NCBI GenBank assembly: GCA_022578605.1
Contig: MU394057.1
Coordinates: forward strand, 744,001 to 808,000
Length of the DNA stretch: 64,000 nt
Direction: 5' to 3'
Origin: Camillea tinctor
Lineage: Eukaryota > Ascomycota > Sordariomycetes > Xylariales > Xylariaceae
In this document: one piece after another, positions 1-64,000 of the stretch
Layout of the letters: each line of letters opens with the position of its first letter
How positions within the stretch are numbered: position 1 is the stretch's first letter
The notes under the pieces: model-generated
The model's input: only the letters and a program-made list of their open reading frames with translations
Database searches by the model: none
Told to the model about the DNA's origin: nothing
Made by a program: the position numbers and the translations under genes

Positions 1-973
1 TGTCTGCCTCGTGAAGAATGTTTCGAAACTGATCAAAACAGGCCATGGAGATCTGCGGGCTGAACTCTTCCAGGTGCTGCCCGATTTCCTTCATCAGACC
101 CACGGCAATTTCCACACTGTCGTCGGTGGGTTTCTGCAACAGAAGGAGTAGGATCTGGGCAGCGAGCATTTCGTGTATTACCTGCTGGTTCGTCAGGTGG
201 GCGATGAAGGTGGTCGAGGACAGGCAAACGGCCTTGTCGTTCCGCTTGAAGGCCTTCCTAAACTGCATGACCAATCTCTTGACCAGGAGCTCGCCCACCT
301 GTGGTAGCTTGGTGTTGACGATAGCAGCCATGGCGGCGAAGACGGGGGTGAAAGGCAAACTAGCAGCCTGGGCCTTCATGATGCTGCGGCAAAACAAGCC
401 GCGGCCCCTGACCAGGTTCTCGTTGAACAGTTCGGGGACGATGTGTTTAATGTTGGAGGCGCCGACCTTGTTGACGAGACCGTTTATGGACTTCTTCAGG
501 GCCTCCCAAGCCATGCGCTGGTACTCCTTGCTCGTCTTGTCGGTGATCTGGGCTTGCAGTGCGCGCAGACGCGCGGGGGGGATGTAGGTACCGCCGGATC
601 GCATGTTCAGCAGCTTTTGGTACTCGGCTTTGGCAGCCTCCTGCTTCTCCTCCTCGGTAGGCATCTTGGGAGGTGTACGCTGGCGGGGCGGGGGTGAGCG
701 GCGAGGCCGATCTCGATCTCTATCTCTGTCTCTGTCTCGGCCTTCTCGGCCTCGACCGGGTCTGTATTTGTCGCCACCATCTCGCGGTCTCGCACGATTC
801 TCACGGCGGGCGGGGGCTGGATCTTGGTTCGGTGAGCGCTCGCCGGGTTCGAAACCAGGACGAGAAGATGTCATTTCAACATCAGCATCGACATGATCAT
901 CGATGGTAGCATCGACGGGGGCATCGACCGGAGCATCGACCGGAGCATCGACGGGGATGGCGACGTCGGCCAT
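1..973 (-). CDS. CWC22: Pre-mRNA splicing factor CWC22 (5' part; cut by window edge)
   Basis: N-terminal ~324 residues of the spliceosome-associated MIF4G protein Cwc22, which binds the catalytic spliceosome and in animals recruits eIF4A3 for exon-junction complex loading. Visible: an acidic start with VDAP repeats (residues ~7-25), an RD/RS-rich stretch (~70-90), then the conserved lead-in [14 protein letters not shown] and the first MIF4G half with [37 protein letters not shown]-type [10 protein letters not shown] and [12 protein letters not shown], which match the human protein closely. The frame is open without introns from the ATG at 971-973 to the window edge, so the second MIF4G part and MA3 domain lie outside. 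The start was chosen as the first ATG of the frame. It is divergent from DPM2 with ~710 bp between starts. The identity is secure; the exact N-terminus is inferred. Confidence 0.95.
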
Positions 974-1683
974 AGTGGTGAAAAAAAAAATGAAAAAAGG
1001 CCTTGTCTAGTTCTGTCGTCGTGTGTTCTGCTCGGCGCGTATAGTGTTCGCTATTATGCTGTCTATCGTATTGTTGATTGGATTCAATTAAAGCTTGCGC
1101 TGTTGCAGCTGTGGATGTTGTTGTGGTGGAAGTGGTGGATAAGGATAAGGAATGGTGAAAAGAAATATTTATTATGTACAAAGGTACTTTATTTTTATTT
1201 TCAGATGATGGAGGTAAGTTCCCTATGCAGTTTGGGCGAGGCTGGCAGTCGCAAGAAGCTTTTTTGAGAAGTGGATCTCTACCTGCAGGCTGCCAGCTCT
1301 TCTGATAGGATGAAGAGGTAACGCGAGCAAGGATAGGTACTGTAGGGACTGCAGCTTTAGCGGGTCCCTCTTGCAGTGTCTCGCTGTCTCCTTTACTATA
1401 CGTCGCGTTTATGTAGTGTAAGTTTATTAGCATTAAACTTAGGCCAAGTCATCGCATTTTGTCCCTCCTCTGAACTTCGAGACACGACTCGACTTTGACA
1501 ATTTACAACTTCAGCCCGGGCAACTTACTATCGATCTCACCCAAGTCAATTTTTACTAAGAGAAAATAAGAAAAAAGAAAAAAACGAAAGAAAATCAATT
1601 TCACGTTCACTCTTCTAAATCACCCATCTACACTCATTTACCATAAATTCTTAAGTTTTTTTTCATCTCACTCCTATATAACA
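974..1683. promoter_or_regulatory. Divergent intergenic region CWC22 / DPM2
   Basis: About 710 bp between the two start codons, containing both 5' leaders. AT-rich, with A-tracts just upstream of the DPM2 start (about 1557-1600) and pyrimidine-rich patches. No further gene or RNA is visible. Confidence 0.5.
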
Positions 1684-2258
1684 ATGGTATGTTTGTCTAT
1701 CACTTACATTGATATCCTCCATTACATATGCATGTGCCTACATAACCTATATATATACAACTCTATGAACAACAGCTCTCACAGCTACCCAATACATTCT
1801 CATTCCCCAATTGAATCGCCACTATAACCTCAACCCATCTCACAGCAATGCTAACCTCTCACCTCTTCTCCCAGCTCGGCACACTCGTCGGACTCGCCAT
1901 GCTCGTGGCCGCCTCCGTCGTTTTCCTCTACTATTCCATCTGGACGCTAGCCATGGTAAACCTCTCTTTCCCCCATGCCCTCCCTCACCCCTCCTCTCCC
2001 AAAAAGAGAGAAAGGAAAAAAAAAAAGAAGAAGAAGAAGAAGAAAGCTAACTCAACCCCCCCTAAAAAGCCCTTCGTCGACGCCGACCACCCGCTGCAGA
2101 ACTTCTTCCCCCCGCGCGTCTGGGCCGTCCGCCTCCCCGTCATCCTCGTGCTCCTCGCCTCCGCCGTCGTCGGCTCCTTCCTCAGCGTCGTCATGATCCG
2201 CAGCAACCGCAAGAAGGCCGCCAAGGCCGCCGCCCAGGCCTCCAAGAAGAAAGCGTAA
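1684..2258 (+). CDS. DPM2: Dolichol-phosphate mannose synthase regulatory subunit DPM2
   Basis: Small ER membrane protein that stabilises the catalytic Dpm1 subunit and its use of dolichol phosphate for GPI anchors and N-/O-glycans. Model: exon 1 is only the ATG (1684-1686), intron 1687-1874, exon 2 1875-1955, intron 1956-2069, exon 3 2070-2258; 90 aa. Two hydrophobic helices (LVGLAMLVAASVVFLYYSIW and LPVILVLLASAVVGSFLSVV) flank the family signature PFVDADHPLQNFFPPR; the tail is lysine-rich. This start fits the usual ~85-90 aa and gives the expected M-LGTLVG N-terminus. The apparent ATG at 1848 is rejected because it overlaps a branch point (GCTAAC) that precedes the CCCAG acceptor at 1874. 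The second intron is a multiple of three without stops. Confidence 0.88.
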
Positions 2259-3842
2259 AACTTCTCTCTCTTCCCCCCCCCCCCCCCCCTTTTTTTTTTT
2301 TGCCGGATTGGGGGAAGGGGGAGGAGGAGGAGGATAAGGATGTACCAAAAGGGTCGGCTTGAGTTTTTACCGCCACCCTAACCCCTCCCTTGTGAATAGT
2401 GAAGGGAAGGGAAGGAAAAGGAAAGGAAAGGGGAGAGGGAAAATGGTGCGAGATAGAGAGATGGAATAGCCAAGACAGAAAATCTTTAATAATTCGTTCT
2501 ATCAACTATGTTCTTTTTAATCATGGAAACTGAAGTAAGGATGAAAAGGGAGAGGGGGGGATATATATGTCAAGGTGGCGGGATCTTTGAGGTTAGGTTT
2601 AGACACACGGGGTACTGGGTGTGGTGGACGGCAGGAGTCAAGATATACGGTACCTGGGGCATCTCAGGGTAGGCTGAAAGCCGCAAGTGAGAAAACATTG
2701 TAGTAGTAGATATGCGCGAGAAGCAGAAGAGGAGGGGGGAGAAGAAGATGATCTATCCATATCAATCAAGAAAATAAAAATAAAACACCACCATTCGCCG
2801 CTTATATAAATTTCAAGATAATAGGGAGAAAAGGGATGGAGAGATCGAGTGATATACCAGAGATAATCAACGTGATGAGAGAGATCCCTCCTACCATATC
2901 CTCATAACAGCGCCCATCACCATCTACATTCCATCCCCTCACACAATACCATACAGCACTCGCTCCTAAGTCCCTATATAACCTAGTTAGAAGTACCGTA
3001 TAAAACCCACCAAATCAACCCAACTCTCACATCCAAATCACTACATATTCAGCATATTCCTCTTGTTTTACTTTTTTTATTTATACATAATCTAGCCCGT
3101 ACGCGTACATTGTATTATGTACGGCGCCTTACATACATGTGTGTGTGTGTGTTCCTCCTCTACGACACTATATCCCCTTCCCGGCCCATCTGTCCCATAT
3201 GTCTGTCTACCTTAACTTTATCATTGCTTCCCCCCCCTCAGCGAAGAGATCCATGTCTACACAAAAGAGAGAGAAAACGAAAAAAAAAAAAAAAAAATAC
3301 AATAACACAAGCTTACTACCTCTACTATCACTAGTAGACTCCTCCAAGAACAAACCTAACACATGTATGTATATATCGGGACGATCGGTCGCTGAGACGA
3401 AAACGTAGTCTTTTTTTAATCTTTAAATTGTTTTTTCTTTCTGCTCTATTGAAGGGGGGTGGGGGCGCCAAATTCTTGGGGTGATGGTGATGATGAAAGT
3501 GAGCTTGTGTCTTATAGTAAGTAGGTCAGTGCCATACAGTAATAAGCAGTTACTCCAACGCCGACCAACCGGGCCTCAAAATCCAATTCAAGCGAAGGTA
3601 AGCTAGGCTAGCTTGTTGCCTGTGCCTGCGGCAGACAGGAAAGGGGATCGGGGGGAGCAGATCGGGGGAAAAAGCAGAAACTACTCCTTAATCTTGATGG
3701 ACAAGTCTTGCTCTCCTACTCCCACTCCCCTCCCCCCTTCCAAGTTGGCGTCTCCCATATATGTAGTCTGTATACTAACAAATCCCAGACAATCGTGCAC
3801 CAGGGCAAATTCATCTACCTCTTTCTACACATCATCGCTTCC
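2259..3842. other. Convergent spacer DPM2 / BCAS3-like gene
   Basis: 3' flanks of two convergent genes. It holds a poly-C/poly-T run (about 2273-2300), purine-rich stretches (2400-2460), a TG microsatellite near 3138-3150 and a poly-A run near 3279-3297. No gene supported. Confidence 0.6.
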
Positions 3843-6800
3843 TCAGACTCTCTGGTCGGCGAAGTCAAGGACCTCGCAATCATCCTCAAAGAAACCATCA
3901 TCGTCGACGTCCGTGGGCCGGTTTCCACCTCTCCGTCGACGCGTCGTGACCACAATTTGCTCGTCATTCTCACCAACCTGCAAGACTCGCTCCATCGCCG
4001 AAACCGGCAAGGCTCGGTGGTCATCAACACTGTTCATGATGTCCTCGTCTATCACGTTTTGCAGGCCAGTATCGATCTTGGTCGCTGCGATGGGTCGACC
4101 AAATGCCCACGCCTCCTTTATCTTGGGAGCACCTTGACGGCGTTGAGTACGTCTTGGTTTATCCTCCAATGTCGTGTCCTGAAGCTGTTGGGCCAGGGCC
4201 GACGAATCATCACATTCACGTACATACAGACCAACCCGCCTATCGGTATGGAATGGTTGATATGGTGCACTAGACTCTATTTCGGCTTGGGGGATGGAAG
4301 CCTCGGGGCTATAATCAGAACCAACCGACCGGAGTCGCGGACTAAGCACTAGGGTATTGCCTGCATCGTGGTCCAGATGGGTAATATCGAGATCCTCAAT
4401 AGGGTCGATGATTTGCTTAATCGATGGGGCGATCAGGTTATCGGGCAAATGTCTTAACTTGAAGTCCTTATACCTGTTACTGCGGGAGAGGTGTTTCTTG
4501 TCTTTGCTGTAGGATGGTTTGCGGGTTTTGCTTGGGAACGTTCTGACCAGTCCCTCTCCAATGACGAACAGAGTATGGTACTTCTTGCCTGTAACCCATG
4601 TGACACATGACTGACCCGGTGGCATGTTGCGGAGAGGCAAGCTCACACGATTCTCCCCTGTATGTCGAAGCTGGTTGATGGCACTCCCGGCATTGCCGAG
4701 AGAATGACTAATTCCCGCAGCAAGAACCTTCCCACCGTAACTAGCATGGTCCATGATGGTCGGCGGTGTTTGTGCATTCGACTCACTAAGACGGTGACGG
4801 GCAATCAGGGGTCGGGTAGCCCCATACGCAGAGCTGAGGGCATTCGATGCCATCGACACGGCAGAAGGTGCAGTCTCAGTACCGCCGCTCGCTGCACCCT
4901 CCGGTGCATTAACCCGGCGGCGTGGGGGGGGCCACGTATAAGCACTTGGCGGCATATCCAGTAAGTGTACTGTGCCTCGTTCAGTCACCATGGCAGCTCG
5001 TTCTCCATTTGGCCTCGACCACGAGACATCAACTATGCGGGCCACGGTCATGCGCGAAAACTGAGCGATCTGCCTGACTCGTGTTGCATTGCCGTTATTA
5101 GGCTGCGAGTTCTGCAACGGTGAGGATTTCGTATGTTGAATGCGCATCAAGTCCCAAACTGTCTGCACGTCTCCCTTGCTACTAGCAGTGAAAAGAGATA
5201 GACCTGTGGGCGAGAACGACAAGAAACTGCATCCTAGCGGAGCCTTGAATGTAGTGACGTGGTGGATTGCGGCAGAACTAGCTAAGCTTTGCAGGTCGAC
5301 GATAGAAACAAGACCCGGATCCTTTGTAACGGCTTGACCGGAGATGCCATACGTTGGGGGGAACTGTGAAGTATCAGAACGTCCAGGGAAGTTCGCCCCC
5401 CAAGGTGGTGAGCTTGCTGACGACTGTCGAGTTGATTGCTGCTGTCCAGGTTTCCAATAATTGTTCCATAGCTGCATGCCCTGTTTACCAACCCAACGAG
5501 CACCCTGTATGAACTCCTGTGTAGTCTCCCGCATGATCCGGTTCATGACGCTGTCAGAAATGGGTTGATCGACATCAGAGCTCTCATTCGGCAATACCGG
5601 AGACGTGAGCGACGCCAATCCTGGTGTCTTGCCTTCCAGGGGCACCAGGATAGATGCATTCAGCGCGATCTGAGATGATGGGGCTGGGGGGCAATAGGCC
5701 AACCATTTCCCGTTGACAGCCAGGATGGGCATCTGTGGTCGCTTGCGAGGAGGGATCGGGTTCTGGGTCCCTTCCTCCTCTGGAGTTGAGTCGCCTTTGA
5801 GTCCTTGCTGCAGGCTTGTCCAGATTTTGCCCACACAGCGGAACTGGTAACCTGGATCTTGTTCATATTTCGCTTGTCTGAAGACCCAACACTCACCCGT
5901 AATCCCCGACGAGACAACGACACTCCCATCATCAGCACGAATCTGGAAAGCTCCAGACGGTGGCGGGCTTCTAAAGATCGGGCTCGAAATCGATGCTTTG
6001 ATAGGCGTGATAGGTGCTTGTAACAGCACGTCAACGAGCCTGCTTGTCTTCATAGAGTATATCTCCACAGATGTCTGGTAGGCCTCAATGATGGGTACCG
6101 ATTTCCCAACGCTAACCTGCCTTTGATTGGTATCCGACTGGGGCGTGTTGACACCATCCAACCTGGGACTGGATGTTTCATCGTAGTGTGTCTCGACCGC
6201 TATCTCGGGCGTGCTAGGCGGAGGTACGGGTCCATGAACGACGACGGCGATCAGCGGAAAGATACCATAAGGGTCTGACGCCCCAAGCCAAGGCAGGACT
6301 TTCGCATTGTAGACACCGCCCCGCAGCCCTTTCAAGCTGGCCAGCGGTTCTACACCACGCTTACTAACACTATACATGTCCAACCCGCCCTCATAGCCCG
6401 CAAGGACAACATTGTCATAGCCAGACGTATGAACCCCATTCGGCCTCGGCAGAGTATCGAATCCAAAATAGTAGCCCTTATCTCCAGCTTTCAAGCCAGT
6501 CTTGGGGTGTAAATCAAAATCGATCTCCGGGGTCCCGTAGAAATGAGCTTGAGGTTGATGAGGGAGAGGTAGATGGGGCCCGGGCCGTGAAGCTGGGTAC
6601 GGCGAATGCATTGAGCTTCTTCGTGCGCCAGGGGGCGATGACGTGTGAGAACGAATATCAGCGGCAGGGTAATGGTCTAACTGGAAGCTCAAGGGTCTCC
6701 TAGCACCATTGGGAGGCGAAGCAGAATACGCATTGTTATTAACATAATGTCGTTGTTGTTGCTGCGCGGACCAGGCATACGGCATGGCCCTCGGGTCTTC

Positions 6801-7473
6801 ATATGACGAGGGCTGCGTAGGGGGCGAATCACCCATGATGCTAATTAGGTTTGATGGTGAACCAGCAAGGGGTCCTATCGCCCTAGTCCAGTCATTAGTA
6901 CTCGGTGCAGTGCTCACAGATACCGATGTAGTCGAGACGGCGTCTAAGAGCGGGGAGGGTGCCGGGTTTCCGTTAGACGGGATCGAGGCGGGAGTAGCAG
7001 CCTTCAGCTCCGGAGAATGAGATTCACTCGGGGAAGATTCTGAGGGTAGAACAGCATCTTTGACAGCGCTGTCATCACTATAGCAAACACGCGTCAGACT
7101 CATGCACAAGAACCAATTCAAGACCTAGGGAGGGGAGAGAGGGGGGAGGGGGGTAGCCAAGAGAACAGATGACAAGAACTACGCATTGCTCAACTACGCA
7201 AGCAACGGGAACACTGGGGCAACGACCCAGACTGACAAAGGGAAGGTTGAGAGGTATAGGTATAGGTATGATTCAAACGTACGAGAACTTGGCTCCATGT
7301 TTTGTCACCGCCGCAACAACTCCACCGCTATCTTTAACATGCTTGTCCTTCTTCTTTGAACCTGGTTTATCAACCGCAGTAAGCTTCTGCTTTCGTTTAA
7401 TACGGGCGGGCTTCGCGGGGGAAGAAGAGGAGGCCGAGGCCGGGGAGACGTCGCGGATGGACGAACCGGGCAT
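3843..7473 (-). CDS. Large BCAS3-like WD40/beta-propeller protein
   Basis: Two exons: 7473-7283 and 7077-3843 (intron 7282-7078, donor GTACGT, acceptor CTATAG); 1141 aa, frame closes exactly. The N-terminal ~260 residues are Ser/Pro-rich and probably disordered, with a basic patch near residues 25-50. A beta-propeller-like region follows, including GYDNVVLAGYEGGLDMYSV, a segment AIHHVTTFKAPLGCSFLSFS with TASSKGDVQTVWDL, and VDVSWSRPNGERAAMVTERG. This arrangement resembles the BCAS3 WD40 proteins that act with PHAF1 at autophagic membranes in animals, and the related PROPPIN-like fungal proteins. No FRRG-type lipid motif was identified. The family assignment comes from motif recall, and autophagy as a function is inference. 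The start at 7473 is the first ATG of exon 1. Confidence 0.65.
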
Positions 7474-10400
7474 AGAGTGGTGCTACCTGCGAAGCCGGGG
7501 GCAGTCTCCTGCTCACCCAGCAGAGGAGTTCTCGGAAGAACTCGACTCTCAGGGGGGGTGGGAGAGATGGAGGTAAGAAAGGAGAAGAGTAGTTTTTGGT
7601 TGGAGGATGGTTGTGGTTTGGTAGAAGCTATCGCGAATCGCTAATCGATAGGAACGGGGACCGAAACGGGGGGACGGTCTAAAAAAAAAGGGGGGAGGGG
7701 TCGTTTTTGGTCTTATAAAGCTATCGTGACGTGGGAGGTTATTAAAAAAAAAAAGATAATAATAAGGATTGGTTATTAGTGAGGATAGACAAAGATGGAC
7801 TCGATAGGAGAGACCGGATAGACAAAGAACGGAAACGAGGCGCGCGCGTCGAGGAAACGGAGCGACCCGGTGGGGGGAGGGGAAGACGAAGATAGGGAAA
7901 TGATGGTACAAAGAAAGAAGAAGCAGTCCAGCCGAGAATAAATAAATAAATAAATACAATAGGCTTTTATTACGATATGGTAAGGGTTGAAGCAAGAGTT
8001 GTTATCAGAAAAAGAACAAAGTAAGAAGCGTAATGTTGTTTATGCCAATGATGTATGAGTGTATTCACAAGATATGCTCACGGAGTATAAAAAGTCTAAG
8101 TAGGTTTGTCTTTAGTATTTGGAAAGGAGAGGAAGAGAGAGAGAGAATGAGTCGATAATAGAGAAAAAGAGGGAGAGGAAAGGTAAGTCTAGTCAAAGTC
8201 AAGGCAAGTCAAGGCAAGTAGAACAAGGTAAGGTCAGGTAAAAGATCCATGTAAGGTAGAGAAGAAGTAGAGATGATTGGTATTGGTAATAGTTAATGGT
8301 AGAGGTAAGTAGCAGGTTGGTACCTGCCGGAGATCAGTGACAACGAGTGACGGTCTTTCGGTCCCACGGGCTGGGGGAAAGAAGGAGAGGAGAGGGAGGG
8401 AAGGGGTGGGGGGGTGTGCGTGTGGTGTGGGTGGTGTGTGGTATGTCTTGTTAGGTTAGTCTTAGGAAGGCGGGGCAACCAGCACCAACAATCCAAACCC
8501 GGGTTGCATGGGATTGTGTAAGTATGTACAATTCCCAGGGTGGGTACCTGACAGGTGGGGGATGTCTCTCTCTCTTTCCCCCCTCCCTCACACCCTTCCT
8601 CCCCCAAAATGATGTGGCCTAGCCTATTAGGCAAGTACGTATCTCATGTAGCCCTTGTAGCCTGTAGGTACCGCGGCCCAATGCCTATCAGGAAGCTGCC
8701 CTCTGCTGCTAGATAGGCTCCTTTCGTTGCATCACTAGGCTGAATTGTCCGATAGAAGGAGCTCCCAATTTGGTTATCTGGGTTATCTGGTTCGCATACA
8801 TAGGTCATGCTGCTCCAACCGCTATCAGGGCGTATCAAGATTGCGTATAGAAGGGGACCTTTGAGGCCGAACCATCCACCGGTCGCGCTTAATGTAATGA
8901 ACCCCTGCCGGAGGTACTTCCGCAATACACCCTGTCTACTACGCTACGTACCTACACTAATATGTGAGTAGCTGTAATCGCAAGTCAACTGATAGCACCG
9001 CGCCCCCCTCAAAGCTCGTCATAGTCATTCATAGTCATTCATCCACTCCAATAGTAGTCATAAGTAGGTACATAACCTACATAGTACATATGATACATAA
9101 CCTATTGACGCCTACATGGTAGCCGACAGACAAACAGATAATGACAGTTCCTTTTTAGTCTGTTTACTTCTATAGAGAGAGAAAATGAGTATACATATGT
9201 AGAAACCAAACACTGGGTGCAGCGAACAGGTGCAGCAAACAGGTGGACGCTTGTCAAAGGATTACAGACCCGAACCCAGCTGAGACTTGTTCGTTCTTTA
9301 ACAATGCAATAATGCAACGCTGCGTCATGGCTGTTCTTTTCCTCTATGAGACAACCTTGGCGTAGGACCGTCCATTCATACCTCTAGGTTAGGTATTTGG
9401 TCATAGGTCTGTCAGGTCTCGTTTGTTTTTTTTTTTTAATTCACTTTCAACCAGCTGAATGTTAATATCCATACATACCTTATGTGTATTGATTGTACAT
9501 ACTACATACTCTACATAATGTATTTGCATACCAGCCCAGCATCAGTGGTTATGTTTACTTATGACTTATTAGGTACTAGCCTCAGTAACTTTAACCTATT
9601 ACGCTAATTAGTATCTATGATTAGGTTCAAGGTGTTAATCAAGCGTCAAAGGTATGTAAGCGGTACTTACAATACACCACCACCTACAACACTACATAGA
9701 TAAAATGAATAAATATAATACTTGGTCCAAGTCATTTTATTTCATCTCCCTCCCTGTTCATCACGAGATGAACGGGTATAAAAAATATTGATAGACGTTT
9801 CGTAATAAATAAATCGAAAAGCTCCGACCATCTTTGCTCCATTTACAGCGTACACTTACTTACACTTACACTTACACTCACACTTACACATATACGCTGC
9901 ACTAGGTAGCTATCCCTCTTTCTCCTCATCCTCTCATAACTCAACAACTTTCCCCGGATGATTCATTACCGTCCTTACCATGGGTCACGCACCCTCACCC
10001 CCGAGCTGACTGTCCGTCTAAAGTCGTCTGCCACCTGGCTATCTTCTAGATGATTCCGTATGAGCTATCTAGGTAGTGCTCATCTCGCAACGCTAACGCT
10101 AACGTGATCGAGACACCAGTGCATTTTACCCCCCATTCCCCTCTCTCCTCCCCCCCTTTTTACTATTATCGTGAAGGGGGGAGAGAGCAAGGTGTGCACA
10201 AGTGACACCTAAGAAGTCAGTCACCTGATACCTTTTTTTGTCAGCTCTTGTCTCTCCTCATTCTCCCTCTCTCAACAAAACCTCTAAAAGGAGCCACGGG
10301 AACGTCTGGTTTCTTTCTCGTTCTTTCTCGTTTAGCTCTATTAATAAGTTTAAATAACATGGCGCTCTTAGTCACATTGAGGATCTAGACAGAGTTTCCT

Positions 10401-10866
10401 CCCAGGCTCAGGTGGCGTTCAGAGGTGTATCAAAGGAGGGTCTGGGAGGACGGCCCAAACCTTCAGCTCCGGGTCTAGACAAGAGCACTGCTTCCTCGGT
10501 TGGAACATTGTAATAAAAGCATGGACATTACGCGAGCACATATGCGGAATCGACATTCCGCGCAATCATTGCTGCATTGCGCGTCTAGTTAGGCTGGAGA
10601 TGTCGTGACAAAAGCGCATCAAGTTGGTGATTATCTGCCTACGTGTGTATGTAGGTTATGTATGTCTGAATGCATGTATGAATGAATGTATGTAGGTATA
10701 ACTGAATGAGCGGAGGGTTGATCGAGTCGAGCACATCGAGGCGACGCAGGCCAGTGCTGCCGCTCCCGCTCCATCCTATGTGGATTTACTATACACAGCA
10801 TCTTGATCAATTTGTGCTCAGCAACCCTCCAAGCTGCTTCCCCCCTGGTCGGAAAAAACGGCCAAC
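7474..10866. other. Long spacer upstream of BCAS3-like gene
   Basis: 3.4 kb with no supported gene. It contains purine-rich 5'-leader-like sequence (7560-8280), AT-rich sequence with frequent TAGGT/ACCTA words (8600-9700), a short minisatellite of ACACTTAC units near 9848-9893, and pyrimidine runs. Short open frames here lack recognisable domains. Confidence 0.5.
9848..9893 (+). repeat. Short tandem repeat, ACACTTAC-type units
   Basis: Imperfect tandem copies of a 6-8 bp unit (ttacact/acacttac) seen directly; non-coding spacer. Confidence 0.7.
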
Positions 10867-11510
10867 TCACCTATGGATATAAACCTGGTAGAAGGCATAC
10901 TTGAGCCTCCCATCATCCACGTCTGTCAAGACTGCACGGCCTGCCCACGTGGCGGAAGCGACGTCATCTTCACCGCTCTTCATCGCGAAGTCGGCCGAGC
11001 CGCATATCATATATTCATGTTCTTCTCCCTTACGCTCAGAGCCGAAGGAAGCCGGAAACATCTTATCTAGTTTGTGTCTTCTCGACTTGACCTTCTCCCA
11101 CATTCCCTCGCGGAGCTGACGAATCTCTGTGAGAGGAACGGATCCCTCGCGTCAGAAGAATGTGGTAGACGGTAGTTAGGTAAGTCAGGTAGTGCGGATG
11201 GGGAGGTGAGGGAGACGAGAAAACAAGTGAGAGACAAGTCTAAGCTTAGATTGAGTATTCCATAAATAGACGAAGAGGGTTAAGCAAGTCATCTAGGTTA
11301 AGCAAGTAAGTACATACGCTCGGTGCCTCTGGCAGTCTTGTCGCCCATGACGAGGACTGCGTCTGCAGCAAAATGCTCGACCCATTCCTCGTTCCTGGAC
11401 GGATCATCCGAGACGGCGTAGAAGCTCGCTATAAAGTCCTTGACCCTGTCGCTGACGGGTATGTCATTTGGGAAGATAGGCCTATAATTGTCACTCGAAG
11501 AAGATGCCAT
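10867..11510 (-). CDS. SnoaL/NTF2-like small protein
   Basis: Two exons, 11510-11318 and 11126-10867 (intron 11317-11127; donor GTATGT, acceptor CACAG); 150 aa. It reads as a cystatin-like alpha+beta NTF2/SnoaL fold: helix VSDRVKDFIASFYAVSD, then WVEHFAADAVLVMGDKTARG, then IRQLREGMWEKVKSRRHK, and a closing strand KYAFYQVYI. Single-domain fungal members of this family are usually ~145-150 aa with a QVY(L/I) near the C-terminus, as here. They can be polyketide-cyclase-like enzymes or orphan proteins, and no biosynthetic genes lie nearby, so no substrate is proposed. The model ends at a TGA that overlaps a perfect GTGAGT donor (10870-10865), so an extra C-terminal exon is possible. Confidence 0.75.
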
Positions 11511-13897
11511 CGTTTTAGCGTTGATGAAATAATTACTTATAAAGGCGATATCGGGAACCAGCGAATATACAATGTAGGTATGTAAACTTGGGGAATAATA
11601 TTAATGTAGGTAGTAAAAAGGGAAGATCCTTAAGTTAGGTTAGATATTACATACATGTATAGTAATCTAGGTTAGTACCTAACCTAGGTAGTGTGCTGTA
11701 CCTAGATAGTAGGTAACCTACACTAATACTTTACTCCAACCTTGATGGGCAAACAAAATGCAAGTCCATGTGAAATGTTTCAGATGTAGATACCAAGACT
11801 AATCCCGCTTTGAGGCTGCATTAGAAATCAAAGTGTATATAGCGGGGTACAGCTGTAGTGAGTTACGTACCTAACTTTAGAACTTGAACCTAGTTCAACT
11901 GACCCCCTTTTACACTTTCTTTAACTCCCCAGCTCCCTACCTACCCTGGCAACTTTAGGTAATAAGTCGTACACATACACCTGGCTGGAGTATGCTCCAT
12001 TTACCTAACCTAAACTAGTTCTTATCAACCATATCTTCACCATAAGCAAAGCCCCTTATCTAATGCGTATCGATACGATGGACTACTTCTTAGGTACAGA
12101 GCCGAGTCCCCGCCCGGTCATGGTTCCGTGTGTCGGCCACGGTGTATTGCATATGTATGTATATATGTACCACACGCTACACTATCTCTAATCCCTACTG
12201 CCGACCGCCTAGAAGTTCCTCAGCTCTTGGCATTCCGAGTCCGGGGGTACGTCCACTTACACCATAGTATTATAAGTACTATGTGGCTATAGTATTTGAC
12301 CTAGTATACACTACCTAGATTAACCTGCCTAATCAAAGACCAGGCTTGTTTATGAAACTTGCTTCACGACTCAAGTGAGTCAAGGAAAAACAACATACTA
12401 ATACATATATGTAAATGCATATGTAAATACAATACGCATACACCCCCTTTCCTTCCCACCGATCATTTACCGAGATATAGATTATTATTATCCATTATTA
12501 CTAGCGTACCTAACTAACTTACGTACATCAACCAGGGACCTCAGGACCTGACTATACTAGTATGTAGGTAAGTCGATAGTAAGTAATAGGTAATAGATCT
12601 AGATACCCCCAACCTATACCTATACCTAGGTATATCCATCCCTCACATTACCCTATCTATGTCAATATGCAGCATAAGCTACCCCTACCTAAGCTTGATC
12701 CAAACCCGAGTCAAGAGGGGATCGCCGGTTGCCGGGTGTAGTAAGCTATGCTTGTGCATAGACCGTATATATCTACATATCTATCTCTTTCTTAACCCCT
12801 TATCTCTAAAATACCTATTCCTACATATGTATGCCTATGCAATGCTTTCATACATGCTATAAGCAAAAAAAAAGCATTAAAAAAAGCAAGAGCAAGAGCA
12901 GCGGAATCAAGTGATCCATCCTCAACAACAAGAGAACAAAAGCGTAAAAGAAAGGGGGAACTACCTAACCTAGGTACACTACTTGCCTAACCGCAACACC
13001 ACGATCACGGGCCACAATAACACATAGTGTAGTCTATTTGTACTGTATTGTATTGTACCTAGGCAAGTTAGGCAGGGTATGACCTAGCTTAGCTGCAAGA
13101 CGGGAGACGGGAGAAGGGGGGGTGTTTGACATTTTTCGCAGACCGCCATCTTCCCTCTCGGAATCCAGCTACCGAGTTGTCCACACGCCCCCCCGGGCGT
13201 GAGTGGGTAAGGTAAGGTAAGACGAAGAAAATAAGCTAGGTTAGCCTACTACATCGCAGCATGATATGTAGGTATTACGTAGGCTATCAAAGCAGTTAAC
13301 TAAGGTAGTTGTTTCAGTAGATATTATAAACTGGCTTATATGCAGCAAAAAAAAATACATACTGATAACCCGGTTTACCATACCTACCTGCCAACCTACG
13401 CAGGAGAGGCCAGGTTAAGCCAAGGCAAACCAAGACTTATAAACGGGCTATTTATCTCGATGATACGCGTAAAGGAGTCGTTTATACAGACAGGTAGCAG
13501 CAACACTCTCAATTACTTGACTAGCTACCTGAGTGATCCCGTGTAAAGGCCTATTGAGTTAAAGAGAACATAAATCCATTCGATATATATGTACAACACG
13601 TATTTCAATGCTATTACACCCATTCAAACGTAATCAATCGCGCGGGGGAGAAGAGGTATTTTTATTCCTCAAAAAAAAAAAAAAGCAGTGTTATTACTTA
13701 CAAATTACGGTATCATCCGTACGCCGTCCCGTCCGTCAGAACACCCCTAGCTCTGTCCGCTCTAGAGAGAGAAGAAGCCTCAAATCTGTTTCTCATATGC
13801 GGCCAGGCTAGAGAAAGAAAACGATGGTTGATAGTCATCTGACAATTCCACCCACTAAACGAACAAGTAAAAAAAGTTATGCATATTAATATTCCCT

Positions 13898-13900
<3 letters not shown>
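11511..13900. other. AT-rich spacer with dense TAGGT/ACCTA words
   Basis: No gene supported. Words such as CCTAGGTA and TAGGTACCTA recur densely (examples near 11630-11720, 12540-12640 and 12960-13090). A-runs occur at 12866-12885 and 13671-13684. Confidence 0.5.
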
Positions 13901-13984
<84 letters not shown>

Positions 13985-13994
13985 CGGGGCCGAG
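13901..13994 (+). repeat. Poly-G tract ending at an assembly gap
   Basis: Nearly 90 consecutive G with only a few C, running directly into a block of N. Most likely an assembly or sequencing artefact at a contig end (two-colour chemistry reads no signal as G), though a true G-rich locus cannot be excluded. Confidence 0.9.
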
Positions 13995-14004
13995 NNNNNN
14001 NNNN
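13995..14004. other. Assembly gap (10 N)
   Basis: Ten undetermined bases between a poly-G run and AT-rich sequence; the true gap size is unknown. Confidence 0.99.
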
Positions 14005-14096
14005 CAGACAAACAAAACCCAGGTTTTTTTTTCTCATCCAAATCCCCCCACAAAACCCACCACGAAAAAAACTTTTGCATCTTAATTTTTCCCATT

Positions 14097-14119
14097 CCCC
14101 CCCCCCCCCCCCCCCCCCC
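14097..14119 (+). repeat. Poly-C tract
   Basis: 23 consecutive C about 95 bp right of the gap and 50 bp downstream of the ING-gene stop codon. Confidence 0.9.
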
Positions 14120-14170
14120 ATACCCCCCTCATTCATTCTTTAGAATAATTTTCCTATTGCTTATTGCTTA

Positions 14171-16864
14171 TCACATCTTGACCCCACGTGAGGTCACCTC
14201 ACCCCGTCCTCCGATGTTGAGTTGGATGCGGCACTCGGGGCAATACCATTTGGTTGTGCGTGCTGGTATCTCCGTGAGCTCGACACACTCCAGGTGGAAC
14301 CATTCTTGCTTGCAAATCTGTGCGCCGCTAGCTGTTAGTTTCTGTCTCGATAGCTTACTGCTGCCATCATGTGCGGGTGGTGGTGGTGGTGAGATGGCAG
14401 GGTCATGATTTGTTTCGCTCACATCGACATTGTCGCACTGTATCATAGTGCCAAAGCTGACCCGGTTGCAGAGGCAGTACCTCGGCTCGTTTGGATCGAT
14501 GACATTTCCGTCGTCATCTACTTCGACTTCGACCTCCTGCTCGGGCTGCTGGCTCGTGCCCTTCTCCTTCCTGTTTCGAGGCTTCGTGCGTGGCGCCGCC
14601 TTGCGCTTTCCTATAGCGCTCGTACCGCCAGAATTCGTAGTTACAACGCCTGGAGCAGGTCTTTTAGTACGCTTACTAGGTTGTCGTAATTCAGGGGCTG
14701 GCGTGTTTCGAGCGGTGCTAGTGCGTCGAGGCCGCTCAGCCGCAAGAGTTGGAGGGGGCTCCTGACTTGCAGCCTTGCCACGTGAGGACGGGCGACGGCT
14801 AGACGCCGACTGTGGTTCGGGCAATGGAGTTGGTACTGGAGTGTTACTTCTAGAATTGGCTTGCTTAGGGATAGCTGTGTTGAGTTGTAAGTTCTGTCTG
14901 GTTTCTCTCTTGGGAATATCTCGGATCGGAGGTGGGACGGGAGTGGTGGTCTTGATAGGCGGCGGGACAGGGGTCTCTGCAGGCGGCTTGGTGGGAACGG
15001 TAGTAGTAACTGTAGAGGCCGGGGTCGGACTTGTCTGCCCTGACGAAGCAGCGGATCTTGCAGCAACACTGGGAGAATCAGACGGGACCGCGATCGGGAG
15101 CGGTATTGGTACCGGTGTCTTCGACGTGATAGGAGGGTGCGCTGGCTTTCCCAATTGTGGCACAGGGACAGGGGTTTCCGTAGGAACCGTAGGAGCTACT
15201 GCTGCCGCAGGCGGGGGCGGCACCGATGGAGGTCGCGGGGCGATCTGGGGCGGCGGAACGGGCGTCTCCGTCTTGGTCCGCTTCAGTGGTGGTTTTTCTG
15301 GCTGGGCTGGGACTTGGGGAGTTGCCTGTGACGCCGCTTGTGTAGTCGCCTGGGTTGGCGGTTGTTGGGTTCCTGGCTGAGCACCCGTTTGGGTCGATGC
15401 TTGATTCTCAACCCCATGAGGTTTCTCTGAGACGGGAGTCTCTGACATTGAATCACGTTTCCGTTTCCTAGACTTAGACTTACTAGGGGGCTTTCCCTGG
15501 CTCTGGCCGGTCTCCTGGGACTTATCGTGCGAGCTTCCGGCGACGGATGGGGAAGCCTCGTGTGTCAAGAATATCCGAGCAGCTTCTGCCATTTTTCTAG
15601 CCGACTCTTCTGCTTCCTCGGCGGCCATTCTGGCCAAGGTTTCGCGCTTGAGTTTCTTCGCCTCGTTCAGCTTCATACCGCGGTTACTCAACTGTACCTC
15701 ATCGGCTGTCAACGCTTCAGCACTAATGGCGCCTTCAGGGGGGTGTTGGGTGCCGGATTCAGCATCAACTATAGGGGCGGGGAGGGCTGGTTCAAACGGC
15801 TTTCCTTCCTCCTCTGCCTGCTTCTGGGCAGCCCTATAAGCTTCCACGCCGCGACCCAGAGCCTTGAGCTCTCGCGCAATCATTGTGTCACTAGGGTTCC
15901 ATACTGCATTTTTCTTCATACGCTTCCTAAGCTTGGCCAGCTCGTAGGGAGTCAATTGTAGCCACGGAGCATCAGAGCTACCGGGCACTGCATTGTCAGG
16001 AGGGGGCTTGAGCTGCGCGAGGGCAGTGCTCGTAGAAAGCGTCGAAGGTGGGTGTTCAGGGCGGCTCACTGGTGTTCGCGGGGGCCGCGGAGGTTTCGGG
16101 ACCTTTTGCTTGGGGGGCTTCGGCGTCTTGACGATCTTGATCCGGGGATTGGGGGTGGTGGTGCGTCTCGGGGGAGACACGGAGATCTCCTCCTCCGAAC
16201 TCTCCTCGCTGGAGGAGCTATAGGCATTGAACTCGATCTCGTAGGGGGCGAGGACCTCTCCGGGGACGGTGATCCGCGGCGGCTGTCGGACCTTCTGTCC
16301 GTTACTGTCTAGACGAAGGGTGATTTTGGGAGCGCGGACCATCTGCGGCGACTTGCTCTGGACCGGGCTCTTCTGTTCCTCGGCAGTAGGCCAATTATCG
16401 CGCATAGTCTGGAGTTTCGCCAGGATAGTCTTGGCCCGGTTGTAGTGTCGGTTCACGTTCTCCTGCATGCGACAGGCCTCGGCATGGGAGTAGGTACGAG
16501 AGCTGACGGCGCGGTTCAGGTTATCTGATATATCGGCGCGCAACCTGACAGCATCAGGACGGCTATCGGCAGGCAAGGAAGGCAGCTTTCCCCAGGTGGC
16601 CGTGAGGTTGTGGACGTTCGCAGAAGCATCAGCGTAGGTGGAGTCGAGCTGGCCGATGAGAGTAAGCGATCGCATCATGTCGGAAGGGAGGTACTCGGTA
16701 AAATCAAGGTAGTCGGTGACGGTCGCCTGCGCATCAGGGTCGGCGCGCATACTAAGCGATGCGAGGCCATTGTTCGTAGCGTGCAAGGGCGGGATGGGGT
16801 TTCTCGAAAGAACGTCGCCGTCCAGCTCCCCACTTCCACCGTTTGCCTCTACTGCACTCGCCAT
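14171..16864 (-). CDS. ING-family PHD-finger chromatin reader (Pho23/Yng-like)
   Basis: Two exons, 16864-14423 and 14317-14171 (intron 14422-14318, 105 nt, GTGAGC...CACAG); 862 aa. N-terminal ING helical domain at ~residues 50-160 (DYLDFTEYLPSDMMRSLTLI ... NRAKTILAKLQTMRDNW). It is followed by a long Pro/Thr/Lys-rich disordered linker with repeated TPVPPP-type segments, and a C-terminal PHD finger with ligands C797, C799, C810, C816, H822, C825, C840 and C843 (YCLCNRVS, EWFHLEC, WYCPEC). ING-PHD proteins read H3K4me3 and are subunits of the Rpd3L (Pho23), NuA3 or NuA4 complexes. Which complex this one joins cannot be told from sequence; the great length favours a Pho23-type paralogue. The intron splits the finger between zinc ligands and is a stop-free multiple of three. 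Confidence 0.9.
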   Translation of the reverse strand: MASAVEANGGSGELDGDVLSRNPIPPLHATNNGLASLSMRADPDAQATVTDYLDFTEYLPSDMMRSLTLIGQLDSTYADASANVHNLTATWGKLPSLPADSRPDAVRLRADISDNLNRAVSSRTYSHAEACRMQENVNRHYNRAKTILAKLQTMRDNWPTAEEQKSPVQSKSPQMVRAPKITLRLDSNGQKVRQPPRITVPGEVLAPYEIEFNAYSSSSEESSEEEISVSPPRRTTTPNPRIKIVKTPKPPKQKVPKPPRPPRTPVSRPEHPPSTLSTSTALAQLKPPPDNAVPGSSDAPWLQLTPYELAKLRKRMKKNAVWNPSDTMIARELKALGRGVEAYRAAQKQAEEEGKPFEPALPAPIVDAESGTQHPPEGAISAEALTADEVQLSNRGMKLNEAKKLKRETLARMAAEEAEESARKMAEAARIFLTHEASPSVAGSSHDKSQETGQSQGKPPSKSKSRKRKRDSMSETPVSEKPHGVENQASTQTGAQPGTQQPPTQATTQAASQATPQVPAQPEKPPLKRTKTETPVPPPQIAPRPPSVPPPPAAAVAPTVPTETPVPVPQLGKPAHPPITSKTPVPIPLPIAVPSDSPSVAARSAASSGQTSPTPASTVTTTVPTKPPAETPVPPPIKTTTPVPPPIRDIPKRETRQNLQLNTAIPKQANSRSNTPVPTPLPEPQSASSRRPSSRGKAASQEPPPTLAAERPRRTSTARNTPAPELRQPSKRTKRPAPGVVTTNSGGTSAIGKRKAAPRTKPRNRKEKGTSQQPEQEVEVEVDDDGNVIDPNEPRYCLCNRVSFGTMIQCDNVDVSETNHDPAISPPPPPAHDGSSKLSRQKLTASGAQICKQEWFHLECVELTEIPARTTKWYCPECRIQLNIGGRGEVTSRGVKM

Positions 16865-17710
16865 ATTTTTATTTTTTATTTTTTTGGTTGTGCTTTTGTA
16901 GAGGATATATATTAGCAGCGAGAGGTCATTGTGGCTTTTTTGGCGTTTGTGGCATCTGCTATGGTTCCCGTTGATGGAAAGCTCAAAGGGAGTGATGATT
17001 CTTTAACGGAGAAGTTGATGATGATGTTGTGGTATCAATCGATGTTAAAGTCGTCGCGGCGTGTCAGGTCGGGTAAGTAGGTAAGCAGTACTAGGTAGTG
17101 AACCTAGGCTAGTTAATTGGACGCAAAAAGGCGCTGCTGTACGAGGTAAAAGAAAAAGTGGGGTAAGTATCGCGTTATTCGGTAAAACCCCGGGAGGCCT
17201 TAAGTACATACACCTCCGTAATGTACATACACTACGCATAACTCTCCGATAACCCCCCACCTTTATGTATGGTACTTACCTTATCTAAGGTCAGGGATTC
17301 TCCAGACCTTAGCTATGGACGAGCTCGCTATGGACATACCTAGTAGGTACTTCCCATTCATTCAATCCCTCCCCCCTTTTTAGCATTTCATGGAAACCCG
17401 GTGTAAGTATGCGTTGTTCATACATCTTATACCTGTCTAAGTCAACTATATGTTTTATTACGGCAACAAGTCTCTTAATCCGATTGATTCATCTTCTATT
17501 ATATTACTCGATAGAAACGTAGGCATCTCAGATGTATCTACATATTCCTCCAGTCACACCCCCCTATTGCCAATCATGTAATTATGTTCCCGGAACAAAG
17601 TAGATAGATATAGCTAGTTACCCCTGAGCACCACTATCCCTTTACATCATCTTCTCTATATACTAAGTATAAAGCCTATCATCATAGACATACATTCCAC
17701 TAAAGTGTCA
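16865..17710. other. Spacer / ING-gene 5' flank
   Basis: Promoter side of the ING gene and 3' side of the bactofilin-like gene. AT-rich with TAGGTA words; nothing else recognised. Confidence 0.5.
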
Positions 17711-18707
17711 CTACCGTGGCGATAGTGAACTGAAGTATCTATCTGTAAGTAACTCAGACTTAAAAATGTCATCTTGAGACCCCTTCCTCGTCCTGAAGTC
17801 CTCGTCTTCCTCCTCTATTACGCATCGGGATTCACTTCCGATCAAACTTAGCGAACCGCGTACTTTGAGGGAAGAGCACTTTCTATATGGAACAAATACT
17901 ATCAACATACAATCTTTCCAACCTTATAGTCTAAGTTAGGAGGAACCCCTGAAACTTACAAGTAATCATGAACAATGACTGAGCCTAAGACCTCTACGGT
18001 ACCGGTAATATTGCACTCTCCATAGATGATGAGATCCCCAGTCACGGTTATTGTTCCGTCAGACCTTCTGTCTATTAGCTGGACAGTCACTTAGTTAATG
18101 CAAGTAAAAGAGATAATCCCGACATACCAACAAGTAGTACAACCATGAGTAGTCATATAATAACACACCTTAATGTCACCACTTTCAACACATATTAACG
18201 ACATCAACCAATGAGTACGACGGGCAGGATAGGGCATAGTTAAGGGATCTCGACATACAGACAAGTAAGTTCGCCGTTCACATGCAGACCACCAAAGCTC
18301 CTGAGGGTTGACTGAACATGCAATTTACCATAGACATGGATACTGGACGTAGATGTAATAGAGTTTTCGACCACAACTTTCCCATAGAGATGAACACAAT
18401 CCGGTGAATTGATTTTTGGGTATCGTTTCACGCCGTCCTCGTCACAGGATATAGGTTGAGTAATTAAATCCGAACCCCAGAAAGTATCCTTATATTCTGT
18501 TTGGTCTATCCCGTCCTTTGCCAGCTCTCCAAACTTGGGTTGCAGACACAGAGGGTTCTCGCATGCCCATGGTTGAGCAGCAGCATCTGAAGTTTGTTCT
18601 TGATGGCTTTTTTCAAAGCCACTCGGTTTGTTGTTTCCCAAAATTATCAGAGATCTGCTATGAGGAGAGGGCGGGTCATCGTGGTGGCTCGAGTTAGGGT
18701 CGTTCAT
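17711..18707 (-). CDS. Bactofilin-like beta-helix protein
   Basis: Four exons: 18707-18259, 18181-18169 (13 nt), 18078-17960, 17882-17711. Introns are 77, 90 and 77 nt with GTATGT, GTGTGT and GTAAGT donors. 250 aa, frame closes. After a ~100-residue polar N-terminus come about six rungs of 17-22 residues with the pattern (V/I)xxGx(L/V)xV: CVHLYGKVVV, IHVYGKLHV, LHVNGELTC, ITVTGDLIIYG, VEVLGSVIV, LKVRGSLSLIG. This pattern and spacing are typical of the right-handed beta-helix of bactofilins, polymer-forming cytoskeletal proteins best known from bacteria. The rungs run continuously across all three splice junctions, which supports the model. The C-terminus is acidic (EEEDED). No membrane segment is seen. 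Filament formation in this fungus is inference. Confidence 0.72.
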
Positions 18708-21700
18708 ATTAACGCCTATGAGTGGAAGGCCGTATCAAGGTGAATTATGATGCCTGGTTCGTTTAGCTTTTCGCGGTAACAAGTGCTGGGTTATTCAAGT
18801 AATATACAATACAAAAGGATCCCCTGATGTTACGAAGATTGTAGATTGAAGGGTAGGGATGTTGTGTTAAATCAGGCAGCTCGTGGCTACATAAGTTCCC
18901 AAGGGAACAAGGAGACAGTTTAATGATATAAGGTGAGGTGTCACAGGCAGTAGAAGTTTCGGTCATTTGCTCAATAATAGACGTTTTCCAACTTCTCCCT
19001 GGCTACCTCGTGATAATACACATAAGTCTAATAAGCTATATAAGTGCTTACATGTGATATCGCGCAAATGCTATTTATCATGCTTTAACTCCCCACGTCG
19101 TACATGCCTCCGAGGGAATATTCGCGTAAGGGTAGCACATATGTAAGGTGCTATTACATTTGAATTACCGAGTCTCAAGTTAGAAGTCATCTGCCACCGT
19201 GATTTCTTCCAATTTTTTAATAAAGGGGGTTCTGCTGCCTCGTCAAATGTCCTATACTACGGCGGGAACGGCGCCGAAATGGTTGTATCATAGCTTTCAA
19301 ACCCCAGATTAGTTAAGAAATATGAAATGATTATAAAGAAAACTAAGGCCTAGGTTTCTATCAAGCTTATAGACTAGTTTGGGTATCATTTACTCGATAA
19401 GGACACACCTCAGTTGCTCTTGATTGTTCATATATACTTGCGTGCATGGGTCAGAATCAAATGAACTGTGCAAGCAACACATTAGTAGCAAAGAACAAAG
19501 TGAATACTACGCCAGTAGGAACGCCCCTCTTCCACCCATTCACTATGTATACCGCCCCTATTCCTCATCCCCAACGTCCCCTCTTTTAACCTACCTTATC
19601 AACAACACTAGAAGCATCTCCTGAATAGCATTGTGTGGTCTCCCAATTTACATTTGGAAGCTCTTAAGGGACCAAGCAAAGCCCCCTACCCTTCCCAGTC
19701 GACTAGGGCTCCTCTTGCGGTGTCCAGGCATCTGCAGTTGTGTTAGTATCCCAGGTCCTGCGGCCACTATCTGCCCTCCTCACGCGAACATATACACTCT
19801 GTCTCGCGCGATACCGACGAGGGCCCAGCCAGACCACTCGCCGTCTCTTTTCGTAAAAGGCTAGAGTAAGAGACAACACCGGTTCTAAGCGGGGACCTAT
19901 CGAACAAAAGGGGAATCTCATACACTCTTTCTCGTCTCCGTAGTTTATGGTGGTAAAAAGCGTTTCCCTTAGCCTTCTATAGGTATAGTGCTTCTAATAC
20001 GAAGTCCTAGTCCCATTCAAGAGAAGATTACACAGACCGTTTATTGATATATGAACGGCGAGTTGTCGGTGTTTTGGGATAGATCATGCTACCTTGAGCA
20101 GCCAGACTCTTGGGGAGAAGAAATGCGCCGAATCCTTTACCAAGTGCATTACCTACTTATCACTTCGTCAAATTATTACAGCATATAAAGTGATCTTTTT
20201 GTGTGCTACTTACTACCTCACCAATGACTCACGGCTTGGGTATCTCGTCAATTATAGAGCTGGGGGACAGCTCTATCTACGGAAGCAGCGATACTAATTG
20301 GCGTGCTGCTCCTAGGCAACAGACAGAAGCCTAGTCTTCGAAACTACACAAAAGACCATCCCATTCGACTAGCCAACACCTAATGAGAACATAGGGGCTA
20401 ACAGGACTAGCGGGGTAGCCGACAGATCGAGCCTGCTCGGTTCTTATAGGTAAGGCGATAATGGAAAATAAGACGGGAAGGGAGTGATGAAGAAGAAAAG
20501 GCAAAGCGAAGGTCTAGCAAGCTAGGAGAAGAAGCAGAAATCCCCGACTAAACTAGGCCATTCATAGCCCAAGAGGGCACGCTTAGGCCCGACAGTTAAA
20601 TAAGTCACATCTTCGTCAACTACACCAGTATAAGACGAGCCTTTCTCACACGGCGAGCGGCAAACAACGGAGCTTGCTAGTCACGCTTGTACTAGGGGAG
20701 ATGATTATGGAGTCGTAAGGCTGAGAAAAATAGGTTCTAGAACTTGAATTTACCTAGGGATATATACCTATATTGTCCCTTGCTTGGCTGGCCTGTCCAC
20801 GCGAGCTAGGCACGTAGGTATAGAGCCGCGTGTGTATGTACCTATCTACCCAGCACACGGAAAATACCCCCCAGGGCCTCGTTGATATACGGAGTGAAAC
20901 GACGATCAACTGAGTGACCACCCCGGGCTATTTTTCCCCCTTCTCTTCACTCCCGGGAGCCAAGATCCCGATTCACATATTCTTCCCGAGTCACCGACAT
21001 ATCGTGACACCGAATCCTTCCCTCCCTCCCCTCTATCTCTTCCTAACCGACGCTTTATTTGCCTCCACGGGTGCTTTCCGCATTCGCGTTGTAAGGTAGC
21101 AGGATCAACGGTTACCGGGGTTCCTGCAAGCCATGCCCCGTGATAGGACGAGAGAGCTACATAGTCTTTTCCGCTGCTGGGTTGAGCTAGGTAAGTATGA
21201 CGTGCATTAGATACCGCCTACGTAGACTAATGGCAGCCCGCAATGCCAAGGCGAAGATCAGATGTGAGGGGATGGAGGGAGGGAGCTGCCTGTTAGGTAG
21301 AGCTGGGGGCTACCTAGTAAGGCATGCGAAGTTGTCAAGAGATCATGTGGGAGGAATTCCTTGAGCTGAAGAAGAATATTTCTTCATTTTTTATTTATGT
21401 TTCACACAATACGGAAGTCCTATTATGCTGGCGAGCAGCCCACGAAGGATAGCCAATATCATCACACGTAAGTCTGAAGGAAACGAGTTCACCGTTTCTA
21501 GGTTAGCTATAGAAGCAGGGGACTTAGCGTTGGATCACGAAAGGACTTCACGTAAGGGGGCTAGCTTCTCTCCCCACCGATATTATCCACAAGACCAGAT
21601 ATGGGACAAACTTTTCGATCTGGGGTGACTTGAGTGAACGGGGAAATCTTGGAGACGCACAGAGATCGTCGTCTTTGGGAGTGGATATGCATGTGGTAAA

Positions 21701-22701
21701 ATTTCCTTTCTCTTTCTCTCTTATACACTAGCTAGGATGACGGCTGTTCGTGCCTGACGGACCGTTCCTAACGCTTAGTTCGCCGGTCCACGATGCTACA
21801 TCACTTACCTACTTTTCGGGTCTGCCCAATCACTACGACGCTTGACGGACCACACAGGACTTACATAAGAGATGCTGTAAACCGGATCTCAGAGTTGGGG
21901 GCCGACCGCTGAATTCGTCTGTGTCACCACAGAACACCAGGTACCCGCTCCATGATACGCAGTAGGAAGGTTGAAAGATCTACTAGACTGGAATGTCATG
22001 TCATTGCTGTGACCGTACCTGCATCAACCTGGAGCCCAACGGCCATCTTATTTGCTGGTGATGCCAAATTCACGGGTTACCGAGCCCCAGGTTTCTGGGT
22101 GTCTTGGGTCTCAGCTCCTCAACCAAGAGAGGGCACTTCAACCAGTGAGAACAAACCTGGATAAGCTAAAAGCCATCAGCAGTTCCCTAGGAGCCATTAT
22201 ATTGGTCGGAGCTGAACAGCAGCCCTAAATAGATGGTGTGGTATCCCCCCGAATACCTCCGGCTGTGCGAGAATGACGGCTTTAGCGGCATCGTCAGCTG
22301 AGTGAGGGGATTTTTACCCAGCTGGCAGACCAGACACGGAGGACAAGTTTGAACATGTTGTCATTTTCCTTACAACGCTCTAGAGGCGGCCGAAATTGTT
22401 CCGTCAGGTGGAGCGTAGACAGGAGGGCCTGTTTAGACACTGCCAATCCGGCTGTCTCGGAGTCGATCGCATCGGCGATCTTCGTATGCCCTAAATTTAG
22501 TGCCCGAAATGCTCGTAATTCTCACATTAACTGGATCATGTCAACGACGTTGTCAGTTGGCGGATGCTAGGGCAAGAAAATTGGAGAAAAATAAAATAAT
22601 CGGGAGAGAAAAATAGTCACTTGATTTTTTTATTTTTTTTTTTTACCTCACCACCAAAATTTGTGGGTTATGAAGTGAGTGGAGTTTCTGTGTATATGGA
22701 G

Positions 22702-22720
22702 ATATATATATATATATATA
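22702..22720 (+). repeat. AT dinucleotide microsatellite
   Basis: Nine or more AT units seen directly in spacer DNA. Confidence 0.85.
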
Positions 22721-24007
22721 AATACAATATACCTGATGTCAGAACATAGTGATCAGGTGAGGAGCATCAGAAAGGGAAAAAAAATAAAAAATAAAAAATA
22801 AGGATGACTTGAGGGCTCGAACCACGGGTTTATTAGGCAATACGGTGGTTGAAATGAGCCTGATGAAGGAAATCATTAGTGAAACAGACCTACTTATGAG
22901 GTTTTTTACCCCCTTCTCATTTACTCAGTTCAAATGCATGGAACGCCATGACGGGGATGGGTGATGATCAAACGGAAATACCGACGATAAGTGAAAAAGT
23001 TTCAAATAAACGGGAAATGGAAGCCGCTGTAAGAAACCTGGGAAAAGGTTTTTTTTCTTTCCCAGTTCTTCATCAAGCAAGGGTAATAAAACACGAATGA
23101 CAAATTGTGTAGGTAATAAGTAGTGTGGTGTAGTGTATGTATCTAAGTTGCTGATGAAAGGATCCAAACTCGCTTTCTCAAGTCGAAATACCTCGGGTTC
23201 GGTCTACGTATCGAGTACCCCGGAGTATCCTGGAATATTATTATAAATCTTGTTGTTGGGATAGGTAAGGAGGATACAAGCCAAGTATTCCCTAGGTATC
23301 GACTTTTACCTAGACGTCCATGTTAGGTCTTACTAGTACAGGGCACAGCCTACACTAGAAGAAGTGTCTACTGAAGTCGATAACTTGCGTAATCCTCGGG
23401 TTATGGGAGGGGAACCTGGGAACATCACATTTCTCGTGGTCCGGTGCCACCATAAACTTGAGGCAATAGCCAAGTAGTCTAGTGGTGGCAATGGCAAAAT
23501 GCTTTGAGATGGTAGCCTGCACTCAACACCATTCTGGCCACATCACTTGATGTGAAAAGTATTGATAGATCGTATTAGTGAATATATTAGTATGGTACGG
23601 AGCAGGTAAGAGGTTCTTGGGTAGGGGGGACACGCGGAGGCGGCGTTGGTATACCCCGTGATCCGAGAGGACAGATGAAGAAAAGAAAAGAAAAGATTAG
23701 TAGGGTAAGGTTGTGTAGTAGGTAGTAATAGGTAAATGGGGGTGGTGTCACATTTTGGTTGAGGTTGGGTCCTACACCAATTAGTTATAACTCGGTGATG
23801 GATACAGATACACACAACAACACCGCGCAACTCGATAATCGGATGTAGTGTAGCTAGGGCTAGGGTCAGGGCCAAAACTTTTTTGTTTTCTCTTTTCTTT
23901 GCTGTCTTTCACGATACGATGAGTCTAGAAACCAGTGGAAGATTAATATGTATTAATATGTATGTCAACTAGTCGGGTTTATTAGTAGTAGTATCGAGGC
24001 TGAGGAG

Positions 24008-24041
24008 AGAAAGGAAGAAAGAAAGAAAGAAAGAAAGAAAG
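24008..24041 (+). repeat. GAAA tetranucleotide microsatellite
   Basis: Perfect run of about seven GAAA units. Confidence 0.85.
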
Positions 24042-27000
24042 GAGGGGTGAAAGTACATATGGCTGTTACTGAGCACTATACATACCTAAGTAGTACATAA
24101 CATTACCTCCCTAACCTAGACACAGTGTTAATAGCTGTATAAAAATACGGTATAAAAGGTACCGTAGGTAGTACCTTCGTACGTACTCCTTACACTACAA
24201 GTTTACAACTAGACTTTTCGTGTATATAACGATCATAGAGGTGTATATGTAGTGAGAAAATTGTCCGATTCGTTCTTCCGGCTACAACTAGACAGAGAGC
24301 TATTGCAAGCTCATGCAGGCAAGTCACAAAGTACCTGCGTCCAGAATAGTCAAGCTAACCTGTTGATCTATTTGAATCTATTGAGTATCGAAATGTTGTG
24401 GAGTTGTGTTGTTGTTGCTATATCATACTTCGTATTGAGTTGAGATTTAGGAATGCATTAAAAAGAAAGAATTAAAAAGAGGATAACATTTGAACCTAAT
24501 GCTACAATATCGAGATTGATAACTTTTACTAGGTATTTGGTTCCAATCATCTTCTACAATACTATGTACCTGTTAACCCCCCCACGGATATGTCAGCCAT
24601 GGATACCACCAGATATTGTAGTTGTAGTGTAAACTCTATTTTTTTTTTGACCGTGTGTACTTGTCATGATATATAGCTGTTCGCACTATAGCACAGGTTT
24701 TAGGTCAATTTGTACTCCCTAACATAAGCCCCTTGGCTTTTTATGCCCCTCCTTTCCCAAGCTCAACCCATTCTATCCATCTTCTTCAATCCCTGGCAAT
24801 GCATCGTGATGATCCGAGAATAACTAGTGTAGGTGCAGAGTTGCCTTTCTTGCCGAATTGATTATTATTATTATTTATTTAGTATTATAGGGTATGCCTC
24901 TAAACTGCAGCTCCCAAGAGACAACTTGGCAGGATCGTCGCCTAAAACGCGCAGCCTCAATCCGGGGTTTGGTCACGATCGAACATGTGGTCACAGGGCT
25001 ACCGATTCGGAACTTTACACATTTTCGGTTAGCCTTACTTTTACTTTATTATTATTATTATTAGGACAAATAGGTCGGCTCGAATTATCATTAACATCAT
25101 TGATCAGTAATAGGTAATGGTAGTAGCTAGCAATAAAGGTAGCGGCAACAAATACTTTACATATACCTACCTACGTCCGCATATGTCCGTCCTTCTTCTA
25201 TCTGAGGAAATGAGCCAGCCGTTTCGAGAAGAATTATCAGAAACTAAATTTGACCCAAGTGGGAAAGTATTAAAGGAAAAAAAAGAAGAAAATCAGAGCT
25301 GTCAAATTAGAGCATTGACCTCAGGACGACACAAATATGTGCCTGTATGCTCCAGTCTCGTTGTTTCTGATATGTAACTATTCAAGTTCTGTGCACCATT
25401 GCATACTACACTAACAAGTTAAAGAACATGTCTGTACAATACATTAGTTATCCCCACCCCGTGATATCTCCTTAGTCCTTCTAGTCTCTACCAATCCTGG
25501 GCCATTGCTGTTCCCCGTGATCAGTTCACACCCGGCATCCCCCTCCCTCCTCATCGACCTCTCTTTGGAGGATACCTTTTAGTCTCTTCGTTACACATAC
25601 ACCCCCCTTTTCCTCCATTTTCATAAACTTCACCAGCCCGGTCTAACACTTATCTTCACTGGGCATCCAATCACGATACACACCGGCAGGCGAAAAAAAA
25701 AATATCGAACCAGGTCAAGCAGTTGTCCATCGTGTGTGTCTCTATCGTCTCGGACCGGGGCATCCAATTGGCAAAACTAACCTCTCTATTCTATGCCACA
25801 TGCAGAAAGAGAGCGCTTCTGTAATCAAACCGCCAGCGACAAATTGAAAAAGAGGATAGGGAAAGAAACCCTGGGACCTAACATAAGAGTTAGTTAGGCC
25901 GCGAAAGCACGAGTTGTTCGTCGTCGAATTATGCGACTTTTAAAAAAACTAATACGTCTTTTGCAAAGTTCTAGCCCATTTGTTAGGAATCCAGAAATCC
26001 ATAGCCCGGCCTGGTTTCTCTGCGGTGGTCTTTTCGCAGTTGGCCTATTCCTTTATTTCTTTATTATCATTATTTTTATATTATATTTTATCTCTTGCCT
26101 CCTTTCGTGCATCTATACTCCGTATGGTCAAGCATCGACCAGAGAGACGCAACACCCCTCCCCTCCCCCTTCCCCCTCTCCCCTTTTCAAATCACAATCC
26201 GAAGGGAACCAAGACATATTGGCAGATGCATATATCCTAGGTAATGTCTGCATTGTCCCTGTTAAAAAAAAAAGCCCTTCTCAAAGTTGCATATCGAAAT
26301 TGTTTTACCATTCGGACTTTGTGCTCTGCCACCTGCTAAGTACATACATCATACACTTACACCCACTAATTAAGAAGTGTTATTGCACAAAAGTCAAAGC
26401 AACCTGCTCTGGCATTAATCAAGCTGCTGCAAGTTGCATTGTTCCAATTATGTATTGGAATCTTTCTACCCACTCGCCTGTCCTTCCGAAGCACCGTAGT
26501 GGATGCGACGTACAGGGAAGAGGAATACAAAAGAAAGAAACATACCTACATATCCATATCTTCGACCTGACCTTTTTTATGCTGATTTGGTTAGTTTGAT
26601 GGAATATGTAGCTAACCCTCTCATTATTGTTGTTCCTAGTAAAACCCCCCTCCCTTGAAAATTTATAAAATTCATCTTTCTTTCTTTTTTATAAGAAAAT
26701 GTCAACAAATATTCCATTCCTTGAATTCGATCAATACAACTGTACGCAGCTACAGTGCTACAAACCCATCTTATTAACTTAGCTTACTATTTTTAAGAAA
26801 CATTTGAAACCAGGCGGCGCCAATAGGCATCGAATAGCTTCACACCTACATGCCTAGATATCTATATTAACCTAGGTACTTGCTTCCTTACCTTGTTGGC
26901 CATACTTTCGACCTAGCTATCTATGGTTTTTGGCATAGTTTCTACTAAGTTGGTGGTTCAGCCCTGTGCCTGGCTCTGACCTGGGCCGAAAAGTAAGTAC

Positions 27001-27767
27001 TCCAGCTCCCTACGGTAGTATCGGCTCTACTAATGGAGTCTATAATATGTACTACATATACTTAGTGTAAGTAGAAGAGGAAGTATGGGGGAGGGAACCC
27101 GCATCCACACATAACAAAGTTGGCTAGATCATTGTTTATTTGGCTCTGTCAACTTTCTTTTTCTCTTTCTTTCTGAAATCCAATTTGTACGTTTGAACAT
27201 CTGTACGTGTATGTGTATGTGCATGTACGTATATACGTACATACATATTCAGGGCATACACACATATACATACACATACAGATCATGTAGTGTAGTGCAC
27301 ATGTATTGTTGCGACATTCGCTGGGTTTCTAGAATGGAGCAACACGTATCTGCGTATGTACGTTGTAGGCAGGCAACACTTCAGTCTGGTTCATCCTGAA
27401 GGTCTAGTGTATGTAGGTATTCAGGTACAGTACTTAGGCTAGAATATGTTACACTACCTGGTATTAGGTGCTAGGTATTTTACTTCTATCTGATAATGCA
27501 CTTTGATAGAGAAAGTCTAACCTCTCTATCTGCATACTTAACCTGCATATGTGTACTTTGAATAATCTACTACACTAGGTACAACTGCGTATTTTCATGG
27601 CATAGCATAAAACCCGCTACGAGTGGTTCCAACAACCACAGGTCATGCACAAAAGTGATGATTGTTTCCACTTTCATTCCTTCATTCCCACTCCTAGTCT
27701 ACCCTCCCCCCTACTTTACCTACACACCCTATCTACCCACAACAATGCGCATACTCTCTCTTTCTCA

Positions 27768-27840
27768 CTCACACACCACCAGACACACACCCACACTCAC
27801 ACCCACACCCACATCCCATCCCATCCCATCCCATCCTATC
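27768..27840 (+). repeat. CA-rich and CCCAT tandem repeats
   Basis: CACACC-type repeats pass into tandem CCCAT pentamers; any open frame here is repeat-driven. Confidence 0.8.
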
Positions 27841-28848
27841 CACTTATTTTTGTAGTGTACCTACCTACGCTACCTACCTAATCCACCCCCAACTTAACCC
27901 CCTTCAATCAACCCACACTACTACACTACCTAGTACCCTACACAACATCGCACTACACCATATACAACTTCTCTAATCTTCGTAGTTAACCTTTTCTTTA
28001 CCTGGGTACCTACCTATTCTAATCCCGGCTTAGCATATTCTATGCTATTCTTGTGTAAGCGCATTTGTTTTAGTGTGTAAGGTGTAAGGTTAGAGTCACA
28101 CAAGAAAGAGGGAGAGAGAAGGAGGGAGGAGCGAGAAGTCAGAAAGAGAGAAAGACCATCTGAGTGTGCTATGTACATATATACGTACTACTTATATTGT
28201 AGAGTATGGTCAGTTTCAATATTTACTGTGTACAATATACACCATAGTAACTTTTCGTACCTTGTTTGACCTGAACTTCTTTTTTTTCCCTCTTCGGTGC
28301 GATTCAATCGGTCTTTGTTCTTTTTTCTTTTCTTTTTTTTCTCTTTTCTTTTTTTTTCTTTTTTCAATTCCATGAGGGAAAGAATAAAAAAAAATTATTT
28401 TTTTGGTCCCCTTCTTCCCATTGAAAGATTCCTTTTCCCTCCACACACACTTACATACACACCACACAAATAGTTCTTATCCATTCATTCATTTCATTCA
28501 TTTATCCTTTTCCTCCTCCACCTCCTCTAAACTAACCATTACTACCACTACTACTCCTACTCCTACTCTTACTACCACTACCACTACCCACCAACTTCTC
28601 TCTCTCTCTTTCTCTCTCTCTTACCCTCTTCCGTCTTACAACTCACTCCTCACTCTTCTCAACTTTGCTTTTTTGCTATTACTACCCATTTTATTCCTCT
28701 ACTTGCTTCTCGCTGTATATTTTCCTTCTCTTCTGTTGTTTCTTTTCTTTTCTTTCCTCGGCGAAGCTGAGTGAGACAACAAAAGTGGTACGGTACGGAC
28801 TTGTTCCCTAGTGTAGGTTTTGTCGGCTCTGCATCTACGTGTTCGGCA

Positions 28849-30523
28849 ATGGCCTCATCCAAGGTAAACCGAATCCGAACTGGCACCTACTACTTACTAC
28901 CCACCTTGCTCTATGCCACGTCCCGCGACCCCCTCCCAAGAATAGAGTGGCCATGCTGATCCCTATACCTACCCGTGACAGGAAATGCAGACTTACACGA
29001 GGCCATTGACCCAACACCGCCAATCTATTTCTTCGGGTTCGACCTCGTTGTCTGCTGTCCGGCCCTCGTCTCATTCGCGCAACAACTCGAATTCCCTCTC
29101 CGCTTTGTCCGTCGCCCACAATTCCGCCCATCGCGTAACACGTCGGAAGAGCATGACCAATCCTGCTGCCAATGTGGCTGCTGTCGCTGCTGCTCTTCAC
29201 GAGGCCGGCGACACGGTGACTCCCCTGCCCATTGCCATAAACGCTCGACGAGGTACCATGTCCAAGTCCTCCGCTACCTCCCGATCCGCCATCGTCGGAA
29301 GCCTGCCGTCCCCGCCCGCGAGCCTGCCCACACACCGATTCGGCTTGAACCCTATGATGGAGGGTCAGGAGAGTGCGATCGATGACGACTCGAATGATAT
29401 GTCGGCCGATGAGGGCGAGGGGGGGCTCCAGGAAGGTCGGGTTCGACGAGCTAGCGACGGCCAACCTCTGACCAAGGACGGCAAGAAGAGCAGCCGTATT
29501 GAGCTCCGCTGCGAGAAGTGTGGAAAAGGATACAAGCATAGCAGTTGCTTGACCAAGCATTTGTTTGTGCCCATTTTCTTGCCCACTGCCCATGCCCTAT
29601 GTTCACTTGCCTAGGTCGCCGGAGGGTAATGTCATCCATCGCCTTTTTTTGAGGTCAAGGACCGCCCGGCGCAACATACACTCGATAAAATGATTGAAAG
29701 CTGAACATGTGTTGACGTATTGCTTGCCAGGTGGGAACATACTCCCGAGTGGTCCTACACATCCAAGCTGCTTATCTCTAAGCATCAACAAGTGCAGCTT
29801 CTTGAAGCGGCGTCGGTGCTGGTGGCCATGAACACCAATCAGGACTCGACAACCCCGCCGGATTCAGCTCGGGACTTTACCAGTGATGCCGAATCGGCGT
29901 CTCCGACTGCGTCTGGGTACTCAGAACACCACGACGGCCACAGTTCGGCCGATACGACTCCGCCGCCCCAGACCGAAGGTTTTGTTACGACCGGCTCTTT
30001 CGCATACCAAAGTACTCCCAAGCGGTACAGTACCGGCAGTGGTTATTCACGATCATATCAATCGGGCGTGTCGGGCTCTTTTGTGCCTGGTAGCATGTCT
30101 AGCGTGTTTGGGTACGGACATACCCGTCAAGGTAGCTCGGATCGCCGTCCGCCCTCATCCGGGATGAACAGCACGGGCCAAGACGACCGGGATCTCGCAG
30201 CCGCAGTTGAGCTGCTCAGTTGTAGTTTCGGTAGCAATGGGGGAGCCCGAGATTCGCGATTGCCTGGCGATGCGCCCCCGGTGCCACCACTCCCCGCTCA
30301 GTATCTTGAACAGGCTCTAAGCAGCACAAGTTTTATCAACAGCTTCCCAAACCGGCAAATGCCCGAGAGTTTCACTCGGGGGGAATTCCCGCACACGGTA
30401 GACGTGAAGATGGAGGATAGCGAAGGAAGCATGATGGACGAAGAGGAGGAGGAGCGGCGCTCGAGGGCGAGGGGCAGCGAGGAAGATGACGACATGATGA
30501 TGTTCGGCCGTATGGAGGAGTGA
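28849..30523 (+). CDS. C2H2 zinc-finger protein (conserved ascomycete family)
   Basis: Three exons: 28849-28863 (five codons, MASSK), 28982-29562, 29731-30523. Introns 28864-28981 (GTAAAC...GACAG) and 29563-29730 (GTTTGT...CCAG); 462 aa, frame closes. A single C2H2 finger with ligands C182, C185, H198 and H202 (CEKCGKGYKHSSCLTKH, then LWEH) is split by the second intron between its last two ligands. It is followed directly by a conserved block with TPEWSYTSKLLISKHQQVQ and LLEAASVLVAMN. The rest is Ser-rich, with an acidic, Glu-rich C-terminus (EDSEGSMMDEEEEERR). The finger-plus-helix arrangement recurs in ascomycete proteins of unknown function. A nuclear, nucleic-acid-binding role is likely, but one finger alone is a weak basis for calling it a transcription factor. 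Confidence 0.85.
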
Positions 30524-32356
30524 ACACAAGCGTCACTGGCGTGAATAACTTCCTTCCGAGACAACGTGTGTGAAGCGAGCGATGGCGTTTGGTGTTTCTT
30601 TTGTATCGCAAGTATATCCACGCTGTGGAAGGGGGAGCGGGAAGGGTCGGGAGAGGGGTGGTTCGCTCCGCCGCCGAAACCTCAGCACCGAAGAGTGGCG
30701 GTCTCTTCTAGTTTCTCCACGAGGTTAAAGTGAGGATCGGTAGAAAGCGTCGAGCGAACACCCATAAATAAAACCAAATTAACGATATTCGACGGAAGAG
30801 TACGAATCGTAGGGCCAAAGAGTGTGAGGCCCCCAACTATATAGGATCCAATACACTCACTTGTTCTATATGAACGATACCATGATGAACATACACACAA
30901 AAACACAAAATAGACCAAGCCAAAAGAACAGAGAAAGAAAGAAAAAAAAAACAAGTGAAAAAACTTGAAGCGTACCTACTTAGCCTTAACTAACTTGAAG
31001 GTGTGGTCACTAGACGGTGATGATGTTAGTATAACCCACTATATATAGGTTAGTATATTATATAGTAATAGTATTAGTATCAAGGAAGAGGGCTAGGGTT
31101 GCATGGCAGGCTTTTTGTAATCCAGTGTCAAAAGGTGTGTGGTATGTGGATTATATATATATGTGTGTATATATATATATGACCATGTGAGCTGATGAGG
31201 TAGATAAGGCTGCTAGGGCAGCGGGGTTCATTTGACATGTGAAGGTAGGTAAGTAAATACTAATAGTAGGTCGGTACGCTAAGTACCTAACGTCGGTTAC
31301 CTACGACTTGGGTATAGAAGCATTTGGAATCGGGTTTGATGCACAATATTGAACGACAAGAGTAACAATCATAAGCTTGCAGAGAAAATGCAAAGAGGTG
31401 TGTGTCTGGTATAAGAGGAGATAGGTGGGCTGAAGAACTTTTCAACCTTATAGATAGAGCTGCACACTTGAGCCGAGCATACTTAGTGATATCGATACTA
31501 GCACCGGCACTTTAGGTAATTAGGGGAATAAAAAGAGCGAGAGGAAGAGGAAGAGAAGCTTGAGGAGGAAAGGAGAGCTATATAAGAAAAAGGGAAGATC
31601 AGGTTGCCGTTAAAGGCCTGAAGATCAGGGAATCCCCAAGCTATTTCTTATAAGAGGAGGTAGGCGAGCTTAGGGATCGGGTCGATCTGCTGGTGGGGAA
31701 AAGGCGAAGATCTTCAAAATAGTACAAGTCGGGGGCTTTTACTAGAAGACGTCACTCCCCTCTTCTGTTTAGTACGTAGTAGCTAGAGCTAGGTACCCTA
31801 GGGAAGTACACACAGCTGCATAGGTAGGGTAAGGTATGCTGATGGAAGGTGGGAGGAGCTTAAGTCTCCTCTAAATTGGGTTGGGGTTTCTTTTTTCATT
31901 TTCTTTTCTTTTCTTTTCTCTCTCTCTTTTTTTGTTTTGTTTTCCCTACATGTACCTTTGGTAGGTATGTGTGTATGTTATGTACATTGATACAGTACAT
32001 ATTTTAACTCCAGTTACACCAACATCACTTACATAGTAGTACTGCCTACTATGTACTTACTACACTAGCAACTAGGTTAACAACTTGTGCCCCTCTTCTC
32101 TCTCCCAAGTCCCAAGTCCCCATCCAAAGTTCTCCATCTACCTTATTTCTATTTTCTCTTTCTTTTCTTTCTCTTCTTTTTTTTATCACATTTTTCTAAA
32201 CTACCACCAAACCCATTGGTACTTAACATAATTCCCCCTCTCTCCTCCTTATCCGTATTCACCATAATTATTCTTGCTCCCTTCTGCGGTCGGGTCTAAA
32301 TAGGCATTTGTTTACTCGAATACCTCTAAACCAAACAACAGATAGATATACTCACC
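30524..32356. other. Spacer downstream of C2H2 gene
   Basis: 3' flank and the promoter of the next gene. AT microsatellite with TG interruption near 31151-31180; pyrimidine-rich leader at 31890-32300. No gene supported. Confidence 0.5.
31151..31180 (+). repeat. TA/TG microsatellite
   Basis: Alternating TA and TG dinucleotides seen directly. Confidence 0.8.
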
Positions 32357-33621
32357 ATGCGCACGAGAAGACAGGACAGGGTAGCTGCTGAGACAGAGCC
32401 TGACTCGGAAACTATCGCATCACCTCCGCCACCATCACCACCAGCCGCTGCATTGGATGACGCGGAAGATGCCTCTTCTTCCACCTCGCCTACGGTCGTG
32501 GCCATCACCAAGACTGAGGGCTCAACCGTGACGTACACGGATCGCAGCACCACCCCATCCAAGCTGCCCAAGCCCATACAGTTCCCACTAGTCGCGACTT
32601 TGAGCTTGTCACTTTCGGCCTTGGGGTATTCGCTAGCCTGGCCCTATACTAAAGCACTCTTGGCCGAGCACGCGAGGATTCCGGAAACACGCGAGGAGAT
32701 CGGCGTGCTGGTCGGGTGGAGAATGTAAGTAACCTGCATAGCTCCTCTATTTAGTAATTGCTAGCTAACCATGACGCGACACGCTTGGCAGATTCGAGCT
32801 TGCACTGGGATGGTTCAGTAACTACGATGGCTACGATCTCACAGCCCTGAACCTCTTGTCTCATGGGCCTCCGGTAAGGCTCAGCCCCGCAGCGCAGCGC
32901 GCCTATCGTTACGAGTAAAGATCACTAACACCAGGTAAACAAAAAAAAACAGCTATACCTCTTGTTCGCCCACTACGACATACACCCGGGCGCCCTCCTC
33001 CTGACGCTCGCCATCGAGACGGTAGCATCCTACGTCCCCTTCCGGCTCCTGCGGCCGCTGTCCACCGCGCACGCGAACCCGACCGCCGTGCCCAACGCCG
33101 AGATCGTGTCGGACCGGTCCATCACGCTGCTGACGACGCTGCTCGCGGGCGCGATCTACAGCGTGAGCCTGGCGCTCGCGTACGCGACGTTCCTACCCAC
33201 GCGGCTGATCGTGCACTTTGCGGGCCTGCCATCCCTCGCGCGCGCCCACGAGCCCTACTTCGTCTCGCCGGCCCTGATCCCCCTCGCCCTCGCGCTCGGG
33301 TTCGCCGCCCAGGTGCTCATCTTCGCGCCCGCCGAGGCCACGGGCCCCACCGACGAGGACGCGCGCAACGCACGCTTCGACCCCGTCGAGGCGACCCTCG
33401 GTGAGACCGTCCGCTGGAACATCTGGGGCTGGACGTCTCAGACTAAGGTTGTCGTCAAGCGCACCGCGCTGCTCGTGCTCGTCACCGGCACGAACACCTT
33501 CCTCCAGACGTACCTCACTATCCGGGGCGTCGAGGTCGAGGGCGCGGCCGCGTGGAGCGGGGTTTGGGCACTGGCTGCGGCGGCGACGGGGTTGGGGCTG
33601 GGTGCTGTGGGGAGCGTGTAG
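32357..33621 (+). CDS. Conserved fungal multi-pass membrane protein, function unknown
   Basis: Three exons: 32357-32724, 32792-32873, 32953-33621 (introns GTAAGT...GGCAG and GTAAGG...ACAG); 372 aa, frame closes. A ~70-residue Ser/Thr/Pro-rich cytosol-like N-terminus precedes the hydrophobic segment PIQFPLVATLSLSLSALGYS. Then come a conserved-looking ELALGWFSNYDGYDLTALNL and LLSHGPPLYLLF, and several more membrane spans (for example ITLLTTLLAGAIYSVSLALA, LIPLALALGFAAQVLIF, and the C-terminal GVWALAAAATGLGLGAVGSV). I recall this arrangement from other ascomycete proteomes as an unnamed family, without a known role. The third exon is markedly GC-rich. The membrane nature is visible; the function is unknown. 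Confidence 0.85.
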
Positions 33622-35312
33622 GTGGGATTTGGAATGGTTTAGGGGAGAAAGCAAAGAGGAGAGAGGGAGAGACGAGTGGAGGTTGTTACTATGGCTACCT
33701 ACCTGCCTGCCTGCTTATCTGCCCAATACATACCTCGAAAGTTGCGCGAGATGGCTATCTCTCCGTCTCTGTCTCTCTTCCGCCTTCTCTCTCTGATGGT
33801 GTTGTATAAATAAACTGTGTGTAAAGTGTATGGATAGATGAGATGAACAGGCTGGAAGAAAAAGAAAAAAAGAAAAGGGAAGATGAGGAGAGAGGGAGGG
33901 GGAATGGGAGTCGATGGGAACTGGAATAATTCGGGATGGGATTTGAGCTTTTGCGTGTGTGTTTTTTTACTGGGCTATTTTAGTTTGCTAATTTAATGTC
34001 ATGAGGAGTTTTACATTGTGTGTTGTCGTTGCTGTCGTCGTCATTGTCTTCATAGAGTTTCTTTTTTTTTAGCTCTTCCTGGGATAACAAGGTGGGTTAC
34101 CTGCTTGATATAGGATGAACACGAGGGGGTATATATAAAATATCACTTGGTTCATCTTGGGGGTTTTCTAAACTTGTTTTTTGAGGATCATCGGTATATG
34201 TCATAGGACGGAGTAGTATTATTATACTGCTGGCGCCTACTACTACTCTGCTACTTATAAGTATGCATACTGGGGATGAGGTATAGGTGAGTGTAGTCTA
34301 TAGAATGACATGGATGCGTACATACAATGCAGGGATGCTCCATAGCGCACATGGTCGCCCCTCATCGCCCATGCGGACCTTGTAATCCCATCCCCCATCC
34401 CATCCCCGTGCTTAATAAGGAATACTAGGGGAAAAACTAGGTAAAATAGTTCTCGTGTTCTACTCCTTAGTTTGTCGGGGAAGAGGAATAAGAGGGTATA
34501 AGTAAATACTTGTGTAATATATCAATATTCTTCTTATGAGATAAAAAAAGTATGGGTTATATTAGGTTCATTTTTGTTTGTTTGAGAGTCCTAAACCTTT
34601 CATGTTTATTTTTCTATTTCTATTTCAAGACCGGAACTTGTGGTGCATAATGTATCAGGGACGCTCTGTTACAAAGATAGTATACTCCCCCCCTCCACAA
34701 AAATAATTGTGGCCTTACATACACTAGCTAACGATCGATCCATTTCATGCGGACTAGTGGGGAAAAAGATGGGGGGCGACAGAGGGGTGGGCAGGTGGGA
34801 AGGAGGGGGGCAAGGGCAAGAGGCAAGTCGCATCTGCCTTGTGTCTTGTCTTGTCTGTCGCACCTTGCGTAGTGGACATGGACATACATACTGACTTGTG
34901 ACTTACTTAACCTTACTTGTGACCCTTACTTCAAAAAATTAAGGGTCAATAAAATCTGCAAGGCTAAAGTTTATTTTATTTTTGATTTATTTATTTATTT
35001 ACTGATTGTGTTTTATTTTGATTCATGATTTATTTCTCTTCTACTTCTTGACTCTTCTGTACAAGAAATCAGACACAAACAATAAAAAGGAGAAGAAGAC
35101 GGGAGCAATTAACTTCATCATACTACAAACTCATTTCCATACTCTCATCCTCTTATTATTCTACTGTTCTTGTATAACCAATCAACGGAGAACCACCACT
35201 CCATATCTTCCAATCGAAACAATCGAGAGAGACACCACCAAAGACTGGGGTTACAATCAACGTTACTCGAATTACAGAAAGAAAGAAAAATAAGAGAGAG
35301 AGAATAAAAATC
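33622..35312. other. Spacer between membrane-protein gene and Par32-type gene
   Basis: AT-rich spacer with no gene supported. Short duplicated words (ccccatcccatcc-type) occur near 34386-34405. The last ~250 bp form the leader of the next gene. Confidence 0.5.
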
Positions 35313-35983
35313 ATGGCAGACGTATACCGCCGCACCGGCCGCGGCGGCGCAGGCAACTTCTACTCGCAGAAGGACGTCGACGAGGTGAACGCAGCGGCCG
35401 CCAACACAAAGGTACATACCCATTCCTCCTTCTCTCCTCTCCTCTCCTCTCCTCTCCCAATAACTTCCTCTCCCTCCTCCTCCTCCAAAAAATAGAATAA
35501 ATTAAATACTAACAGAAAGAAAAAAAACCCCAGGACCTCGAAGCCCAAAAAACCCCCTCCACCTCGGACCCCTCCACGCACCCGCACCCCCTCCGCTCCT
35601 CGCCCATAATCTACGGATCCGGGTGTCCTGAGATCCCGCTGCGCAGCTCCTCGGGCCGCGGGGGCGCGGGGAACTTCACTGCCCCTAGCACCACCAACCC
35701 CTCCTCCTCCACAACCCCCCCTCCCACCACCACCACCACCGACCTATCCACCTCCCCCACGACGGGCGGGACCATAAGCGGGCGCGGCGGGGCCGGGAAC
35801 TGGACCAGCAGCCAGACGGGGGGAGAAGAAAGGGGCGAAATGGAGGAAGCAGAGCGGGAAAAGCAGAGGAGAGCAGATCTAGCGCGCGAGGTGCGCGAGA
35901 GCGTGTTGCCGCGGCTGCCGCCGAAGATACACTATATGCATGGGCCGGGCAGGGGGCGGAAGCCGGATGTGGTTGCGAGCTAG
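35313..35983 (+). CDS. Par32/DUF3602-type GRGGAGN-repeat protein
   Basis: Two exons, 35313-35411 and 35534-35983 (intron 35412-35533, GTACAT...CCCAG); 182 aa. Three copies of the signature GRGGAGN(F/W) at residues ~9-16, 74-81 and 116-123 sit in low-complexity Ser/Thr/Pro sequence. A Glu/Arg-rich helix (EMEEAEREKQRRADLAREV) precedes the C-terminus. This is the DUF3602 family, whose yeast member Par32 is a TORC1-regulated phosphoprotein that inhibits ammonium permeases Mep1/Mep3. The ammonium-transport role here is transferred from yeast and not visible in the sequence. The protein is probably intrinsically disordered. Confidence 0.88.
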
Positions 35984-36898
35984 TCTGGTTAGCTGGTTAG
36001 GGGGGGGGGGAGAGAAAAGGGGGGGAGGAAGAGAGAGGGAGAGAAAAGGAGGGGAGATTTATAGTATTTTGTTTTCCATAAACAGCGTTTCCTGCCTTTT
36101 TTTTTAATCTTCCAAGTTGGTTAGTTCCGGAGGGAAATAGAGAACTAGAGAAATGAAGAGAGAGAGAGAGAGTTGAGGAACGAGGAACGAGGAAAGAGGG
36201 GAGAGAAATAGAGTATAGCAAGCTATACGAGACATGGGAAGGGGGGTTAGAAAATGAAAGAATAAAAAAATCGTTAAAAAGGTAAACATGATATAAGTTC
36301 TATGCGGTTTTGATCAGCTTTTGCCTTTTTATCCCTTCAAGAGCGAAGCATGAGATAATACCCACATAGTTCCGGGGTTGCTTCTACGTATAGTATAACC
36401 AGCCCAGATTAAACAGAAAACCATTTAACCCGCAAACCACTCTTATACGTAGGCATATAAGCAACCTACCTCTATATATATCACAGCACACATCAGCAAA
36501 AGAAAAAGGATCTCCCAAATGGGTAAACCTAAGAAGCCAGTGTCGAAATGGGAAGGTAAACAGAGCCCATTGCCATTATTGCAACGGCCAATAAATTCCT
36601 GTCATGGATCAGATATAAACAAATATATTTTTGATATCTGGAACAGTACTTCCTCTCTTTTCGTCCCCTGAAGCAGAGGAACAAAACCAAACAAAAAAAA
36701 GAACGCCAGGGAATGCCGAAGAGAGACAGAGAGAACAAGCAACCCATTGTAATAAAATGAAAACGCCAATTGCCTTTCTTTCTTCTTTCTTTTCTCTCTC
36801 TCTCTCTCTCTTCTTCTCTTTTCTGTATTCCTCCCTCCCTTCCCATATCCCCCACCCCAGTCTCCAAGCCAGCCCATGGAAAACCACCAAAATTTTTC
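35984..36898. other. Convergent spacer Par32-type gene / RLP24
   Basis: 3' flanks of two convergent genes, with purine runs (35999-36055, 36150-36200) and a TC microsatellite (~36790-36815). No gene supported. Confidence 0.6.
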
Positions 36899-38327
36899 TT
36901 AATCGACTTCCATACCCCCCTCTTCGCCCTCGACATCCACGCCGCCATCGTGGCGGAGGCGCATCTTCTCGCGGCCGAAGACCTTGCCCTTCTCGGCGGG
37001 GAGGGCATCCTCAAGGCGCTGGATCTCGTCCTCGGCGAGCCCCTGCTGGGCGAGGCGGCGCTTCTCGCTGCCGCGCATGCGGGGCAGCAGGTGGGAGTGG
37101 GAGGCGACGAGCTTGCGGTCGAGGGCGAGCTCGCGCGCGCGCTTGCCTGCGAGGCGGCGCTTGTAGAAGACGCGCTCGCGGCGCGCGCGGATCTCCGAGA
37201 TGCGCTCCATCGCCTTGAGCGTTTTCTGCACGAGCTCGCGGTTGTACCGCACGGGCACGTTGCGCCGCGCGGCGAATTGGAGGGTCGAGTCGACAACCAT
37301 TTCCTCTATGGGGCGTGGGGATTTGGGTTAGTATATTTGTATATATATATTGAGGGGTTGGTGCTGGCAGATCTAGTAGGTTGCTCTGGCTGTGGTCCTT
37401 GAATAGAGTATCCATATTTTAAAGCCAATGCTAGACTGAAGGTAAAGTGAGTTAACGGGAGAATAGAGTACGTACTTCCAGCAGCCTTTCTGAAAGCCTT
37501 AGTCCACTTCAGCTTGCGAGGGTTCCTCTTCATCTTGAAGTTTTTCTGGAGTATATTAGTAAATAGTTTGATCAAAGTTGAATATTCTTCCGGTGTAGAG
37601 GCAGCAAAGCCACTAGACGTGTCCATCCTGAGATAGGAGAGAGAAAGGGGGACTGGTTTATCGCAAAAGCGAAGAGGTTTCACATACTGTGAACTAGTTA
37701 GCATTGGGTTCTCATAGGTCCATTGAGGATGGCGAAAGGGAAAACCCCTCTAGAATGTGACTTACCATGACATTTTGACCGACTGTAGCAAAGGAAGAAA
37801 AAGAAGTATGTTAGCCATCACACACTCTGCACTGCCAAAAAACCACTTTTCCAAGTCCAAGTTTTTTCTTCTCTCCCCTTTCTCCCCACGGTGGTAGACG
37901 TACCAAAAGCGAAATTGTTTCCCATCGTTCCGGCAAAAGGTCTGTTCCACAGAAGAGTCAGCCATTGTATTACTTCTTTCCTCCCCCCCTATCTTTCCCT
38001 CCATGTTCTCTCTTGGTAGTTAAGGTAGGTTGGACGGAGTGGATGGTTCTCGAGCGCATAGGGTGTTGATACCGTGCGGATCGCAAAGAACAGTGAATGA
38101 TAACATCGAATGGGTTTCACGGTAAATGGGATCTATGAAGACATACCATGCCCTTTCCCGGGTATGCAGGTCGGCTACAGAAGTAGCACGTCTCGATTCT
38201 GTGAAGTGGGAAGAATAAATGTTAGTCAATCACCAGTACGAAGTATGCAAGCCATAATACAAGAATTGTATTTTCTTAAGATCATATAGCGGTGATCTTG
38301 GGTTCAATATTCACAAACATACCTCAT
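36899..38327 (-). CDS. RLP24: 60S ribosome-biogenesis factor RLP24 (L24e-like), contains a stwintron
   Basis: Placeholder r-protein on pre-60S particles: Rlp24 recruits and activates the AAA-ATPase Drg1/Afg2 and is later exchanged for eL24. Six exons: 38327-38323 (5 nt), 38198-38147, 37941-37904, 37782-37767 (16 nt), 37545-37476, 37305-36899; 195 aa (yeast 199). L24e zinc finger ligands C6, C9, C32 and C36 (ETCYFC ... FCRSKC), then [40 protein letters not shown], and an acidic C-terminus. Exons 4 and 5 join in frame only if 37766-37546 is removed in two steps. First the 79-nt internal intron 37765-37687 (GTAAGT, GCTAAC, CACAG) is excised; this assembles a GTATGT donor from G37766 and the following TATGT for the 142-nt external intron. 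Divergent from PAM18. Confidence 0.93.
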
Positions 38328-38856
38328 CTTGTCGACCGCAGGCTTGTTGTTGGTGGCCGACGTATAAGTTACCTAAGGTAGGCAAAAGAGGATGGGTGAT
38401 GTTAAAAAGTTTGGGACTCGCCGATGGTGATGGGCACTAGAAATCGATAACTATCTAAAAATTTCTAGAAGTGAAGTGGGTTCTTCCACTTATCGATAAG
38501 TTATTTTTTTTTAATCGGGAAGATCTTCCCAGCTTTAGGTGAATGGTATTGAGGGGACCTATGCTGTGATTGGTCCCTGCATGGGTATCCATAAAAAATA
38601 AACTTCTCTCAATTGCCTTGCGATGCTCGGGAACAGCCCACTATTACTACTACCACCACCACCAACATCACTATTTTCCAACTATTCCTATCTTTTTCTT
38701 TTTTTCATACTCATATTCTGAGTTTCAAAAGCTTCCTATCAAGGCACATATACCTTCTCTACAAGAAGAAACTATATTAAATAAATATATATAAATATAT
38801 AACCAAGTTTTCCACTACAACCACAACCAACCAACCCCTCCAACCCATCTGATCCG
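38328..38856. promoter_or_regulatory. Divergent promoter RLP24 / PAM18
   Basis: 529 bp between start codons. Visible elements: ATCGATAA near 38442-38449, the palindrome TTATCGATAA at ~38489-38498, a small hairpin between them (AAGTGG / CCACTT around 38475-38490), a T-rich tract after 38503, and TATA-like AT-rich sequence near the PAM18 start. Functions are inferred from position only. Confidence 0.5.
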
Positions 38857-39407
38857 ATGTCCGCCATAGCAATCGGCACTGGCGTCGCAGTCGCCGCCTT
38901 CCTGGTACTTACACCCTTTCCGATCTTTTCCTCTGCCAAGTTGCATCATTATCCCATATCCAGAGTCTAATAGCAATATCTTCTTTTCACAGGGTCGCGC
39001 AGGGCTCGTCGCATGGCGGCGTTCTCGGGGCGGAGTTGGCGCCCTAGGCAAGGCTTTTTACAAGGGCGGCTTCGAGCCACGGATGACCAAGAAGGAAGCC
39101 TCGCTGATTCTATCACTCAAGTAAGCTAACGCTTTTGTTACTGTCTAACATACATTTGTTGCCGCTTTTGCCCGGTATAACGGGGAGGAAGAGAAAGAAA
39201 GGGCGCAGGGAAGCAAAAAGTCCGAGAACATCGCTAACCCGATACTTTACTCCCCTTTTCCGCAGCGAGCGATCTATCACCAAGGAGAAGGTCCGCAAGG
39301 CCCACCGCACCCTCATGCTCCTCAACCACCCCGACCGCGGCGGAAGCCCCTATCTAGCGACCAAAGTAAACGAGGCGAAGGAGTTCCTAGAGAAGAACGC
39401 AAGCTAG
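38857..39407 (+). CDS. PAM18: Mitochondrial import motor J-protein PAM18/TIM14
   Basis: J-domain co-chaperone that stimulates mtHsp70 at the TIM23 channel in the inner membrane. Three exons: 38857-38904, 38993-39120, 39266-39407 (introns GTACTT...CACAG and GTAAGC...CGCAG); 105 aa, the family's usual size. One N-terminal transmembrane segment ([19 protein letters not shown], residues ~3-23), then [23 protein letters not shown] and a short J-domain with the catalytic HPD at residues 80-82 (NHPDRGGS) and the C-terminal [10 protein letters not shown] helix. Divergent from RLP24. Confidence 0.96.
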
Positions 39408-40116
39408 CCGGATATCTGTCAAAGAATAGGAAATATAAAAAAATGGAAGGGCAAGAAAAAAGAAAAAAGCTCTGTCGAAACGAACGAAAATTATGGGCGA
39501 GGAAGGGTACTAGTCCGACAAGAACCGTGACAGAGATCTTGTCGATTACGATACCCTTGTATATATCCACTCCATGTACAATATCACGGCATCTATCACG
39601 GAGCGACGGCGTTTAAGGTCACATGGATACAGTTGGCGGGTAGCATTACTACTTGTACGGGACCAAATCATATTCCGCCTTGGTGAAAACATCATTATAT
39701 TCTTTTTTGCCTGTGAGGAATATATTCGCAGTCCTTTACTAGGGTTAACTCTTGCAGGATACTCTTATGATGAGGATAAGAAAGTCTTCAAGTCGCTTGA
39801 ACTACTTGAACCTACGTTCAAATATCATTTTAACCACCACAATCTACGAAATCAAAATAAATGAAAAAATCACATCATATAAAAAGCTTTGATAGACGTA
39901 TATTTCTATGCTGAACGCTTTTAAGTTGAATACTTGTTGCTCTGTCGTAAGCAATACCAAGGGTATCCTTGAACTTTTTTGTGACGCCTTTCTGCTAACA
40001 CCAAGGCATTTTGGGTATCAATGTGCGCAAATTAGACCACCAGTATGTGGTGACCTCTTACCACTTAATATTTCGAGACGTAGCAGCTATATAACCCATT
40101 AGCGGATATAAAATAC
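39408..40116. other. Convergent spacer PAM18 / Gfd2-like gene
   Basis: AT-rich 3' flanks. An open frame at 39574-39864 has no recognisable domain and is not called. Confidence 0.5.
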
Positions 40117-42194
40117 CTAGATATATGCATTGGGGCACCTACCGCTTGGCGCACGCTTTGCCGGCTCGGTAGGCTCCTTGGATAGCTGGGGAGGACCGCC
40201 ATCATCCGCCTCTCCGTCACTCCAGTCGTCGCTCCTGGTAATTTGATAAAACGTCAGTATATATATATAACATAAATTTCGTAGACCCGCCCGTCTCACT
40301 CACACTAAGGGTTCTTCGGCGTCGTTGGGAAGAAAATCAGACCCCTGAATGGTCCGCCTTATGATCATGGCGATCATAGCCCGCAGCGTGTACACAGCAT
40401 CGTTGCCGGCGTTATGGAAATCGGGGCCGGATGTGCCCAGTTCGTCGCAGATCGTTTGTAATCCGCAGCCGTTAAGCCTGCGCGCCACACGCCGAAACAT
40501 CGACAAGGTATCGGCCTCGTCGAAGACGTTCCCTAGGCCCCAGACGCTGTATCCAACCGTCTTGAGGTACTTCAAGTCCTGTAGGACGTCGTGGCCGACC
40601 AGTACAATCGGTTTCTCGCTCGTCGTGGATCTGGCCTCCCCGATGACCTGGCTGAGCATCTCTGCCATGCTCTTGCGCGGAACGAAGACGGATTTACTAG
40701 AAACCTAATGAGCTTAAACGAACGGTGGAATAAGTTTCACATAGGTAGATGGGTGGATAGGAAGGCATACCCAAAATGAAATGCATCTGGGCACCCCTTG
40801 ACGTATCTCTTGTTGACGAAATGCGAGTACTCTTCGACTCGGAAATGATGAGCCTCGATTTTCGAGAACCAGTTCTCGCCGCGTTCGCCGGGAGCAGTGT
40901 TCTCGATACGGGCGGTGTCAAGAATTGCGACCCCGATCTCTGTAACAATAGCATGGTTTCGTTCCATAGCCTCGACATCGACACAGACGAATCGCATGGC
41001 ACTCGCCGGCTTGTAAGGAGCAGGTTTATTCACATCCCAGGATGAGATGGAAGGGTCTAGGTGTTCGATTAGGTTAGTCATGTCTTTTAGAAAGGAAACG
41101 GGAACATGAAGATTTGCTTACCATTCGAAGAAGAGGTACCCGCTAGCAGTTGCTCGCGAAGTCCAAGATATCGCTGCACGCGCTTGACCATACGGCTATT
41201 AGCTTTCAACTTCTGCACCCGTGTACGCCTCGACAGCACGGCCTTAATCCTATCTGCGTAACCCTTAAACGAATCGCAAATGTTGTCCAGTTTGTCGTAG
41301 TATAGTTGTAAGCGAGGCGGGGAAAGTCTGCTCAGATCATCCTTTTCCAGCTCCATGGCGCGGTTCTGGAGATTTCTGACACTATCGTGGGTTATGGCCC
41401 GGCCTAGGAAGCGAGGGACAGGCGTGTCCCATTCTCCAAATGTGCGCAAGTAATCAGTGCTCGCGCTACCCCGTGGAATGACTAGAGTTAAACCTATTGT
41501 TTCATTTGCACGGGTAAGAAATCGCTCGAATTGGGAGCTGGGAACCAGCAGGATAATATCTCCATTGCGTCTAGGATCACGCAGGAAATATCTAGGCCAG
41601 GAGTTAATGATTAATCGTTTATCTTTAGCTTCTTGAGCACGATAGACTTACAAGTCCCAGTGGTTCCGAAATTTATTTTTGACGAAGTATTCTGCTGCCA
41701 CCTAGATTTTGTGTAAGTGAATGGAGCTAAACGCTGGTCAATATACATACCTTTTTCTCATCGGGGTCGTTAACATGTTCATCGGGATATCTCTCGATGA
41801 GCTTGAGAGGCATAAACTGCAAGCCCTTCTCCGAATATCCGCCGAAATTCAGGTTACATGTCCAATAAGGACCGGAGACCGTGGCTGAAGCCGTTAGTAA
41901 GTGGCTTTCCACCTAAGAAAATGTAGTTGGGAGAATTCAACGATAGAGCTTACTATAGAAGGGCTGATCCTCCGACTCGTCCTCCGACTCACAGACCGGC
42001 TTATCCTCCGACACGTTGAGTCTATCGAGGTTGATACTGTCACCAACATCATGACCATCCTCTTTAATATCATGAACATCCTCCTTGGTGTTATGACTAG
42101 AGGTCTGGCTTGACTCGGGTGGGCTCAGCACGGGGCCGGAAGTCCCCGTGACAACCGAGGCCCATGTAACCCCCTTTTTCTGCTTTCCTGTCAT
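40117..42194 (-). CDS. Gfd2/YDR514C-like DEDDh ribonuclease-H-fold protein
   Basis: Seven exons: 42194-41954, 41884-41751, 41701-41652, 41591-41122, 41056-40771, 40696-40304, 40234-40117; 563 aa, every junction in phase. An acidic Ser-rich N-terminus (~80 aa) is followed by a middle region with WTCNLNFGGYSEKGLQF and FLRDPRRNGDIILLVPSSQF and a basic helical stretch (SRRTRVQKLKANSRMVKRVQ). The C-terminal exonuclease fold carries D325-x-E327 (CVDVEAME), D430 (VGHDVLQDLKYL), H488 and D493 (FHNAGNDAVYTL), so the DEDDh set looks complete. Yeast Gfd2 was found as a suppressor linked to the mRNA-export helicase Dbp5; no substrate is established. Nuclease activity is inferred from the intact residues. 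The last exon is less certain, because a GTAGGT donor lies in its tail. Confidence 0.85.
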
Positions 42195-45100
42195 TATACT
42201 GGCTGATTGGCTATGCTTAAAGATAAAAATTGTGGTTTGTTATCCAGAAGCGGAATAATACTGATAAGGGACTGAAGATGCCTGAGAAAAGAGGGTTGGG
42301 GCAAGAAGAATAAAGAGATCTTCCTGGTTCCTATGTATGTAGGTAGAATGACCTAGGTTAGAGTACGGGAAGCCAACTCATATGACCTTATATCTGTAGT
42401 TATTAATAGGTAGGTGAAACAAAAGAATTACGCAGGGTTGCCGAAGATCAGGTACGCGTGTACTACATACCTAATCTAGTTATTTCCAGATCGAGACAGA
42501 CAGCAATGAGTCACGCGGAAGGTGAGCACCTGAACTGTAAACAGAGGGAAGTTGTTCCGGGTCGGATATATATGCAGTTTCCCAGGAAGGTATCGAGACG
42601 AGATTCTCAGGGAAGGTACCTAAGTAGTAAGTAGTACTGATTCTAAGTATTTTGAATGCAAGGCAAGACCTCGCACATACACCAACAAGAAGGTAGGACG
42701 TACCTGCCTATAAAACTCAAGGTTAAATACGACAAGCTGACCCGAATCTCTCGCTGTCCGTAACGGTTGTAAAAATAAAATTAAGTATGTAGTGTGTTAA
42801 TCAGGTGCTACATGATGTAAATGCCCGGATGATTACCTGTGTGCCCACACAATGTAGCCACAACCTATAAGCAATATACTACTGGGCATCGCAGTAAAAC
42901 CATGGGTACGCTTGCATACTATCTACAAAACAAGCTTACTTACTAACATATATTTGCTCAAACATACCTAGGTACGCATTGTACTAATTCATATCATTGT
43001 GTCGATATGCAAACGAGCTGTCGAGTACCTACACAAACGATGAATTTATATCATGTATCTATCTACCAACTAGTAGTACTCCCAAATAAAAGAAACATAG
43101 AGAATAACGCTGCCACGAGAGATCTAGTAAGAAATTAAGTAGCCACGTTATCATTGTGCAAGGAGTTAGAGCTACAACTACTTGCGATACTGTTATATAA
43201 TGAACATGAGAAACACTCTCCTTTTTCTTGTTCTTGTTCCTTGTGCCTTATTATATACCACCTCCGACAGGCATACATTAGGTACATTGTTAACTAAAAT
43301 CATCCATAGCCTCGATCTCCCAGTCAAAGTAGAATGCACAAACTAGACCGATGCCATAAAGGTCATGGATATAGACGGCTAGTAATATAAAATAGTCATG
43401 TGCAACATGGAATGTAGTCGACTCAATTAGGAAAGGGAAAAAAAAATGAATGAGTCATGGGGTTATATCATAATATACCGGACAGCATGTGGAAAGGATA
43501 AAAGACAATAGGGGTAAAGGCAAACGGGAGGACGGCCAAGAATAATGAAGCTAACAGTAAGTTACAGCAAGGGCTATAAACCAAGATGAAGTCTTTGATA
43601 TATGTTGAAAAGATAGCTATCTCTTATCTATAAGCTCTCCCCCTTTTTTCGGCATCCCCTACCATATAGGACACTGCGGTGAAGGATATATGTTCTTAGC
43701 AAAGGCCGCTTATATCATCTGATAAGTTAATACTTATATCAGTCATATTAGGACAACATTAGCTTGTGCTTTAAAGTATATGGATACTCAAATAACTTAG
43801 GTAGGTAGAGTAAATAACATAGCTTTATCTGAGGCCAGCTCTAACCTCCCTTCTTCCTACAAAAGAAATGCATCATTACTTAAGTCTACACCGGATATCT
43901 TATGGCACTATGTAAGGGCTAGTTTTCTTTTCTTTTCTACTACCTACGAAACATATAAACCTGCGTACTATTGTTACTACTACGGAATATATTGGATCAT
44001 GATCTAGACTACCCCCTCTCAAAGAGTCATACTTTTGCTCTTAAGAACTTACTGCGACACTCACTCAACCTCAACCTCAACCCTAACCATCTCATGAAGT
44101 ACATATTCACTTAATCCCATCGTATTAATACCAAAACCCACGCACACGTCTGCATGTACAGAACCTAGCTGCATAGAAGCCCTAACTAAACCACCAAAAA
44201 ATAGAATAAAATAAGATAAATGCTAAACAATACTAGAGCCTCAACCGTATACTAATGTATCATAACTAAAAGTTAGATCAGGAGACGTCATTGTTGCCCG
44301 ATGGTTGGGAACCGAGGGTTTCACTTATTCGCGCCGGCCGTCTGCACTATTTTATGTAGCACCGGCATATAAATATAGGATATACATTATATATATAGCC
44401 TCACCCCCTTCCCCAGTTACCTACATACCGATCTATACATACACACTGGGTAGGCAAGTACGCCAACTTACACTAGTCAAGTTAGCTATATAGTAGGTGA
44501 AAACCCACTTGCCATATACACACCTAACCCATAAACAGTTAGGTTTATAGCTACTTGTACTGTACTGTACGCACCTAGGCTGCTAGTTAGTATATATCCA
44601 CAAAACTGCCAGGGCAGCAAAAAGGAAAGGAACAACAGACGAAGAAACGCGGACAACGTTCGGGTCCCGCCGGCCGGGTAAGCTTTCCCCAGACTTCTGG
44701 GCTGGGCTCCTACTCCCTTCCCTTTTCCCTACATGCCACGCGAATCGATCGGCCTGACAGATAGGCAAACAACTTACATACCCTAGCCCGAGTCTAACGC
44801 CTGACCTAACGAAAGTCCCACATCCCCCCCCCCTCCCCTTTTCCGCTTCCGCGGTGCTTCCGCGCTGGGAGGAGGAACGGCGGGCGATGAGAAAGAGAGG
44901 GAAAGGGAAAAGACAATGAATACATAACCTTAGGGGCAGTATATCGGAAATTTGTTGCCCATACACACACAGATACCAGGAATAATAAAACCCCTCCTCT
45001 AAGGGATAAAAAGCAAAGCCATAACCCTAAGGTAAATATGTATGTATGTATGGAACTTAAAGGAAAGTAGATAGTAGCTATTTATATCCTCTCTGAGCCC

Positions 45101-45754
45101 TTATCAACAACCCCTACCCTTGACCTTACCTGACCTTGCCTTACCTTACCCTACTGCGTACGCTACACCACGTTGTATATAACCCTACCTACCTTACACA
45201 GTAGAAATTCCCCCCATCGTGAAAACCCTCAGTTTTGCAACCCCCTCTTACCCCAGCGGCCAACACATAAAAAAACTGCAACAACAACGACAACGACAGC
45301 AAAAAAACGCACACCGCATATTTTCCTCTTTTTTTATTATTTCCTCTCTCCTAATGTAAGTACTATGTGTTCTCTATTGCGTTGTACCTACATGAGTTAG
45401 GTTACATGGGTTATGAGTATAGTTTCAATTTTGTTGCCCCTCCCCCCACTTAGGTGAGAAAGACGAGAGAGACACAAAAAAAAGAAAGAAGCGGTGGGAT
45501 CCTACGATATGAGAAGAAGAGAAAAAAAGGGGGGGAGAAGGAAATTGAAGGTACTTCGCACAAAGGAAACAAATTATTTTTGAATAGAATAGACGCAAGA
45601 AAAGAAAAAAAGTGTGATAAAGGAGATTACCATTTCCCTCGCGTAAACCGAGCGAACAAATTACCCTCTCCCTCTCCTTTATTTCGCTACATCGTGTAGA
45701 TATGTAAGGTCAGCTTGCCAATATGTACTAACCCATAAGCTAACCCAGTACAAT

Positions 45755-45797
45755 TGCCTTACCTTACCTTACCTTACCTTGCCTTGCCTTGCCTTAC
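45755..45797 (+). repeat. CCTTA/CCTTG pentanucleotide tandem repeat
   Basis: About eight pentamers, the second half with G for A; seen directly. Confidence 0.85.
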
Positions 45798-46303
45798 TCT
45801 ACCCAACCTAATCTGCACATACGCAGCTGAAATTTTAATAAGCCGAAATTTAATTAATTATTTTTATTATTATTAATTCCGTCGTTGTGCGTCAATGATG
45901 CAATTTAGCAATCGCCGCAACATGAAGCCGCATAAATCCAGCTACTAGGTAAGATACACGATTACGTAAAAGCACAAACCAACCTTTAGCAGGTAGCTCG
46001 CAGATACTCCTCAACCCATTATCGTGACATCACAAACTATAAGCACACCAAGTCACGAAGGGGGCACCTAGGCAAGCAGCGAGCGAGAGAATATAGAGGT
46101 TCCAGAAGGTGGTTAACGAAGAGAGCCCCCCAAAAAAATCTCTCTCAATTTTGCTTTTCATTTTCTCAGGAGTTGAATGTTTAGTTTTTCTCCTCTCTGC
46201 TTCTATCCTCTGCTCTGCGTCTTACCGCGATAAGACGGAGCGAAAGAAAAACAGAGTATGTTGAGCAAAAGGCAAGCAAGTTAAGCAAGCAAAGCGTGCT
46301 TAG

Positions 46304-46329
46304 ATCCATCCATCCATCCATCCATCCAT
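46304..46329 (+). repeat. ATCC tetranucleotide microsatellite
   Basis: About six ATCC units seen directly. Confidence 0.85.
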
Positions 46330-47640
46330 ACCCTAGGTAATCTTTTATGCTAGAGTTTCCCTCTTCTCTCTCTTCCACACGCACATAACACCTCTTCAGA
46401 AAATAATTTGCTAATAATACACAAGCGGGGATGGTTTTCTTTTTTTTTTCTTCCCCTTCTTTTCTCATTTCCTTATGGTAGGAGTTGTAGTGGAGATGGT
46501 AAAATATATTGCCTTGGTAGTTTTTTCTTCTTTTGCTCTCCACCCCTTTTTTCTTCTTTTCTTCTTTTTCTTGTTCCAATACTACCCTCGTTAAGTGTGA
46601 AACGTCATTGGCCCACATAAAAAGTTGTTGCGGAAGCTTGTGAACGAGGGAGGAAAAAAAGACATAATCAAATGTTGTCCTTGGTTAGGTACCAAGCTTT
46701 GCTTGCTTTGACTTGCACCCATTTCTATAAAAAAATCATTTCATCCACACGCAAATCCCAAGCTGGTTATTATGCAATAACTAAGCACTTATGCTATCCA
46801 GCTAAACATGCCATCCTCCAGCAGACAATTAACTATCTTCCCCCCTTGACAATTTAACTAACATCAAGCTGTCTTTCTCCTTGTGCTCATCCCTGTGTTA
46901 TGGTGTATTAAAATGGATATCAAGATGCGCTAACGCGGGAGCATAGTGATGCCCGATGGATTCGAGGTTGGTACGCCAGCCGGGGCTAAGGGAGCCCCCG
47001 GTAAATGCTGTTGAAGCAGAGGTGTGTATTTCTGCCACGAGAATAAGGGGGGAATAATTAAGGATATGTACCTCGCCGGAGAAAAAAAAAAGAACAATGA
47101 TAAAAAAGGGTATAGGTGCAATTTTGTGAAAGGTGGAACCCGAGTGCCTGAGACCGAGCGCACGAGAGTGACCACAGGCTCAAGGTCGTCAGAGCAGTTT
47201 CCTCCCACCACGATATGCCAGCTAAGGCATACCCAACAGGTTCGCCACAGATATCGTAAAGTCGTATAAGTTGCTAATAAGAGACGAAAGTTTAAAAAGC
47301 CCTGAACCGCTCGCGACCAGAGAGTAAATGCGTTCCACCCCTGGGGCCGAGAAATATGCAAGTGGTAAAAATAACAATAGTGGAGAATATGTTCTAAAAA
47401 AAACCCATTGGTTCCTTTGAAAAGAAAAAAGAGAGGAAAAAAAAATAAGTTGTGATGTTACTTTCACCACAAAGTTACCGGAGACGCCGCCTGTCGGATG
47501 AAAATATGCCGGATGATTGGTGACCCCAAGAGGAACGCCGCCTCGCTCAGATGAAATGTCGCAAAATAAACCGGACGGGCTAGAATAAACTAGGCCTAAG
47601 TTGTCCGGACCCTATAACGCCATCTATACATATGATTATT

Positions 47641-48750
47641 TTATACAGAACCGAGTTGTAGCAACGCCTGGATAGCCTCGCGCTCTTGCGCATCGGACGA
47701 GGCGGCCAGTGCGTCTAGATCGATGTTGTCGAGCCGTGGCTCCCGAAGCATGCCGGTACCCGAGAAGGATCGGAAGCCGCCCGAGTTATATACATGGGAA
47801 GAAAAGTATTGTGAGCCCTGACGAGCCTCGGCGGGGCTGGAATAGGATGCGGCTCGCAGAGCAGCGGCGCCGACGGCGGCCCAGTCCTCGTCATCCGTGG
47901 CGTCATCGGGATCGTCATTCATAATCATATCTTCGTCGGGCGCCTCGGAGCAAGACGCCGAGGCGGGCCCGTCGAGAGAATCGAGGGACATCTTATCGGC
48001 CTCGTTCTCTAGCATGTCCCGGTCGTCGTGCGAGAAGCTGGCCGAGATGCTGTTGCTGGTAGCGCGAACATTCAACCGGGGTCGCTCGATAGTCCGCCCT
48101 GCAGCCTTCGATATGGGTATACTTGTGGGGTAAGGGCCTGAGTTGTCTTCGGCAGACGGCCGAGACGTGGCACGTCGAGCAGGCTGGCCTCTCCGCTTGG
48201 CGTCCCACCGACCCCAGCCGACCTTTTCGAATTCCACATCACCATCCATGCCTCCGCCTTCGACGCCGTGTCCCTGTCCTTGTCCGCGTCCTTCCAATGC
48301 CGCGACTACTAGCCTTCGTGCCTTGGGTGGAGGGATGCCAGCGAAGCCGGGGACCGAGGTGGTCAGGTAGCCCATGATATGGCGGATGGCCAACGGGCCA
48401 TGGTTTAGGAGGATATCTGGGAGGTGGAACTTGGCGAGAAGAACGGGGGTGATGTCTCCGGCAGACTCATATGACGAGCCGACCGAATTGGAGTCGGCCC
48501 CTTCGTGGAGGTCGAGATCCGAGTCGATGGGGTCGAGTCTGGCCTTCTGGAGTTGGGCCTTGAGCCCGTGGGGTGGTAATGAGGGTGATATAGAGTTGGG
48601 AGGGGTGGGAAGAGGATGAGTTCGTGTCACAGGGACACTCCTAGCAGCCGCTACAGCAGTTAAGTTGTCTCGGCCGGCAGAGGAGGTCTGGGGGATATCG
48701 CGAGCAGCAGCAGCAATAGTAGTAGCAGCAGCAGATGCCATGGTTGCCAT
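47641..48750 (-). CDS. STB3: Sin3-binding protein STB3
   Basis: Single exon, 369 aa. The Stb3 domain spans ~residues 98-155: TPVLLAKFHLPDILLNHGPL, AIRHIMGYLTTSVPGF, PPKARRLVVAALEG. A second conserved patch EFEKVGWGRWDAKRRGQ follows at ~173-190. The N-terminus is Ala/Ser/Pro-rich. The rest is disordered, with an acidic DDPDDATDDEDW block (~285-297) and a terminal helix REAIQALLQLGS. In yeast Stb3 binds the ribosomal-RNA-processing element and recruits Sin3/Rpd3 to repress ribosome-biogenesis genes when TORC1/Sch9 is low. RLP24 in this window is a gene of that regulon class, but a direct link is only inference. The start is the first ATG of the frame. Confidence 0.9.
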   Translation of the reverse strand: MATMASAAATTIAAAARDIPQTSSAGRDNLTAVAAARSVPVTRTHPLPTPPNSISPSLPPHGLKAQLQKARLDPIDSDLDLHEGADSNSVGSSYESAGDITPVLLAKFHLPDILLNHGPLAIRHIMGYLTTSVPGFAGIPPPKARRLVVAALEGRGQGQGHGVEGGGMDGDVEFEKVGWGRWDAKRRGQPARRATSRPSAEDNSGPYPTSIPISKAAGRTIERPRLNVRATSNSISASFSHDDRDMLENEADKMSLDSLDGPASASCSEAPDEDMIMNDDPDDATDDEDWAAVGAAALRAASYSSPAEARQGSQYFSSHVYNSGGFRSFSGTGMLREPRLDNIDLDALAASSDAQEREAIQALLQLGSV

Positions 48751-51700
48751 TTCGTGGAGGGAGGGTTATTTTTCTTTTTTGGATAGGTTATATCTATCTA
48801 TCTGGATATAGCAGTGTTAGTAGGTAAGTAAAGAATATGATGTTATATCATGTGTATCATGTGTATGGTGTATGGTGTATGGTGTATTGGTCAGATCAAA
48901 GTCAACAACAAGTTGAGTCACTCACCAAAAGAAACAACAAGGGAAGCTTTTGCGAGAATGGCGGTGGATGATGTCTTTGTTCTGGGTTCTAATACAGAAA
49001 CAAAAACTGTGCTGGCAGTTTGGCAGTGCTGACGCGACTATCGTGACTGTGACAAAACGATGACTCTTTGTTGCAGAATTGCGGTGTTGTTGTGTTGCTT
49101 TTTGGTTGATGGTAGAAGGAGAGACGAGACTGGAAGTGAGCGGCGACGGGAAACATTTACTACTAATAACAAGAAAAAGCCTATAGCCATTACAGTAGTA
49201 CTACTAGGTTAGTACAGTACTACTGGGCAGTGGCAGGTCCGGCAGGGGTATGTTGTAATATGGTGTGTCCAGTCCATCCAGTTGTCGGTGTCGGCATCTC
49301 TTGCGTTGCATTTTTGAGTCTAACGTAAAGGAGACGTAAAGGAGACATAAAACATGATACTTCAGCTATGTATATAGCTAAAGTTCAGCTGGAAGTATCT
49401 TTTTATCTTACTAATAAAAGGAGCACAGGGTATAATCCAGGCCTGTGATTGATTGCCCGACATAACAACAACATAAAGTAGGTACGTATGCAGGTAGTGT
49501 AAGTATGTAGTGTACATCGCACCGAAAAGGGAAAGAAGAGGAAGCATAGGATACCTAGGTGCACAGTGGGCGTATATCTAGCAATCGAGCAAGGGGGGGA
49601 AGGTATGGACAAATGAGAACCCACACTAGTTAAACCAGGCATGAACAATGTATAAGTCTTAGATACACAGTATTAAAATTTCATAATCCTACTAACCTAG
49701 TTCATAATATCAAGAAAATATGTAATACCTTTAGGCAGGTACTTGTTATCTGCTAGTACCAGACACAACCTATGAAGTTATCATCATATCATATAGGCAC
49801 TTATATGATAATATTTCATTCCTTCTTTGTTTTTTGTTTCAAATAAAAGAAAAAAAAAGGGAAAAAAGAATAAGGATATGAGAAAAAAACATTCCATGTT
49901 AAAACTCAATTGGAATCGCTTCCTGTCCATTTCCCAGTAAGCCGCACATAAAAGGACCCGAGTTGTCGGAGCTGATCTAAAGTTAGTAGCCTACATACTA
50001 CACTATAGTCATCGCCTTGGTGTGTCTTTACAACAACATTTTTTTTTCTCCGTGTTAGTCAGATCAGCCTAGAAGTATCATCTCTCACGTCAACTGCTGC
50101 CAATGTACATACGATCTCTCTCCCTCTCTCTCTTGCTTATTTATTTTTACCCTTTCTTCAAGAGGCTACATGCAATCGCATTCAGCCATAGCCCTAATCA
50201 CGAACTCGCACTAGGTTAGGATACTATACTAAGCCAGCCAGCCAGCCAACTTAGCCCCAGCCCCCCTAACCATTGAGGGGGGTGTGCTCGAGGTCATATG
50301 GCTTTTATCATCCCAGAGGGGGGAGAGGCCGGCCATAGGGAGGAGTTGGAGTGAGACAGGGATTATGGAAAACATTACTCTCGGTGATCGACTGATTGCG
50401 CTCGCCCTAACCACTCTGATAAACAAGTGCTGAGGTATGGCCATGTGCCGCATCTGCACAATCCATTGGCGGTGACAAGAGCAGTTCGCCTATCCGCAGA
50501 GTTGATTCTCTCTTTTTTTTTTTCTTTGTTTTTGTTTTGCCTTAGGTTTCTGCTTAATTCTTGTGGGAAACACCGATAAGTGGATTCTGCTCCGGATCCG
50601 GCTTGACGAATGAATGGATAATGACGTCGGATACATGCTTTTGCAAGCCTTCCATTGAGATATTTCTCAGAGCTGCCGCCGCGTGGATACCCACAGTCTA
50701 CGGTAAGATCCCGGCCGAGCTAAATACTACATATATATTGTAGCGTAGAATTTCGCTGCAAGGTGTGCCTTCAGAGCTGTCTCTGTATGGATGGATGGGT
50801 TAGGCGTGTCGACCTTGTCTGGAGTTTCGGCCGTTCGATCTAAGTTTTAGTCGCAGCTTAAACCGTAGACCGTCGTTGACCTAGGCGAAACACGCACGCG
50901 GGTCTTAGGGGGGAAGCCTATGCGAGCTTATCGTGGATCCGATATTCCGTATATTCCTATTTTCATTCCCATTTTCCTTTTCCCTTTCATAATATTTCGA
51001 TATCTCTCTAGGTTACTAGGGACATTCGGAACCCTAGCTAGCGACAAGCGAAGCCCTAACACTTGTCGTCACTGTCTTCATGAGGTGGTCGCTTTGGTAC
51101 TATGCCAGGGCATTGAAACAATACCTCGTGAGAGAAAAGGTTCCTGCGCTTCGGAAGACTCCAGATCTTTCAATCCCGAGCCCGCCCCCTCACTTGTTTT
51201 GTAATCGTCCTCCACGCAGTAGTGCCATCAACTAATGCCCTTGAGTTCCTGTACCTACATTTGCATGAAACCAGATCTTCTCGTACCTTGCTGGCTGACT
51301 GTAAGCAGTACAATAGCTGCATTCTTTTTGAAGAGTGTCTTGTCCGGATTCCGGGGTTACCTCTCTGGTGCTATAAATGTCTAACAACTTCGAGCCCATC
51401 GTTTAGGAGTGTAGAGGGGCTATCTGTCCCTACGCATAAAAGTGAATGTAGCATGTATACATGTATACCAGTAGGTACATAGATAGGTAAGTACTCGAGT
51501 AGGCAATGCCGGAACTTCTCACGTTGTATTCGTCTTTTATCGCGATTGGCCGAGACCCGGCATCACGATGTGTAACCAGCTGACCTGTTTTAAAACTATC
51601 GGATTCCCCATCCATCTACACATGGTATCCCGTTCCATCTCTTTGCTTTAGACTAATAAACCATGGAATCTGTTGATCTTCCCCAACCGCCCTTACTGGA

Positions 51701-52626
51701 CCATTCTGATAGCCACATCCGCGTTGATACTAGGGACAGAGCGAACTGCCAAGTGATAGATAAGTGCTCGGTTTTCTGTTGCCAATGGCATGGCTTGTTA
51801 GAAAAGGTTACTACGCAGCAATGTCTCGCCTGTGACCATTGGTCCTGCATCCCGGTAGCACACGATCGTGAACCTTGACTGGTGTTCTCATTAAAATGAG
51901 GGGTTTGTAGCTCGCGCATCTACCTTTTTGGATCTTCGAGCGCCTCCCAAGGTTCGTTCACCTACCCCACTGGGATACTGGGATGTTTTGGGGTGTTTGG
52001 GGTGCTCACGATAACGATCCATAATCCACTGCCATTTCCCCACGTTGTAGAATGACTGAATGAACGCGATCGCACGCTATCCGATGAAAGTGGAGACGTG
52101 CACATATCCACCACCATTCTAACTGAGCCGGCCGTTGCGCGATTGCGTCTATGGCTAGTCGTAGCGCGCAACTCGAAACCGGGCTCTTAGTTCTGCAATT
52201 GACCTAACCGTGATTGCATCGCTCACCTGGTCTCATAAAAGCCTCAGTCTATCCCCGAATGTCCGTCAACATCATCAAAGTAGGCGGGGAGGCGGAAAGG
52301 CGGGATGTCATTCGGCCTAAGATACGTCTTAGGCTGAAATTACCGTGAGACTAGGTCCGATGGTCGGAGCTAAGTTTCTAGAGTCTTCGTTCAAGGTGGT
52401 AGTCGGCCTGACGAGGAGTAGGGCTTTCGACAAGTAGGGCACGAACCCGGGGGGGAACCCAGGCTAAGGTGTCATTGCCACACAGGGTTTGCGTGGTGTC
52501 GTAGCGAAGTACTCGAGATACATCATACGCATTACCAACATCTCTTCGCTTAGCCCCTCATCCATGCGTAACACTTGAGGGTGGCAAGGAGAATAGTTGA
52601 GGTAGGCTGAGTTGAACCCGACGGCT
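48751..52626. other. Spacer between STB3 and TOP3
   Basis: 3.9 kb with no supported gene. The part at 50.5-52.5 kb is base-balanced and could be decayed coding sequence, but no domain could be read in any frame. Short GTGTATG repeats occur near 48850-48885. Confidence 0.5.
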
Positions 52627-55043
52627 TCAACCACTATTTTGAAAAACATATTCCCGGCAGGCCTACATGCTCGTTTAGTATCGCCGTGCCCGGTATCATT
52701 TTGAGCGGGAAAACGTAGGCAGGTACTTACCGCTTTGAGGACAGCGAGCTTCTGTTGCGATTGTACGTAGACGTGGCGGTATTGCTCAATACTCTCGTTC
52801 AAGACAATCTCCTTCGTCGACCGACCTTCACAGATGGCTTTCATTTTTAATTCCATCTCCTTCCGCAGGAAGGGCTTACCCAGACTAGTTTCGAAGTTCA
52901 TCCTGTCGAACCCTTCAATTAGAGCTACGCCTAGCTGGGTAGGGATGAATTCTTTCACCCCTCCTCCTCTTCCCGTGCTTCTCGTTGCCCCTCCTCTGCC
53001 ACCTCGGCCGCGACCCCCACGGCCTCCCCGAGTGGCCGGTGCATTCTCTACCACCTCCTCGTCATCGTCTGACCGGGCGGTTCGGGGTACTGTGCGGACG
53101 TAGTCTCTTTCTTGGATCTTCTGTATGTGTTCGGCCATTGTGGCGTCTGTCCCGATCCCATTGGCGTCCATGAGAGCAATCAAATCCGCCTCAGTAAGGT
53201 AATTAGGCGGCGAAGTCTTCCCCTCCGTCATAAGCGCCTCTTCTGGTTCGAATTGCTCTCCAACCACGAATTTCGGCAGCTGCACAGTGCCTGTCCATTT
53301 ATCATATATGTAAACTTCCAGGTAATTTCGCTCTAATACAACAACCCCGTGTGCATGGAATGATTCTTCGCCGTATAATATGTCGACATCTGTGGAGACC
53401 CCTTTGGCGTCTTCTGAGCAACAGGCAAGAAAGCGCCGAACTACGAATTCATAGACCTTCTTTTCGTTCTCGTTGAGCGCTGATGGCGCGACGTACGTGA
53501 TAGGGTGAATCGGAGGGTGCGCTTTGTCGTCATGCCGCCCCTCTCGTGGTTGTTGGAACCCGCCATTCACCAGGTTTTGTGCGAAATCCCCCCAAGATTG
53601 GGATGTTGTCTGCTTCTGGACCAGAGCACGAAGATTCATGCCCGAATCAAACCGGTCAGTCTCTGTTCTTGGATAGCTGATAAACCCCTTATTGTAGAGA
53701 CTTTCAGCAGCTTCCATCGCTTGCTGACCAGTCATACGCAAGAATATGGTTGCCATCTTTTGCATTTCCACCGTTGTCAATGGTAAGGGTTTGAGCTTTT
53801 TGGTTGGCTTCTCCTGAACCTTAGTAACCTTTGCCTTCTTTGCCGTTAGGCATCGCTCGTAGAGAACGACGACGGAGGCCCTATCGAATAGCCGGTTGCG
53901 TGCCCAACCAAAATTGACATTGATGCCTTCGCGCTTGTGCATGACCTTGATGCTCCAGAACTGTTCCGGTTTGAAATTTCTCACTCGGAAATAGCGGTCG
54001 ACGACAAATCCCAATGTTGGGAATTGACATGATCCTGAAAAGTTAGATAGATGGTACTGGTGGGATGGGATTATGGCTAGACGTACCATAGCTAAGAATT
54101 AGTTTCTCGAATGGACCACCAAGTGTCCTAAGGTTAGTTGTGAGGAAACGAGTGAATGCATAGCCTATCCGAAGATCTAGCTCGATCCGGGAGGCAACTG
54201 CGTTCACCTGCTTATGATCGAGGCTGATGAGGTTTCGAGACGCGTTGAGAATGTGCCTAAGCGATGTCAGCAAAGCAGAAGCGCTTTATAAGAGTGATCA
54301 ATATGACTTACGCCCTCTCGATATTGCTGAATCTAGCCCTCTTGATGTCGAGAGTCCTGTTGCCTTTCTTAGCGGCTTCGCAGATCTCGAATCCTATATG
54401 CTCGCCCTCTCGATCACAATCAGTCCATATGCAGAGTGCATTGGCAAACCTGGCCTGTTTTTCGATGTTCTCGGCTACTTTTTTCTTGTCCTGCACGATA
54501 ATCTTTTGAGAGACGGAACCCCAAGGAATAAACGAATGAACGGGCCTACCTCAGAAGTAATAATCTGGACTGGTGCATCGAAGAGATGTTCGGGCGGTGG
54601 GTAATCCCATTTTTTGTATTGAGGGGGGAACACAGCAGAGGTGATATGGCCCAGGACAGAGGTCATGGTAACCTGACAGTTGCCCCAGGGGCGACCAAAA
54701 TCATAGTCGAAGACATAGTTCTTGATGAACTTCTCTGGCGTATTATGCTACAGTAACGACTTTGACATCAGCGGGTGATATTCACACGCCGGGTTGAGGG
54801 GAGGAGGAAGGGAGAGAGGAGACGGACGGCTTGCACTTGACCGCCGGAAAGATGACCAGCTACGGCTTTGGCGATCGAAGGCTTCTCGGCAACACAGAGA
54901 ACCTTCATGGTACTTGCAGACTTGCTTGTAGACTTGCTTGTAGACTTGAAACGACAGGTCTGTATATATAGCCGTGAAGTTATCAGGGCGAGAGTGTGGA
55001 TGTGAGTGTTGGACGCCACTCGACGCGCCTTCAATATAGACAT
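52627..55043 (-). CDS. TOP3: DNA topoisomerase III (type IA)
   Basis: Type IA topoisomerase of the Sgs1/RecQ-Top3-Rmi1 complex that dissolves recombination intermediates. Exons: start..~54828 (donor uncertain: GTGCAA at 54836 or GTCCGT at 54827), 54747-54550, 54490-54312, 54256-54087, 54034-52731, 52662-52627. From the canonical ATG at 54908 (MKVLCVAEKPSIAKAVA) the protein is ~655 aa; an in-frame ATG at 55043 adds 45 residues. Visible: Toprim with WTDCDREGEHIGFEI, SYGSCQFPTLGFVVDRY, catalytic tyrosine in GFISYPRTETDRF (Y~330), NGIGTDATMAEHI, and an RGG-rich insertion (TRGGRGGRGRGGRGG). The last exon encodes only a short tail (ACREYVFQNSG), so there are no C-terminal zinc fingers, as in yeast Top3. 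The upstream extension is basic and free of acidic residues. Confidence 0.95.
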
Positions 55044-55884
55044 TGGGAACTTATGCAGGTCCTTGAAGAAGGTAATTATTTATCGGCCAGGGAGGGGATT
55101 AATTATACCAATGACCATGCCGAAAGGTTCTTAAAGGCAGCGCCATCAGTTCTACGCCTTATATAGGAAAGTAAAATCCAGCCATGAATGTCACGCTCTT
55201 TTAATGTAGGTTGGTAGCTGGGTAACTGGAGATAGTTGAATGTGTTTTTTGTAGGTAAAGGTTTTTTCATATTCGTTCGGTACCTACGTAGCACTCATTA
55301 CTACTATGTAGGTTATGTTATTATGTTATTAGGTTGATATCCAATTATTTGAGTTGACAGCTGAGCTTCTGATTGGTTGCCTATTGTAAGGTCGAGGATT
55401 GACTTACTAACCCCTGTAGGTCAAGTAAAAAAAAAACTGTGGCCTGTGCTTCCTAAGTGTCAAGTTTCTAACCTAACACCTAACACTAGCCTAGTTGTAG
55501 GTCTGAGGTTAGCTGCTTTTTTCTATTTTGTACAGCTTTTTCCTTTTGTCTTTACTTAAAAAAGCTACAACGAATTTAAAGGTAAAGAAAAAGGAAAAGA
55601 AAAAGAAAAAGTCATGACGTACGCTACTACAGATTGAATCTTCAAATTCAATCCCAGCAACCCGGTTCCGACGTTTCCGCAACGATAACACCTGCAGCCT
55701 CTTTAAGACGCCGCATTTCCTCTTGAGATCCTACATACCTATATCAATATACTAGCTACATACAACTCTATACTTTGATACATAAACATCATAAACATAA
55801 ACTTAGTTGGCAAAGGCGAAAGTAACCTCACGATATATTCCTACCTATACTTATACTTATACCTATACCTATCACTTCACTAGA
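55044..55884. promoter_or_regulatory. Divergent region TOP3 / DUF1295 gene
   Basis: About 840 bp between the outermost starts. AT-rich with TAGGTA words; ACTTATACCTATACC-type repeats lie just before the plus-strand start (~55840-55872). Nothing else recognised. Confidence 0.5.
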
Positions 55885-57185
55885 ATGGCGTTACCGTCGC
55901 TCCAGAGCCTCGAAGACTGCGCCGAATACTCCAAAGCTGTCGAAAGCTTCCTACCGCAACTCTACGAGCTACCATGGAAGGTCGTCGATGCCGTGTCGAA
56001 CCGGGACTCGCTCCTTGACTTATACGCTAGCACCAACCCGCTTATATCCGGATTTGCATTCTCTCTATTCCTGGGTGCTATCTTTCTGGCGGTCTCCGAG
56101 TTCAACCGGAACTATTCCCAAGTTGACCGCATGTGGAGTCTGTTACCGACGATATATAATGCGCATTTTGCGGCATGGTCTCATCTAAACAACCTCTCTA
56201 GCCAAAGACTTGATTTGGTTTTGTTGTGGAGTTTAGCCTGGAGTGTAAGATACCAGGCCATTGCCGCAAACCAACACCAGTCCGAGGTTTTGCTATATTA
56301 ACGTGTAGTGTGTTTGTCCTATGTGGCGTGTAGGCTCGATTGACTTTCAACTATTGGCGCAAAGGCGGCTATAGCGTTGGCTCTGAGGATTATAGATGGT
56401 ATACTACTACCCTACTTCTCTTATGTTGCTATCATCCAACCCTAGGTGCTGCCAATGAGATATAACGGCTTACATTTTACCATTCAGGGAGATTATCCGG
56501 GGCCGCGTTCATCCGGCTCTGTTCTTCGTATTCAACGTCACTTTCATCTCATTTATACAGAGCATTTTACTCTTCCTCCTCGCAGCACCGACATACGTCA
56601 TCTTATTGGCCTCCGAGTTCGAACAGGGCATCACTACCGCAGACCTAGCCTTTACTGCGATACAGCTTGGCCTGGTTCTTTCCGAGTGGTTTAGTGACCA
56701 GCAGCAATGGGGTTTGTTGACACCTTAAAATCCGTCATGAGGGCCCAAATACTGACACCATTGTAGAATATCAAACGGCCAAGAAGGAATACCAGAAAAC
56801 CGCTCAGGTTCCCCGCGGATCTAAATTCTCCCAAGCAGACCTCGACCGAGGCTTTATCACTTCAGGGCTTTGGGCGTACTGTAGACACCCGAATTTCACC
56901 GCCGAACAAACCATCTGGCTTGTTTTATACCAATGGAGCTGTTATGCGAGTAAAACCCTTTATAGCTGGGCCGGTTTTGGATCCCTGTTTTTGGTTATGT
57001 TGTTTCAGGGCTCGACTTGGCTTACTGAGCTGATTACTGCTGGGAAATATCCAGCGTACAAGGTGTACCAGAAACACACCAACTCTCTCATCCCAAGCTT
57101 TACGGCCTACAAGGCACCAGCAGTGACACCAAAGATCATCCGCACAAGCGACCTAGCCAAAAAGCAGAAGACGAAGCAGAAGTAG
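55885..57185 (+). CDS. DUF1295 / steroid 5-alpha-reductase-like membrane protein
   Basis: Four exons: 55885-56244, 56334-56398, 56488-56711, 56767-57185; 355 aa, all junctions in phase (GT...GTGTAG, TTCAG, TTGTAG). Several membrane helices (ISGFAFSLFLGAIFLAVSEF, FFVFNVTFISFIQSILLFLL, LFLVMLFQGSTWLTEL) surround the family landmarks DRMWSLLPTIYNAHFA, LTFNYWRKGGYSVGSEDYRW, EYQTAKKEY and AYCRHPNFTAEQTIW. The final RHPN-type motif is the part DUF1295 shares with sterol reductases and isoprenylcysteine methyltransferases. The lysine-rich end (KKQKTKQK) could be an ER-retention signal. Substrate unknown. Divergent from TOP3. Confidence 0.9.
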
Positions 57186-58089
57186 AAGCATTCCGCAAAG
57201 GACAGTGATAGAGCGTGGCCCCCGCACTCACGGTTGAGCGATTTTGCTACTGTATTGGGTTCTCATATAGGTTACTGCGTAATGACGCAGCTGTGCGGCC
57301 CAACGCTGGATATTTCGGTCATTCTAAGTCACGAGAGCAACAATAACACAACATAACATAATAAACATCATCGCGGGGCATCAACTGGGATAGACAAAGA
57401 CGACTAGCAGCAGGGAACACTGCAAATACATACCTAAATGAGCATTTAGCCCAACAGCGCCAGCAGCTACCATCAATAAACATTGCCCACTATTACTATC
57501 AGTTGAGACCAAACGAACCTATCACACACTGCTGCAACAGTGAAAGGTTCATGAATCCCCCAGAACCCCGCAAAACCCAGGTGGTAGTAAATGGCAGGTC
57601 GTCACAAAAAAAGAGTCCCACCCCGGAATCCCCATAGCTATCTGATTCGTGCCGTGACGTAGCCCAGCGCCCCCAAATCATGCAAGCGGATTCTCAAGCT
57701 TATCACTTATATAGCCTCTTTTGGGGGGGTTAGCATCTGCACCAAAAGGGTTTGGGGTTATACATACCCTTTTATATCTCTTTCATGGGGCACAGAACAC
57801 ACCAAACATGTCGTAGATCTTCGTTACCGCTGTTTGGCCATCTATGGTAGTGTCGTTTAAGCATTGTCATGTGTATCTACATACAATATTAATGCAGTTA
57901 CACGCCAGTAGGGACAAAGCTTTTTTTTTCGGGGTTTTTTGTTCTAGAACCCTTAATTAATAAATTCCAATTCCCCGGAAGAGAAGAGTGCAGGGGAGGG
58001 GGGATGGAGAGGGGGGGAAGAGAGATAGCCGCATTATTTCTGGGTGGTCTCGTGAAACGACACCCGCCCATGTCCGGTTTAAGCGGTTT
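57186..58089. other. Spacer upstream of MITE
   Basis: 3' flank of the DUF1295 gene plus AT-rich spacer; nothing recognised. Confidence 0.5.
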
Positions 58090-58641
58090 GACTAGTATGA
58101 CGGTAGGTTCGTACTAGTCTGACGGTACGCCACACACTTGCCACACACTAAGCCTAAAGACATCTAGCTAACCTTGGTACACGGCCACAGGCACAAGCAC
58201 CTCTAAAATGTATGTACTTTTATTGCTTTGCAGTCACAAATTTAAAGGGTTTGGGGCGCTGAAATGCCCTAAGGCACCTGGCTACGGAGAGTTTAAGGGG
58301 GACCCCCCCCCTCCCCTATTAAGGGCTAAAAGAAATAAAGACGGGTTTTTTTTTTGGGTTTTTTTTTCGTCAAAATAAAATGAATTAAAAATTTTATTTG
58401 CAAATGTATTTGAATTGAAATCTTAAATGCATTGCAATTGCAATGTGTTGCGCAATTAAATTTAATTGATTTGCGATAGCTGCAATTGAATTTGCGACCG
58501 CAAAACAAAAAAGGTACTTCTATTTAGGGGGCACATGTACCCGTGGCAGTGTACCAAGGCTAACTAGATGTCTTTAGGCTTAGTGTGTGGCGGGTTTGTG
58601 GCGTACCGTCAGACTAGTACAGACCTACCGTCATACTAGTC
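58090..58641. mobile_element. MITE-like foldback element with 99-bp terminal inverted repeats
   Basis: Left arm 58090-58188 and right arm 58543-58641 are inverted copies differing at about 8 of 99 positions (counted by eye, mostly C/T or A/G changes). Weaker similarity continues inward to ~58245 and ~58487. Each arm begins gactagtatgacggtagg and contains a second copy of the ACTAGTnTGACGGTA unit 23 bp further in. The ends lie in ACTAGT, so a TA or CTAG target duplication is possible but cannot be proved. The ~240-bp centre is partly C/T-homopolymeric and partly very AT-rich, with a perfect 16-bp palindrome (caattaaatttaattg); no transposase frame exists. This fits a non-autonomous DNA-transposon derivative. 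Confidence 0.8.
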
Positions 58642-59920
58642 TTTCCGGGTTTAAGTGTTTAGGGGGGGGGTTAGGGGTTATGTAGTACGTACATACATAT
58701 GTACCACTGAAGCTGTGGCGATGGGATGGATATAGCTGTTCCTTTCATATCTCATTCATATTTACCGTCTCCTCTTTCGCTATGACCTTTTTCTGATTTG
58801 ATATCTGTTTTGTGATAAGCTTCGTCTCTTATCTCTCCGTGTTTGCAGAAAACCATTGTGCTCAGCTCCTTTTTTCTTCCTTTCCCCATCGCGGCGACGA
58901 CGATGACGGGAGGCCCGGGTGTGGGACCCACGTTCCACACTATTTGGAAATCAGTTGGCCCTGCGTAATTGCGTATAGCCCGCAGTAGTGCGTGTCTTGA
59001 TTGATGGGAAGTGGGGACCCCGGAGACGAGGGAGAAAAGACCCTGAATTGCACCTTTTGGGTTACATACTGGCTGGGTTCAACAAGGCATGCTATGTGAC
59101 TTACATCCACTTTTAGAGTACTGTGTGTATTTGTGAGCATAAAAAATGGCGACATACATAAGTTGATTACAATACTTTTATTATTATTATTTTTTTTTAT
59201 AAAATCCCAACGGTGGGACTCCTGACTTTCTCATCTCGCCTTAAGCTAAAAAGTCAAATCAACCAACGGTTGGCGTGGGATGGAAATAGTAGCAAGCAAT
59301 TTGGGTAGATCTCATGATAATCCAAGTGGGGGGGATAGTGGTAGCAGTGTAGCTCATCAGGGAAGATGTGTAATGAGATAACTCGGAGTTCGTAACGAAT
59401 TTTCCAAGTACTGTAAGTACTGTAGGGAAATACCTTGTAATAATTTAGTTCCCACAGGGCCGGGGTCTGGCTCACATCAGTTTGATGCTATCGTGGAGAA
59501 AGATATATAAGAAAAAGATATGACTGTGACTCCTACTTCATCTCTTTCTATTTCTTCCCCTTCTTCCCCTATTTTCAGATTTATCCTTTCCATATTTCCG
59601 GCTCACTTTCTACCTCTCCGATCCATTGATTTATCAAATCTTATACATTAACTAACCTTCTACCTATTTATATGCTCAGACTTACATCCCTTGAGCTCGG
59701 AACTCGCCCAGGTTTACATTCCTTCTAAGCTGACACACACATTCTTCCGTTGTTCAACCTCCCCAAACCATAATATTCTTTCCTGTTGAACACACCCATA
59801 TACATTCACCAAATCCATTGGCGTGCCGGACCGACCAGAATCTCTCTCAGTAGAGCTGCTCTCCATCCACTTCCCATAGCAATTTACACCATCCATCCAT
59901 CCCACAACCCACCTATTACA
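58642..59920. other. Spacer right of MITE
   Basis: AT-rich spacer, then the pyrimidine-rich leader of the next gene (59530-59920). No gene supported. Confidence 0.5.
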
Positions 59921-60406
59921 ATGGGTCAAAACGCCAGCCACCTCGAGTACGGCCTCGACGGGAGCTCCATAAACGACAGCTCATCATCCCGCCGGCGCAG
60001 CCGCTGGGGCGGCTCCCGCCCGCTCTCCACATCATCGAGCTACTTCCCCAGCCTCTCGAAGCGGTCCTCCGTATCCTCGACCTCATCCACCTCCTCATCC
60101 TCACCCACCTCCGACTCTCCCTCCCCATCCTCCGAATCTCCTGCCCCCTCTAAGCCCGCCTCCTCCTCCCTGATAGGCAGCAACTACGCGCTCCCGCCGC
60201 TGGACCGCGAGTACGCCAAGCCGACCGAGGAGCTCGACGTCGCGGCCCAGCTGGCCAAGAAGCCGGCGTATTGGTCGGCGCAAGGCTGGGTGCACCGGGC
60301 GGCCGCCGCGGCGGACCCGGCGCCCCGCGTAGAGGACCCCGAGACGCGGGCGCGCAAGTTCGCCGAGGCTAAGAGGGAGCTGCTGGCTTCGGCTGGCAGG
60401 TTGTGA
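59921..60406 (+). CDS. Small Ser-rich protein with N-myristoylation-type start
   Basis: Single exon, 161 aa from the ATG at 59921. The start MGQNAS fits the MGxxx(S/T) consensus for N-myristoyltransferase, which is why I prefer it over an in-frame ATG 45 codons upstream (59786). Residues ~15-90 are a Ser/Pro/Arg-rich, likely phosphorylated disordered tract. The C-terminal ~75 residues are conserved-looking: NYALPPLDREYAKPTEELD, VAAQLAKKPAYWSAQGWV, and a basic helix ARKFAEAKRELLASAG. I do not recognise a named family. Membrane association through a lipid is inference. Confidence 0.75.
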   Translation: MGQNASHLEYGLDGSSINDSSSSRRRSRWGGSRPLSTSSSYFPSLSKRSSVSSTSSTSSSSPTSDSPSPSSESPAPSKPASSSLIGSNYALPPLDREYAKPTEELDVAAQLAKKPAYWSAQGWVHRAAAAADPAPRVEDPETRARKFAEAKRELLASAGRL

Positions 60407-61320
60407 GGGAAAAATGATCGGATTCTTTCATTTTTCACACACACACACACACACACGCATATCCCCATCTCTCCTCTTCTCCCTTCTTTTTCATTTATGC
60501 ATATATATATGCACTTATGAACGGAAATCTTTCTTTGGAAATCTGGAAGGGAAGATGAACTTAACCTTATGATATTCTCTTTTTTTTTTTTTTTTTTTCT
60601 GGATTTCGTTATTCCCCTAAGGGGTCTAAACGAGATAAAGGAAGATGGAGGGGTAGAGCACGAGCACGAGCACGAGCACCTGAGCCATCGCCACAACCAC
60701 CATCATCAATCATCATCCATCAATCAAATCAATCAGTAAGGAGGAAAGCAAAGGAGTCATAGAATAAACGGCATCTCGGAGAAACACTCTTTTTAGACGA
60801 AGGAAAGGGGATCCTAGACATTATACCCAAGCAGGCTTTGCGAAATACACAGATACGGGCGTTTTTTCTGGGATTAAAAGGGGCGGAAAGAAAGTGGGCA
60901 AGGATGATGATATTTTTCATCGTTCTTCTCTGGGACTGGGAAATGGAGAGAGAGGAGAAGAGGGTTATAGTAATTGAAAGAGGTGGGAATTAGAAATGAA
61001 AACGCCCGGACGCAGAGTTGATTTGGTCGAATCAATCTAGGAGAGAGGCGGGACCGGGGGAACTTTCATTTCTCATATCAGCTCTACACTACAGACAAAT
61101 TAGACTAGATTCGAAAGTAGAAACAAGAAAGCAAAAGAAAAGAAAAGAAAAAAAAAACAAGAATCATCAAAGCAGTTACTTGTTCCATAACAATCTTTCT
61201 TCTCCTTTAACATTCAGGTCATGTTGTTTTTTGCTCATCTCATCATACGACGTATCGTTATGTACACGTGATACCAATCTCATGTTTTCTTTTGACAGTG
61301 GCGTGCCTCGCTCGCTCCGT
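60407..61320. other. Convergent spacer
   Basis: 3' flanks of convergent genes: an AC microsatellite (60437-60456), a poly-T run near 60580-60598, GAGCAC repeats (60657-60678) and AAAAG repeats near 61130-61160. Confidence 0.6.
60437..60456 (+). repeat. AC dinucleotide microsatellite
   Basis: About ten AC units, 30 bp after the stop codon of the small Ser-rich protein gene. Confidence 0.85.
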
Positions 61321-62211
61321 TTACTCGAGTCTCGACGACAAGTTGATGCCGTAGGCGACGGTGGCGACTAGGGTGATGAGATTCAGCAGCGAGGAAATGC
61401 CGTGCAGCTTTCCGAACTGCTTGTTCAGCGCCTTCATCTTGTCCGAGTGAGGCGGGCCGTCAAAGCTATTCTTGCCATCTTCCTTCTCTACATTGCACCA
61501 GCGACGTTTCCTGTCAGCAAGCAAGCACATACATAACTATTCATAGGTAAGGTGGGCAGGCAGGGGGGGAAAAGGGGAATTGTTTTTTTCTTCCCGTCGG
61601 CCCGGTATGAGAAAAAAAAACAAGGCATCAACGGAGGTAGAATTCATGTTACGAAGGCGCACGTACCTTGGTCCCTTCGCTTCGCAGTGACCTTATTAGT
61701 CTCCGGCAGCAGGTAAGCCCAGTTGACCAAGCCGGTGGCGAAGACGGTGCACAGAGGCACTAGCACGCCCCAGCGGTTCGAGGCATGCAGCACGCCACCG
61801 ATGCCCGTGGGCGTCGTGGTCCCGTCCAGCGCGGTCCTAAGCACGCTGCTGCCCGGGTAGGTCACGGCGAGGATCACGGGGGCGACGGTCTGGATGCCGA
61901 AGTAGGTGGGGAACAGGGCGCGCTGGAGGATGGCGAACTGCGGCCGCTCGAGCACCTTGATGGAGGTTATGGAGTTGATGAAGGTCTGCAGCAGGAAAAA
62001 AAAAAAGGGTTATGTGTGAGATGGATCACATTGTTTACGACTATTGTATACTTACATGGAAGACCTGGGTTCCCAGCAGTGTACCATAACTATATATTAT
62101 CGTGAAGGTTAGTAACCTAGTCAATTATAGCTTAGGCATGGATATGAGCATGAGAACATACGAGAGGATGTGGTACGGTGCTGGGGATAAAAGCAGATAT
62201 CCTTCTCCCAT
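61321..62211 (-). CDS. DUF4149 / TMEM205-like membrane protein
   Basis: Four exons: 62211-62162, 62089-62056, 61985-61667, 61487-61321 (donors GTATGT, GTAAGT, GTACGT); 189 aa, frame closes. Landmarks: PAPYHILSYGTLLGTQVFHT, FINSITSIKVLERPQFAILQ, LFPTYFGIQTVAPVILAVTY, GVLVPLCTVFATGLVNWAYL, LPETNKVTAKRRDQ, and a C-terminal LNKQFGKLHGISSLLNLITL helix. These match the four-helix DUF4149 family that includes human TMEM205. No enzymatic activity is known. Divergent from KU80, with 763 bp between starts. Confidence 0.9.
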
Positions 62212-62974
62212 GTTGATATAAATAAACTGAAGATATTTTGGTATTTCGGTGTAAGTTGAAAATAGAGAAGAAAAGAGATGTTCCAGATGTTCCGGCAAGT
62301 TTTGAGTACTACCTATCATAAAGGGTAGTAGTATACTAGAATTAAGTAGTAGGTAGGTACTAGAACTTAAGTATAGTACTGGATTATACAAGGTTCTCAT
62401 GCAACCAACGGGTATCGGATGATCCGTGAATGACGTTTTACAAGTGCTCATAACTAATCGCTGTATATAAGTGGATGGTCCCGAGATGTCTCCATACCCA
62501 CTACTCAAAGAAGCTTGGACCACTATTGTACGTCGGTAAATTGAAGCAAAGCTGTACGACTAGGTACAATAGTAGGCTAGCAGATCATCACGTGGCCACG
62601 CGCCTGCCTGGCTCTTTGTTCTATTCCTGTAAAGCAAGTTCCCAGGCGCGTTCTAGGCAGATACAGCGCTTCTCCATTAAACCAGTAACTAATGCAGCTC
62701 TAGTGCAGCTAGGCCCTATCATGTTACATCTTTAAAGCTTCTTACTTCCTCAGCTTCCCTAGGGACGCTTTGTGTAAGTCACCATTCTTTTTCTTTTTCT
62801 TTTTCCCTCTCTTTTTCTTCTCAACATGTCCCTAATATGGAATTAACCTTCCTATCAATTTCATGATTTCCTCCTATCCTCGTTGATTTTATTTTGGGGG
62901 TTTTTTTCTTGTCGTCTTAACTTGCTTCATCTCATAAGTCCGCCCCACCATCAGTGATCACCATCACCATCACC
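62212..62974. promoter_or_regulatory. Divergent region DUF4149 gene / KU80
   Basis: About 760 bp between start codons. AT-rich on the left; the KU80 leader has CTTTTT-type pyrimidine repeats (62787-62820) and CACCAT repeats just before the ATG (62959-62974). Confidence 0.5.
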
Positions 62975-64000
62975 ATGGCGGATAAAGAAGCTACCATTTA
63001 TATCGTCGACCTTGGTTCGTCCATGAGTGACTGTCACAATGGCCGGCTCGAATCAGACCTCGACTGGAGTATGCGCTATATCTGGGACCGCATCTCCAAC
63101 ACTGTAGCAGCATCGCGGAAAACTTGGAATGTGGGAGTGATCGGCGTGAGGACCGAGGACACTAGCAATCCGCTGCAAGATCAAGAGGATGGTTACGATA
63201 ATATCTCTGTCCTGCAAGAGCTTGGTCCCATGAATTTAGAGGCTATGAGGGCATTACAGAGTCGCATCAAACCCAACGACTGCGATGCAGGTGATATCGT
63301 ATCTGCCATCGTCTTGGCCATTGAGATGATCCGGAGGTTCACCAAAAAGCTGAAATATCACCGTAAAATCGTTCTTGTCACGGACGGTATGGCCCCCATC
63401 GATGGAAGTGATGATTTTGACGAGATTGCCGCAAAAATGAAGGACAGTGAAATTCAGCTCGTCGTGCTGTAAGCCAGCCCATTACATCTCTGAAGCCTTT
63501 CTGCGTCTACACACTAACCCTATTTCAGGGGCGTAGACTTTGATGATGCCGAGTTCGGCTTCAAGGAAGAAGACAAGCCAAGTACCAAGCGGGAAAATGA
63601 AAGGCTATTGAAGCTGCTAGTTGATCAGTGCGATGGTCTATACGGAACCATGGCCGAAGCTATATCAAACCTCGAAATTCCTAGGATTAAACCTGTCAGG
63701 CCCTACAAGACTTACGATGGCCCACTCACCCTCGGAGATCCAAACGAACACAAGGATGCTATGAGCATCAGTGTGGAGCGATACTTCAAGACTCATAAGG
63801 CGACTATTCCACCGGCGAGCCGGGTTGTCTCCAAGGTCGGTGAGGGAGACCCTTCTAAACCAAGTGAAGGCGCAAATGACGAGGAGATGCAAGGGGTAGA
63901 GTCGACTTCTTTTGCTGGTATAACGCAAGCTCGCACATACAAAGTCAATGACCCAGATGCGCCTGGGGGGAAACGAGATGTCGAGTTCGAATCCCTGGCC
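62975..64000 (+). CDS. KU80: DNA end-binding protein Ku80 (5' part; cut by window edge)
   Basis: Subunit of the Ku70/Ku80 ring that binds double-strand breaks for non-homologous end joining and also acts at telomeres. Exons 62975-63468 and 63529->64000 (intron GTAAGC...CTAACCC...TTCAG, 60 nt). The N-terminal von Willebrand A-like domain is visible: ATIYIVDLGSSMSDC with a MIDAS-like DxGxS, RKTWNVGVIGVRTEDT, GDIVSAIVLAIEMI, KIVLVTDGMAPIDG and VVLGVDFDD. The linker (LYGTMAEAISNLEIPRIKPV and RPYKTYDGPLTLG) leads into the start of the central beta-barrel core at the window edge. The C-terminal arm lies outside. The start is the first in-frame ATG before the domain. Confidence 0.95.

Follow-up and report, generated by a model that had tools for sequence, protein, structure and literature searches.

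Spliceosomal twin introns (stwintrons), those of the [D1,2] type especially, are well described, and PMC9024468 claims more than 1500 of them for Hypoxylaceae. The uniquely occurring Hypoxylaceae [D1,2] stwintrons (Fekete et al. 2022, PMC9024468) are presented there with the same donor split between bases 1 and 2, and the same two complete U2 introns, as are found here in Camillea tinctor RLP24. Those stwintrons are likewise described as occurring in single copy, with 7/6-nt spacings and with a frameshift from the distal sites; on the description given in that source, the RLP24 case differs from them in its host gene and genus, and in its external intron, which is of the longer kind (model C, not A). 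The sister stwintrons reported from Hypoxylaceae and Xylariaceae (PMC12403724, PMC8469720) have the same [D1,2] architecture, and their distal missplicing keeps one intronic G (PMC12403724), as is predicted for RLP24. Conserved genes are also the hosts of the lipS [D1,2] stwintron of Aspergillus and of the bioDA [D2,3] stwintron, both in genes and at positions different from the present one; the same source (PMC5639578) describes stwintron gain at a pre-existing intron, as well as loss that leaves a standard intron.

As judged from the genomic DNA, the RLP24 intron of C. tinctor is very probably a [D1,2] spliceosomal twin intron. The arrangement is already known from related fungi; what would be new here is the host gene, RLP24, and the genus, Camillea. 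The main texts of PMC9024468, PMC12403724 and PMC8469720 mention neither of the two, and a literature search found no paper that combines stwintrons with RLP24 or with Biscogniauxia; supplementary gene tables may already list RLP24. With this assignment, a gene of ribosome assembly would contain a two-step intron, and [D1,2] stwintrons would extend to Camillea.

The minus-strand gene at positions 38327-36899 of the window (the whole 64,000-nucleotide stretch of C. tinctor DNA that was analysed) is RLP24, with a product of 195 aa and six exons (Table 1). RLP24 is essential in yeast. The C. tinctor product contains an L24e domain (PF01246, E 1.5e-31 in Pfam), and its identity as RLP24 versus eL24 was assessed against solved structures: five of the six top matches carry the name RLP24 (the best, 8i9r, with E 3.2e-86), the remaining one, 8br8 (E 1.3e-35), that of Ribosomal protein L24, and structures named L24e or eL24 rank below these six, with E 7.8e-16 and weaker. 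Protein searching of the genome indicates a single RLP24 gene, the sole other match, on contig C30, being weak (E 0.0016, with 38% across 42 residues). A search of 5.8 billion proteins returned 5237 homologues, the best 120 of which were used; among the matches listed, the nearest proteins are those of Biscogniauxia sp. FL1348 (92%) and B. marginata (85%). Camillea and Biscogniauxia are both placed in Xylariaceae in NCBI taxonomy. For one of the listed RLP24 proteins, P0029 from Pestalotiopsis sp. IQ-011, the source record gives the name yku80 DNA helicase, which looks like a misnomer.

Table 1. Features of the RLP24 locus (positions in the window) and [D1,2] candidates elsewhere in the C. tinctor genome.
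Feature	Position or locus	Strand	Length	Description
RLP24 exon 1	38323..38327	-	5 nt	ATGAG
RLP24 exon 2	38147..38198	-	52 nt	
RLP24 exon 3	37904..37941	-	38 nt	
RLP24 exon 4	37767..37782	-	16 nt	Microexon, 3' end CAT (His), between an ordinary intron and the putative stwintron
Putative [D1,2] stwintron, whole	37546..37766	-	221 nt	
Lone G (G1)	37766..37766	-		First base of the proposed external donor, precedes GTAAGT at 37765
Proposed internal intron	37687..37765	-	79 nt	GTAAGT, GCTAAC, 7 nt, CAG
Remainder of the proposed external intron	37546..37686	-	141 nt (142 with G1)	TATGTG, ACTAAT, 6 nt, CAG
RLP24 exon 5	37476..37545	-	70 nt	Begins AAAAAC = K-N
RLP24 exon 6	36899..37305	-	407 nt	Including stop
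L025, [D1,2] candidate	G000:C2:531578-531642	-		Sodium/proton exchanger (Na_H_Exchanger) gene, phase 2
L018, [D1,2] candidate	G000:C18:128293-128362			tRNA synthetase gene, PF00579
Further [D1,2] candidates	L009, L010, L014, L044, L008, L022, L028, L035, L043			MFS transporters, multicopper oxidase, amidohydrolase, lipase-like, amino-acid transporter, no family

The elements named in the original prediction were all located on the minus strand: a CAT codon followed by G 37766; for the internal intron, GTAAGT from 37765, GCTAAC, and a CACAG that runs to 37687; for the rest of the external intron, TATGTG, ACTAAT, and a CCAG ending at 37546; and, after it, the five A at 37545-37541. The predicted lengths of 79 nt for the internal intron and 142 nt for the external one were exact, with 221 nt for the whole. 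The internal intron is complete, with donor, branch point and acceptor all present, and it splits the external donor between its bases 1 and 2 (G 37766 / TATGTG). The external intron is complete as well, its donor GTATGT arising only after excision of the internal one. The stwintron sequence has one match in the 44.7-Mb C. tinctor genome.

Excisions were then enumerated over the stretch from exon 4 through exon 5, considering one-step introns of at least 30 nt with any termini, and two-step GT-AG schemes with at least 40 nt per intron. The normal stop was kept by 68 one-step introns with GT-AG, GC-AG or AT-AC ends, and none of these restored CRSKCH-KNFKMK. Pairing of 37765 with 37546 in one step does bring the reading frame to a stop, as had been claimed; use of the distal sites retains one G, while two-step excision produces an exact exon fusion. 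Skipping of exon 4 leads to an immediate stop. When any termini are allowed, exactly one one-step segment, the GG-AG segment 37766-37546, restores the conserved protein. Removal of this segment as a non-canonical intron is therefore the sole one-step excision with the right product, but its donor termini are non-consensus and the consensus internal signals would be left unexplained, so that this explanation is considered very unlikely.

Two-step GT-AG excision restores the conserved protein in four schemes, all of them with the internal donor at 37765, their external donors being GTTCAC, GTATGT, GTCCCC and GTGGCT. Because the GTATGT scheme, which uses the internal acceptor 37687, is the only one with a consensus external donor, the [D1,2] stwintron is retained as the solution; the three schemes with poor external donors were dropped. 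An [A2,3] stwintron is excluded, as it needs a G as first exon base and here this base is A. The exhaustive enumeration thus upholds the proposed [D1,2] reading as the sole consensus-U2 solution, and the exon joins proposed for it (H-KNFK) yield the intact 195-aa RLP24 with no frame break. The sequence signals, the unique solution and the conserved product are demonstrated for this intron.

In the proposed path, the spliceosome would excise the 79-nt internal U2 intron (37765-37687) in a first step, which would join the lone G 37766 to TATGTG and thereby produce the external donor GTATGT. In a second step, the 142-nt external intron would be removed using the acceptor at 37546, with CAT being fused to AAAAAC (His-Lys) in phase 0. 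Should the distal sites be paired at once, one G would be left in the mRNA and translation would stop in exon 5. On translation, stops are predicted soon after the junction for the unspliced form, the form devoid of the internal intron and the one-step distal form. Since partly spliced forms all stop early, only the ordered two-step path would yield RLP24, and we infer that the RNA is actually processed in this two-step order.

The public RLP24 protein of C. tinctor (P0007, 218 aa) is identical, at 218 of 218 residues, to the translation of a model in which, of the two nested introns, exactly 37765-37687 and not the external one is cut. It spans 37925-36899 of the window, reads the whole remaining external intron as coding, and then joins KNFKMK. 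The public gene model thus shares the internal intron with the [D1,2] structure but omits the second step, an agreement at the level of gene models that is not counted as transcript evidence. Were it right, the internal intron alone would be removed, the external one would be coding and P0007 would be the product; it is, after all, the deposited protein, and its frame is open. Against this, the start codon of P0007 is an ATG within exon 3 (37925) that is out of frame, and the protein lacks the N-terminal Cys motifs kept in the other 119 listed homologues (best 120 of 5237); its first 66 residues, mostly translated external intron, matched in a protein search the P0007 record alone, out of the 3 candidates that the search was sensitive enough to return. 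The correctness of the public model is thus regarded as extremely improbable, and the deposited C. tinctor RLP24 model looks wrong. The case illustrates how stwintrons can lead public gene models astray, since the RLP24 deposited for this fungus has no N-terminal Cys motifs and apparently contains translated intron.

The chance occurrence of the internal signals was evaluated by keeping the distal ends fixed and shuffling the interior with its dinucleotides kept (n = 20,000). A loosely acceptable internal branch point and acceptor, together with a split donor, appeared in 124 of the 20,000 shuffles, and the strict version of these signals, whose pattern was set after seeing the sequence, in 3. 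Scanned with the published search models A-C, the 64-kb window gave 2 matches, and 10 shuffled versions of the whole window averaged 0.9; such a motif scan is, by itself, near chance and not significant, and the evidential weight comes instead from the fact that frame and ends are fixed. The RLP24 stwintron is matched by model C. The other model-C match (27978-28261, minus strand) is without long open frames on both sides and is probably due to chance.

The branch-to-acceptor spacings of the RLP24 stwintron are 7 nt for the internal intron and 6 nt for the external one. According to PMC9024468, these are the commonest values among uniquely occurring Hypoxylon stwintrons (internal 7 nt in 49/81, external 6 nt in 50/81). 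In the four ordinary RLP24 introns the nearest branch-like site lies 12-24 nt from the acceptor; thus, the 7 and 6 nt match the published stwintrons and not the gene's own habit.

Two one-base assembly errors could in principle simulate a twin intron, and the residues around the junction bear on them. The junction motif is present in 119 of the 120 listed homologues (best 120 of 5237), P0007 being the exception, and it reads HKNF in 113 of the 119, HRNF in three, and QKNF, HKAF and SKNF in one each. The residue directly after the junction is K in 116 and R in three of these 119 listed homologues, and E in none. The original prediction had itself pointed to an error in the A run, with four instead of five A at 37545-37541, as permitting ordinary splicing to H-E-N-F-K. 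One base suffices for it and the H-E-N-F-K product does follow as claimed, but its plausibility did not withstand comparison, given that this position is occupied by K or R, never E, among the 119 listed homologues, and that the coincidence found by shuffling (124 or 3 of 20,000) would have to be accepted here too; an A-run error is scarcely credible.

Of the two errors, a single G at 37766/37765 would weigh more heavily, because an ordinary intron would then give the exact H-K protein. CAT would in that case be followed by an ordinary 220-nt intron, with GTAAGT as donor and CCAG at 37546 as acceptor, spliced in one step, and here also an error of one base suffices. Nonetheless, it would turn the consensus internal signals into a coincidence of the kind that 20,000 shuffles produced 124 times (loose) or 3 times (strict), and the two spacings would equal the commonest published values by accident; this error is accordingly held to be highly unlikely, the [D1,2] stwintron remaining the preferred reading.

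Other properties were inspected with the sister stwintrons in mind. RNA folding revealed no special structure either for the whole stwintron (z -0.85, 42/200 shuffles folding as well) or for the internal intron (z -0.55, 52/200). The self-complementarity score of the stwintron was reached in 74 of 500 mononucleotide shuffles and, therefore, this measure, which differs from the authors' own, gives no sign here of the 'underlying symmetry' reported from Hypoxylon. Near-terminal complementary 10-nt elements (NTIRE-10) are reported for 37 of almost 300 sister stwintrons; no NTIRE-10 was found in the RLP24 stwintron, where complementary words linking the first 60 start positions with the last 70 bases reach a length of 6 at most. 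Unlike the sister stwintrons, to which it was compared by description and not by alignment, the RLP24 stwintron has no similar genomic copy, and its external branch-acceptor distance is 6 nt in contrast with the 19 nt given as typical for them. The RLP24 stwintron shows the tested sequence features of the [D1,2] class, and not those of the propagating sister stwintrons.

The B. marginata protein (P0002) has Gln in place of His at residue 37, just before the junction, and it is the sole Gln among the 119 listed homologues. Loss of T from CATGGTAAGT would yield CAG followed by GTAAGT, that is, an ordinary intron. The Gln, taken from one protein record, suggests that the junction has changed within the clade, and it may be the trace of a single-base change that made the intron ordinary. 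If the DNA of B. marginata shows CAG + GTAAGT, the clade would document a transition between the two kinds of intron by one base; more generally, if Biscogniauxia has a one-base variant of the site, stwintron gain or loss would be traceable at the single-base level in a conserved gene. A broader and rather doubtful proposal is that one base at the RLP24 junction decides between a twin and an ordinary intron, and that splicing here acts as a quality gate on ribosome assembly, where splicing order could set the RLP24 level and T loss from CAT in Biscogniauxia would give an ordinary intron and the change of His to Gln.

Further [D1,2] candidates were sought in the C. tinctor genome by three pattern searches. 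The first gave 5 matches versus 1 for the reversed pattern, the second 17 versus 8, with 9 when the second base of the outer donor was changed to C, and the third 36 (two overlapping) versus 8, with 23 when A was the second outer-donor base. The excess over the changed-base patterns is modest. An open-frame test, with an open frame of at least 40 to either side of the join as criterion, was applied to 39 candidate loci, comprising 30 of the 36 third-search rows and, for the rest, loci from the two earlier searches. Two-step splicing only was favoured at 9 loci, one-step only at 4, both at 6 and neither at 20, from which many of the motif matches are probably not stwintrons. RLP24 itself falls among the four one-step-only loci (18 vs 43), a score put down to its 16-nt flanking exon, which such a local test cannot follow.

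Eleven two-step products, chosen by the author, were checked for domains. A domain runs clearly through the two-step junction in 6 of the 11: two MFS transporters, a multicopper oxidase, a tRNA synthetase of the W/Y class, a sodium/proton exchanger and an amidohydrolase. The single family match of the lipase-like candidate crosses the junction by a few residues, that of the amino-acid transporter candidate begins after it, and no family match was obtained for 3 of the 11 products. The presence of the [D1,2] class in the C. tinctor genome is thereby supported. The synthetase candidate L018, which we take from a motif to be tryptophanyl, resides in a gene that is likely essential. Stwintron no-274, as described in PMC9024468, is located in a monovalent cation:proton antiporter gene and, per its authors, is also found in other Xylariales; the candidate L025 fits it by description (exchanger gene, phase 2, [D1,2]) and serves as a positive control.
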